A stretch of 64,000 bases of DNA. Origin: Polychytrium aggregatum. Taxonomy: Eukaryota > Chytridiomycota > Chytridiomycetes > Polychytriales. Both the position numbers and the translations under genes were made by a program. The notes below the pieces were generated by a model. That model did no database searches. It saw only the letters and a program-made list of their open reading frames with translations, and had not been told where the DNA came from. The stretch covers positions 682,001 to 746,000 of the forward strand of contig NW_026516205.1 of NCBI RefSeq assembly GCF_025602895.1, read 5' to 3'. Position 1 is the stretch's first letter; each line of letters starts with the position of its first letter. This document shows, piece after piece, positions 1 to 64,000 of this stretch.

Positions 1-498
1 ACTACCACCACCACTACCACCACCACTACCACCACCACCATCGACCAAGCCGTGTGTCCGCCCCGTCGCCGCACCATCGCCCACGTTGCCCGTGGCGACA
101 CCCGGTCCTCACGTTCCGGTCTTCTCGGCGTCCTTGTCAAAAGTGGTCCCTCTGTCCCACCATCCCCACATTGCAAACTTTTGTCCTGGCGCCGTCCGCT
201 CCTCTGGCCTGCGCCTTCGATAAATACCCCCCCCCAAGCGTTCCGCCGTCTCTGCCCAGGATCGCCTCTGGGACTTTGATACATCTATCCGCCGTCCCAT
301 CCTCCCGGTCGGCATCAGCTCCCATCTCTGGTCGCCGCCAATTCCCATCCACCCTATCTTCGCCTCCGCCTTCGCCATCACCTTCGCAGTCGCCTTGGCA
401 TTCGCCTTCTCGCATTCCGTCGCATCGCATCCGTCCCTTGGATCCCACACCTCTCATTTCCTCTCATCCCAACCTGACGCCCGACAACCCAGCCCGCC
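1..498. other. Upstream region of the first gene, with a short ACC/ACT repeat at the edge
   Basis: The first roughly 40 bases are a degenerate triplet repeat of ACC and ACT units, which could be the edge of a longer low-complexity tract lying outside the window. The rest is pyrimidine-rich with TCC/TCG-rich words, as in 5' UTRs of this genome. Open frames here have no convincing protein character. I see no gene. Confidence 0.4.
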
Positions 499-2415
499 AT
501 GGACTCCATGCTGCCGCAACACTCGCATCGTTTGCGAAAGCCCTCCGTTGCCCGAGATAGCGCTACATACCCATCCCATCCCAGCACCTTTGTGCCGCTC
601 CCGCCGCCTCCCATCTCGCCCGTCGGGCAGAGCCGAACGTCGCCCGGGTTCCATCCCTCCGTCCCCAGCTCTGTGATGTCTCGGCCGCCGGCCCTTCAAT
701 TCTCGCAGACCCAGCTCTTTTCGCCCGTCAGCCCCACAAGCCCTGCCAGTCCCGCCAGCCCCGCCAGCCTCGACATGTCTACGATAACCCGGTCGCCTCC
801 CAACGAGCCGCTTCCGCCCACCCCGGCCAGCTGGCAACCCACCGCCCCTGTCAAGTCCAAGCGACCCACCCGCTCCTCCAGCATCATCTTTGGCAACCCA
901 GATCCCTCGTCTGGACCAGGTCCGCGTCCAAACACCCGGTCCAGATCACCCCGCAGGCTCTCGAGCCATGCTGCCTCGGATCCCCGTCTGTCGCCAGTCG
1001 CGCCGGCGATTTCCCTGACGACAGCGCTGCCTCCTGGTCTGCGCGATGATGCCACCGCTCCTGTCTCGATTCCAGGGCCCACTCGCCGGTCCAAGAGCCC
1101 GTCCAAAAGTCCGTCCAAGAGTCCGTCCAAGAGCCCCTTGCGTGGTTTCCTCACCGACCAGTACTTCAGCACAACCGACAAGGAAGCCTATCTCAACTAT
1201 CCCCTGCAGCCCGTCTCCATCACCCCAAGACTCTCGTCGCGCTGGCTCGGCATCGATGAGCAAATCTCAACCCACCCGCCCCGTTGCTCGAGCCTCTTGG
1301 ACGATGCGGCCTTGGACTCGCCCACCACACCCCGCTTCGGCCTGCCCTCTCCGCCAACGCCGCCCAACGTCTCGCACTCCATCCATTCCTCTCCATCGAC
1401 CCACTCGCTCTCGTCAGCTAGTCTGCTCCAGCCGGTCAGCACTTTGCGCTCGGCCGTGGCCTCACAGACTCCTGCCGGCCTGCCCATGACCCCCTCGCAC
1501 TCTGCCAGCCACCACCGAGCCGCCAGCCCAATGCACTCCCCGAGCTCCACCCCAACAATTGCCGTTCTGCAGCCCACCCAGACTACTTGGGGCACTGGGC
1601 TTCCCCAGCCTGTCAATGCCGTTCAGGCCACGCTCAGTTTGATGCAGCCCGTCATCGCCTCCTCGCCAACTCACGCTTCTCGCTGGGGTGGTATTTCGCC
1701 CAGTGCCCAGCATCCCTCGAGCACCATCTCGCCGACTACGACCCCGCGTCCGTCGACACTGGATCCGCCGTCGCTCTCTGTGATTTTGGCGCCGTCTCCA
1801 ACATCCGCTCTCGTCCCGGCTCTGGTCCCCGCTCCCGTTCCCTCGAGAGTACCAACACCTCCCAGTCTCCTGTATGCGACGCTGTCGCATACCAACCTTG
1901 TCCCCGCTTCTCAAACCAAGACCCCGTCCAACCGCCACCGCTCGTACTCAGCCCATGCCCGCTCGGTAGACTTGTCGCTCCTCATAACCCCGCGAGACGA
2001 TCCCAAGTTGTCTGTTGCCACATCCCCAGTGATGTGTCCCACGGCCCCGCCCAACCTCGCCGGTCTCTCGCCCTCGGTCTTTGATTCATGCCCTCTGCCC
2101 AAGGACCGAGCCAATCTCCCCTTCCCGTCGCTGTCGAGAGAGCGGTCCCTCTCGCGCGGCCGCTCGATTCAGGGCTCGCTTGGCCGGCCCAAGCACAAAC
2201 GCTCAAAGTCTCAGGCTGCCGGACCCGCTCCCATCGGCAGTCCGCACAAGGCCGCCGAGTTTGAGCGCCTCATCCTGGCCATCGAGAACGACTCGGGCGA
2301 AGAGCTCAAGCCCATCAAGATGACCTTGACGCCCGAGTATGCTGCCAAGCTCGAGAGCGGGACCATGGACTTTCTTCCCTCCCCCACGGATGACGAGAAG
2401 TATTTTGTGCTTTGA
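499..2415 (+). CDS. Ser/Pro-rich, intrinsically disordered hypothetical protein
   Basis: This is a single-exon frame of 638 residues starting MDSMLPQHSHRLRK and ending DDEKYFVL. It is dominated by Ser, Pro, Thr and Ala and has no recognisable folded domain. It carries a four-fold SPSK-type tandem repeat near residues 195-215 (bases about 1090-1140), an RSRSPRR motif and many SP/TP sites typical of proline-directed kinase substrates. A basic cluster (RGRSIQGSLGRPKHKRSKSQ) near residue 560 could be a nuclear or membrane-targeting signal. The last 60 residues are less biased (AAEFERLILAIENDSGEELK) and may be a short helical interaction module. The ATG at 499 is the first Met of this frame; the next in-frame one lies about 57 residues downstream. 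Function is unknown. The disorder and phosphosite density would suit a cortical or cell-cycle scaffold, but that is speculation. Confidence 0.7.
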   Translation: MDSMLPQHSHRLRKPSVARDSATYPSHPSTFVPLPPPPISPVGQSRTSPGFHPSVPSSVMSRPPALQFSQTQLFSPVSPTSPASPASPASLDMSTITRSPPNEPLPPTPASWQPTAPVKSKRPTRSSSIIFGNPDPSSGPGPRPNTRSRSPRRLSSHAASDPRLSPVAPAISLTTALPPGLRDDATAPVSIPGPTRRSKSPSKSPSKSPSKSPLRGFLTDQYFSTTDKEAYLNYPLQPVSITPRLSSRWLGIDEQISTHPPRCSSLLDDAALDSPTTPRFGLPSPPTPPNVSHSIHSSPSTHSLSSASLLQPVSTLRSAVASQTPAGLPMTPSHSASHHRAASPMHSPSSTPTIAVLQPTQTTWGTGLPQPVNAVQATLSLMQPVIASSPTHASRWGGISPSAQHPSSTISPTTTPRPSTLDPPSLSVILAPSPTSALVPALVPAPVPSRVPTPPSLLYATLSHTNLVPASQTKTPSNRHRSYSAHARSVDLSLLITPRDDPKLSVATSPVMCPTAPPNLAGLSPSVFDSCPLPKDRANLPFPSLSRERSLSRGRSIQGSLGRPKHKRSKSQAAGPAPIGSPHKAAEFERLILAIENDSGEELKPIKMTLTPEYAAKLESGTMDFLPSPTDDEKYFVL

Positions 2416-3729
2416 CGTCCCACTCGCAGCCTGTAATCTGCCTCTCAGCATCCAGCAACCCGGCCGTCTCGATATCCAGGCCGTCTCGATACTCGACGAC
2501 TCTCGGCTCAACATCCAGCACCTCTAAGCGTCGATGCTCAGATACTCGGCGCCTGTTGAACTCTTCTGCACCCAAAGCCCCCCAAAGGAAAACGAAATCG
2601 AACCCAGAAACAAAAGCAACAATGAAAGTGCAACCCCGTTTTTATTCTTCACGCTGACTCTGTCGCCCTCAGTACACCAAGCACCGTTATTTCCAGCGCC
2701 ACTCCTTCGTAATACACCCAAAGAATGCAACGCCAATACCTGTACACCCCGCCAACGCTCGACTCGCACATGCTGCTCCTTACCCTGTCCAAACTTTGTC
2801 AAGTTGCCCTGTCTGTCCTATTCTGCTCTGCCCTGCCCTGCCGGTCTGCTCGCTCTCCCAAAGCCCCCTTGGTCTTGGGTCGCCGGCTCAGACCCAACCT
2901 CATCCGGCCCACCCACCGATTCCAAGAAGCATTGCGCTCGTGCCCATCGCCTCTCCTGCAGTGAAACCATGTTTTGTACGTGTCGCTCTCTATACCACGA
3001 TCGCTCCACGTTGCTGCACCTCAATATAGCCCCGGACGCCCGTGTGTTCGAGATCAGTGTGGTTGCGAGTGCTGAACAGTGCTCCTCGACAAGAGAGTTC
3101 ATCAGCAGAGTTCATCAGCAGGGTTCATCAGCAGAGTTCATCAAGGAAGGGCTCGTTCGCTCACCATCGTCCGCTCACCATCGTCCGCTCACCATCGTTC
3201 GCTCACCATCGGCCGCTCACCATCGTTCGCTCACCATCGTCCGCTCACCATCGGCCACTGCCGTGACCACCAGCACGCCTTCGCGACCCAGAAAGAGTGG
3301 CAGCCCTGGCTCGAGCTCGATGTCCCGTTTCGTTTTGAACGGGGCTGTATTTTGAAGGCACAACTCTTGGTGCTTTCGTGCTGGCACTCATGAAGGTGCC
3401 GCATGCTCTGCGTTCCACAGCCTGGCTGTCATGGCTGTTGCCACCAGTCCCCGTCCAGCGCCTCCTTCACCACCAGCCCGAAAGTGCCCATGCCCAGGCA
3501 CAGCCGAGTCTTTGCTGGGTCGCCCGTGTGCTCGTTGATGCCGGGGGGATGGCAGACAGAAGACCCTTGTCTCTGCAGCCCCCCATGGTCCGCAGCCAGC
3601 GACGGTGGACATGCAGTCGGGTCGTCTGGCCCTATATCAACGGGTGCTGTCTGCCTTCCCACACCATCTCCATCTCCATCTCCACCTCCATCCCGCAACA
3701 GCCACCGCTGCTTTGGCATCGTGCCCATC
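2416..3729. other. Intergenic stretch with two short tandem-repeat clusters
   Basis: There is no convincing gene here. Long frames on the plus strand (for example 2534-3355) read through repeats and have poor codon character. The stretch holds the 3' flank of the disordered-protein gene, two tandem-repeat clusters (3094-3150 and 3160-3255, listed separately) and a pyrimidine-rich leader with CATCTC words just before the DJ-1 gene. Confidence 0.5.
3094..3255. repeat. Two adjacent short tandem repeats
   Basis: Bases 3094-3150 repeat a roughly 13-base unit of the form GAGTTCATCAGCA four times. Immediately after, bases 3160-3255 repeat a 13- to 14-base unit containing CTCACCATCGTCCG about seven times, with CGTCC, CGTTC and CGGCC variants alternating. 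The length-variable units look like replication-slippage minisatellites, not protein repeats. Confidence 0.7.
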
Positions 3730-5608
3730 ATGTCCCTCACCTTCGGAATGCTCCTCTACGACGGCTGGGAACTCATGGACGCCCAAGCCCCCTTCTCGAT
3801 CTGGATGAAGCTCGCCTCGCTCCAGCGACGCTCCGGCAGCACCCATCACCACCGGTTCGTCACCGTCGGGGAGACAAAGACAAAGCCGATCGAGTCCGTG
3901 TCCCACTTCTCGGTCCTCTGCGATCATGATTTGGCTTCGTGTCCGCAGCTCGACGTTCTCGTCGTTCCCGGCGGCCTAGCCTCCGTCGTTGCCGCCAGAG
4001 ACCCGGCCCTCATCGCCTTCATCAAGAAACAGGCTGAGAACGCCAAGTGGGTCACCAGCGTCTGCAGCGGCTCTTCGCTCCTGGCCGCTGCAGGGCTGCT
4101 TGACGGACGCAAGGCCACCTCGAACAAATACGTCTTTGGCATGATGGTCCTGGTAGGCAGCCGGCGTGCCCTGCATCGCAATACTACTCGCATGGCCCTT
4201 CTGACTGAGACACACCGTGCACACAAGCCGCCTCCGCTTCGGCGTCTGCATTTCTGCCTCCGTTGCCACCACCGATCCTTCGTTGTGGTCCAACAGGCTC
4301 ACGGCCGCATCCCTGTATTCTCACACCTCGATTCTTGCAGTACAGCGACAAGACCGAGTGGATCCACAAGGCCCGCTATGTCATCGACGGCAAGTATGCC
4401 ACCGCCAGCGGCGTCTCGGCCGGTGCCGATATGGGCTTTGCCCTGGGCCGGTCGCTCTTTGGTGATGCCCTCGTCGACCAACTCTTGCGCGACATCAAGT
4501 ATGTTCCGAACGAAATGGACGACGATCCGTTTTCGCGCATCCATCCTCTCTCTGGTGAGTAGTGCCGCCACGGCAGCATGCAAGTGAAGGGGAGGGGTAA
4601 GGTACATGGGACGCATGTCATCGCTCGTATGCGCCATCATGATCCGACAAGATGATCGCCACGGGCAGTCTTCAGGCCATTGTCTATGAGCTTCTCCCCT
4701 CACTGACATGCATCCATTGTCCTGGCTTGAACCAGGCCCTCTCCGATCTTGGCTGGCAATGCGCTTCTTTGAACTTGGCAAGGATATCATCGTCTCGGCA
4801 GAAATCAAGCGCGCCGGCACCCAACACCGCTCGTCGCTGTTCTCTCAGACGCTCAAGGACCAGGTCTCGATCCTCCTGGTCGACGGGTCCGACAGCCTCG
4901 ACATTGCTGGAGTCGGCGAGGCCCTGCTTGCGATCGTGCAGACGCACTATCTCGAGTACGTCCGGGTTGCTGCCGACGAGCCGTCCAAGCTGACCGTCCT
5001 CACTGGCGACGCAGACTCGGTTGCCGACCATTCCATCTGGCCGCTGACCTGTGCCTGCGACCGGGTTTTGCTGTCGGCCGACGACAACGGTGCCGCCCTT
5101 CCCAAGCTCGTGTACATCCCTGCGATCCCACAGACCCAGGCGCATCTCCTGGACCAGGAACCATTTGCGGGCTATCTGCAGAGACTCGCCAATAGCCCCG
5201 ATACCTTTGTTGTTGGCTCAGGAGAGGTTGTGCTTCGCAAGTTCAAGCAGCTTGGAAAAATGCCTGCGAGCCTCAAGCTCGGCGAATCGGAGGGATGGTT
5301 CGTCCAAGATAAGTGGGCCGTTGGTCTCACTGGCATGCAAGGTACCATAGTCGTGGCGTGAAGACATAACACACAGCGACTGCACTCTTGATTACCTGAC
5401 GCTCGCAACTGTTGTCGCCGAGCGTCGCCGATGCTTCCGATATCTGATCCCCCGACACTCTCTATTCGTTTTACAACCAGGCATTCGCGCTGTCTTTGAG
5501 CTGATCCAGATCATCGCCGGTCCCGATGCCGTCGCCACCATCGCCAAGAACATGGAGATCAGCGAGACCTTGCTCCCGGCCAACATCCAGCTCACTCCCA
5601 CGGCTTAG
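3730..5608 (+). CDS. Tandem DJ-1/PfpI (class I glutamine amidotransferase-like) protein with a degenerate second domain
   Basis: Four exons (3730-4152, 4341-4554, 4736-5341, 5481-5608) join in phase to give about 456 residues starting MSLTFGMLLYDGWELMD. Domain 1 (residues about 1-210) has the DJ-1/PfpI hallmarks: LDVLVVPGG, then the nucleophile-elbow motif WVTSVCSGSSLLAAAG with Cys near residue 112, then ASGVSAGADMGFALGRSL. This is closest in style to the isonitrile-hydratase/AraC-type branch of the family. Domain 2 (about 235-456) repeats the fold: VSILLVDGSDSLDIAGVGEA at its start, PKLVYIPAI in place of the PGG strand, and a terminal helix GIRAVFELIQIIAGPDAVA. At the elbow it reads TFVVGSGEVVL, so the catalytic Cys is a Gly (near residue 373). 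Domain 1 may be an active hydratase or deglycase-like enzyme, while domain 2 looks structural. Substrate is unknown. The initiator is the Met directly before the first beta strand. Confidence 0.85.
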
Positions 5609-6169
5609 GGGCTCGGTGCTGTCTCGCCAGCCAACCTCGCCCTGTCGCCTGGATATTGTGCCTGTGCTGCCTCATGGCACTGACGGCGATGTAAATGGTC
5701 AGGCGTCTTATCCGCTTTGCATCCCTTGACGATTAATCCTCGGCGTGGGCCGATATGCCCGGCCATTCATATATCCGCTGTATATGGAATCACTACCGCA
5801 GCCAAGTGCGTGGCGACCATGTTCAGAGCGTTTGTCGCTGGGGAGGATAAGGGCCACTTGCTGGCTCGCCTGCCGAGTCCAAGGCCAAGAATGCCAACAG
5901 TAGGCACCGCTGCCACGAGTCATGAGCCATGGATTGTCTGTATTCATCGTTTGGGGAGGGGCGAGATTGGACCCACGCGCTCCTGCCTGGTTGGTTGTGC
6001 AAATCGCCACCAGCGCAAGGCAATCAGATCTCTTCGCTGATCTCGTCTCGACATCCGCCGGCTCCCAACCAAGCCCACCGCTTTTACTGGTACCGAGGCG
6101 GTCCTCCGCATTTATCGACCCCCCCCCCTTCACTGTTCCATTGCTCCCGCATCGGCTGTGCTGCCCCAA
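5609..6169. other. Intergenic region between the DJ-1 gene and NAA25
   Basis: I found no coding sequence in these 560 bases. They hold the 3' flank of the DJ-1 gene and the promoter and leader of NAA25. A C-rich tract (CCCCCCCC near 6120) lies about 50 bases before the NAA25 start. Confidence 0.45.
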
Positions 6170-9100
6170 ATGTCTCAGTTTACCGACGTCCACGAATCGG
6201 TCCTGTATCCGATCTATGGTATTGTGTCGGGCTCCTCCTCCCCCCTCCTCCGCGGCCGGTCGACTTGCAGAGCCGTTCCGGATGATATTGCCGCACGCTA
6301 CATCGCACGTTCACACAGGATCCCTTCGCGTTGGCAATGGAATGCCACCACGGTCGAATGGTCATCAGCGGGAGATGCCCAATCGTTTGAACAGCATCGA
6401 GGCGCCGATTCTGACCATATCTCCCTCCTCGCCGCCCGCGCCTTGGCAGACGCTTTCGATTCCGGCAACCCAAAGCAGGCCCACCAGCTCTGTCTCAAGG
6501 CACTCAAGAAGAAGCCCAACGCACTAATTCTTAAGGTATGCCATCCCAGCCGTTATTCGAGCGGCACATACGGCTCTGGGAACTGGTCTTTGCCGCTAGA
6601 TGCTGCGACCTCGACCGGCTGCTGTGCATTCCATTAATCGCCCAGCTCGAACTTTCCTCCGTATTGCCTGCCGTTGTCTAGGGCCTCAAAGCTATTGCTC
6701 TCGATCGCCTTGGCAAACCCGAGGAGGCCTACGAGGCGTGCGAGGACATCAAGAAAGCCGGCGTCACCGACGAGGCCGTTCTACAAACCGCCCTGATGGT
6801 ATACCGATCCCAGAACAAGAGTACGTGCCGAGAGATGCGGGAAGCTGCCCTCTCCGCCGGCCAGATTATCCATTGGCTCGGGACATTGAATCGGGGCATT
6901 TCCATCGCTATGGACATTGGCATCGAATCGAGGCATCAACATCGCCATGCCTCGCTGAATCGATCATTTCGTGCTGGTCTACTGCTCTGCCTGCCCTGTT
7001 GGCAGTCGCTCTTTCCGCCTCGTTCCTTGGGAGTCTTTTGGTCCGGCTTCTGACTTGCCGACATTCCTCTGTCATTATTTCATTCCGGCAACAGATCAGG
7101 ACATCCTGGAGCTCTACGAGAAGGCCGCGCAGCTCGATCCCAGAAACGAAGAGCTCGCCAACCATTGGTATATGGCGATTGTGCGGTGCAATGATCCCAA
7201 GAGCCAGCAGCAGGTAAGGCCGTGACGTCTCTCCACTTCTTTGTATCTCGATGTATGTGTGAGTGGTATTCCCCCCCCCGCCTGACACTTCGGTATCGAT
7301 ACCGGCATCGACTCATGTCTTTGGGTCTGTTGGTACAGGCGGCCCTGAAGCTCCACAAGCAGTTCAAGAAGGACAAGTACCAGCTTTGGGCCATCATGTG
7401 CTTGTACTTGCAGGTGAGCATGAGCAGCAGACAGAGAGCTTGTTCGGCCTCGCTATCATTGCCACTCCAGGCAGACAGCGCGGCGAGAAGGCATCGTTAA
7501 CTTTGTGGGATACGTGCGGCAGGCTCCCCAAAACCCCCTGTTGTACTCGCTTGCCGAGCGCATGGCCGAGCGGGCGTTGCAAGAAAAGAAAATCAAGGAC
7601 TATGAAGGTACGTATCGGCCAACTGCCGCTTGATCGGACATGCATGCCACTCGGCTCTGTCTGTGACTCGATTCCACACATATTCGCGGACGGCCACTCG
7701 GTGGTTTCTGTCGGTGATCTTTCAGTCCTGTGCTGTGCGCCTAGAGCCACACCTCAACTCGTCTGTTCGGCCATAAACATATCATTTGCAGGCCTCCAGC
7801 TCTATACTATGATCCTGACCGCCCAGAACAAGCACCAGGAGGCTGCCGCCTTGGTCCAGGGTCCGGCTGGCGCCCTCTGCAAGGTGGCATCGGAACGCAA
7901 GCGACTCGAGGTTGAGCTACTCAAGCCCCTGGGCGATTGGAAGCGGATCTATACCCTCAGCCGCGAACTTCTCACCGAAAAGTATGCATGCGACCGGACA
8001 TGGCGACTTTGCTTGCATCTTGCTCATGGCCAGCCAATGTGCCATGCGGCGATTCGAATCACGGCTTCTCCATTGACACGGATCCCATGTGGATGTCATT
8101 TATGTGGCTAACTTTGACCGTCGCCATCTGGCTCAGCATCGATGACTGGGGCTGTTATCTTGACATGGTCGAATATGCAGCCCATGTGAAGCAGCAGGAC
8201 GATACCAGCCAGTGAGTTCCCCATGCTCGCCATCGATAGGCAACCCCACTTTGCGGCCATGCTTTGGATGCGGCTATCCTCATGCCCTTCACCCTCAAAC
8301 CCATGGTTGCATGTAGAGCATCGTCTGTGGCCGCAGAAGTCCTGGAGTTTATCAAGCAGCAACAAACCGTTGCTTCCAAAGCCAAGCGCACGCCACGCGG
8401 CCCGTATTTGGCCGAACTGGCCTACCATCACCGACTCCTGGCTGACCTTGGCGCTTCAGGCTCGTCCAAGATCCAGGAGCTCGTGTTGGAGTACTTCCAG
8501 CGGTTTGGCTCCACCCAGGCGTTTTTCGAGGACGTCTGTCCGTACATTGGCTCCGTGGACTCGAGCGACCGACCCGCCTTTGTGCAGGGCCTGGAGCAAG
8601 CCATCCAGCCGGGAGGCAAACCCATCGATGCAATCAAACAGAGAGTCAACCTCAAGAAGATCGAGAACAACCTTGCCGTCCACGACACAGTCGAGGCCAA
8701 GCTCGAGTTTGTGAACCAGCTTGCATCGCTCTATCAGGACACGCTGCCCCACGGTGAGTCCAGGGCGGCGGCTTTGGCCTCTTCCGACAATCGCTGCGGC
8801 CGTCATCACCAATCATCCCGGACATCCGTGCATTCGTACATGTCCGTGCATTCGATGGCTTCTGACCGGTCTCTGTTTGTTTGGCAGGCGTCGATTTGAA
8901 AGAAACAGAGAACCAGTACGGCGACGACTTTCTCGTGCTGGCCGCCCATGTCCTCATCGACCTCTTCACAGCCAACCGAGGTACAGTTCTAGATCCACAA
9001 CCATAGGTTGCACTCCGCCCGGTGATGTGTGCAGCCAGCAAGATGCCGACCTTTGGGCGATCATAGCGATTGACATTCCATCTCGAACACATCAGAGGCG

Positions 9101-11871
9101 TTTGGCTTCCTCTTCCGAGCCATTTCTCTGCTCGAGTGCGGACTGCTCGCCAGCAAATTCAACTTTCAAATGAAGCTGCTCCTCGTCCGCTTGTATCGCG
9201 AAGTTGGTCAGTACGGCACCGCTCTTGGCGCCTCTGCTGTTGTGTCCGATACCATGGATTTGTGCAGCAAGCTATTGAGCCACGGTTTAATATCGCTCGG
9301 ACGAGCCTCGGCTTGGAGGTTCGGTATGCACTCCTGACTCATCCGGCACGATTCTTGATGGCTGGATTTGTAGGTGCCATCGAGCGATGCATGGAGGTCG
9401 CCACCAATCTCAACGTCAAGCAGATCCAAAATGACACCATAAGGTATGGACCGTCGCATGGGTTGCTTCTTGCCCTGTCTCTCTCTCGCCAATACGGGTT
9501 GTCACCTTGCAACAATGCCGTGTCCTCAGCAACACGATTCTGTTTGCGCTCTGCGAACAGCTACTTCTTTACGGACGACATTGAAACCCTGGGAACCTAC
9601 TCGCAGGCCATGCCTGCTCTGCTCCGAGGCGCCACGATCTATACCTCCAATGAGCGCGAGGTAAGCAGCAAACTCGCCCGGAGAATCGAAGGAGAATCGA
9701 AGGAGAATGAAGAACCGACTCGATGCTCGGGTTTCGCCTATCGCAGCCGTGAGCCGGTGTCGAGCGATACCCGAGTCCAAACCTGTGTTGGCCCTGCTGT
9801 CACTTGATTCACTGCCTCTCGATTTGCTGCCCAGACCCCAGAGATGATCGTCAAGGCGTACCAATTTGGCACCTTTAGCAAGGTAGGCTCGGCCCGACTG
9901 CCCCACACCCCAGAGCAGATAGGTTGACTCTGCTTCCAGCCCCTGGCGTACTAATACTGGGTTGCGTTCGTCTCTTGACAGATACCCGAATTCCTCAAGT
10001 TCCAGGATCGATTGGCAAACTCGCTCCAGCGCCGCATCTTCAAGTTGCAGACGCTCCGCGTCGAGCTCATCCGGCGATCGCTTGACTGCGAGGAGCTTGC
10101 AAGCGTCTTGGAGGAAGTCACCGGCGAACTCCCGACGACAGAGGGTAAGTCGATTGCCGCAGACACGCCCGAGCGATGCCAGCGACGATGGCCACAACGA
10201 CTTTGACGCCCGCTGTGTTCCTCCCCCCACTCAGAAATCGCAAGGCTCTCCGACAATCGCGACAAGACACTGATGTCTAACTGGAGCAACTTGCAAGGCT
10301 CCATTTCCTCCCACCTTGCCGATGAACCTGTACCTAGACCCAGGGTGTGTGCTCATGTCGAGGCTTGATCGGCCGTGCTTTCCAGAGAGGAATGCCACCG
10401 TCATTCAAAGAGCAGAGAGCTAACTGCACGGGGAATCTTGGGTCTCACAGGAAAGCTGGATCAAGCTCTACTCGGCGGTCCTGTGGATTCTCAAGAGCAT
10501 GGTCACTGCCAATGTCGACGCCGTCGCGGCAAGCATCCCCGCCCTCGCGGAATGTGTCGCAAGGAAACCCGAGCTGGTGAGAATTGGAGCTCGTCAGACC
10601 GTGTCCCGGACTCCTGAAGCCCTTTGCGACTCTTTTCAACTCCTGTTTGACTCGATTGGCCCTGCTTGACTGCCGCATTTACTATTTCCGAGCTTGGACG
10701 TTTTCGAGTCCCTCAGTTGCAGTGCCTCCGTGTGCGCCTTGTCCCCATTCCAACTTCCTCCGTTTTCTCCCTCCATCACAGGTCATCAGCGAGGAATCGA
10801 GCGCAGAGATTCTTCTAAAGGCCACCAAGATCTTCCAGCAAGTGGCATCTGGCATCGAGGATGGCAAGTACAGTGCTGCCGTCTTAGCCTGTTGGACCGC
10901 TCACCAGCGAGACTCTTACCTTTCTCTGCCTTGCTATGGCCCATAGATGCCCTCGAAGGCTCAATCGAATCAGCGTTTTCCCAGATCGATGGTGAGTAGA
11001 GTCGTCGCTTTGGGTCGCAGCTGTATCTCCGCACAACAACAGCGACGCAAGAACTGATGCTCCTCCCGGCTGTGTTTCTAGAGATGCTGGCCCTTTTGCG
11101 CACTCGTTTCGACTATCCTGTCGTCACAGGCGAGTCGCTCACTCTCACCTCGTTGGTGCTGGAGGTACGGGCTCTTGGAGCAGCAGTCGGGCATACTGGC
11201 CACTCATGTCATGATTTGAAACTCGGAATGGATGTCCTGCCCAGCATGATGGCCAAGCAAAGCATACGGCATTCGTATCGATATCATATACGGTCCATGT
11301 CGATCGAGACTGACGCACATATCCGATGCAGGCCCTCAACTACGTTGCCATCGTCCATTCGTCGCTCGTCAACGTCCACAAGGCCAAGAAGGGCAAGGCC
11401 AAGCCTCAGCAGGTGAGTCTCCCAGTCGCAGCCTGCATGGTGCCTGGACAGCCGTAGCCACACACCATTCCGAATGCCTGTTGGTCGTATCTGAGAGTCG
11501 GTGCTGACCTGCCAACTTTTGGCAGCCCAAGGGCCTTGCTCAGCTCAAAGAAAAGCTCGGAGTGCGCATCAAGTCGCTGACGGCCATCATGGATGGCGCC
11601 AAGAAGGAGACCAAGAAACGCGATGCCGCAACCTTGGCAGATCTTTTCTTTGAAGCCAATCCCGAGAAGGATTTCAAGGTGAGCAGGCTGATCATCCAGG
11701 TCTATACCGAGCAACCGATCGAGGCGAAAGCAGCGGCTCAGCTGATACCCTCATTGCTTGCGGACAAATCAGAATATGAATGGCGTCTACACCAAGATCG
11801 TCTCGGAGACCCCCAAGAGCTACATCTCTTTCTTTGAGCACATTGTCAAGGAAGCCAAGCGACGAATTTGA
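6170..11871 (+). CDS. NAA25: N-terminal acetyltransferase B auxiliary subunit (NAA25/MDM20)
   Basis: NAA25 is the ribosome-anchoring TPR-like scaffold of NatB, which with catalytic NAA20 acetylates nascent Met-Asp/Glu/Asn/Gln N-termini. Twenty-three small exons join to about 891 residues: 6170-6218, 6450-6535, 6682-6820, 7095-7213, 7339-7413, 7475-7607, 7792-7981, 8137-8211, 8317-8753, 8888-8980, 9096-9206, 9374-9443, 9561-9660, 9835-9882, 9982-10144, 10235-10344, 10451-10576, 10782-10872, 10947-10991, 11082-11164, 11332-11412, 11526-11678, 11773-11871. Family landmarks are VLYPIYDAFDSGN at the N-terminus, helical-repeat segments such as GLKAIALDRLGKPEEAY, RPAFVQGLEQ, AFGFLFRAISLLECGL, and KAYQFGTFSKIPEFLKF. 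Length fits (yeast and human proteins are about 800-970). The donor of the 18th exon is uncertain: the only in-frame choice is a weak GTGCTG. The catalytic subunit is not in this window. Confidence 0.92.
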
Positions 11872-12324
11872 GAGCCGGCAGCACAAATCTGTGATTCAGG
11901 GGCGAGGAAATGTGTGCACCATAGAGCCCCTTGAAGCAGGGCGCAGCGTCCATTGTCGCCATTCACCCACCCGCTTGCAAATGACTGTATCGCACACTCG
12001 CTCAGAGTGCGACAGGTTGCAAAGTGCAAAACACCATCGTCGCTCAGACAACCCAGCGAGTCGATCACCTGTGCCATACCGGCTCGTCCCCAAGGGTACT
12101 GCGAGAGAGCATGCTGCACAGATGAGGATATTTGGAGTGCCGACGGTGATGAGGACTGAAGGGATATATTCAGAGTCGTGCTACGGGGAAGAGAGTACAA
12201 TCTGAATGTATATGGGAGGGACGCTGCGCCATTAGGATGGCGTTGACACATCATTCCCGTTGCCAGAGAGAGACGTCGCCGAGTTATAAAATTGTACTCG
12301 GCCGAGCTCATCTACATGTCGCAT
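11872..12324. other. 3' flanks of NAA25 and of a possible minus-strand small gene
   Basis: These are convergent gene ends. I see no credible frame in either direction. An AT-richer patch around 12160-12300, including GATATATTC and TTATAAAATTG, may contain polyadenylation signals for one or both genes. Confidence 0.4.
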
Positions 12325-12806
12325 TCATAGGGTGCCGACTGGGCTCTTGCCCTTCACGACCCAAAAGCCCAGCATCGCGGCAGCGACACCGGCAACCCCG
12401 ACAAGCGGCCAGAACATGCTTCTGTGGTGGACAACCGGCAGACGGCGCGGATGATCTTGAGATGTTGCTGGATTTGGCGCCGACGCATCGATGGCGGTGT
12501 GGAAGAGCGGTCCGATCGCAGCGACGAGGGGTGGAGCACAGATGCAAGGACAGAATCAGAGGACGGCAAGCAGGTCGGGAGCGATCGGGGTCACTGAGGA
12601 AATCAAGGGGACTGAAAGGGATCCACGACTAAAATCACACAGGGACCGCTGACGAGGCCGGGAGTTTGGGTCGCCGAGGCTGAGAGAATGCTGCCAAGCG
12701 CTTCGGTACTGATACAGTGGCTGTGTATCCTAGGGGAGTTGGCGGCGAGCGACATTGAAGAGCGAACGATGTCGGCGTTTGCAGGGATTTGAAATGAGAG
12801 TGGCAT
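12325..12806 (-). CDS. Possible small single-span membrane protein (two exons)
   Basis: On the minus strand an open frame begins at 12806 (MPLSFQIPANADIVRSSM) and stays coding-like to about 12640. A second open piece ends at 12325-12327 with a hydrophobic segment, MFWPLVGVAGVAAAMLGFWV, followed by VKGKSPVGTL and a stop. A donor near 12645 and an acceptor near 12470 (CCAG before CAACATC) would join them in frame to roughly 95 residues with one transmembrane helix near the C-terminus, like a tail-anchored or mitochondrial inner-membrane protein. No family is recognised. The junction is my best guess and the first piece could be noncoding. Confidence 0.35.
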
Positions 12807-13106
12807 TCGTCGAGTTGAGGGGGAGTTGAGGCCGTCGAGTCGAGTCAGGTCCAGTCGAGTCCAGCGGTCAGTAACGAGAGGCAGAGGATTCGCCGATTAG
12901 ATGGCCTTGCAGTTTGAGCGCAAATGTGAGCATGTCGACAATGGCCGCAAAACGCATAGGGGATGAACATCCTCGGCTCCTCGGCTCCTCGGCTCCTCGA
13001 ACTGCATGGCACATCGGCTCTTCGACTCTTCGGCACCTCGACGCCTCGACTGCACAGCCCTGCCTGCTGCTTGACCACGAGCGGCTTCTGGAAACAGCGT
13101 ATTCAA
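12807..13106. other. Short intergenic stretch with decamer repeats
   Basis: This 300-base gap between two minus-strand genes contains GAGTCGAG/GTCGAGTC-like words (12825-12865) and three to four copies of CTCGGCTCCT near 12970-13000, followed by related TCGACTCTTCGGC variants. No gene is visible. Confidence 0.4.
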
Positions 13107-13673
13107 TCAACGGAAAGGGGACGCAGGCGGCAAGATGCAGGGTGCCCTACCTGGGCTGGGCCCGGACCGAGGTTGGGCTGGACGGGGTGCCGGAGCTGGC
13201 CGTCTCGACTTTAGGATGGCATCGATCTCAAAGTCGCTTTCCCAGCGCTCGAGCATGCGGGCGATCGCCTCGACCGAGACACCGTGCGAGTTCTTGCGGG
13301 CCATCTGGTCCACGTCCCGACGAAGCCACCACTCTGTCTGAGGCTCCTTGATCTCGACGGCGTAGTTGAACTGCAGGGCCAGCTGCACATAGGGGCGGGC
13401 CTCCCACTTTTGCGTGTGGGTGTTGTCGATGATGACCAGCGGTACTTGGCGCTGGAGAGCATCCAGAGCCCTGCTCTGGTTCCACTGGTGCGCCTGGCCG
13501 AGCAGCGACGGGTCGAAGTCATACTCGTGGGTATGCGGATCGACGAAATAGTCGTCGGTCGAGAGCACGACACTGCGAGGATGGTTGGCGGCGATGGCCT
13601 GGGCCAGCGTCGACTTGCCCGAGCCGGGGCAGCCGCGCATAACGACCAGGACGTTGCTGGGGCTTTCGGACAT
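13107..13673 (-). CDS. N4BP2L1-like P-loop kinase domain protein
   Basis: This intronless frame of 188 residues starts MSESPSNVLVVMRGCPGSGK at 13673. It has a Walker A motif GCPGSGKST, then VVLSTDDYFVDPHTHEYDFD, a HQWNQSRALDALQ helix, the Walker B-like VPLVIIDNTHTQKWEARPYV, and EPQTEWWLRRDVDQMARKNS with the HGV motif (HGVSVEAIARMLERWE) that typifies the NEDD4-binding-protein-2-like family. These are relatives of the polynucleotide kinase domain. Activity on nucleic-acid 5' ends or small molecules is inferred only. The reading frame stays open far upstream through the 8-bp satellite, but the family begins at this Met, so I start there. The C-terminal 25 residues are Pro/Arg-rich and variable. 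It lies head to head with a TDP2-like phosphodiesterase. Confidence 0.85.
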   Translation of the reverse strand: MSESPSNVLVVMRGCPGSGKSTLAQAIAANHPRSVVLSTDDYFVDPHTHEYDFDPSLLGQAHQWNQSRALDALQRQVPLVIIDNTHTQKWEARPYVQLALQFNYAVEIKEPQTEWWLRRDVDQMARKNSHGVSVEAIARMLERWESDFEIDAILKSRRPAPAPRPAQPRSGPSPGRAPCILPPASPFR

Positions 13674-14315
13674 CCGGCACAAGAGGGCGAGCAGCAGAGG
13701 AAAGGGCAGAGCGGTCGGGAGGGGAGCAGATGGGCGATGGACGAAGAAGATATTGCCGAGGCACAAAAAAAGCGGCCGGTGGCGCTGCCGGCTGGGCCGC
13801 CTCTGCCACCGGCCGATGGAAGATGATGATCGGCGAGATACGAGACGTGAACGGTGATATGATGATCTGATGATATGATGACATGATGATATAGTGATAT
13901 AGTGATATAGTGATATAGTGATATAGTGATATAGTGATATAGTGATATAGTGATATAGTGATATAGTGATATAGTGATATAGTGATATAGTGATATCATA
14001 GTAGATTGATCTATACAACCAGGGTGTTCTTTGGTCCAGCGACAATGTAACCCATTGCTTTTCAACAGTCCTTGCTCTTTCCACCGCCAAGGCCTTTGCA
14101 TATCGTCCCCAGACGAACGTTGCATTCTTGACCCTGTTCAGGAGAAAGCCGACCACTTCCCATTCAGTTTTTGACAGCGTCGTCTGGACGGCCGCCTGGG
14201 ACCAGGGAACTTGGCACCCTGGCTCGAATACTGCTGTCCTGACGACTTCGCCACCGCTCCCACTCTGTTCCAACTCTCTCCTCATCATACCATCCACTCT
14301 CGCACGGCCGTCGTG
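13674..14315. promoter_or_regulatory. Shared upstream region of two divergent genes
   Basis: This 640-base interval separates the start of the minus-strand P-loop kinase (13673) from the start of the plus-strand phosphodiesterase (14316), so it must carry both promoters. It contains a long 8-bp satellite (listed separately). No TATA box stands out in a usual position for either gene. The long minus-strand frame across it only translates the satellite. Confidence 0.5.
13887..13997. repeat. 8-bp satellite, unit GATATAGT, about 14 copies
   Basis: A near-perfect tandem array of GATATAGT occupies about 110 bases, flanked on the left by related degenerate GATGATAT/GACATGAT words that look like decayed copies. 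Its base composition (about 70% AT) contrasts with the GC-rich surroundings. It lies between the two divergent promoters. Confidence 0.9.
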
Positions 14316-15221
14316 ATGAGGGTCGATCTCCTCCAGTATATCCCGCCTGTCGGCAGCAGCGCTTTGGCCGAGGGCCTGTGGGTCCCGGTGATCAAGGCCG
14401 ACTCGCCTCCGCCCGTCTCTGCCGGCCCAACATCCCTCCGGATTGCCTCGCTCAATGTCTGGTTCGACCGGTACCAGTGCGAGACCCGATGGAACAGGAG
14501 CCTCGAGACGCTCGCCGCACTCGAGCCCGATGTCATTTGTCTGCAAGAATGCACCCTGGAGCTGACCGAGCTGTGTGTCAAGTCGTCCCAGGCTATCCAG
14601 GACCACTACTTGATCACCGACTTGACTACCTTTGACGGCTGCTGGTACGGGCTTATGGTCCTCGTGCGCAAGAAAAGCACCGTTGCGGTCCGCTCGGCCG
14701 AGTCTCTCAAGTTCCATGCTGGGCGCCTGTCTCGGGGACTCTTGATAGGGCATCTTGAGGTTGGTGGGATGGCAGTGTCGATAGCCACTAGCCATCTCGA
14801 GTCCTATCCGCAAGATTTGCCCTTCCGCCTCCAGCAGCTCGAGCAGGCCACCCAGGCCCTAGCAGACTCTTCGTCTGCACTCACCATCCTGTGCGGTGAC
14901 TTCAACATCCCAAAGGCCACCAACGAAGAGGAGTCGCTCTTCATCCACCGCCTGGGCTGGACCGACGCATACACCAGCTTTCACCAACTGAGTCTCTCGG
15001 ACGACGGCGGTCTGACCTTTGGGGACTGGACGCCCAAGAGCTGCTCGCAGTGGCCCGGCGCAAGACTCGACCGGGTCGTCTACCGGACCGGCGATGGTGT
15101 CGGTGCTGCCGTGAAGTCCTATGCGCTGTTCGGCAGCGAGCCCATTCAGGGCGATGGCGAGGCCTTCTTTGCCTCAGACCATCTCGGTATCGTTGTCGAT
15201 ATGGAGTGTAGGTCCGAGTGA
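14316..15221 (+). CDS. Endonuclease/exonuclease/phosphatase family protein, TDP2-like
   Basis: This is a single exon of 301 residues starting MRVDLLQYIPPVG. The metal-dependent phosphodiesterase motifs occur in the expected order: SLNVWFD (Asn), ICLQECT (metal-binding Glu), a TSHLESYP motif, LCGDFNI (Asp/Asn), ARLDRVVYR, and ASDHLGIVVDME with the catalytic SDH. The TSHLES and LDR motifs match tyrosyl-DNA phosphodiesterase 2 relatives, which remove topoisomerase II peptides from DNA 5' ends, better than sphingomyelinases or APE1. No UBA or targeting domain is present, so other substrates are possible. The first Met of the frame that precedes a plausible leader is at 14316; upstream in-frame sequence belongs to the shared promoter. 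It is transcribed divergently from the P-loop kinase gene. Confidence 0.85.
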   Translation: MRVDLLQYIPPVGSSALAEGLWVPVIKADSPPPVSAGPTSLRIASLNVWFDRYQCETRWNRSLETLAALEPDVICLQECTLELTELCVKSSQAIQDHYLITDLTTFDGCWYGLMVLVRKKSTVAVRSAESLKFHAGRLSRGLLIGHLEVGGMAVSIATSHLESYPQDLPFRLQQLEQATQALADSSSALTILCGDFNIPKATNEEESLFIHRLGWTDAYTSFHQLSLSDDGGLTFGDWTPKSCSQWPGARLDRVVYRTGDGVGAAVKSYALFGSEPIQGDGEAFFASDHLGIVVDMECRSE

Positions 15222-15467
15222 GAGGGAGCCACTGGTCCATATCGCAGACATGGCAGACGGCCATTGTGATGAGCGCAGAAGCCGGACCCGTATCAATACA
15301 TTGGTGTTCTGTCCAGTTTGGAGCACAGCACCGAGATCGGTGCCGAGACAATGCTCAAGTCCAGGGCCTCGTGTCATTCGCACAAGCCAAAGATTTTCGA
15401 TCTTTGCCTTCCAGCGGCATCTCTGTCGTCCATCATCTCCACCACCAACCACTGCTGCCTATAATCC

Positions 15468-18400
15468 ATGTCGAGCAAGCCTGCAGCCCGTCTCCAGCTG
15501 GCCGAGCTGGTTCTGATGGCAGCCCCGCTGGCGGCGCTCACCACCTCGTCGCCACCCCGACTGGCCCGTCGGTATCAGCACCAAGCCCGATTGCAATCCG
15601 CCGGCGTGCCTCCGCTGGCGATGTGCCGTTGCCCAATATCACCACTGCGAGTGGCATCGGAGGATGGCCTGCATCAGAGGATGGCTACATCGAGTTCCTC
15701 CAGAAATACACGCCATCCGATCTTGACGGCCGCTGACTGATGCCGAGGCCTGCTCCTTCTCCGATCTCATAGGATCAGGTCTGCTCTTGCTGGCCGTCCT
15801 ACTGCTGCAACGCAAGGAGTGTCTTCCACTCTCGGTCGGGTCGAGTGCATTTCGGTGAGTTTGCATCGTCCGGCGCCATGCACTAGTCATGTACTCTCGG
15901 CCAGCGCATCAAGAACGAATACCATCCAATGCCGGTCTCACTAGCAAGCCCGATCCACCGGCCATCGCTCATCCGGTTTGTAATTCAGACCCAGCATCGG
16001 CCAGGGGCTTCCGCTCCTGCTATTGATTCCAACTGTCGCCGAAGCAGTTCATCAGGACGCCGCATCGACAGTGCTCAATCCAGGCAAGTACAACTCGGTC
16101 CGCCAACAGCCTGCTTCCGAGACGATCGCCGCATTCGAGGAGCCACTCGAGATCTCATATCTACTGTGCATGGGCACTTGCCTGCACCAGAGTACGCTGA
16201 TGTTTTGTCGCTGATGGCATATGCGATTGCGGCGCTGCAACTCGCCAACGTTGCTATCGTTCGGTGGGCCGCGTCCTCCAAGGACTGTTTCTCTGGATTG
16301 GCTCCCAGTCTGGTAGTTGCGCTCTTGCTGGTGCTCGTTGGCAAACAGAGCACCGATCTTGGCGGCCAAGGTAACAGATTCGTCTCTGGAGCGATGATTT
16401 TGGGGTCTCGGCAGCGCTAACGAGCATCATTGCTGTTCGCATCCATGCACCCTGTCTCGTTGGTTCACACACTCTGACAACCCTGTCTGGCACAGCTCCT
16501 ACTCCTTTGCTGCTCCTTGCCGCCCTTTGGGCCGTGCTTGGATCGCAAGCGTCGCTGTACTTTGTCTGCTCGGCATTTGCCCGGAGCTTCACCCTTGGCG
16601 AATGCGCTGTGGTAGGATCTTGGTGGACCCTGCTGTCCTTTGATGCTGCCGCAAGAACTATCTATAAGGCAAGTTCAGTTCCATCGTTCAGTACGAGACC
16701 CGGCAGGACACTTATTCCACACCAAGCGCTGACATGCGCTGTCTATTGCCGAACCAACAGCTCGGCGCTCTATCTTCGGCATCGTACCTGGGAATCTCAA
16801 GCCCGCACTACGTCTACCACCAAGCACTGCTGCTCGGCATGGCTGCTATCGGATTGGTGCTCTATCCACTCCTGTCGGCAATCAAGAAACAAGCAAAGCG
16901 ACACATCGGGGGTCATGGCTCAAACAGCCGTTTGGGGGCGGCCTTCTACGTCCTGGCACTCTCTGTCATCGCTGTCATTATTGCCCCATGGTGCGATTTG
17001 TTCCTGGGCCGATTTGGATCCATATTCTGGTAAGTTGCAGATCACCCATATTACTGAAGACCGGTATGGCAGCGATCCCATCAACCTGCCTCGAGCATCG
17101 GTTGACCTGCATCGGGCAAACTCTGACGTCTCTGCTGTGCTTCCAGGATTATGCAGTTCGTGCTTGCCCCAAGAATCGCTGGCATCTGCTGCTACTTTGC
17201 GACCTTGATTCTCGCGGCAGTGTGGTTTGCCTCGCTGCGACTTGCCAAAGGATCGCCGACATCGGCCCAACTCAACATGCGACGCAAGTTTTACCATGCG
17301 TTGGCCATCCTCCTGTTCGTTCCCGGGTATCTGCTCGAGGTAATCGTGCGATTGTCTGTCGGCTCTCCCGCAGCAGCTGCTCGTTGCTCATGGCTTGACC
17401 TGACCGGGGCCTCTGCGGGGTTGCTTGTAGGTCGGCACTGCTCACATCGACATGGCTCTTGCCTTTGCCAAACGGCCCTAGCCTGTGTTTATGCACATTG
17501 CCTTCTCGGTTGCCTTGAGTGGCACCTTCTTTGTCGAGTACCTCCGGTATTTTCGAGTCTGGCCGTGGGGCCATGCCATCGAGCTGTTCCTGCGGCATTT
17601 TATCGACTCGCGCGATGCTGGACCGGCTGTCCTGGCACACATCTATCTTCTTGTTGGATGCGCTGTGCCTGTGTGGCTCAATAGGTTGGTACTGTCGACG
17701 AATAGGGCTTTCGGTGGACCAGCCGTCTGGGATCGCTCTTACCTGAGACTGCATCTGATTTACTCTCTCTAGCCTTGCTATGGATCGGAAACTGGCTCTC
17801 GGCCTTGGCGGAATGCTGACGATCGGCGTCGGCGACTCCATGGTAAGGGCTGGTTTGCGTCCGGGATGCATGGGGGCGCTTGTGGGAGCCAGATAGGCCG
17901 TGCTACTTTTGTTTCGAAAGTGGTTTCTCTGCTGTGGCGATCGGCTTGCATGCTTGGCTTATGCGTCCAATCCTCTTGTGCTTCGTTTGCATTGCCCCAG
18001 GCATCGATCGTTGGGAAGCGCTTTGGCAGACACCGATGGCCGGGCACGAAAAAGACCATGGAGGGCACGGCGGCATATATTGTCAGTGTCTTGGTGGTCT
18101 ATCAAGCAGTTTCGATGCTCCTGGCTCCCGAAGATCGCATCCCGGTAAGCTTGCTGGCCATGCAGTCCGCGGTCTGGTTGGAGAAGCAGCCATCGATTCA
18201 GCCCCACATCTGAATGGCTATCTTTTGATATCGGCGGGACGGGACGGGACACACACCTATATCAAGATATTTGGACTCGCTGTCTCGACCTTAACGGGAG
18301 GTATGTACCCTGGCGGAAGATGAGCTCGGGTGGGCTACATCCAGAACACGGCTTTGTGCGTGCTGACCAACCCGATCACCATACACTTGCTTCCAGCGAT

Positions 18401-18497
18401 GCTCGAGGCCGTCTCGGATCAAAACGACAACATTATGATCCCGGCGTACACGTTCTGCTGGCAGGCCTACTTTGCCGTCCACAGCCAGTCGCTATGA
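15468..18497 (+). CDS. Dolichol kinase (SEC59/DOLK-like), multi-exon
   Basis: This ER membrane enzyme uses CTP to phosphorylate dolichol, giving the lipid carrier for N-glycosylation, O-mannosylation and GPI anchors. Confident exons are about 16080-16370, 16496-16668, 16761-17029, 17147-17339, 17482-17684, 17773-17842, 18001-18144, 18267-18300 and 18397-18497, all phase-compatible. They encode many hydrophobic helices and the family signatures MRRKFYHALAILLFVPGYLL, FFVEYLRYFRVWPWG, FIDSRDAGPAVLAHIYLLVG, TIGVGDSMASIVGKRFGRHR followed by WPGTKKTMEGT, and AMLEAVSDQNDNIMIPAY near the end. The intron at 16669-16760 begins with GC, not GT. Start and first junctions are uncertain. A Met at 15468 opens a frame with one hydrophobic segment, while a second frame (RRRASAGDVPLPN) at 15580-15735 and a third (SGLLLLAVLLLQRKE) at 15775-15850 also look coding and must be joined by introns I could not place. 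Confidence 0.88.
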
Positions 18498-19145
18498 TTC
18501 CCAGTGTCGGTGGGGCGTATCTGCATTGATTTGGGTCGAGAACTAGGCCAGTCCGCCGTGTTAGCAAAAGGACCCAAAAATCGGTGAAACTTTGAGGCAA
18601 ATTTTCGGTCTGTTTGTGCATCATGAAAGTACCTGTGCAATCCAACTGCTGGAGTTGTATCTTGGAGCGACCGTCTCGCCACACAGGCTTGGGTCGCAGA
18701 TCCGGTGTGTGTGGTGCACGATTTCAGGCAGCCGAGCACCACACACACACACATCACGAGAACCACACGTGATCGAAAGCACACCGAGAGACTGCCGAGA
18801 GCACACCGAGAGCGAGGCGCCAGCCCCGGTTTTGGTTTCCCTTGGCCGATCGTTGCTCCTGAAATCAATGCCTTGCCTGCGATAACCCCGCTCTCCGGAC
18901 ACACTTGCCATCGATGAGCAAAGATACCAGGAGACCAGCCTTGATATTCACCAGCGCTGAACTGTGGCCGCTCGGGTATGCGCTCCGCTGTGCCTTCCTG
19001 GATCTGCAGACTCAGCATTGTTTTGGGAGATGGGCTTGGAAGGCCGACCGCTCGCCACCATAGCTCCTTCCGCCCCGGCCTTGCCCATACCGATAACGTG
19101 CAGCGGACTGTCTTCCTTCCGTGATTTAGAGAGCCTGAGCGGCCT
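18498..19145. other. Intergenic region, including a short CA tract
   Basis: No gene is visible between dolichol kinase and the next start. Features seen are a short (CA)n-type tract around 18738-18755 and a repeated CACACCGAGAG word near 18780-18810. The last 100 bases before 19146 are likely the leader of the next gene. Confidence 0.4.
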
Positions 19146-21372
19146 ATGACTGAGCATTCATACTCAAGCAGACGCAAGGATCAATATGAGCGCCTCCGGC
19201 TCCATCAGCTGTCGTTCATGGTGAATCACCATGCCAACGAGCTCAACGAGCTGCACGATCGTCTCGCCGCCGAAACAGCGGGCAACGTGTTCCGCTTTCC
19301 ACCCATCCATGCTTTGAACTGCCTCCTATCTCCCGAAGAGAAAGCTCATGTCGAAGCGGAGCTGGCGAAACGGTACCCGAAGAGCGAGCAGACACACAGC
19401 CTGGACGAGTTGCTGGCTTGGAAGAACTCAATCAATGTACTGTACTGCTGCATCGTCTGCACGACAAGATCAGTTTCGCTGCTGAGTGGCTCTGCTGAGC
19501 GGCGCTGGTGCTAGCATGAGCAGATTCAAGTGTATATAAGAAGTGTGGGATGGTCAGCTGGGGTCGATGCTGTCGATGCTGTCGGTGCTGTCGATGCTGT
19601 CGATGCTGTCGATGCTGTCGATGCTGTCGGTGCTGTCGATGCTGTCAAAGAACACGCACCGCATCCAGCGACTGAACCAATCTCCTTGCCTCGATGGACA
19701 CCCGCAACAGAAAATACAAAGAAATGCCGTCAACGTCCTCCGACTCGAGCAAACGAACGAGCTCCATGCCCTGCAGCTAGATCAAGTGCGGGAGAATCTC
19801 ATGTTCATCGAATCCAGCAAAGAGGATGCTCCCTCCGACCCTTCTCGAGAGCCACCCAAACAGCACCACGCCCCGGAATCGCCTGAGCCGGCAGTCAAGT
19901 CTTTGCAGGGGCCATATGAGCTCACGACAGAACAGCTGCCGCTGCCCGATGAGACTACTCATCCCGAGCCTCCGCCAGTCAGATCGGACTATGTTGTTGC
20001 GGGCAGTTCTCGGTTGGACGCTCAGGGCCACCACGCCACCTTGGATGCAGATGCCACTGACACAGCTTCGAACATCAGCAACGAGGACGCTGGCGGAGCA
20101 AACTACTCCCCTCCAGTGCGCCCAACCTCAAGCACATGCCGCCCCGACAACCTGAGCCCATGGATTCATCTCGCTGGGCAGTCCAAGATTGTCGCCAGCG
20201 GCCCAAACCCCCTCGACATGAGCTTTGAGTTTGCTTGCGATCGATCTGTGCACATCAGACTGTGAGTAACAGCGAGAGTTTGTACCATATGCACAATCCC
20301 ATCCTGCATGATCCTACTCCGCACAGTCTCCTTGCTGCAGCCTCGGTCCCGGGGCATACGGACATGCAGTGTATGATCCGGCTGCTTCATTCCGATTCCA
20401 GAACACTCACTTCCCTCGTTCCTACGCAGTCCGTCGAGAATCCGCATAGATGAATACCTCTCTGCCGAGACGCATCTCCAGAACTTGTCAAAGATCCTCA
20501 GGAATCCAGAAAACTTGACGATGGCGATGGTGCCCCTCAGCCCCGTCGGACAGTCGCTGCACGAGGTCCTTTTCAAATTCTCAGCCGTGGTCTATGCCAA
20601 GAAACAGGTATGCTCCGTCGGTGCTGATGCTCTCGCCACAACGGGGTTTGAGGTGTGCAGCGATACTGACATGCCGATGCCGACATACGTCTCCCGTGGT
20701 TCACAGATCTTGTTGGCACACATCGACAAAGAGCGCAAGCTGACCATTATTCCATCGAAATACGTAAACCACCAGTCGCTTGACGGATTCCACATTTACA
20801 ACCGCCATCCTTGCTTCATAGCCGTCCTGGAGGGCGACCGCCAAGTGGTGCCGACCCAAACTCTAAAGTGGAGCACTACCACACTCAACAGCGTGAGGCG
20901 TGGTATCGTGTGGAAGCGAAGCTCCTCGAGCAAATCCGCAGGTTCGTCGTCCTCGAAGCCGACGATGAAAGAATCTGGTGCAGTGTCCGCCACCGGCTCG
21001 CCTCCTCGCTTGGAATCGCCTCTACAGGCGGGTGTGTCGCCAATCCATTCCGAACACCAGCAAGAGCCGACGACGGCCCAGAGCGCAACGACGGCCCAGA
21101 GCGCAACGACAACCGCTCCGCCTCTTCCCCAGCATCTCATGAACGGCATCCTGAATGCGGCGATAGAGCACGGCATCTATGTCTTTGATAATCGCATTTC
21201 CCCAACCACGGGCACGGCTGGGAATGCGACGTCGACTGGAGCCACGGCTGATGGTCTTCCTGCAAGCAACGCAGGGTCCAACCCAACCCGTGCAGCCGAA
21301 AGGCGATCCAGCAGTACACAGGATCCACTGCCCATTCCAACGGATCCACGCAAGCGGCCCAGGTTCGGTTAG
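19146..21372 (+). CDS. Unrecognised protein with a central conserved-looking region and basic C-terminus
   Basis: Four exons (19146-19436, 19711-20261, 20430-20607, 20707-21372) join in phase to about 561 residues. Exon 1 starts MTEHSYSSRRKDQYERLRLH and is helical. Exon 2 begins KIQRNAVNVLRLEQTNELHA and becomes acidic and Pro-rich. A more ordered stretch then runs across exons 2-4: SFEFACDRSVHIRLPSRIRI, DEYLSAETHLQNLSKILR, VGQSLHEVLFKFSAVVYAKK, LLAHIDKERKLTIIPSKY. The last 150 residues are Ser/Thr/Ala-rich and end DPRKRPRFG, a possible nuclear localisation signal. I do not recognise the family. The intron-1 interval carries a 9-base-type microsatellite. A second frame at 20850-21000 (VEHYHTQQREAWYRVEAKLL) also looks coding-like, so the last exon may be mis-modelled. 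Confidence 0.6.
19560..19648. repeat. Microsatellite of GTCGATGCT/GTCGGTGCT units in an intron
   Basis: About ten copies of a 9-base unit, GTCGATGCT with occasional GTCGGTGCT variants, lie in the first intron of the gene starting at 19146. Read as protein they give VDAVDAV or MLSMLSM, which is repeat translation and not a domain. Confidence 0.8.
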
Positions 21373-21995
21373 GACAGCGCAATAAAAAACGGGACACCCG
21401 GATATTGAGCATTGGTGAATGTTCTCGCTCAAAACACCACACGCTGGCCATGACCGCTCAACGATGTGTTTCTGGATCTGAATCAAGGACGCTTTCTCGC
21501 TCAGATGGATACACGCAAGCGACTCGAGAAGGCCGAGTATCTTGATATCGAGTTAGTATGGAACTGTCCAGAGGGTCGAGTGGATTCATCACACAACGAG
21601 ATTGCCAACCAGGACGGGAAACAACCACACGGCTTGCTCACTGGAGCCTGCAGCAGTTCGGCAGGTTTCAGACATCTGAAGCCAGAGTGACTGCTCCGTT
21701 TCTTTCTGGATCGACTGTGTCAGCACCTTCACGGCGCTCGAGCCATGTGGCATGAATATAGCCGAGGTAGCACCGAGCGACACTCCTACAATAGCCGTCC
21801 ATGTTCCAAGGTGCATTGGTGAGGTGCATCCGCTTGGGCTTTCATGAAGAGCGCGCCATGGGCGTTGGGTTTCGCCTTCGTTTCTGTGCGGGGCGTTTGG
21901 GCACTTTGCACCCCAGCCACCTCTTGCTTGATCTGCGCTCGCTTCTCGTCCTCGCACCGCCAGAGCCGTCATGCAGCCCACATCCACCAGTCGAC
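21373..21995. other. Intergenic region before the SPOC-domain gene
   Basis: No gene is supported. A plus-strand frame at 21466-21690 (MFLDLNQGRFLAQMDTRKRL) has some coding flavour, but I find no partner exons or family match, so I leave it unassigned. Confidence 0.35.
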
Positions 21996-24921
21996 ATGGA
22001 GAGCTGCTCCTTGCGAAGCATCTCGAGCTATGGCCGACCGAGTAAGCCTCCTGAACGGCAGCCCTACCATCTGGGTTCCAAGCTCCCGCTCCGTTTCGCT
22101 AACGGTCTGCATCCAACCACCACCAGCGCCCAGATCTCGGAGGCCAGGGGGCTATCGTCCGATTTTGTCTATCCACGCATGTCCGACTACACCAAACTGC
22201 ATAGCTTCCGGATCGGAGTCCTCGTCCAGCACCACCAGCAGGAGATCTATCAGGCTCTTCACAGCGCACCTCAGCCCGAAAAGCGACAGCCGCCCGCCGA
22301 CAGGGCCTATCTCTTTCATGCCACACAGTCGCTCGTTTCGCAGCTGGAGCGCTGCAACCTGGAGGTTCCGTACCATAGCCGCAACGGTGAGCCCACGCAA
22401 ATTCTGGATCTCTCGCCTGATCGCCAGCCGCCATCGTCTGGTCTGCATACCCTACTCGAGAAATACAGAGGCGCCATCGCGGCCGATCGAGCAATGGTCG
22501 AGGCCAATGTAAGTCTATCGCCGAGCAGGGGCAGCCGAGAGGGAGCTTAGCGGCAGCATCCCTGCTTTCTCGAAGACATGCTGAAATGGGTTTCTGGCTG
22601 CGGGGTTGGACACCAACATCACACAGCGGGAGTTGGAGGAGCAATATCTGCAGCTGCGGAACCGGCAGAACGACCAGCTCCTGGATCTGCACAAGCACCA
22701 GACGGCGTCAACTATAGCCTTTGAGAGACATCTGCAGGGGCCTTCCGTTCGGACATCACGATCGACGGAACAGAAGGCCGGTGCTGGCGCTGCATCGTCA
22801 ACATTGCCCCCGCGCAGGACGTCGTCTCCAACAGTAAGTGAGGCTGTATGCGGCGCTCGGGTTGTGTTCTTGGCATCGGCCGAGATGGCTTGTGACTGCA
22901 GCTGCTATGGCATCTCACACTCTGTCCAACGCCACCAAACTTCCGCTCCAGGCTTATTCGCCAAACGCGGAACGAAAGGATAACGATAGGAGTGCCCAGA
23001 GAGGCTCTGACAGCGACTCCAAACGTGATCCTCGCTCAGACTACAGGAGTGACTCTCGGCCTGAGTACAGAGGCGATTCTCGACCAGACTACAAATCTGC
23101 TTCTCGCACGGACAGCAGACACGATCCAAAAGCGGACAGCAGATACGACCCAAGAGCAGACAGCAGACACGATTCAAGACCGGAGAGCAGATACGATTCA
23201 AGAGCGGATGGTCGATACGGCTCTCGGTATGACACCAAATATGACTCGAGGGCAGACTATCGCCGCGACTCGAGGCCGGACCACCGCTATGATCCAAGAT
23301 CGGACTACCGACGTGACTCTCGACCAGACCCAAAGTACGATTCGCGCCCAGATCATCGATATGAGTCCCGGCCCGACAACCGATACGAATCTCGGTCGGA
23401 CTACAGACAAGACTCACGCCCTGATCACAGGCCCGATTCCAGATATGAGCCGCGCCCCGATCAAAGCTCATATCAAAAGACGGACCACAGGCCCGGCAAC
23501 CGGCCTGATCCCAGATCGGAGCCCAGGACAGACCCAAAGCCTGCTCCAAAACCCGAAGCCGCCAAGCGCGATCTGAGGCAGAATACCAATGCCGGCACCG
23601 TTTCCGACCCACGTCGGCCGGCTGCTGCCGAAACCACGCCCCCTCGGCCTACCCCTGCCGAGCGCTCTAAACCAAAGGCGCCCGCGAAGACACCGGCCGA
23701 GCCCGATACTCCTGCGATGGCTGCGGCCCATGTGGCTCTCGAGACACCAGAGGCACCCGAGGCACCCGTTGATCCACCGCCAGCGCCAAACAAGACCAAG
23801 CGAATTACGATCGCCACATCGGATGACGAAGTCATCGCTACCCGCGAGATCACCGGCGAAGAGTACCAAGCCATCCTCACCAAGTTGGTCAAGTACGTCC
23901 ACCACTGGCGCGAGACACTCCCACGAGAGCCTTTCGTCGACTGGGGATATCGTCTCTGTCGGTGTAACATCGAGCTCGGTCCAGAGAGCAATCGGCTTGG
24001 CTTCAAAGCTGTCATGTCTGTCAACTCTGAAGTTGATATTGAAGTGTGAGTCGATGGGCGAGTGGCTTCGGAGGAGACAGTTCTGCAAGCGCGCCACTTC
24101 CCTACTTGATGTTGGTTCTAAATTGTTGGCATCGGTTGCATATGTCGCAAATGCTCGCATCTGCCCGGGCCGTTGTTTTTGCTGCAGTCTTGCCTCCAAG
24201 CTCCACTGCACACAAACTCGGCACCCTCGGCCTCTATTAACCCTGTGACTCTATCTGATAGACCCTCTCGTCTCAAGTGCTGGGAGCAGCTGCACCTGGG
24301 GCAGTGGTGGGGACACCTGGGTCGGATGCTGCAAAACCCCAGCAACACCAAAATCCTTGTATCTCTACCTGATCGAGGCACGGGAACGGTATCGGAGAGC
24401 CAGGTCGAGACATTTGTTTCCCAAGAAGAACTGAAGGTGAGCCCGCGATCGCAGTTTCCACCTGAGCAATCCCCCCCCCTCACCAATAGACCCGATACAG
24501 ACGCATCGTTCTCATCCGACCGAATGTCTTTGTGCTGCAGGTGTTCAAAGCCAATGTGAATCGTCCGGGAATCCGGTCGGTGTATCTGATCCCGATCTCG
24601 CACATCAGCTGCAGCGATGCTTCGTTTGTGCTCGTGCGGCCGCTGTTTGTCGGTATCGTTGTGAACTCGACGCAAGCCATCCCCAGCGCGGTAGACGACC
24701 GATGGACGCTGTCGCTCGAACCGCTCGAGTCGATCAATGCTCGGATTGAACATTCTATCCAAAGAACTATGGGCGAAGCCCCCCACCAGTCCGACGACCC
24801 TCTGCAGAACAGTGCGCCTGCGAATCCCGGCGCTGATGGCCACGAGGCAAACAGCTACGAGGATGCCGACCCGTTTCTGATTCCGCAAGCTGCTCCAGAG
24901 CTCCCCGCAGTTTTGAGCTGA
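21996..24921 (+). CDS. Arg/Asp-repeat protein with C-terminal SPOC-like domain
   Basis: Five exons (21996-22508, 22627-22833, 22952-24045, 24262-24436, 24541-24921) join in phase to about 789 residues starting MESCSLRSISSYGRPSK. Residues about 170-240 include a coiled-coil-like RELEEQYLQLRNRQNDQLL. Residues about 250-420 are roughly two dozen degenerate 6- to 8-residue units of the type YDSRPDHR/YESRPDNR, highly charged and disordered. A Pro/Ala-rich linker follows. The C-terminal 260 residues fit the SPOC fold of Spen/DIDO/PHF3-type transcription and RNA-processing factors: a W near FVDWGYRL, then EVPSRLKCWEQLHL, GHLGRMLQNPSNTKILVSLP, and the closing GIRSVYLIPIS with LVRPLFVGIVV. SPOC domains read phospho-Ser peptides such as the RNA polymerase II tail. 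A role in transcription is inferred. The SPOC call is by eye and moderate. Confidence 0.7.
23025..23515 (+). repeat. Coding tandem repeat of Arg/Asp/Ser/Tyr-rich units
   Basis: Within exon 3 of the SPOC-like gene, 18- to 24-base units encoding variants of (Y/H)DSRPDHR are repeated for almost 500 bases. Third positions and several codons vary while the charge pattern is kept, so this is a maintained protein repeat and not recent slippage. Long minus-strand frames opposite this tract are mirror artefacts. Confidence 0.75.
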
Positions 24922-25953
24922 GGCTTGCTGTTAACGATAAGTCAGTGCGTGCCACATCAATACACACGATCATGATTTCGAAACAAACGCACTGGTCCCC
25001 CTCCCTCGTCTTTCCCTGTATGTTGAGGAGTGGGTCTGTGTGAATCCTGGGACAACCGAACCAATGTTATTTGAACGACGACGGATATATTCTTTTCCAC
25101 AAAGCGTGACGGAAATGGATCGAGGGAAAAGCATGGCCTAACGACACTCAAGGGACAGGAAAGAAAAAAAAAGGGGGGGGGAGAAGAATAATGGACTGAC
25201 GGAGGGGGGAGAGCCATTGCAGGTGAATGGACGGGGTGCAAGATAGTAAGGCTCTGGTTGCTTTGCTTTTTTTTTTTTGTTGCTTTTGTTGCTGTTATGT
25301 TTGAGATTATTTTTGAGGAAAAGGGAGAGAGGGATGATGACCGGGGGTACTATCGGGCAAAACAAGAAGGGAGCTGAAGGCACAGACGCTGGAAAGTGGA
25401 ATGTGGCGGAGGAGTTGTGGTTGGGGGTGCGATGCGATAGAGCAGTGCCGCACGACCATGGTGACAACGACCAAGCCGACACAGGAGAGTATGGAACAGC
25501 CAGAACAAACCAAGTGGAAGAACGAGCGAAAGGGGGGGGTGATATGATGTCAAGAAAGTTGGATGATGGAAAAGAGGAGCAACGGCACGGCAAGCTGCGA
25601 TGAGATGGAGGGCAGAGACACGAGATGTGCGTCGGTCGCGGTGCAATGACGTATGCCCATGTCGGTTGGAGAGTGTCGGTTGAGCCGACCAAATCTTTGC
25701 TTGATTGATGCCGGCGATGGGAGGAATGAGGAGCAAGGAGGGAGAGGGGAGGAAGGGAATGACGAGGAGTTGAAGGGGAGGAGGAGGAGGGCATCGGCGG
25801 TGCCACATGGGGCTGGCAGGGGCACCAGCTTGGTTGATTCGGCGTTGCTAAGGATCCAGGCATGGGCTCGGTATCGGTCGTGGAGGGAAGGTGGAGAGGG
25901 GGGCACGTCATCCTCGCCAGCTCAGCCGACCAGCATGTTCTGCCGTTGGCGTC
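24922..25953. other. Long intergenic region with strong purine/pyrimidine strand bias
   Basis: This kilobase lies between the convergent ends of the SPOC-like gene (+) and the Num1-like gene (-). From about 25150 to 25900 the plus strand is very purine-rich (GGAGGG, GAGGAA, runs of A and G near 25165-25185, a T run near 25265-25280). On the minus strand it would be a pyrimidine-rich 3' UTR of the Num1-like gene. Open frames of 250 codons on the minus strand reflect this bias and have no domain. Confidence 0.5.
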
Positions 25954-28900
25954 CTACTTCTTTTGACCCGAGGCGCTGAAGCGGGTGCTAACACCGTTCC
26001 AGAGGTCGGACATTCGGCTCGATGTCGAATTGCTCAGCCGAGTCGACGACGATCCCCGTTCAAACCGCGGCGGGTCTTCTTCCGAGATGACCCAGTCACT
26101 CCGCCGCCCGGTGTATCCGAGGGCCGACGAAGGTCGCTGGGAGACCAACACCTCGTCGTGGTCGGACGACGAGACGTTCATGGGCGACTCGCTCCGCGGC
26201 ATGCCCGAAAGCGTGGTGTGGCTGCCGTTGCCGCCGGCACTGCTGTTGCGCTCCGCATTCTGGCTCTTGCCCATCTTGAGGAATGCCAGACTCTTTGCTC
26301 GCCGGACAAAGCTCTGCTTCATGCCCACAAATCCAGCGGCAGCCGCGCCTTCGTCGGCACCGACCATGGGGTTCTTGTTCTGGCTGATCGAGTTGCCTCG
26401 GCGCGAGCGCGTTGTTCCGGGCACAGGCGCTGCGTTCAGAGGAGGATGGCAGAGATCCTCGAGGTTGAGGGGCCGATCGGCATCCGTAGGGCCACTGGAG
26501 CCAGATGTGTGGCGGTCCTCGTAGATGGTGTTCATCTCGCGCGCGGTCGGGGCCGATGCCAGCGACACGAGCGGGCCAGTTTCCTCGAGCCGCTGGATCG
26601 ATGCGCGGAAGGCGGCCGAGCCTGTGGTCGATCGTGTGGGCATAAACTGGATCTGCTCCTGCAGAGGAATAATGTCATGGCGGTTCTCCACCAAGAAGCG
26701 CAGGCCCTGGACCCACTGCTGGTAGTCAAACCAATTCGTGGGGACAAGCAGAATATCGCGGTATGGGGTCTCGATACGGATGGCGTGATTAATGTTGGGA
26801 GGGAAGTTGCGACGCTGGGGGCCATCGAGGGTAAGGTGGATGTCGGAAGGTGTCGACACCGAGACGATGCAAGCTGGCGGGTGGCAGAGGAAGTGGGGGG
26901 GGGGGCAAATGCTGTTAGGATCTCAAGATGAACACGGGGTGGCAAATGCCAAGGCGCCGAGGGACCTCCTTTCATGCCCCATTTCATGCTCCCTTTCATA
27001 TACCCTGCTCGCCGCTCCCGCCATGGAGTTGGGGCTGGCGACATACCTGTTTTGGCCCCAAGTCGCTGGGTTCCCTGGCTCGGCGGCTTGACGGCCCAGT
27101 TCAGCGTTCGACTGAACGGATTAACCCAAAAGTAGCGCAGCTTCGGGTTCTTGCCGTGGCGGTTATATTTTTGGAACTGTCGTCGCCCAAGGGCAGGAAG
27201 CACACCTCGTTTAGCAGCGGATATGGGAGCACGAGTCGCAGCCGGGACTATGACGGAGAGCCTGGCAGCGAGCGAGCAAAACGGCAAGCACAGGGGTCGG
27301 TCAGGCCGATTGGACTTACCCACGAGCCAATAAGGGTATACGTTAGCGATTCCAATATGAAGCTGTCATCGGCAGCGGCCACGTCGCCCGGAAGGCTGAC
27401 CTCGTGCGAGGTCTTGGAGTGGACCGACTTGGACGTATCCGATTGCTGGCTGGGCACGGCCGAGGAGAGCGGCTGCGGGTAGCGTTCGACAGGGACGTTG
27501 ACCGTAGGCGTTGACTTCTTGACCGGGGTCCGCGAGGTCTTGGTGGTGGTGGTCTGAGTGGTGGTGGTGGTCTGCATCACATAGGCCTCATAGTAGACCT
27601 CGGTGGTCGAGAAGGCGGGCTCGATCTGAGAGGGTTGTGGCGGCGGGGTTGACTCGCGGACAATGACGGCGGTAGTAGGCTGCTCCCACGGTTCCGTCTG
27701 AGTCTCCTGCTCGACGCACTTGGGCCGAGAGCGAGACAGGCCAAAGGTGTCGATGGACAGATCGCCCTTGGCAACCTCAGGCTTGGTATCCTTCATCCAT
27801 GCCTCCAGCGTGTCTTCATCCAGGACGTTTGAGAGGCGAACGGCAACACTGGGCGGGCGTGGCGCTGGCACTGGTACTAGTACTGGCACAGGTACCGGTA
27901 CCAGTGCCGAGTCGCTGTTGGTGGATTGCGCGAGCCAGTCATCAAAGACCTCGGCACTGGGTTCCGGAAGGTGCGTAGCGGCCTCGTGGGGCCCGGAGAC
28001 CACCACCACACTGGCGGCGCTGTGCTGGTCCGTGGCGGCGCTGGCACCGTCCTTTTCATCAATCAGGAACTCGTCAAAGGCCTGGATGGAGCGGATCGTG
28101 GCGGGGTGCTGGGGAGAGTCGGTCAACGACGGGTTGGTGCAGTCGTCTGACCGGGTGATGGCGCAGTCAAGCAACGAGGGATGCAGCGAGTGCTCGCTGA
28201 CAGAGGTGCGGAGCAGATCCGAGTCGGGGTTGAGGATGGTGGACTCGGACGGAAGGCCCTCGAGGGGGCGGGGCAGATCCGGGCCGTCGTGTTCGTCCAG
28301 GCCATCGAGACTCGAAAAGGCGTTGCCGAATTTGCTCAGCTCGTCGCCCAGCGAAGGCAGGTTCGGGTCAAAGTCATAGTCTGGCTGGAGCGACTGGCGG
28401 CTGAGCGTCGAGACATCGCTGCGGAAGCTGACCGAGTAGTTTGACTTGCGGTGCATAGAGAGCGATCGCGGGTTCGACGCAAAGGTGGCGATGGAGCTGG
28501 GCCGCTTCTGGGCCAGTGCCGATCCGGCAATGGGATTGTTGGGGCAGGACTCGAGATGCTCAACGATGCGGCGGACGCGGCCTTCGCCCTCGAGATCGAT
28601 GATTTGCTCGCAGTGGCAGCGGGCGGGCTTGGGCTCGGGTGACCGTGGTTCGGAGGCTCGGAGGCCCGCAGCTGAAATGTCAAAGACAGCGATCTCGTCG
28701 CTGACTGTGGGAGCAGGAGGGATGCGATAGGGGGCGGAAGACAGCGTGGGATCGTCCGACTCGCTGATGATGTCCAGGCGGGAGGCGCTGCTGATACTCA
28801 GAGACCGCCCTTGGTTCGGGACCTTCAAGGGGTGCTTCGGCCGCCCATCCTCTTTCCAAAGGAGCCTGCGCTCCGAAGTCGAAGTCGGGGTCGTAGTCGG

Positions 28901-31044
28901 GGTTGTAGCTGCGCGGTCCTCGACCTGGTCGCGCGATGAAATGGCGGAATCGCTTTCAGCAGAGTCGAGGAGTTTTTCGATCGTGCTCATGGCATCGACG
29001 AGCTGCTGCCTGAGCTTCTGCTGCTCCAGGGTCAGAGTTTGCTGCGACGTTTCGTACTCGCGGATCCCGGCGCGGGCGTAGGCCAGGGCGGCGTTCAGGT
29101 TGTCGATAACGAGCAAGCTGGCCTCGCCCCGGTACAGGCCCTGAGGTGCGGAGCCGGCTGAATCGCCACCAGAGACAAACGGCGAAGAGCGGCCCTGCAT
29201 CAACTCAAACCGAGAGGACGCAGACCGCAGCGGCGAGAGGATCTGGCCGTCCTTGAGAGCCTGGTCCTCGTACTTTTGCAGCTGGTCGATGCGCCGCCGC
29301 AGGAGGCCAATGGTGTTGGCGGCACGCGTCGTCTCGACAGACAATTGGTTCTTGAGATGGATTTGGATCTTGATCAAGGCATCTTCTTTGGCCTTTTGCT
29401 CCTCCAGCTGGATGTTGAGCTGGGCATTGAGCTTATCCAGCTGGCTGACCTGCGTCGTTCGCTTGGCGCGATCCTTCTCGAGTTCCTTGATCTGCTCTTC
29501 GGCCTGCTGCTTCTGCATCTCCAGATTGTAAAAGTTTTCGTCGGAGCGTCCTGAAAGACGGAGCAAAGAAGGCAAGAGATGGTCGGGGATGTGAGGAGTT
29601 GGTCGGGATGATGGAGGGTGCGCCGGAGTACGACGACTACGGTGCGTTGGGCGAGCTGAAATAACAGAGCCGTATCCATATGATAGGACATGGACAACCC
29701 AGTGATTACGAATACATACTCAGAGCCTCACGGTCCCGCATGCACTGCTCCTCAAGACTGGCGAGATCCATCTGGAGCAGCTCGATCTTGTCCATCGACT
29801 CATCCAGCAGCTGGCGGGCCTCAATATATTGCTGCTTGAAGGAGCGTGCGCACTCGAGCAGATTGAGATCGAGGGTGCTCAGCTTGTCGGTCGACTCGAG
29901 CTCCAGCCAAAGGTCTTTCTGGATACGGTTGCGACGCGGGGTGATCAGGACCTGAGGGCTGCCGGTGCCGAGCCCCTGGCTGGTGCTGAGGGCGGTTTGC
30001 TCGTCGACGGGTGACTCGGGAGGCGAGTCGGCGGCGATTCGAGGAGGCTCGTTGGCGGCCTTGGCCAGGCTCGAGCGCATGGCTTTGAAGCCGCTCTCGA
30101 GATACTTTGCGTTGTCTTCGGAGCTATCGTCCGAGTCATCCGAGTCGAGCGAGTTGAAGAGGGGCTTGGCGACATAGGGCTCCTCAAAGCGGCTGCCGGT
30201 GGGAGAGGCCGACCGGAGCTGGTAGCTTGCGTTGCTTCGCCTCTTGATCTCGGGGCTGTTGGCCTGGGAGAGCTTGCCGACGAGATCCTTGACGGAGGTG
30301 GTGATTGTGTGGATGTCGGTGCGGATGGCCTTGAGCTCGTTCTTCTTTGGAGAGCTCTCCATGTTTCGGCTGGCGGCGCTTTGCAGACTCTCGAGATGCT
30401 GGATCCGGGCGGCCATCTACAGAAACCAACGAGACAACGGCAAGTGTTGGTTGGAATGAGTGGAGCGGCAGCGATGGAACGATGGTGCAGAGGCAATGAA
30501 TGGAAGAATGGTGGCGGAAGCAAGGCTGGGCGAGAAAAGCCAACGAGGGAAAGGCCATAGCAAAACGCCGATGCAAAAAGACAGGAAATACAGAGTGGCT
30601 ACAGATGCCGCTGCTGCACGGGCAGCCGAATCCAGCCGGCGAACCGACAGCAGCATCGAGTCCAGCAGCAACCAAGCGGAGGGCAAAGGATCTCTGGCCG
30701 AAACACGCCAATGGAGTCGACAAGCTCACCTGCTCGATCTGGTTCAAGAGGTTCTGACCAGCGGTGGCCGCCAGAATGCACTCTTGCTCCTTCTGCTGGA
30801 GATCCTGGTGCAGGGCAGCATTCTCTCGCTTGAGCAGCGATAGAGGCGAGTCGCTCACAATGTCGATATACGCGTTGGCGGGGTGTCCACTGTTTGGGAC
30901 AAACGAGTGCGTTCCGTTGTAGCTGTAGCTTCGATGCATTCGGGTATTGGTGTCTCGGATGTGCCGAAGCGACATGGGCTCAGGCAGGCGGGAGGGGCGA
31001 GAGCCAACGGGATCGGAGACCCCAAGGTTGTTTTGGGGACTCAT
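25954..31044 (-). CDS. Num1/Mcp5/ApsA-like cortical anchor: coiled coils plus C-terminal PH domain
   Basis: Num1/Mcp5 proteins sit at the cell cortex, where a C-terminal PH domain binds phosphoinositides and coiled coils capture dynein and mitochondria for nuclear and mitochondrial positioning. Five minus-strand exons (31044-30730, 30416-29720, 29550-27320, 27176-27047, 26873-25954) join in phase to about 1430 residues starting MSPQNNLGVSDPVGSRPSR. N-terminal coiled coil: LSLLKRENAALHQDLQQKEQ, then MAARIQHLESLQ and SFKQQYIEARQLLDESMDK, then MQKQQAEEQIKELEKDRAKR. A long acidic disordered middle follows. The PH domain spans exons 3-5: FQKYNRHGKNPKLRYFWVNP, FSRTLNWAVK, IVSVSTPSDIHLTLDG, INHAIRIETPYRDILLVPTN and YQQWVQGLRFLVENR, matching the Mcp5/Num1 PH subtype. 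The tail after it is Ser-rich. The repeat array of yeast Num1 is absent. Confidence 0.82.
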
Positions 31045-31504
31045 TTGGGCGGGAGATTGAGCGAGCCGAGCAAGAAGACCGACCGGCAGGCCGATGGAGG
31101 GAAAGGAGGGTGAGCAGCGAGAGGGAGGTGCGGTTGGCGCTGCAGATCAGCAGGGCAAGACGCTCCAAGAAGGAGAGCGGCCCAGGGACGACGGTGTGTG
31201 CCGGACGGACGGATGGACTCTCGGCCGCAGATGGTCGGGCAGAGACGAAGCCGAGACGAGGGACAGATCCAGCCAAAGCGAGCGACGGACACGCAGAAAA
31301 AAAAAACGACCGACAAAGGAATGCCCGGGGGACGGCAGCGACGACGAGGATGAGGTGTGGACGGCCCTCCCAGACCAGAGCGAACGATCCGGGACGAGGG
31401 GAGGAGAGACGACGGGCGGACAGCCGCCGGGACGGTGCAGCGGCTATATAACGGGGGCGGGTTGTCGGTGCGCCGCTGTCGTCCGCGGTTAAGAGGTTGT
31501 GCGT

Positions 31505-31580
31505 GTTAACGACGATGTTAACACATTGGAGTGTAATGTACACATTGGAATGTAATGCACACAACTGGAATGTAATGCAT
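31505..31580. repeat. Three to four copies of a TGGAATGTAATGCACACA unit
   Basis: An 18- to 20-base unit containing TGGA(A/G)TGTAATG occurs at about 31515, 31538 and 31565, preceded by a related TTAACGACGATGTTAACAC palindrome-like segment (31506-31523). The spacing is about 22-27 bases. This lies upstream of the Num1-like gene, so it could be a cluster of protein-binding sites or simple duplication. Confidence 0.55.
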
Positions 31581-31784
31581 CGCAGCGAGACGCCTTTCCT
31601 TCATCGCCATCCGCCGCGCACAGCCACAGGCCGCCAGCAACAGCAACAGCAACAGCAGCGCTCAGTGCGGCTGTCGGGCTGCTCAAACAACGGGCGATGC
31701 ACTTGGCGCCTGGATGTGCTCTTGGACATGAACACTCTTGCCGAGATGGTGTGGGCGATATTATACATTTATCACACACAATCA

Positions 31785-31890
31785 ACCAACAACTAACAGC
31801 TAGCAATAGCACTAACACCAACTATCAACAGCTAACACCAACTATCAACAGCTATCAACAATTATCAACAGCTAACACCAACAACAGCAC
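31785..31890. repeat. Repeats of AACAGCTAACACCAACTATC and variants
   Basis: About six imperfect copies of a 10- to 20-base unit mixing CAACAGCTA, ACACCAAC and TATCAACA fill about 100 bases. A separate short CAACAG tract lies at 31635-31660. Both are AT-richer than the surroundings and noncoding. Confidence 0.7.
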
Positions 31891-31978
31891 AAGGCGCCGG
31901 TTCGGGCACCCGTATTTGCTCGCCCGCTCGCTCATCCTCGCTCACGCCCGGTCGCACATCCGTCCGCTTTTGGGCGCG

Positions 31979-34900
31979 CTACTCCCTCAGTCGCGCCACC
32001 CAAATGTCTCGTCGCTCCGGGCTCGGCGCGCTGAAGCACATGGTCTCGCCCTTCCTGAGGGCAACCTCGATGAAGAACAGGTTTCGGGCGTCTGGGCAGG
32101 CCAGATCCGGCCAGGCCGAACAGTGCCCAGCGCCGTCCAGCCATCCGTCCGGCCGGTGCAAAGTTCAGGTCCGGTTAGTCCGGTGGCGGCAATGGAGGAG
32201 TCGGGTCAGCCGCTGCCGCTGATCCATATGCATCCATGACTGCATCCCACTGGTTCCCACTGGTTCCCACCGGCTCCCACCCGTTCCCACGCAACCCCTC
32301 ATCCGCCGTATCGCCGTCGGCTGCTTGGGGTCCTGCCATCGACAGCCGTGAAACTGCAAAGTCGTCGGCCTCCGTCGCCACCCAGCCTCGATCTGCCGTT
32401 CGTCCGCACCCCGTCTGCACCCCTCTGTCCGTACCTTCGCGGTCTTCCAGCACGCCGCATTCCAAAAAGTCGCGCAGGTACATCTCGCGGTACTGGAGCA
32501 GCTTGGTCGCCTTGCTCGGTCGCCCGGCTCGTGCAAACAGCGGGCTCCATTCCTCGTCCTTCTCGTAGTCCACCAGCGGCACGACCCGTTTCTGCGGCTT
32601 GACCACCACGATGCAGTCGTTCAGCAAGTACAGATACACCGGCTTGCGTCGCTTGATCGCCCCCCGCAAGACGCACTTTGAAGGATCCTGGGCGTCTGCG
32701 CCAACGCCTCCGGACGAGGAGATCTTGAGCTTCTCGACGGGGTCCATCAGCACCAGCAGTTGCTTGGAGCGGAGAGCGACCTGTCCATGGCCATCGGCGG
32801 CAACGTTTGTCAGACCGGGCATGAACGTCGACACTTCTGCGGTCGACGTCGAGCACTCAACACACGGCAGTCCACCTCCGTGTGCCTCCGTTGCTTTCAC
32901 GCGTCGGAGATGTGGGATCGACATGGATCTGTTGGCAATGTCGTCCAGTCCAACTCACCGAGGGCGGCAGATCGGCAATCTGAAGCATCATGCCAAACAG
33001 ATTCCGCGTGCTCTTCATGCACACGCTCAAGTCGTTCTCCAGATTTGTGACCGCAAAGGCGGCATATTCGGTGTGCTGATTTGGCAACGCTTCCGCGAGC
33101 TCTGGGCAACCGAAGCCGCCGCCATCAGCAACTCAACACCACCGCCATCAGCAACCCAACACCACCGCCATCAGCAACCCAACACCACCGCCATCAGCAA
33201 TACATCAAAGGAAGCAGCACCGATGCATCGCAAACCAAAGCTGTGCCTCCACATCGATGCAGTACCGGCGTACCTTGCAGCATGTCCCTGTACTCGCCGC
33301 TGCGCCGGATGGGAAGCGTGAGCATCTCCAGGATGGATTTGTCTCCCAGAACCGAGGCGATATAGTCGCGAAACTTTGGGTTGTCGACCAGGCATCTGTG
33401 GGTCTCCCAGAGGCTTGCTGTCAGGTGGAACGAGTAGTTCATGTACAGCGACTGTACAATCATGCTCTGCCATCCAAGCAATTGAAAGTGGCAGTTGAGC
33501 CATTCGAGACACGACCGTACGACCAGTCGAGTTGCCATTTGCTATGCACTCGTGCCCTCACCTTGCTCCACACAAACGCCGATATAGAGCTCTCGAAGGT
33601 GTGGTCGGTGCAAGAGCTCATGCACAGCTTGAGCGACTGCAAAAACTCCAGATGAAATGTGTGGATGGAGCTGATCGGCGAGAAGATTGATTTGACTTGG
33701 TCTTCTTTGAGAATGGCATGTCGCGTCTGGCCGCTTTCCATGAGTGGCCGCAGTGCCCCCTGTGCAAGCCCGGGGTTGTAGTTATGATGACAGTATCAAC
33801 CGGCTGCGGAGACGATGGGATCGACAGGAATTGCGGTTTCCAGCCCAGATCACACTGCAGCACTTCAAAGAGTCGAAAGATTCCCTCTGCCCAGGTCTAC
33901 TCTGCCAAGCACTCGCCTCCATCAGAAACTTGAGGTTGGATATGTATCCGAACTCTGATGAAAACAGCTTGTCCAAGATCTTGAGTGCGCGCTGGTGTTT
34001 GGCTCGCGCAGGCATGTTGATGTGGCCGAGCAGGGACGTAAACGCATCCGAGAGCTTCTCGGCCACAACCTCGGGCTGAACCACTGCAACTCCCTTGCCC
34101 AACATGCTCTGGATCTTGGACTTGGCGACGTAGATTTGAGGGGTCCGGTCACCTGAATGAAGCGAGCATGATTGTGGCCAGTCCGTATGGCTCCTTCAGC
34201 CATCTGTGTAAATCACTTGATTGCATAGCAGCCACGGGTGAACACGACGCTTGGGAAGGACCCTCCCGAACGCACATTCTCATGGACGATTCTCCTGATG
34301 TGCCGACATGGGCTGGCCATGAGTCCGGCAAACTGCACATCGGGTCCACAGACCTCCATCATCCTGCTGATTCTTCGAAAGAGACACAGATACCGAGTGC
34401 GGCTGCTGCTCTGGCGCTCCAGTGCTCGTGTGTGTGTTGATGTGCAAAGTGCGGTTGGTGACCAAGGGACGCACTCCAGAGCCCATGACTGGGACGGCCT
34501 TGACGGGAACACAGCTCTGGATGACCCGGGGCTTTTTGATCGTGATCCTTGGGTTGATGTTGACCAGATCCGAGCGAATCGTGGCCTTGGCGATGTCGGG
34601 GATATCGGGTTCCGAGGTCGTCGGGGTGGCGGCTGCCTCGATGACGACAGTCGCCTTGTTGTAATTTGCCCACCAGTCACCTGGGTCCACCTCACTACCG
34701 TATCGGCGTGTGTGAGACGAGAATACAAAATTCGAGCGACGGTGTTTAGTAGCCTGCAGCAGCCATTGAGCCTTGGCGGTGGCGCAGAGTAGTTGCTCTG
34801 GGACATTGTCGGCGCTGGCTGTAAAGCCATCCAAAACGACAGCACCAGCATGGCTCGTGCCAACGAGGTTTGTCGCGAGCCCTTCACCTCTTTTTGCTGC

Positions 34901-37804
34901 TTCTCTTGTCGTTGAGATTCAGCCGGAAGGTCTCAAGCGAGACCTTGATAATAGACTTGTCCTTCTTGCACTTGGAAATGAAGTCGTGCTTCAGAAGATC
35001 CATGGCAGTCGGTCGCTAGAGAAAAGATCCCGATACCACGCAGATACTGTTGTCAATCGGCCACTTGATCATGAAGAGTGGTTTGCCCAAGCGCATCGGC
35101 AGCCAGATTCACGGAGCATCGGCTCTGATCTAGATCGCGATGGCCCGTTTTTGTCGAACCAGCGCCGGATTATACCTCGGAGGGGTTCTTTTTCAGACAC
35201 ACTCGAACAAAATCGTGGTACTCTGGCGACCACTCCGACCCCTCGAGCTGCGGTGGCGGCGAAGTTGGGATTTGGTACAGGACCTAAATTTGGGGAGAGC
35301 GCTTCATCTCAGACATGGGATCATCCACTGACTTTGGCTTCAGTCCGTTCCTCGCCACCAATCGATGCTTGCAACGATGGGCTGGTGAGGCCGTGCAGAC
35401 ATTACCTCCATAGGATGTCGGTTGCTCTTTGGTGGCGCCCCCATCGCCAACTCGATAGCCATGATGCCAAGACTCCAGATATCGACCTGAGCAGTTTCGG
35501 ATCACATTCGATCGGACAGGTTTACTTCAGCTTGCTGTCGGATTGCCTCGCAGCATACACTCTCGCAGAAGGCAGGGGCGACAGTGCATCACTCCAATCC
35601 ATCGTCATTCATAGATGTCATGCCAAACCACTGCCGCCGCCGCCGCCGATACTTACTGGACAGCCATAGGGCTGGTTCTGGACGATTTCAGGAGCCATAT
35701 AGAGCTGTCGCAGTCAAGGATAGCCGGCCAGCCAGCTCAGTCTCTGTTTCTGCTGATTCGGCGCCACATACTTGATCACAGACCGACTCGTTCTGCGCAC
35801 ACTCCCCTCCCCGGAGCAACGACAGCGGCTCGGTATGCATTACCGGTGTCCCGACGAATGTGGTCCGCGAGGCCCGGTCGCTGGTGAGTTGGGCGGCAAC
35901 GCCAAAGTCGGCGAGCTGGGGGGGGGGAGGAAAGAGGATGGTGCAGTCGGTTGATTTTGCTGTGTTATCCCCAGGATACAATACCACACCGTCGCTCCAC
36001 TCCGATGGACAGCGGTTCTCAACAAACCTTGAGCGAGCCCGTGTTGTCGAACAAAACATTGGCCGCTGCAATCATGAGGAATGCACATCATCAGATACCG
36101 CCCCGTGCACGCCAGACCGTTGTGGAGCAGCGTGGATGAGTCGGTCACGAACTCGAGACTCAAACCTTTGATGTCCCGATGGATCTTTTTGTTGCTGTGC
36201 ATGTACTCGAGCCCGCGCAGCGATTCCCGGAGTATGAATCCGCACTGATCTTCCGTAAGCTTGCAGTTCTTGATCTGACAAAGATGGAGAGCCATCAGCT
36301 TCGATGCCGAAATTGGGTAGTGTGTCGGAAAGCTCTTTCTCCCTCCCACATAGAGCCCTATCTCAATTGGATTTGCGTTGCTCCTCTCTTCTTCCTTGCC
36401 ACTCCGCGGATGGTCCCCCCCCCAGTAAAAGCCGATGGTCAGACACTTGCCAGCTCCTCTGCTGTTCCTCCTCCAAGGTACTCCTAGACAACGGGTGGTA
36501 TTAGCCAGCAACGGTACAATGAACGGGGCTAAGCTTCCAATCGCAGTATCTGTCTCTCACAACCCGCACTTGGCTTGCCCTCCATCACAAACCATTGCTA
36601 TAGCCAGTTTGTTATTCCACATCCATGATCCTGGAATGGGGAGGAATCCATGCAACTGAGTAGCACGAACATCCTTTCAATAGCCAGACCATCAAAAAAG
36701 GGGGGCACCAACACCGAATCTCTCACTCGTGCTACAGCGAACTGATCTCCTCTGCTGTCCATACCAAAGTACTGTGCCAGATGCGGTGACTGACACTTGG
36801 CTTGGAAATCAACCTCGGCCAGCAAATCTTCAAGGTCGTCCGTGGTTTTCTCGAGGTCGATGATCTTGAGGGCGACGATTTGCGGACCACTTTTGCTCAT
36901 GCTGGAAAAGTGCATCGGTCCGTGGTCGGTGTGTATTCCGCATAGACGCCATGGGAATCGCCACGAGAGCAACAGCAGGAAGCATGGCGAGTGGTCAGCG
37001 ACAGAAAGTAACCAGATGGGGCAACGGGGATCTGGGCATGGCGGAGGAATATGCTTGCATGGGGTAATACAACGACAAGCTCCAGTTGTGATGGTTCTGT
37101 AGGCATTCCGGTGGAGGTATCGACCAGCAAACGCTCGCTGGTCAATACGAGTCGTCTGTGGTCTGCTCTCTCACCGCCTTTGACACCGAGCGCTTTGGCC
37201 CTGGTGCATCACCGTCCAATTCGAAGACTCACGCTCTGTATATCTCTCCATAGGATCCTTCGCCGACCTTCTCGATCAGCGTCCACAGCAAGAGATAGTC
37301 CGAGAACTCGGGTTTGATGACCACGGCCGATTTCTTGGTGCGCATGGTCAAGCGGCTGTTGGTGATGCTCGACGGCGTCTTGGCCGAGCCCTGAGAGGCA
37401 CTCAGAGGCGTGATGCTTTCGGCCATCTCTTCGTCAATGATGCTATCCTCGTCGTCGCTCATGTTGGTGGAGGCTGGCGAGAGCTGCCGCTTGGGGATCT
37501 GAGACTCGGTGGAGGGCGAGTCCTTCGCCGGGTCTGCTCGAGCAAGCGACGCAACTGTGATCTTGGGCAGGGTCGGCAGCCTTGGGAGGGGGGCAAAGTT
37601 CACACAGCCGAGTGAGCCAAATGACAGCACCGACAAGCGATACAGTCCAACTTGGCTCGTTGCAGGCACTGGCTCGGACTCTCTGTCTATTTGGCTCGTC
37701 TCGGCACCGTCCGCTGCTCTGAACTACCCTTTGTCGATGGGACTCTTGTCCACGGCCATTTTCTCGAATGCATCGCGGACGTTGCTGAACTTGGACGGCT
37801 CCAT
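31979..37804 (-). CDS. Ste20/GCK-type protein kinase fused to RhoGEF (DH-PH) module
   Basis: About twenty minus-strand exons encode roughly 1020 residues starting MEPSKFSNVRDAFEKMAVDK at 37804. Checked exons: 37804-37728, 37580-37233, 36901-36765, 36630-36593, 36483-36451, 36298-36166, 36065-36028, 35915-35844, 35704-35657, 35486-35406, 35283-35176, 35015-34888, 34814-34354, 34152-33917, 33759-33562, 33466-33274, 33101-32959, two or more PH exons, and 32091-31979. Kinase (about 120-400): VGEGSYGEIYRA loop, VALKII with Lys near 154, EYLGGGTAEEL, KIHRDIKAANVLF, LADFGVAAQL, FVGTPLYMAPEIV, VDIWSLGIMAIELA, RPTAMDLLKHDF. Linker about 415-567. DH (about 575-825): RALKILDKLFSSEFGYISNL, EDQVKSIFSPISSIHTFHLE, ILEMLTLPIRRSGEYRDMLQ. 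PH: RRKPVYLYLLNDCIVVV, RNLFFIEVAL, SPERRDIWVARLRE. Ste20-group kinases act downstream of Rho/Rac/Cdc42, so GEF and kinase in one chain suggests local activation and readout. The exon upstream of PH is uncertain. Confidence 0.85.
33116..33206. repeat. 21-bp tandem repeat inside an intron of the kinase-RhoGEF gene
   Basis: Four copies of a 21-base unit, CACCGCCATCAGCAACCCAAC with small variants, lie in the intron between the DH exons ending at 33274 and beginning at 33101. It makes up about half of that intron. Confidence 0.85.
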
Positions 37805-38223
37805 TGCAGGTTGACAGAGAGGATAGATGGATGGACTGCTAGGCTGCTGCACTGCTGCACTGCTGGAAGCGGGCAATGATCTGGTGCTGGGGCAGCACCA
37901 GGCCAACAACTGTATTGCGTGGTCGCTGCCGGACCCGTCCACTGAGCCTGCCCACAGCACACCTCGACAGCTCCCCCGATTTCGACAGTCCCGATCGGCA
38001 GCGTTCGAGCACTGATTGGCGAGACACAATCACTTCTCAGGACAAGCACCCGCCTCCCACAGCGACGGAACAATGCCGGGAATGCCCGACGGCAGGGCAT
38101 CCAGAGCATCAAGGGCAGACAGAGATGTCGCCTGACGCTTCTGCGACAGAGCGCAACGCAGGATACTGTCGGTGTTGACGATGCTGTCGGCGTTGTCGGT
38201 GTTGTCGGCTTGCGGGCAAAGCA

Positions 38224-39460
38224 CTACTGCTTTGTCACCTCTTTCATCTCCCTGCTACTTTGCTCGGCCGGCGATCCAGACAGATCTTCGTTCTCACGGA
38301 GCTGGCTTTCAATCGAGTCGTACGCAACGTCGAGTCTCGCCTGATACTCTTCGGTGAGATCCCGTCGGAACTGGAACCTGGGCGCTGACCCGAGGCTTCC
38401 TCTGTGAGAGATCTGAATCGCCACCAGTTGCCGGAGGTGTGGTGTAATTTCATCCAGCACAATTTCCAGATTGGCCTGTGGGACGGCTCGTCAGCTTTCT
38501 GGTGCAAGCAAAGAGCATATCCGACCCAAATCATGCAGAATCCAGGCAACCGACAGGCAGTCGTGCGTGAGGCAGCTCGCCTACCAGCTCCAGCGGCTCC
38601 GTCTTGGGGTCCATCGGCTTCCACCAGATCACGCACACCTTGTCGGTCGTCGACAACGTCATCTGCAATGATAGCACGCCCGTTCATAGTGACGACAGTG
38701 AGCCGACTGTCAAAGGCGAACAAACTGTCCATCGCCCGGCGGCACATTGTGCTCCAACGAGGCATTTGATTCGGCACTTGGCCGGTCGTCTGTCTCGTAC
38801 AGAATCGCCAATGCCAAGGGTGTTGATGGCAAATACCCGGGCGTCAACGACACTTACCTTGGAGACGTACCACTCCTGCGAGCGCATCTCGACTCCCAGC
38901 TTCGACTCCCGGACCATCTCGACGACCTCGCGCAGTTGTGCCAGCCGCTTGCCCTGCCGTTTGGCAACTGCCCGCGGCAAGGATTGGGGATCGCCGGCCT
39001 TGGTCGGCACCGGTCGCATGGCCTTGGCGACGCTGATGGTCTGGTTCGGGGCGTTAGTTGTTCGCTCGATGGTGACGTCCAGCTTGCGGTTGTCAAAGAG
39101 ATGGCGATCGGGGCCACGAACGTAGTGGGTATCGAGAATGTTGCGGGAGTCTATGTCTGCGGTTTCGTCTTCAGCGGGCTTGTACAGCGGCAGAGAATTC
39201 GACTGATCCTGGCTCTGGCTCTGGCTCTGGTTCTGACTCTGGCTCGAGCGACCCACATCTGCTCGGCCGCCGTTCTTGAGATTGGCCGAGAAATCTAGCA
39301 GCAAGTCTCGGCCACTGCGCTGCAAGACATGCGAGAGAACCGAGAAGGCTGATCGCTGGACGAGGCGCGGGACGGCAGCGCAGAATGCCGTTGGTATGGC
39401 TGGGACCGACCCGGCGCGCTTGCGGACGATGCTTGCGAATGATCTGCAGGACAGTGACAT
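38224..39460 (-). CDS. Mitochondrial ribosome-binding factor A (RbfA family)
   Basis: RbfA has a KH-like fold and assists maturation of the small ribosomal subunit rRNA. Three minus-strand exons (39460-38858, 38662-38585, 38475-38224) join in phase to 310 residues. The first 40 residues, MSLSCRSFASIVRKRAGS onward, are rich in Arg/Ser/Ala without acids, as in a mitochondrial presequence. The RbfA core spans LAQLREVVEMVRESKLGVEM, EWYVSKMTLSTTDKVCVIWW (the strand-helix junction crosses an intron), and LDEITPHLRQLVAIQISHRG followed by SAPRFQFRRD, the conserved end of the domain. A Gln/Ser-rich (SQ)n stretch sits between the presequence and core. The frame continues upstream into an Ala-Leu repeat encoded by a hexanucleotide microsatellite; I reject that extension and start at 39460. 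MND1 is divergent from it. Confidence 0.82.
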
Positions 39461-39960
39461 GGCGGGGATGGAGATGGGCGCATGAGAGCAAACCAAGGCG
39501 ATCTGGCATGAGCGACACTGTTGTGTGTTTGTCTCCGCAAGGGCAAGGGCAAGGGCAAGGGCAAGGGCAAGGGCAAGGGCAAGGGCTGGGGTTGGGGTTG
39601 GACTGGGCGGCGTCGATTGGCTGCTGGACAGGGCCAATCGCAGGAGCGCCGACTGCGCAGTGCTGGATCGCTTCGCTGGGCTTGATTGCCGTCCGCCCAC
39701 CCCATCCTCAGGTTCCCCGCCCACTCCTCAAGACGATCAAGACCACCAAGACGATCGCACAACCCCCGTATCGCACAATCATCACCCCGACCTCTGAGCA
39801 GAGTCAACGACATCATGGTCTGCTTCGTTCGTCTTGGCTTGCATGGCGTCTGTCGCATGCGCAATCCATCCGTGCAAGTGGTCCCGCGCTGCTGACTCAC
39901 CGACCAAGGAATACGGACGCTATTTCGTCGCAACAGAGCGGAAAGAAGCGCGGCCTCTCG
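39461..39960. promoter_or_regulatory. Shared upstream region of RbfA (-) and MND1 (+)
   Basis: About 500 bases separate the RbfA start from the first certain MND1 coding sequence. The region includes a GGGCAA hexanucleotide array (about 39533-39585) and must contain both promoters. It probably also holds the true MND1 initiator exon, since the family has about ten residues before the Met at 39961 and the upstream in-frame SGKKRGLS matches that N-terminus. Confidence 0.5.
39533..39590. repeat. Hexanucleotide microsatellite (GGGCAA)n
   Basis: About eight perfect copies of GGGCAA are followed by degenerate GGGGTT units, between the divergent RbfA and MND1 genes. On the minus strand it would translate as (Ala-Leu)n, which explains a spurious N-terminal extension of the RbfA frame. 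Confidence 0.9.
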
Positions 39961-41356
39961 ATGGAAGAGAAGCGGACCAAGCTCATGGAGATCTTCTTTG
40001 AGACAAAGGACTTTTGGCAGCTCAAGGTACCACCTCAGTGTCCAGCGGACAGGGCCGTCTCAAGTGCGCCCTACCCCCCCCCCTTCCAGCACGAGTGAAT
40101 GCTGACCTTCTATACATCCTCCAGGAGCTGGAAAAAATGGCTCCTAAGATGAAGGGGATAGGTATGTGCTGTGGCCTTATGTTCATGGGTATATTCATAC
40201 CCGGCTTTGGATGACCAACGAGCAACCGGGTGCTGGGATCACTCGACTTACGCTCCAGCCATCGTCCAGTCACCCAGTCAGTTAAAGAAGTTCTCGACGG
40301 GCTTGTGGTCAGTGCCATTTTACCTCCCAAAAACGATGGACATAAGACAATGGCATCTCAGTCCATCACCTCATTTGGGCTCACTGACCAGCGAGTCTAT
40401 TCCTATTGCCATCATAGTCCGATGCCATGGTCAACACCGAAAAGATCGGAACCTCCAACTATTTCTGGGCGTTCCCGAGCGCCGGCCTGCAGACGGTGGG
40501 TGCAATGATGCGCTATCGATCATTGCCAGCGTATGGCAACTGAATACTGTCTGACATCTGCACTCGGCTTGCGGCCACCAGCGCAAGCGGATCCTGGACG
40601 ACCTGACATCCGAGCATGCCTCTCTCGAGGTAAGTGGCTTGCTCCCGGCTCGCTCATGCTTCGTGGTAGGTCAGGCATCTATGCTTACTGTCTGTATTAT
40701 CGATCGAGCAGAAGAAGAAGAAGGAGTTGGATTCGCAGATCGAGGCCGCTCGGAGTGGCCGCGAGGATTCGGTAAGGCATCGGACCTGAGCGATACATAG
40801 CGACATCCCATTCAACCTTGTGACTGAGACCCATTCGACCGTGCTCAACGATGCTGTTGCAGGATGAGCGTGACGAGATGCTCAAGGAAATCCAGCAGCT
40901 GGAACGCGAACAGGCAGCGTACAAGGACGAGCTACAAAAGTTCAAGGACTGCGACCCGGCCGTGCTGAGGGAGCAAGGTGAGTAGCGACTCGATCGAGGC
41001 AATCGCTGGCACCAGGCGCCCCACTGACTTCAATTCCGTGATCCGAATACTCCAGAAAAATATACAAATCAGGCTCGTCTCGCTGCAAACCGGTGGACAG
41101 GTATGAGCCGCCACATCGTCTCTGGGGATCGTCTCTGGGGATCGTCTCTGGGGATCGCCGACCGTCCTGTGGCAATTTGACCACGAGGCCGCCACAGGCG
41201 GTGCAGGGGCTCCAACGAATGCGCCACTGATTTGCCGACTCGACATGGACAGAAAACATCTTTGCTCTGCAGTCGTACTGCGCGCAAAACTTCAACATAT
41301 CCTCCCAGCAATTCTATGAATCTTTCGATCTGCCTCAGGACTTTGACACCCTCTAG
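39961..41356 (+). CDS. MND1: Meiotic nuclear division protein 1 (MND1)
   Basis: MND1 pairs with HOP2 to stimulate Dmc1/Rad51 strand exchange in meiosis. Exons 39961-40026, 40125-40161, 40270-40307, 40418-40495, 40582-40629, 40712-40771, 40863-40977, 41056-41100 and 41253-41356 join in phase to about 196 residues. Landmarks are MEEKRTKLMEIFFETKDFWQ, LEKMAPKMKGI, TQSVKEVLDGLV, VNTEKIGTSNYFWAFPSAGL, the leucine-rich coiled coil through LEREQAAYKDELQKFKDCDP, AANRWTDNIFALQSYC, and the C-terminal SFDLPQDFDTL. I start at the Met at 39961 because it is the only one close to the conserved domain, but residues SGKKRGLS just upstream match other MND1 N-termini, so the true start is probably in an unplaced 5' exon. 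Its presence implies a meiotic cycle. HOP2 and DMC1 are not in the window. Confidence 0.9.
41105..41158. repeat. Tandem TCGTCTCTGGGGA repeat in the last MND1 intron
   Basis: A 13- to 14-base unit, TCGTCTCTGGGGA, is repeated about three times just inside the final intron of MND1. It is noncoding. Confidence 0.7.
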
Positions 41357-42030
41357 CCATTCGAACCCAGCCGATGCGTCAGAGGATAGTTCACGCGGCG
41401 GCGCCTATCAACCGAAAGTGGAGCAAGGTCGCTGTTCCACCGAGCCGCTGCATTGATTCATTGGCTGTTTCTTCGCCAGCAGCTATGCTGGGGAAGCCGG
41501 CCGACTGCGATGTCAACAGCGACGCTGTGCTTTGTACGCCGTTACATTCAAGACCGTAGTTGTGTGGCAGTTATCGCTACAAATACATCGTGCCGTATTT
41601 CATTTACAAGTGTACGACCACCTCACTCGTGGTGTCAAGGTGCCCGGATTCTGCTGGTCATTATACAAGCTATCGACCGCACATTCGCCCTCGTGGCGAA
41701 CGGCGCACATTGGCGCCTAGGCCATTGCCGCTGGCCAGTTTATGGCGAATACGCCAAGGTGGCTATGAGCATCCAAGCTGCTCAGGCAACGCTTTCAGCC
41801 CTCCATCATCTTTTCGAAGCTCTGGCCAAGGATCAGGTTGTCATTGACAATGTCTGCCTTGGAGTTGATGCGCACCCTGCGAATGGAATCGCGACGAAAG
41901 TACCAGGTGTCTTTGTGTCATCACTAGTATCGGACAAGTGCGGTCGGCCACCGACATGAGCGACCTGTGCCCGTCCTTGGCTCAATACGATGCTGGCCAA
42001 AGATATTTTCCTTTCAAGTCAGACATCCAC
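41357..42030. other. Region between MND1 and the Sfi1-like gene, with an unassigned frame
   Basis: A plus-strand frame at 41453-41959 (168 codons) ends with a helical, low-bias segment including YGEYAKVAMSIQAAQATLSA and VIDNVCLGVDAHPANGI, which could be a small gene or exon. Its first half is cysteine-rich and less protein-like, and competing frames overlap. No family is recognised. The Sfi1-like gene may also have its last exon here, ending near 42031. Confidence 0.35.
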
Positions 42031-45000
42031 TTACAACGAAGGTCGAGCGGTGCCTGCGGCTTTGTCACTGACAACCTGATGCCATCCCAGTAGCACTTTC
42101 CGTTGGATACATTTCTCTGACCAGGATATAACAAAGATCTAGAGAGAATTCAAGTGGAGTTACATATCGCAAAACCAAGCAGATTGACCAGCAACCATTC
42201 AAAGATACTTCGCGTGTGACCTTACCAGCTTCCGCTGCGTCTCAAAGATATGCTGCTTGGTCTTTGTCTTCCACGGCTCCCATATCTTGTGCCGCATTTT
42301 TCGCAGTCTGAATGCATTGCACAGATCGTCCAGTCGCAGGTAATCGACAACGCTCATGCGAGCTTGGATGTCCTGGATTGAGACCAGATTCTGGGAGCGA
42401 GCAACTGCGACAGTATCGTCGGGGATCACAAAGCATTCGCGTGCCCCTTCCGTTTGGTGAAGCGCTGCTCTCGCAGTCGATGGGCGGGGTGGGAGAGCAC
42501 TTGACCGGCGATGCTGAGCTCTCTTGACGGCAAGCCAGTGCCAATACTCAAATGACAGCTGCAGCATCCGGTGTTGCCGGTAGCGTTGGGCGTCCACATT
42601 CGTCGCTGCAGTTTGAGCCCAGAAACCGTATTTACGATTAGAGTTCATGCTCGAGTGCATTCCCGCTAAACACCCGCAATGCTTGCAACCCGATCGCTTG
42701 ACTACACACCTTGATGGATGTGAAGATGCCACACCCATCGCCGGAAGCTCCTTTGCAGCGCAATTCGCTTTGCAAGACCGCCGATGCTGGCCCAATCTCG
42801 CCATACTGTAAAAACCTGGATTCGCAAGGAAAGATCACATCAGTCGGGCTGGACCTCAATCATTTGAGAAAGACTGAATAGATATGCTCACAGTCTCGCA
42901 ATGTGGCATGGCTCTGTCTCGATGAATCCGGCGGCGCTGCTCTACTTTACCTTTCTCTTGAGCCTGGCAAGCTGCCGTCGCTCGTTTCGCTGGGCAGTAC
43001 GCTGTCTCCACAGATCGAATGCTGCGGCGACCACGGCTTTCCGATGTTTGGCTTGCAGAGTGTTGACAGACTCCTCATGCTCTCGCTGTTTACGGTGCGA
43101 ATACGAGGATTAGTCTTTGCATAGAGCTTTGAGCAGATTCTAAACACGATAACAGGCTTTGGTGCACTGCGTACCTTTGCAAGCCTCTGGAAAAGCTTCC
43201 ACTGATTCCACGCAAAGTGCAATCGCCTCTGAGAACTATGAGAGTCTGCAATCCTCATTCCCATGCTGCGTCGCCATGTTGAGAAGAAGCGTCGCTGGAG
43301 AGACTGCTCGATATACACTGCCTGACGGTCTTGCTGTTCCTACTCTCGCAGGACAGATTTTTAGCGATCGCCCAAGCGATAGCTTTCGCTCGCGACGCCT
43401 AACGTCGCTCAGCAGCAATGCATTACCACCGCCAAGGAACAATGAGTGCCAGACCTGCCGCTCACCTTCGCGGCATCGACGGCGAGTCGCCACCGAGCAA
43501 AGTGCCTACTTAGCACCGATATTCGTGTTTTTCGGGCAATCTTGGCACGATAGTGCTCTTTCCAAACCCAGAGAGAGATGGAGAGCTTTCGATTGGCCTG
43601 GGTCTGGGTGAAGAGAATGACCTTTTGCGACTCGCATATCTGAGGGATAGATCGATTGTGCACGTCAGACACTGAGCCATCTACTCATGCCAAAAGTAGA
43701 CATAGGCGGGTCTAACTCACGCTGGATTGTGTTGTTACGATTTGCCAGTGCATCAAAGCCCTCCGGAGAAGATGGTCCTTATGTAGTTTCTTGACTTTTG
43801 TTTGAATCGTGAGCTTCCGCCTCCAGAGATTGAACGCCGCCCTGCAGTTTATCATGTCCCGGAGCACTTCGTTTGTCATTTCGCGGGCATCTGCGGGCCG
43901 GCCACCCTGCCGATGAGCGATGTTGACCAACAGCTGTCTTTCATGCGAGCGCAGACGATGGCGATGTTTCACTTTGGATTGCCAGGCTTCAAATCGAGAG
44001 GCGCAGCAGCAACCATCGTTGTGCATCCCAGAATATCGTCGAGGCAGCCTCATTAGCATCGAGTCATGTCCCGGAAGCACTATGGGCACAAAAGATTGCT
44101 GGGAGGTGCAGCGGGCCCTGCATATTCACACCCTACCATGGAATGCTGCTTTGATGGCTTTGCTGTGCCTTCGTGCTGTCAGAATATCGGCCTTGCTCTC
44201 TATCGCTCGTATACCTTGCCGGCAGTGGAAGCCGCTCCTCCATGTGACCCACGCCTGGGCGAGGAAATGGCGCATGTACATCTGATTCGAGAGTCTCTCA
44301 TTGAGAATGCTTGCCAGTCTGCTATACCATGCATTCCACGATTCGATAACCAGGTTTCTATGATATGTCGCTGCGGCGTGCTGTTCAAGCTGGAGCTGAT
44401 AAAGTCTTGTCCGCCAAACAGTCACAGTCCACTTGATCGCCTGTTGTTCGTGCCATTCGTCAGCAGCATCTTCCATCTTCCGGAAAGTTTGGTGTTGCTG
44501 ACGCAGGCTCAGCCATTTTCTGAACCAGGTGCGGGCAATGTGCACCAGAAACCTTTTGGCGGCACAGGATACCACGCGCTTGCGTAATTCGGTTTGGTGT
44601 CGCAGCAACTGCAGGAATCGGTGAGAAAGGCGGCTCACCGAGTGTTGGCAAGCGAGATCCCATTGGCGGTCTTCACGTCTTTGCTGCATCGCCAAATCAC
44701 GGCGAGCTTTCCAAAGCCTCCAGAATCTGGTTATTAGATCCGAGGCATATCGACGGTAGCTGACGTCCATGGACAGGGCGACACGGGTATCCCTGTCCTT
44801 CCAGACCCCAAAGCACCTCGCTGTGATGCGACGTTCGCGGAGCTGCGCGGCAACTTCCTCGTTCGCGAAAGCGACTTGGCTTTGGTTATGCCAGGCGGCG
44901 AGCGACCGCTTCAGCAAGCGGCTGTCCCATTTTTGGTACATCTTCGAGGCTGCCTTCTCCATTCTTTCCTTCCTTGTGAGTGCGATCTTCCATTTGCGCA

Positions 45001-48000
45001 GCGCCGATCGGATGGCGTTCGTTTTATCGATCTTGACAGCCTGCTTCTGTCGTCGCATCAGCACTAGTCGTCGTTGCCAAAACGCCATTGCACTTTGTTT
45101 TAGATGCTGAACACGGAAGCCATGACTCAGTTCCAGCAGCTGTTTCCGACGGATATTGTATGTTTGCCATCGATCAAAGTATGTCCCTAGGATGTGTGAG
45201 TCTCGGATCTTCATGCTCGCTTGTGGTGGGCCTCCAGTTGATGGTAGAGCGCGACTTGAGTAGAGACTGCCAGCTCTGGATGAGGCAAAGAGCGGAAGAC
45301 TCGAGTGGGCGTTTCCAATCCACCGCTTGCTCGAGTATCCCTGGTATGGATCGCATGCAAGCGGACAGAGGACATCCGTGGTATGTAAAATTCGTGAAAT
45401 AGTAGACATGCCGCTGAAGGACTTGAGCGAAACGGATGACTGTGTGTAGCCATTATTGCTTGGATCAGAAGCCTTCCGAGAATATATCGCATGCACAGAC
45501 GATCAAGAGTTACGGCAGGCTCACCATGTTGCACGTATACTGTGGCATGGCGGAGCGATCGCAGTTTTGTCTAAGTCCATGCAAAAAGTGCCCTCCTGGG
45601 TCGTCGTCCAGACTGCAAGTTCCAAGCGAATGGGTGAGTCCAGCAGCGTGGCTTGATGGCGTGGTGTCAAATCAGGCGAACATACTCCATGGCGCAGGTC
45701 CTTGCCAATAGCCGCCCAATGGCCTATCGCTACATACCCAGCATCCTTGCCTCCACAGATGAGCTTCCGTCGGTATCGCCAGATCCAGTTGCGAAGTACA
45801 ATTCCCATCAGGCGTTTGAGATACAGTCTCTCGGCCAGCCATCCATTCGAGCTTTCCAGATATTTGTCTCTCCACATCGACCAGATGTGACGCATAAGCT
45901 TGACTTTCATCATTCTCTTGGATCGTGCAGCCTGCATCGAGCACATGTCCAGACGCCCTAGTTAGATCGAAGGCTGCGTGAACAGGATACAAGCCAAGCC
46001 ACGCGACTTGGCTCTTACATTCCAGATGCCGATCCATTTGATAAAGTGCTTTCGCCTGTGCCGCCGACCAAATAATTCCACCGCGGCGTGTTCCTGACGA
46101 GGTGTACCATGTTGAGCGGTGAGTGAGCTACTTTGATAAATCTCTTGTATCTCGCGCGCCACCAGCGGCTATCTGTGATATGGATCGGGGTGCACATTAC
46201 CATCTTTGAGGCCCGGTTTGATTCGCACTTGCTTCTCCACTTGGCGACAAAGAGGCACAGCCGACGCACGCCAGATTGCTGGATCACTTTCCGCTCAATA
46301 TCAAGCAGTCGCGCGGACTTTTGATACAACAGCTTCCAAATAGCAAAGGACCGATGAACGAGACCTGGGTTTGGTCCGAGCAAAACAGCGGAATGAGACT
46401 CGGCACAGTCTCATACAGAGCCCGCGATGCCCACCAACACTGCAACAACTTGGAGGGTGCAGACTCCAAACCAGCCCAAGAGCTTCTTACTCTGCTGCGT
46501 CTTGGACTCGATTCTTTTCACGGTTGCTGCATGCGTCCGCTCTTGTGCGAGTCGCACACGCCACTTGTCCAGAACATGGCTGGGACATCAAAAGAGTTAA
46601 ATGCACTGAGAGGCCCGAAACAGCGTTGTGCTCGATGCTCTTCATCCAGCATCGATGTCCACTGGAGGTGTTTGACAGGGCACCGGCCCTATGAAAAGGC
46701 GACAGCGACTGCTTACCGAGCGAGGTTTCCGTGGCGAAAAGCTTTGGCAACCAGCATGGCACGATTCAGTCGCTTGGCCCCGAGCCACCAACGTTGGAAG
46801 TAAATCACTTGCAGCCGCTGAGAAAACACACGGTATGTGAAGCCCCATACATTTCTTGTCAGTCTGAAAGCACATTCCGACGGGACTTGCTGGTGATATC
46901 TGTAACCGTACCGTCATATGGCTCTCCTGGACCGACTTCAGGCTCGTGTCAAGAGTGCGCATGGTTCTGGTGAACTTGTGCCATGCTGTTTGAGACAAAT
47001 CGAGTTTCATGTTGGCGACCTGGTGCCCTCAGTGTCCTCGGTGCGCTCGCAATCCCTTTTGCAACGCCCGTACGCAACGTCCACACCTCTTGATGCAAGT
47101 TTCTCGACCAGTAATCCCTTACATCTGAAGGAGTTCCATATAAGCTGAGTGCGGCAGATCTCTTGAATCCTTGCGTGCTCCTCCATCATGCGCTGCTCCT
47201 TTATCTGGGTGTGCCTGACATCGAAGCAAAAGCGTATTTAGAGCCTTCAAAGTCGCCTGTCGCACAGTATGCATGCAACGAGTATACCTCTGGGTCCAAA
47301 CTCCGAAAGCGTGATGTTGGGCGTGCTGGACTGCAAACTGGCGAGCCGACTGATCCGAGCAACTATGTGAATCGTGCTCTCGCTTCCACTGCGCAAATGC
47401 GACCCGCAAGGTAAACTCGGTTGATTTCGTCTGGAGACCCGGAGCAAATACTACAGCATTAGCGGACCCATATACAAACTCCCCCCTCCTTAATGAGCAG
47501 GCATAGTACTCACGCCTCCGAGGGTCCAGTTGGTTTGAATGGCATTCAATTGAGTCCTCCACTGAGCGAAAGCCTGAATCAGGTAGGCTTTGTCCTGGAC
47601 GCTCACAAACGTAACCAGGCGTTCTGATATTCACACAGACGGTGTGCAATTTTGGAACACGTCATCGGACGATCCATGAGCGGAAAATATGGCAGCGGAT
47701 CAGTATCAAGGTTTGTCGGACATGTGATTGGAGCACGCAAGTGAATCAAACAAAGCATGGATTGGCGCATTGGGAGACATTCACTCGCACAAAGTAGGAG
47801 AGCTTACCCGTAAGCACCACCGAAACATGCCTGTGCACCCTGTGATGATTCAAGCAGCGAGAGTTAAGGAGCACAACAGAGGTTCGCGATGCCAACCATA
47901 GATCATATTGTCTGGACTCTGAACTGCACAGCATGGAGGGTGACAGGTGCTCGAGATCCGAATGCGCTGCGGAGCATATCTCCAACTTGGCAGACAACTC

Positions 48001-51000
48001 GGAGACGCAGGGGCGCTGGAAGGATATGGTCCATGCGGCGAGGGCTCTCTTCTTCTGGCCAAAGGCTGCCACCACAGTAAACGCCTTATATCGTAGAGCC
48101 GTCATCCACAATCTTAAGCAGCTTTGCTTGATATTCGTTGAGCGTGCAGCTTGATATGTGCGTAATTTTTCGGCAAAATTCTGCAAGAGTGGGTCGTCTG
48201 GATGCGTCAGTGCATTTGCCCATGCCAAGTCCCTGCGGCCAGCATCGTCGTCAGGGGCGATCGGGGTCGTACCTGTCTCGTCCTCAGAGCTCCACTCCAA
48301 ATGGTCATACTTGTCCGCAACCCCAATACGCTTGCTGCTTGCAGGAACTCGTTCGACTTTCGGTTCAAGTCCTATACGGGCAGTCTACGTAAGCCATTGA
48401 ATAAAAGTCTGAATTACTGCCATCGCCTTCACCCACACATCGCCCTCGTGCAACCCTAGTGAGATACATACCCTCTTTCGGCGGGCCCAGCTTAGCCATG
48501 CCTGGAAAACTTTGCCGGCGCACAGCCGGAGAGCCATGGTCTTGACTCGCTTGCGCAGTTTGCTGTTGGGTGCCGCACACATTGTCAGCTCATAATGAAT
48601 GCTGCGCCACGGACAGCACATGCTCATCTTCATGCGACAGGATACGACAGCAGGCCCGAGAGAGCGCGTTTGATGGCAACAGCGCTATCAAATGCTGCCT
48701 CGCCGCCACTGGTGCGGGTATTATCCGACATGGTCGCTCGGAAACGCGTCCTCCAGACGAGCACCTTATCCATGACAGCTCCGTCGCGGTGGTTCCGGCA
48801 GCATCACTTACTATTGCATCGCCCATCGATGAAACGCCTTTGTTTGGGCCTCCCGATCCATGAGCTGATGGAGATACCGCTCCTTGGTGTGCAAAAAGTA
48901 CCAGTGCTTCCACACCTCGAGGGCCCGAGACTTGGATGCCTTTTCGTGATGGGCAATTGCCTTCTGGTGTTTGTGATGATCGGTCTTTCGCAGCCGAGTT
49001 CTGCATTTGGAGCACCAAGATGAGTGGCATTGCGCCTTCTCGCTCATTCAAAGCAGTTCGTTTGCGGCAAAGTACGGGGCAACCGAGCCATGTTCATGGT
49101 GCCTTACCTGTCAAGCCACAATCGAAAGAACCGCACGGTACGTCTCGATTCGGACTCGACAGCGAGTCGGCAGTACGTTTCGTCGCGATATCGCTGAACC
49201 AGCATCCTACAGTCGTGATGTAGAGAAGCGATGAGCATGTGGCTGCTTCACAGGCACGGGATCGCTTCTCAGGATGAGTGGCCGAGCTGTGCCCATACTG
49301 ACCTCCTCCTCCAGTGCACAAACAGACGAGTTATGAGATTGAGTTGATTGGTATGGAGGAGGCGATGTCCACGCTTCTCTGTACAAGCACGATCTGGTTA
49401 ATGAGGTTGTCGCTTGGGCTAGATCCTGTGTATATCGTACTGCTCACCAAGCTTGATCCGCATCCGCCAGACATTCCAGGCTTGGATCTTGAGCCGCTGG
49501 GCCCAGCGTCGCTGCAAAATCTCTTGCTTGCTCTGATCGAGCTTCTTGATCCGTGTCTCACTAATCCACATCTACAAGGACAACAGAGGCCGTTCGGAAC
49601 CAGGTCAAAGGCCGCCGCGCCAGTTCCCATCTCATCAACATGTCCATGTCCGCTGTCTGCCAGCTGTTCGAGAGCCCAGCATACCATCATCGACTCCTGG
49701 ATCAGGTGAGTATTCTTTTTGATTTGCACAGCCTGGGCGGTCGTGTCCTCCTTCTCTTGGTTTTGAGATCGTGCACGAAGCTTCTGGACCCAAAGCTGGA
49801 AGAAGCGCGCTACAGTGTGGGAATTGGCGAACCGGTCGACTGATATCCTGATCTTGACAACGTTCAGTAGCAGTGCGTTGAACACCGCTCGCTTTGCCTG
49901 CCAGATGGAAAACTCCTGCAGAAGATATACTTGTTGGCGCATGCATAGAGGCTGATTCGGAGCCCACACTGCCCGAGACGCTCTGTCGGTAGACCCCAAA
50001 CGTACCCTGATCTGATAGGCCTTATCTCGCCACAGCCTCATCGACCCGCGAAGCTTGCGTTCCTTCCACCACTTGATGGCCACGATCCACATGGCGACCA
50101 GGCGCTTGCGTTTGCGCTTTGAATCAATTGCAAAGCTACAGAGGGCACTTGTTAGTCGCCATTGGATCGTCGTCCATGGCCAACCCATGCCGACAGAGTC
50201 AGCTCACCTGCGCCAAGAATGGAAAGCCCGAGCAAGCTTGAGCTGGCCAGACTCTCGTGCGTTTCGCGAGTGATCAAAGTCTGTCGGAAGTGCAACAGAT
50301 TAACGGCGCTGATCATGCCATATGCATTCGTCAGGATGTCTCGCGGCATACGAACCATGTCCTGAGCTTGGATGGAGTCCTTGCCCATCCTCGTTTGGAC
50401 GCACAGACTTTGAAAGGTCGGTAGGCATGTCTCTGACAGGAGGCGAGGGCTGCTGCATGGCCTGGAGGGTGGAAGCTCGAGCAGACGGTTCGATGATTCC
50501 CGAATGAAAGCGATTGGAGTGTCCAGTCCGATAGCTGTCGTCCAGCAGAAAGGTCGAGTCATACACAGGCTCCGGAGAGACCGGAAATGGCCCCACGGCA
50601 GGTCTCGACGTCGAGAAGAAATCGTTGTCTGGTGGGAGTCTTGCTGAGCTACCAGCATCTGGAGCTCGAGCCAAATTGTCTGGGGCCAACGTGCTATGTG
50701 AAGCGGGGACATAGGCGGACGGATACCCAGCGGACGCCGACATCGCATGGCGGTGCAATGCCTCTTGATGCAGAGGAGGAACTGCGGCAGAATAGTGGCT
50801 CGCCGACACAGACAGCCCAGATCGATTTGCTGGAACGGATCGTCCATGGCTGTTTGCAGCGACGGGAGTAATTGCACAGCTTCCGGGAACTGGCACCGAA
50901 TGCGATCCGAGATGGTTGCCAAAGAGCACTGGTGCCGTGCGGTTGACTGATCGGTCGTGGCGCCTCTTCTGGGATAGGTACTGGCTTCTCAGCGTCAATT

Positions 51001-51764
51001 CAGGGGACCAGAACTAACCGCATCCCAGAGGCAGTGTGGATTCAAAGGCCGAAATCAATGCTATGGCTATTGAAGCCGCGCCTGCCCTGGATCAGGCACC
51101 CATCGACTCAACGGCCGTCGATGCATATTGGTCCTCTGCCCAGTCGCTCCGATACGATCGCCCGAGCAATGTCCTGCGGTTCTGCGGTTCTGCGGCTTGA
51201 GCCGGCAGTCAAAGGCTCGCCTGACTCACCATCTTTGCGCTCTCGTATTTATCCCACCATAGGGCGCCGTCGATCTCTCGCTGCATCCTCAGCAGCAGAT
51301 TCTTGAAGAAGCCCGAAGGCCGCCTCGACGCGTGGGATTCAACAACGGAATCATGAGCCCGGAAGACCTTGAGCATCCCCAGGGTGGACGACGCCTGCAG
51401 GAGACTTGAGGACTCTCCATCCAAGTGGGAGTGAGCGAGCGACAGAATCTCATGGAGGATAGCCCAATCTGTCGCGAGATGCTGACGATGAGCACTTCGC
51501 CGCCAAGGACAGTTCGTGCGGATGCGGCACACTTTCCCAGCGGCACCGTCGTGAAGCATCGTGCTTACCGTGCTCAGTCAGAGCCGACGAATAGCTATCC
51601 ATAATTTGCTGTTCGATACCGGCCACGGACGAGAAATCCGGCAAAGGATAAGCGGAAGGTTGATCAGAGCAAAGGCGGCTCGACGGGGCGATGCAGCCCG
51701 CGGATCCTCGCCGACAATTGCAACGCCCTTGCGTCTCCGCCAGGATCCAGGCGGATTGGAGCAA
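42031..51764 (-). CDS. Sfi1-like centrin-binding repeat protein, many exons
   Basis: Sfi1 proteins form long single helices that bind centrin at spindle pole bodies and centrioles. Frames in this 9.7-kb minus-strand block are full of the hallmark spaced Trp/Leu/Phe repeats (about 23-35 residues apart): RSALRKWKIALTRKERMEK, KRSLAAWHNQSQ, ITARCFGVWKDRDTRVALS, LITRFWRLWKARRDLAMQ, IARTWFRKWLSLRQQHQTF, LVIESWNAWYSRLASILNE (in the 45.5-44.1 kb exon), with further repeats at 43.3, 43.6, 43.9, 45.8, 46.3, 47.4, 48.1, 48.9 and 49.9 kb. Upstream, an Ala/Ser/Pro-rich disordered segment (50.3-51.0 kb) and a non-repeat N-terminal region with DWAILHEILSLAHSHLDGES (51.2-51.5 kb) precede the repeats. I did not resolve every intron. 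The start (Met at 51764) and the end (a final KCIQRKVLLGWHQVV-type exon ending near 42031, or a stop at 42199) are provisional. It could be more than one gene, but the repeats run without a clear break. Confidence 0.72.
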
Positions 51765-52614
51765 GTCGGTCTTGCACAGCTATTGGATGATTTGCCTACA
51801 GTGTGTCGCAAAACGAGACACATCATCTCTTTCGGACACACCGTAGATGGGCCATATCATCCATTCGGCCAGGAATGACCAGATGGATCAAATCATATCC
51901 GTGGGTGTTTGTCCCACGGATTCCGTCCAAGGCCCCAATATCTCATCACAGCAGCGCGAGCCGATCGACGTCGTTCAGCCAGGCGATCGATCCGTCCCAT
52001 TAAATTCACACAGGCACTCTGTCGTTTCAATTTGACCGGCTGTAAGTCATCAGGCTGTTGTCCTGGGTCGGCAGGAGGGCTCTTTGGGCCAGCGGGAACG
52101 AAGGCTGTGGTTATGGAGGAAGCCCCGACGACCGGACAGCGTCGGCGACGACGATAGCGGAAGAGATGCGTTTCCGTAAGGACATGTCTGTGGCTGGAGC
52201 AAAGCCTTCGACCAGTGTGCTGGCTCGCTGTCGAGGTCGCTGTCAAGGTCGCTGTCAAGGTCGCTCGATTTTCACCAGTCCATATCGATCCCACTCGATT
52301 CCAATAATCTGCGCCGGTTCGCATCGGTCCCTCGGCCTCGGCCTTGCCCCATGGCCTGCGAACCCATCTGCTCCGCCTCGATTCCAGGTTTCTTCGTCCC
52401 TCAGCGCGGCCAGCAGCGACATGCTCGACTCCGTTCGGACAAGCGTCGTCGGAACTCGGCTGTGGACTATATCAGCGGCCCAACCTGCAGCACACCGGGA
52501 TGCCCGAGAGGCAGCAGCATCATCATCGGCCGATACTCGCATCGGTGAACATCGTCATCGGTTTGGCCCTAGTCCACGCCCATACCAAGATCTGAACACT
52601 CATCAAACATCAGC
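51765..52614. other. Upstream region between the Sfi1-like and tetraspan genes
   Basis: The region probably holds divergent promoters. Bases 52215-52265 contain three copies of a CGCTGTCAAGGT-type unit. A minus-strand frame near 52540-52380 (including MSLLAALRDEETW) has some coding flavour and might be a first exon of the Sfi1-like gene, but I cannot link it. No other gene is seen. Confidence 0.4.
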
Positions 52615-53904
52615 ATGGCTGCCAAACGGTCCGAGATGCCATGGAGGCAGTTTCTATCCAACATTTTGGTGGGACTGGCAATGGTGAGCCGGACGTTCCT
52701 GCCGGTGGTTGCAGCGAAAGCCAGATGGTTTGGGGCTTGCTCGCTCGAGGCTGACGACCACCTCTCTGCCTCCCACCAGCTGCTACTGGGCTTATGTCTT
52801 CTTGGAGGACTCAATGTGACATTTTTCAAGTAAGCCTGGAACAGCATCTGCCAACGGAAGCAATCTTCGTCTGGTGCGCACATACCACGGGGAACGACAA
52901 AAATACTTACAGGCAATCTCTCCTCCAGAGATATCTCCTGGGCTTCGAGCGACAAGTACTACACCGCCCTTTGGGGGTTCTGCCCCACGGCGGCAGTCAA
53001 TGCTTCATACTCGATCTCGGTGAGTCGCATGTGCAGATACGATCTAGCGATGCCCGCAAATGCTTTCTTTGTCATTCCTGCATCTTTCTGCATCTCCCTA
53101 CATCCTTCAAGGCCCCTTCCAGCAAGCAGCCCCACTGATCCGATGCTGTTTCAGGAATGCACTTCGTTCTTGGGAGCTCCCGTGAACCCAATTCCTTTCG
53201 ATATTCGCCAGCGTAAGTATTGTCACCGCCTCTGCAGCACGCCCGCCTGCAGCCAAAGCACCGCACTAACCTGCCACTGGACGCTGCGTCGTATCAGTGG
53301 ATATCGGCAAGACCGTCGTCGAGTGGGTGCTTCACGTCCTTGCATTCATCGTGGCCTTGGTCTCGCTTATCCTGGCCGTGACCGACAGCATCTCCATGGC
53401 ATCATGGTATGCGGCCAGTGCGTCCGTCATCAACCTGTAGGTATCAGGCGTCATTCTGAACCGATCGAGTCTGGATGTGATGTCTTTGGCTGCCTTGGCT
53501 GGCACTTTGCACTCTTGATGCTCCGGTCGCTCGCTGGACTTGTCCGATCCGCTGGCTCTCACTAGTTTTCGCCAGTTCTGACCCCAACTTTCCTGGCTGA
53601 TACTAATGCAACTGTCGAACCCGAATGCATCTTCAGGATCGGAACCATCGTGGCCGGCATCGATGTCATTTCTGTGATACAGAACATCAATGCCAACCAT
53701 GCCTGGGGCGATAGCAATGCCAATATCGGCGCGGGGATCTTCTTCAGCATCCTAGCCTTTATGACGCTGGCTGCCTCGGCAGCAGTGTACCGAATGGAGC
53801 AGATGCGCATCGAGAAGACCGATGTCGAGAAAAAGCTCAAGAAAGTCGAGGAGCAGCTCGCCAAGGCCACCAACCCGACTGCCGTGCGAGTTGTCCGGCT
53901 GTGA
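52615..53904 (+). CDS. SUR7/PalI-like tetraspan membrane protein
   Basis: Six exons (52615-52683, 52780-52829, 52929-53019, 53155-53212, 53298-53436, 53637-53904) join in phase to 224 residues starting MAAKRSEMPWRQFLSNILVG. Four hydrophobic segments are visible: NILVGLAMLLLGLCLLGGL, HVLAFIVALVSLILAVTDS, INLIGTIVAGIDVISVIQ and GAGIFFSILAFMTLAASAAV. The first extracellular loop carries the W-x-x-C...C pattern (YYTALWGFCPTAAVNAS, then ECTSF) of the claudin/SUR7/PalI superfamily. The cytosolic tail RIEKTDVEKKLKKVEEQLAK is a short coiled coil. Fungal members mark cortical eisosome-type patches or act in pH sensing. The subfamily is unassigned, and the loop after TM1 rests on choosing the acceptor at 52928. 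Confidence 0.7.
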
Positions 53905-54339
53905 GCCAAATGAAATACAGCACCCACTCACTTCCCTTGGTCTGAGTGCCGAGGGCAGCCGTCCTGATAATACAGCAGTTTCCAATCGCAGCAGCCGTCT
54001 CGGCTCAAACTGGGCATCGGGGAATACTCTCATGGACCCGGACTACCGATACAATACACATCCCATCACACACCACATATAGCTACCGCAGAGCCACCTA
54101 TACGCTGCAGGACCATCTACGGCACTGCCAATACCAGCGCCCTTCGGGACTGGAATGCTGTCGTCGGCTCAGAGCCCAGAGCGAGCTGCATTCGCTCGCC
54201 AACACCAAACAGGCGTCTGCTGGCCAAGCCAAGGCCCCAGTCCTGCGCGTGCGGCCTCTGATTCCTGGGCGCCGTGCCGCCTTCGTCGCCCTCCCCTCTT
54301 CCCAACAACGCTCGCTTCTGTCGGCCCCTCTCCTTCCCG
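53905..54339. other. Intergenic region before the synaptojanin-like gene
   Basis: No gene is seen. The synaptojanin reading frame is open upstream to an earlier Met at 54274, which would add 22 Ser/Pro-rich residues, so the true start could lie there. Confidence 0.4.
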
Positions 54340-57300
54340 ATGGACGGCGCAACATCGATCCTCCGATTGTCGGAATACCCCCGGTCGCTGGTGCTCTCGC
54401 CAGTGTCGTCCGGACGCTGCCCGGCTCTCGTTCTCGACAAGACCACGGAAGATGCCGTCAACCCCAAGGTGTGCTCGGCATTTGAGCGGAGCGACACTCT
54501 CGACCTGTCGCTCTTCAGCCGGTCGTCCGTGGCTCCGAAGCGAGTCTGGGGCTGCATCGGCACAATCGAGGTCTCGAGCGGTAAGGATTTCGTTGGCTAT
54601 GCTCGGGCGCCCTTCTTCTGACAGTAGCCTGAGAGGCCCGCTAGTCTCCATCGGCCCTGCCCCCTCCTTTCCACCATCCAAAGCTCAAGGGGGTTTCTGC
54701 TTTCGCCATGCGTCGTCGCCCTGGGTTCGATAAGCATTCGCCTCCTGAGACATTCTTGCTTCGAACTCCCTGAATCTGATGGCTGCAGCGCTCCTGTTAC
54801 GGGCTTCATCGACAGGGTCTATATCGGTTGCTGACCGCCTGACCTCGCTATGCTTGTCCCCTCGCCACCCATCCTCCCCGTCCGGCCGTTAGACTCGACC
54901 AAGGACCTGTTCCTCGGAGTCATCACGGATGCCGTCGTCGCTGGCCGTCTCGAAAACTCGACCGTCTTCCGCATCACCGAGGTCTCGTTCTACTCGGCGC
55001 TGACGTCTCGATACGACCGCATGAACGAAATCCTCGATAACAACAACCCCGACGAGTCCAAGCCACAACACCCTTGCTCCACCTTGATCAAGCTGCTTTC
55101 CGACGGCAGCTTTTACTTTTGCAGAAACTACGATATGACTCGCTCCTATCAGCGACAGAACCGCGATGCCGACAGCAGCATCTTCACCTCGCCGGACCCC
55201 CACTATGTCTGGAACAAGTCGATGCTGCAGAACATCCTCAAGATGCGCGACGAGCTCCATCTTTCCGAGCGTGCGGCTCTCGACAGCAGTGGCCTGATCA
55301 CCCTGGTGACCCGCGGGTACTTTGGTGATATTGACTACCGCTCGTATGGCAGTGGGCAGTTGCGCATGGCAATCTGCAGCCGTCTGAGCTGCGAGAATGC
55401 GGGGACCCGATTCAATGCTCGCGGTATCAATGACGACGGCCATGCCTCCAACTTTGTCGAGGTATTTGGCAGCAGCACCACGATCGCTGCAGGCCCAGAA
55501 CTCCAAGCACTCCAACCGCTGGGTTGTGCCCTAATAGCCGTCTCACCTGCCGCCACCTCCGCCCCACCCAGACCGAATTCATCGTCTATATCGGAACAAC
55601 CTGCTTTTCGTTCGTGCAGCTCAGAGGCAGTGGTGCGTAATGACAGGAAGGATTGCTCGATGGTTTGCCCGAGGATTCGCTGCTGCACCGTGCCCCTGAT
55701 GGGAAGACTGCGTATGACACCCGATGCAACCTCGATATGGTGTCTGATAGCCTGCTTTCCGAAATCCGTTCTTGATACCCATGTCGATGCTCAACAGTGC
55801 CCGGTAAGAAGCAGCGCTCATCTCTTTCAGAGGCGATATACATGCCGTAGCATATACTAAATGCGACTGCGCTTCTTCTGGCAGTGTTCTGGGAGCAAAC
55901 CGGTATTCAGGTATGGCTGCCGGCGCATTGTCCTATCGGCGTGTTTGGCGGGGCCTCGGTGGCGAGTGCTGCTTGTTGGGTATATGATGGCCAAGTACCG
56001 CATGATTGTTGCTCTATGGATATTATTCGGGTCAGCCTCTCACCCTCCATTACTCCGTGCGCACTTGGGGCACTGTGGCAGATGACTCACAACCCCGTTT
56101 TGAGCCGAAGCACCGAGGCAACAGCCCCTGCATTCCGGAAGCACTTTCAGGTACCCGACCGACTATTGGCAGCGCAGCAACCCGATAGAGGAGCCCATGA
56201 GGATCAGTGACTTGCTGTCTCGATTTCTATGAGGATCAGTGACTTGCTGTCTCGATTTCTATGAGGATCAGTGACTTGCTGTCTCGATTTCTATGAGGAT
56301 CAGTGGCTTGCTGTCTCGATTTCTATGAGGATCAGTGGCTTGCTGTCTCGATTCACCGGCTGACCTGGATTGTTGTCTTGCCCCTCCGCGCATGTAGGAG
56401 TTGACACGCACCTACGGCGATGTCCACATCTGCAATCTCCTGAGCAACAAGGAGGGCTCTCCCGAGACAGGGCTCGGGGAGGAGTACCGAAAGCAATACG
56501 TTCTCTGTCAGCGAGAAAACAGCAGTCTTAGTTACCTGGCCTTTGACTTTCACAGCGAGTCCAAGCGACCCACGGGCACCTTCCAGCAAAACGTAAGCCC
56601 TTCCACGCGACCTGAATGCACGAGACCACATCCTATCCAAGACATCAGTCGATGCTGAAACTGCAGCACTTATATCTCTGTTTAGGTCTATGCCATCGTA
56701 CAGCGACTGCGAGACAAGCTTGAGCACGACCAATACTATCTGATGAACGAAGGCGAGGTGATCACCATGCAAAGTGGAGCCATGCGAGTCAACTGTTTGG
56801 ACTGCCTTGACCGCACCAACTTTGTCCAGACGTACGTCATTGCGGCACTGTCTCTGATTGCATGCCCGCAGTTACAGCGGATCGCTAGACGGAGATCATT
56901 CATCGCGCTGTGCTGCTTTCAGGATGCTGGCACGTGAGGTGCTTGAGGCGCACTTGCGGCAGCTGAACATGGCTCCTATGGTATCGGATCAAGACTTTCA
57001 GAGTCGGTTCAATCAGATCTGGGCCGATGTAAGAGACGCAAGCCGACCTGAGGATGTCGCTACCAACACAGGCCGAATGGTCATCGTGCGCCTGCAGCGG
57101 AGCATTACATAAATTGCTCACTTCCCCCTCCGACAGAACGGCGACGAACTCAGTCGCATCTACGCTGGCACTGGAGCCCTCAAGTCGTCCTTTACTCGAG
57201 CCGGCAAACAGACCGTGGGAGGTACGATGATATCATTCTGGCAGCGATCGTGCAGGATGGGGCTCTATCAACGCTACTTGACTCACCCGCACTCACCTTT

Positions 57301-60156
57301 TGTTGCAGGCTTCTTCGACGACGCCATGAAGTCTGCCCAGCGCTTTGTGATCAACAACTTCAAGGACAAGAACCGGTACGATTCCCATGGTGTCTTGTCC
57401 AAGCGCGGTTGGATGATAGCGACGGTATCGCTGCTCGCTGATAGCCGTAGCGCCCCGCTGGAGGTGTGTGGTGGTGAACGTATGTTGTGTCTTGGCATTG
57501 ACTCGTTTCTATCAACTGCTGCTACGCCAAAGCCAAGAGACCATTGATCTGCTCCTCGGCAAGTTTGCCGGTCGTGACACCATTCTAGTCCGAAACCCAA
57601 TCCACGAGTCCGTGGTCGTCCAGCTTCAAGATCGCCAGGCAGAGTACTCATCTCTCTGGCCCAGCAGCGTGTTCCTGGCCACCTGGAACGTTGGTGGCCG
57701 ACTGCCCAACAAGGAGCTTACTCTGGAGCCACTCATTCACCATCCTCGCGGTGAGTGTGTGTGGCTTTGGTCGAGTGTGCGAACGAGCTCCATGATCTGC
57801 TGCCCAGTCTGGATTGCTCCGCATTCAAAGGTTTAGTCAAGCCACCCGCTTATCATGGTCTCTTCTGCAAACGTGATCGCTACTCAGCCGAACTCCCCGA
57901 GATCTACGCCATCGGCATCCAAGAGCTCATCAACCTGGACATTCAAACAGTAAGACTGATCGGCAAAGGGCTCCGGGCGGATTCTGGCCGTGCCGCTGAT
58001 CGTGCGCGTTCTCCCTCGGCAGATGATCACGAGTGACATTGGCCCCATCAAGACCCAGTGGGAGTCTGCTCTCCTGTCCACCATCAACCAACGATGCAAG
58101 CGACTCAGCAAGAGCTACCAGTACACTCTCCTCCGCGGCGTCAACTCGTATGCCCTGGCGCTCTTTGTATTTGTTCGATCAGATTGCATCAAAAACATCA
58201 AGAATGTTGAAATCTCGATCAAGAAGGTGAGGCGGCCCCTTGTAACGGCACTACGTATCAGCAAGGCCTAAGGAAACGCGGCGCCCTTCGGCACTGCACT
58301 CTTGCCCACGTCTCACCGCTCTCCCTCTGTCTACTAGACCGGTGTTGCGGGTTTGATTGCCAACAAGGGTGAGTTGTGCAAGGGCACTCGAATGGTAGCT
58401 CACAGGTCGCCCTGGCGCTTGCACACTCACAGGCATATATCTTTCTTGTATCATCGTATACTCCTCTCCCGTGTGTCCACAGGCGGCATTGGTCTAAGCT
58501 TAGACTTTAACGATACGAGCATCGTGTTTGTGACCTCTCATTTTGCGGCCGGAGCAAGTTCGGTTGCGGAGCGCAATGCCGATTTTGCTGCGATCCAAGG
58601 AAGCTTGAACTTCAAGGGCAAATCGCTCTACGACCACGAGTAGGTTTGGAGGCGCCTTCGCTGCACACCGGCACTGTCTGCTGGTCAGACATGTGCCAGT
58701 ATCTGCGCATATGTGGTGCGTCTGGTCGATTGGTGGGTCGACCTCCTTGTCTGGCCCCAACATCGTGAGTGACGCATATCCCTTTCCGTCGATGAATCAG
58801 CATGATCTTTTGGTTTGGCGACTTCAACTACCGCCTCTCCAAGGAAGTCGACAATGACTTTGTCCGCAGAATGGTTCGCGAAGAACGATATGCCGAGCTG
58901 CTCGGTTACGATCAGGCAAGTGCCCACAGCAGTGCAATTCATCCAGATGCGTCCCGGCCCAACATGCCTGAGTCAAATAGTCGTCGCGCAGCGCAAGTGC
59001 TGGCCAAGCCCAGAGGACTCGTGGCCCGCTCCGACCTAACTCTTGCTGATGTGCCCTGTCCACCATATAGCTCAGCGAGGAAAGGCGATATGGCAACGCC
59101 TTTGATGGCTTCACCGAATCGGCAATCACGTTTGCCCCAACTTACAAGTTCGACTATGGAACTACCGACTATGACACCAGCGAAAAGCAGCGCGTCCCCT
59201 CTTGGACCGACAGAGTTCTCTACTATGGAAAGGGAGTAAGTGGGGCGTATTCGGGCCGACAATGACGCACAGATATCGCAGGGCAGGATGTATCGTTCGG
59301 TTGCAGTCGGTGACAATGGGTGAAATCTGCAGCCTCAGGCATTTGTGCAAGTGTCCTGCTAACCTCCATCCCCTCTCACAGATCAACCAGCTGGACTACA
59401 CTTGTATCCCGCTGCTGATGTCGGACCACCGGCCTGGTGAGTTGCTGGTGCCCGATTGCACAATGTCTCGGCGCATATCCTGACCGTCTTCACACCCCTC
59501 ACTTGCGGCGAAAGTTGTGTCCGTCTTTGATATCCAAACGGCTGTTGTCGACGTGGCCAAACGCGAGACTCTTGAGAGGGAGCTCTATCGCGAGGCTCGA
59601 CGCTCTGGGGTCCCACTGGCCATCAGACCCTCTGCCAAGCCGCGAGCTGCACCTCGCCCGCCAAGCACGGCCCTGCTGATCGATTTGTCTGGAGGATCGC
59701 CTCCAAAGCGAGGTGAGCGACTCCTGTTTCAGCTATAGCCTGAGGCGCGAACGAGCGCCCGGCCTGGATGGATGGCTGCTAATGACCGCCCCATGCGCGG
59801 ATGCATTGTGTACTGATGACGATATGGATGTTACCGCACTGGTACCGCTGTGTACGCATTTCCCAGCAGAGAAGCTTCCAACCGACAACCTCCCCCCTCC
59901 CTCGACTGACTCGGACCGATGGTGGGATAAGGAGATTGACGAAGCGTGGATCCCGCACGAGGGCGACGAGAACAATCCGTTCTACAAGCTGCCTCGGTCC
60001 GGCATCACGCCAAAGAGCCCCGAGCCCCTTCGACAAAAGTCGCCCAACGTCCCGGCCTCCAGGACAAACGGCAGCCAGCCGGTGTCCCAGTCGAGCGAGA
60101 ACCCGTTCCTCGACAAGCTGGACCCCGAGCTTGTGGCCGTATTCAAGGCTTCGTGA
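54340..60156 (+). CDS. Synaptojanin-like phosphoinositide phosphatase (SAC1 + inositol 5-phosphatase)
   Basis: These Inp51-53/synaptojanin enzymes clear PI(4,5)P2 and other phosphoinositides during endocytosis. The gene starts [20 protein letters not shown] and has many exons. Those placed are 54340-54580, 54893-55461, 55572-55632, 55885-55910, 56082-56150, 56398-56592, 56686-56831, 56923-57028, 57137-57221, 57309-57375 and 57533-57750. The SAC domain shows [40 protein letters not shown] and the intact CX5R(T) loop in [14 protein letters not shown], so it should be catalytic. The 5-phosphatase follows: [43 protein letters not shown], the motif FWFGDFNYR (58.8 kb), [14 protein letters not shown] (59.2 kb) and LMSDHRP. 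The C-terminal tail is Pro-rich with two NPF motifs (NNPFY, ENPFLDK), typical ligands of EH-domain endocytic adaptors. Several introns between 57.75 and 59.8 kb were not resolved. Confidence 0.9.
56197..56355. repeat. 32-bp minisatellite in an intron of the synaptojanin-like gene
   Basis: Five head-to-tail copies of a 32-base unit (begins ATGAGGATCAGTGACTTGCT) start at about 56197, 56229, 56261, 56293 and 56325. The last two copies share a GTGACT to GTGGCT change. The array fills most of the intron 56151-56397. Confidence 0.92.
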
Positions 60157-60356
60157 GGGAAAGGGTAGCAGCAATGACTTCGACCAGAGAGGAAGGGCAC
60201 CGCTGGTGACCTGTGGCTCGGGCTGAGAGTATCAGTCTCTGCAACGAGCCCTGCTCATGCCTGGTTGACAGAGCCGACGACTCTGCTCGCCGCCAGGGCC
60301 GCTGAATACAAACGACGGTCTCAGCACGAGAATATCCAAAGAGCCTCCAGGCTGCC

Positions 60357-60393
60357 CGCAGGTCTGGTCTGGTCTGGTCTGGTCTGGTCTGGT

Positions 60394-60423
<30 letters not shown>
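60357..60423. repeat. Pentanucleotide array (GGTCT)n
   Basis: About 12-13 perfect copies of GGTCT start about 200 bases after the synaptojanin stop codon. The array is uninterrupted, so it is probably young and length-variable. Confidence 0.92.
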
Positions 60424-60425
<2 letters not shown>

Positions 60426-62152
60426 CCCGGGGTATACGCCCCCTCCCGGTCCGCCAGCTCCCCCCCCCGGCGGCGCCCCCTCGCCTGACCACTTTTCCTT
60501 CTTGCCGCATGGTTTTCCGATCCCGACCCTGCCGATCCCGACCCTTTGCCCTCCTGTCCAGCCTGCCCTTCCCTTTTCCTTTCCCTTTACCTTTACCTTT
60601 CCCTTCGCCTTTGCCTTTCTTGTTTGTATTCAGGGTCGGAGCTGGGGTTCCGAGACCTGCCGGGCTCTTCCGCTCGCAATTGCATCGCCGGAAGCAGAGC
60701 TGGAAGGGTGCGAGATTTACTTCGATAGCAAGTCTCGGCTGTGCGTCCTCGCCATGGACCAACACTCTCTGCCTGCATCGTGGCTCTTCGCTGGAGTGGG
60801 CCGGATCGCTGCATGCGCCGTCTGGCCAAGCATCATGCGCGCGGCCACATGGCCGCAACACATGCCCAAAGCGCCCCCTCCCCCGTCCCATCCCGCTTTC
60901 CGTCAGCCCATTCGCAACCGGCACGGTCAGCACAACAGCGGTGCCCCCTTCTGGTCTTCTTGCTGCTGCCCCGGACCGGTTCTGCTCACGCGCCTGTGGT
61001 GGGATCGTGGTGGGATTGTGGTGCCATCGCGGCTGCATGGTCCAACGCCCCCTCTTCCCACGCCGCCATTCCTATGGTCAGCACACATCCGGCAGTCATC
61101 TGACCCCCGTATCTGCCTGTCGCGGCTGCTTGCTTGCCCAGACCCCCCTGTGGTGGATCCATCGATCCGCGGGAATGGATGCGGCCCTGGTGACAGACAA
61201 GCCCCAATGGATCCACCCACCTCTATGCCCCACCAGCACAGCCCGCTCGCGCCCACCACCAACATCACGGTCTATTCTTGAGAAGTCTTGCTCTGTTCGC
61301 GAAGTATCGCCATGGCTTTGCCGTTCGCGGCTCAGTCCATCTGGCCTTCTCTGCGATCAACCGAATCGGTTTGGAACAACGTACACGCAGTGCACCTTGT
61401 CGCTGCTGTTCCGCAACGAATATGCCGTCCTGTGACATGTGTTGCTACTGTCTGCCTCAGAGGCTGTGGCTCGTCCCTCCGCGAGCGCCTTCCCGGCTGG
61501 TCATGAGATCCGCTTCGATACCCTCGTCTCGGACATCACCGATGCCGTCGGTGCACAGCGCGATCCATCGCCGTCGTAGAGACTTGCCCTCCTATCCGCC
61601 TGACTGGATGTGCATGGGCCTGCTCCCGATGCCGCCGGAAGGCCCATCTGGCGAGTACCCAGCCGAACCACAGCCGAATCGCAAACGCATGACCGAGCTG
61701 CAGGCGCGGCCGTACCATGGCCAGCGAGGCTCTTCTGGCCATGGTGCCGCGCCGCCAGGCAGCATGGCCGATACGGCACCGGCGGCGAGGGGGCTCCGGT
61801 GGCCCTGGCCATTCCAGGCGCCGCCTCCATTCTCCGAGCCAGGTCATCAGGCCCGATCATCTGGGCAGAATCGGCGGCTGGGTGGCGCGCATGGGGCTCT
61901 GGGTGGCTCCCCATCAGCCAACTCTTGCCACAGCAGGTGAAATCAGGCAATGCTGCTGGTGGTTGGGCGAAGGGCCCTGCCAATAATTGCCTTGCGTTTT
62001 TCGCATCAGCCGCCACCCGGGCATGGCTCCCTCGATGCATTTGCGGCGCTCCCCAGATGCAGTCGGCAGTCTTCGTTCCATCGAAGGCTATCTCTCCAAT
62101 GCAATTGTCTGGATCCCCGGTCTCTGCTGGACTTTCCCACCCGCCCGCACAT

Positions 62153-62159
62153 ATAAAAA
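62153..62159 (+). promoter_or_regulatory. Candidate TATA box of the cysteine protease gene
   Basis: TATAAAA lies 120 bases before the protease ATG in an otherwise GC-rich region. It is followed by a pyrimidine-rich tract that would form the leader, as in many highly expressed fungal genes. Confidence 0.45.
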
Positions 62160-62277
62160 CGGGGCTTGGTCCGGCCTGGTTGAGTTCTCCACCGGCGCTC
62201 TCGACACTCGCAGCTCAAAGTAGGACCATCTCCCGCCTTCAACCTCTCTCCGCTTCTTCCTCCCTCAATCCGCTTCT

Positions 62278-63603
62278 ATGATCTTCAACGCTGGCTTTGT
62301 CCTTGCCGCTCTCATCGCTCTCTCGGGAGCCGTCGAGAGTGCCTCTGTGCCCAGCCCTGGCAAGTGGGACCAGTACCGCAACTCCCTTGACAAGGTCATC
62401 GGCTCGTCTGCGAACACGGCCAAGATGGCTGCTGATGCCAGCAACCTCTACAAGGGCTACCTTGCCCAGAAGAAGGACGCTACCTTCCAGGGCTTGGTCA
62501 AGCAGGTTAAGACCTACAGCAACTCCAACAAGAACGCTGCCAAGGTTGTTCTCACCACCAAGGGCGTCAGCTCCATCGCCACCCAAGTCTTTGTAAGTAC
62601 TTTTGATCGCCACGCAGCGACTGAGCTATGTCAGTCAGATAATTCTATAGATTGCGCCGATCCGATCGGCATATCAATCGCTCCAGTCGAGCCGCCGCTG
62701 ACACCGTTGCCGTTTGCATCTCAACCCCGGCGGATGGGGGTAACTAGGGCAGCAACGCCTCTGATGTCCACTCCGAAGCTGTCCTTGCTGCCTTGCTTCC
62801 CACATCCTGGGATTCCCGCACCAAGAACTGGGTCTCGTCCATCAAGGACCAGGGCCAGTGCGGCAGCTGCGTTGCCTTCTCCTCGGCTGCCACCGTCGAG
62901 AGCACCTTCCTCAGCCAGACCGGCAACAGCATCGAGGTCTCGACCGCTGATCTCTTCTTCTGCCTTGGCTCTGGTGACGGTGCTTCCTGCAACACTGGCT
63001 GGGAGACCGGAGAGGCCGCCAACGACATTGCCCAGAACGGCGTCGTCTCGGCCGACTGCTTCCCTTACACCGCCGGCGACGGTCAGGATCAGCAGTGCGA
63101 CGACAGCGACTGCCCTCGCACCGGCGGTCTCTCCGACACCTCCTTCAGCAGTGTCAACCAGATCAAGCAGCACATCATGACCTATGGTGCTGTGGTCACT
63201 GCCTTCACCGTCTGTAAGTACTGCTGCTTTGTGCGAATGCCGATTGCCATGGATCATCCGGGACAGCCGATAGGAATCGCCCCTTGCATCGCTGCAGTTG
63301 CATAGTGCATGGCTCTAGATCCGGGCAGCGGCGCGATTCTCACGACAACTCTTCCCTTCCTTCGCAGATGCCGACTTTATGAACTGCTGCTCCAACAACC
63401 AGATTTACTCCAAGCACTCGTCCCAGGTCGAGGGCGGCCACGCCGTCTCGATTGTTGGCTGGAACGACAGCAAGAAGGCCTGGCTCTGCAAGAACTCCTG
63501 GACTGACTCCTGGGGTACCGACGGCTTCTTCTGGATCAAGTACGGCCAGTGCGGCATTGGTTCCACCAGCGAGACCTACGGCTTCACCTACTCTGGCAAC
63601 TAG
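62278..63603 (+). CDS. Secreted papain-family (C1A) cysteine protease
   Basis: Three exons (62278-62592, 62748-63213, 63368-63603) join in phase to 338 residues. The N-terminus MIFNAGFVLAALIALSGAVE is a signal peptide, followed by a roughly 100-residue Lys/Ser-rich pro-region without a visible ERFNIN motif. The mature enzyme opens LPTSWDSRTKNWVSSIKDQ and has the oxyanion Gln and catalytic Cys in DQGQCGSCVAFS (Cys near 146), the catalytic His in VEGGHAVSIVGWND (near 285) and the Asn in AWLCKNSWTDSWGTDGFFWI (near 303). Extra cysteines (CFPYTAGDG, CDDSDCP, FMNCC) suggest at least three disulfides. It is probably an extracellular or vacuolar digestive protease. Papain-like proteases are rare in Dikarya but occur in zoosporic fungi. 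Codons are strongly C-ending (AAG, GGC, TCC), as in highly expressed genes, more so than in neighbours. Confidence 0.92.
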
Positions 63604-64000
63604 GTTTCCTGCGTATATCCCAGCTTGAGCTGTGGCCCTGCTCTACATCTGCCTTGGCTTGATGTCAATGGCCACCCCCTCCTCTAAACCCCCCTTAACG
63701 AGACGCCTCCACCGACCACCACCTTGATCCTATTGAGATTGTCCTCCTACCTTACCTTTGGCCTCCCACCTTACTCTTGTCCTCCTACCTTACCCTTGTC
63801 CTCCTACCTTACCCTTGTCCTCCTACCTTACCTTTGTCCTCCTACTTTGTCGCTGCCCGCCTACCTCTTGTAACTGTCTATTGAAATCCGCCTTATGTGA
63901 TGTGAATATAACCCCTCGAAGAAAGTTAAGCCCTCCCACTGCAGGTTCTGTGCCGATCGACGCTGCCCAGTCGCTACAGATCCCAGGCAAAATCAATCTG
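63604..64000. other. 3' flank of the protease gene to the end of the window
   Basis: No gene is seen. It contains a CT-rich minisatellite (separate entry) and an AT-richer patch (TGTGATGTGAATATAACC, near 63895-63915) that may hold a polyadenylation site. Confidence 0.4.
63738..63852. repeat. Pyrimidine-rich minisatellite, unit CTTGTCCTCCTACCTTACC
   Basis: About six imperfect copies of a 19-base unit containing TCCTCCTACCTTAC follow the protease stop codon by about 140 bases. Being nearly pure pyrimidine on the plus strand, it may be transcribed as part of the 3' UTR. Confidence 0.85.

Follow-up and report, generated by a model that had tools for sequence, protein, structure and literature searches.

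A probable single-gene fusion of a GCK-type kinase with a divergent RhoGEF module in the chytrid Polychytrium aggregatum

Protein kinases and the modules that activate Rho GTPases are usually carried on separate proteins. In a window of 64,000 nt from Polychytrium aggregatum (contig NW_026516205.1), sequence encoding a Ste20-group kinase is followed on the minus strand by a linker, a RhoGEF (DH) domain and a probable PH domain. The locus therefore raises the question of whether one gene encodes all of these parts and, if so, what the two halves of such a protein would do for each other. The initial annotation had read it as a single gene whose product both activates a Rho GTPase and, through the kinase, responds to it.

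An independent rebuild of the gene (minus strand, 37804–31979) from the ATG at 37804 to a stop codon ending at 31979 gave 19 exons (Table 1). The spliced chain has 993 residues and no internal stop, which bears out the frame that had been followed through the splices. Introns are between 73 and 343 nt long, and 16 of the 18 are GT-AG; the other two, at 36450–36275 and 33916–33760, begin with GC and end with AG. Pfam profiles run on the spliced chain recovered Pkinase, RhoGEF and a sub-threshold PH match in the order originally claimed (kinase at residues 126–376, linker, RhoGEF/DH at 621–783, probable PH at 885–992). Both these matches and the alignment of the kinase to its PDB relatives extend over exon junctions. 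A codon-usage score with 14 long ORFs of the window as its training set (four with a Pfam match, the remainder unverified) ranked the chosen frame first of six in 15 of the 19 exons, the misses being exons 4, 5, 10 and 19. At the join between kinase and linker, the acceptor before 34814 restores the frame, with phase 2 on both sides; the acceptor before 34818 was rejected since it gives an out-of-frame linker. The least certain of all joins is that from DH to PH (32959/32855, intron 17), where the acceptor is poor. A scan for promoters and terminators used bacterial patterns and was not taken as evidence in this fungus; it gave no promoter and, against 0.7 expected, two terminator-like sites, of which one lies in intron 12 on the gene's strand.

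Three further features of the window were recorded. A minus-strand ORF at 44129–45502 matches the Sfi1 spindle-body family (E = 6.8e-7), a 32-bp repeat occupies 56197–56353 (4.9 copies at 99%), and a perfect TGATATAG tandem array at 13887–13996 lies inside the span of an AAA_33 ORF (13110–14858).

Table 1. Exons, junction introns and a repeat of the rebuilt gene, in order of transcription. Positions are those of the window; ranks are those of the chosen frame among six by codon score.
Feature	Position	Strand	Content
Exon 1	37728..37804	-	Start codon and N-terminal tail, aa 1-26; codon-score rank 1/6
Exon 2	37233..37580	-	N-terminal tail and P-loop GEGSYGE (aa 132-138)
Exon 3	36765..36901	-	Catalytic Lys154, αC Glu171
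Exon 4	36593..36630	-	Kinase N-lobe; inside kinase alignment; codon-score rank 2/6
Exon 5	36451..36483	-	Hinge EYLGGG; inside kinase alignment; rank 5/6; followed by GC-AG intron
Exon 6	36166..36274	-	HRDIK
Exon 7	36028..36065	-	AAN of KxxN
Exon 8	35844..35915	-	DFG-V and activation-loop Thr279
Exon 9	35657..35704	-	APE motif
Exon 10	35406..35486	-	DIWSLG; codon-score rank 3/6
Exon 11	35176..35283	-	C-lobe
Exon 12	34888..35015	-	End of kinase domain; unspliced reading meets TGA right past the donor
Intron 12	34815..34887	-	Kinase/linker junction, 73 nt, phase 2 on both sides
Exon 13	34354..34814	-	Linker, ~154 aa; codon score +30.9, rank 1/6; first Met of frame at 34486
Intron 13	34153..34353	-	Linker/DH junction (disputed), 201 nt, phase 1 on both sides
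Exon 14	33917..34152	-	DH start, CR1 SSEFGY (Glu626); followed by GC-AG intron
Exon 15	33562..33759	-	DH
Exon 16	33274..33466	-	DH CR3 LPIRRSGEY (aa 755-763), diverged
23-bp tandem repeat	33119..33200	-	3.6 copies at 98%, within intron 16
Exon 17	32959..33101	-	DH end; canonical Asn absent from aligned place, Asn802 a few residues later
Exon 18	32435..32855	-	Bulk of probable PH (sub-threshold); acceptor uncertain; codon score +26.1, rank 1/6
Exon 19	31979..32091	-	C-terminal PH helix and stop; rank 3/6; Pfam PH alignment ends at aa 992

The Pkinase match is strong (E = 8e-67). A phmmer search ranked STK25/STK24 as the best PDB matches (299.4 bits), followed by MST1/2 (275.4 bits), and 134 of the 267 query positions in the alignment to STK25 are identical. 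All catalytic residues are present (K154, E171, HRD 243–245 and DFG 263–265), as is the activation-loop T279. Residues in KxxN, after DFG and between β3 and αC are reported to distinguish MST4 and its homologues from PAK4 (PMC6445471). Those found here are of the MST type: KAAN, a Val after DFG, and an acidic β3–αC stretch, EKTTDDLED, with five acidic residues. By profile and alignment the kinase is a member of the GCK family of the Ste20 group, resembling STK25/STK24, and it is very probably catalytically active. Its preference for GCK-III over GCK-II amounts to only 24 bits, compared with 83 bits (300.5 versus 217.2) for a standalone kinase encoded on contig C1 of the same genome. The stretch LTELI after the kinase domain, which we took as a GCK-III trait from two sequences only, STK25 and the C1 kinase (STSCLTELI), is not kept: KKTSFLTELI of STK25 aligns to KKDKSIIKVSL. 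Two matches to an MST-like phospho-site, T104 and T497, are at chance level for this chain (two or more were reached in 0.15 of 2000 shuffles).

A PAK-type effector was considered and rejected. Pfam found no PBD/CRIB in the chain at E values up to 1, the kinase is N-terminal, ahead of the non-catalytic region (126–376 of 993), and it has KAAN instead of the Ser-Asp of PAKs. The initial annotation had reasoned that Ste20 kinases are effectors of the Rho GTPases that such exchange factors activate. That premise fits PAKs; because the kinase here is a GCK with no detected PBD/CRIB, it does not apply directly. An indirect link of GCK-III kinases to active RHO, via FAM65A and CCM3, has been described (PMC5201024).

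The other half of the chain is less conventional. The RhoGEF profile scores 61.8 bits against a cut-off of 27.6 (E = 1.2e-16), and the best solved relatives of the DH are P-Rex1 (E = 2.8e-6) and collybistin (E = 2.6e-5). The PH profile stays under its cut-off (16.7 versus 25.1 bits, E = 0.011), and a structure prediction of exon 18 alone, which covers most of the PH, was unusable (pLDDT 35); both results weaken the suggestion that a PH domain defines the membrane site at which the protein acts. No FYVE domain was found in the chain by Pfam at E values up to 1. Bacterial and archaeal contigs gave 26 pattern matches to the linker-DH-PH part, none of which was confirmed as a relative.

The Lys/Arg of CR3 is counted among the conserved GTPase-contact residues of DH domains. 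We compared the DH with four others from the genome, one each from loci L001, L003, L006 and L007, out of 44 RhoGEF matches. The CR1 Glu is retained, as in all three compared domains that span this position. CR3 reads LPIRRSGEY, and the QRxx[KR]Y common to all four is altered by changes of Gln to Arg and of Lys/Arg to Glu. The Asn of the NE motif, likewise common to all four, is missing at the aligned place, although Asn802 follows a few residues on. Three of the four compared contact positions are thus changed in a loose alignment of four DH domains only, so that the loss of these residues predicts, and does not prove, a loss of exchange. In Tiam1, E1047 and N1232 are reported to touch Rac1 (PMC7884829). 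With both the Gln and the Lys/Arg of CR3 changed, and the late Asn as well, canonical exchange activity of the DH-PH half appears doubtful even if kinase and DH form one chain. At L001, the DH is followed by further coding in a single 758-residue frame which by eye has the appearance of a DH-BAR (Tuba-like) protein.

We suggest, with moderate confidence in the reading as a whole, that the locus encodes a GCK kinase, a linker, a divergent DH and a probable PH, and that the kinase would be the working output of the chain. The DH-PH half would then mainly dock the kinase onto a Rho-family GTPase at a membrane and would also be a kinase substrate, its own exchange activity being weak or lost. Such a protein would hard-wire in cis a partnership of GCK kinase and RhoGEF that recurs in trans.

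The main rival to this reading is that proposed at the outset, a bifunctional switch in which one gene supplies both a kinase and a DH-PH that is a functional, though divergent, exchange factor. It draws on a RhoGEF match far above cut-off, on the retained CR1 Glu and on the closeness of Asn802 to the expected Asn; in addition, the LP that stands in place of KP in CR3 is also seen in two of the four compared domains (L006 and L007). However, a chain doing both presumes a working exchange factor, and the two substitutions in CR3, the Asn displaced from its aligned place and the weak PH all argue against one, which makes the switch unlikely in our view. A DH that has lost its exchange chemistry could also act as a GTPase sensor, which would bind a GTPase of the Rho family for no other end than recruiting the fused GCK kinase or letting it go. 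We rate this as rather unlikely; if true, an activator module would have become, in a zoosporic fungus, a receptor that reads GTPase state.

The reading as docking module and substrate, like the switch, takes kinase and DH to be parts of one gene, and this turns on intron 13. The initial annotation had relied on matching splice phases here (phase 1 at 34354 and at 34152). The phases are correct, but phase matching alone is weak evidence: when the open linker frame is joined to the open DH frame, 41 of the 108 possible GT-AG combinations agree in phase. Codon usage is more informative. In the linker frame, the 109 codons ahead of the first Met (34486) score +26.9 bits. In the DH frame, the 16 codons from the acceptor to the first Met (34105) score +5.1, a level attained by none of 1389 stop-free, overlapping intron windows of 15 codons (one codon shorter than the DH stretch). 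Since coding signal precedes the first Met of each frame, linker and DH alike appear to depend on a coding exon further upstream. We consider it likely that kinase, linker, DH and probable PH form, in this order, a single chain.

The alternative is a pair of adjacent genes, one for kinase and linker ending at 34280 and one for DH-PH starting in or after 34353–34153. Indeed, the linker frame reads on for 24 codons into intron 13 to a natural stop at 34280, the DH frame has its Met at 34105, and six of the eight ATGs inside the 201-nt interval could be spliced to that frame, so that the DH may begin with a short 5' exon of its own. A kinase followed by a linker would also be in keeping with GCKs, in which the kinase is described as followed by a C-terminal region without catalytic function (PMC4587736). 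Yet the 24 codons leading to the stop score −3.1, compared with +5.1 for the 16 DH codons before the Met, and the spacer of 201 nt is the size of an intron for this gene. A start at 34105 would, moreover, leave ∼ 174 nt between the genes, as against ∼ 420 nt upstream, to an apparent ORF with its stop at 38224, and ∼ 935 nt downstream, to an apparent start near 31044; these spacings were taken by eye to ORFs that are unverified as genes and of which neither has a Pfam match. Taken together, these points make two genes quite improbable.

The assembly searched (64.7 Mb in 418 contigs) holds the fusion gene once, and no second haplotype of it was found there, whereas many other matched loci are present in two copies on separate contigs, as would be seen if a diploid assembly had been left unmerged. 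Counted exon by exon, matches in the assembly numbered 26 for chitin synthase, 11 for Fungal_trans and 14 for the flagellar protein IFT46, which together mark it as the genome of a zoosporic, flagellated fungus or of something very close to one. The single occurrence, the poor acceptor of intron 17 and the four exons in which the chosen frame is not the best could point to an artefact of assembly or prediction, be it an aberrant splice model or a gene in decay, but 993 open codons over 19 exons, the chosen frame ranking best in the other 15 and domain matches that cross exon junctions make this highly improbable.

The kinase on contig C1 is a separate, canonical GCK-III with an LTELI-type tail, and a close copy lies on contig C45; in the ∼ 6 kb that follow the C1 gene, no DH was recognized by eye in the forward-strand frames. 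At C13:480011–482081, a partial DH match (31 bits) is followed 1.8 kb on, on the same strand, by a FYVE match, and the locus is a possible Don1/FGD-like exchange factor. As the standalone GCK-III and the C13 DH/FYVE locus exist separately, the fusion would be an extra gene, which suggests that it adds to the usual pair of GCK and RhoGEF and does not replace it. A test for other kinase-DH neighbours set 44 RhoGEF matches against overlapping sets of kinase matches (at least 137; 37 of 49 places, the window's own 12 being omitted). Among the matches listed the closest pair was 18.2 kb apart, in a test that misses genes split into exons, the fusion gene itself among them.

Kinase-RhoGEF chains as such are already known, from Dictyostelium (PMC1420674) and from animal obscurin (PMC10118190). 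In the open-access literature, no fungal kinase-RhoGEF protein was recognized among the matches listed. As far as titles and the opening lines of abstracts convey, those matches are in line with the view that such chains are no standard architecture among fungi. RhoGEF is named among the promiscuous domains in a survey of fungal domain architectures, the partner given in the available part of that survey being PH (PMC4102429). Fungal GCK kinases and Cdc42 exchange factors are described as separate partners, and their connection in Ustilago as 'not completely resolved' (PMC6386918). A natural fusion of GCK and RhoGEF would be direct evidence of a gain, in some lineage, from wiring both together, and it would offer one chain on which regulation from kinase to GEF can be assayed.

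With the GCK-III kinases (STK24/MST3, STK25, MST4 and the fungal SmKIN3 and SmKIN24) the predicted protein shares an N-terminal kinase with a C-terminal extension (PMC4587736), as well as its best PDB matches, the MST-type specificity residues and the activation-loop Thr. It differs from them in that the extension is a DH-PH, and the LTELI stretch of STK25 and the C1 kinase is not kept. Functional contacts between such kinases and exchange factors are on record: overexpression of MST3 is reported to raise the phosphorylation of VAV2, whose SH3 domain is bound by MST3, and STK25 forms complexes with α- and β-PIX (PMC10193606). In Ustilago maydis, the same steps of septation require both a GCK kinase, Don3, and a RhoGEF, Don1 (PMC3098242, PMC6386918), the two being described as belonging to one Cdc42 module (PMC3098242). 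In contrast to the fusion, Don1 and Don3 are two separate proteins, and Don1 has a FYVE domain. A literal Don3-Don1 fusion was rejected, as the chain is without FYVE and the standalone GCK-III (C1, C45) and C13 DH/FYVE loci are separate. Activation of Cdc42 by Don1 in Ustilago is also said not to depend on Don3 (PMC6386918), which weakens the analogy of a GCK-RhoGEF partnership.

Dictyostelium provides examples of a protein kinase and a RhoGEF in one chain, namely a LISK and an STE-group kinase termed unique (PMC1420674). By description, the former is of the TKL group and the latter a 'unique' STE kinase, neither being a GCK-III. The precedent named in the initial annotation is borne out in so far as two kinases with RhoGEF domains are reported. 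The names attached to it, kxcA and kxcB, are found among the small-GTPase genes tabulated in PMC7888446 and are not tied to these two proteins in the available parts of either source. A published parallel to the divergent DH comes from animals.

Obscurin, Trio and Kalirin each join a RhoGEF module to one or more kinases in one chain, and their kinases are of non-Ste20 groups and lie C-terminal to the DH-PH. The DH of obscurin is a substrate of MST2 and a proposed pseudo-GEF: the human domain differs at conserved contact residues, is reported to show no in vitro exchange on the GTPases tested, and is a target of MST2 phosphorylation that does not activate it, the zebrafish DH-PH being described in the same source as not phosphorylated by MST2 (PMC10118190). 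The lack of activation in obscurin and the zebrafish result count against the reading suggested here. The altered DH of the predicted Polychytrium protein may be a second pseudo-GEF beside that of obscurin.
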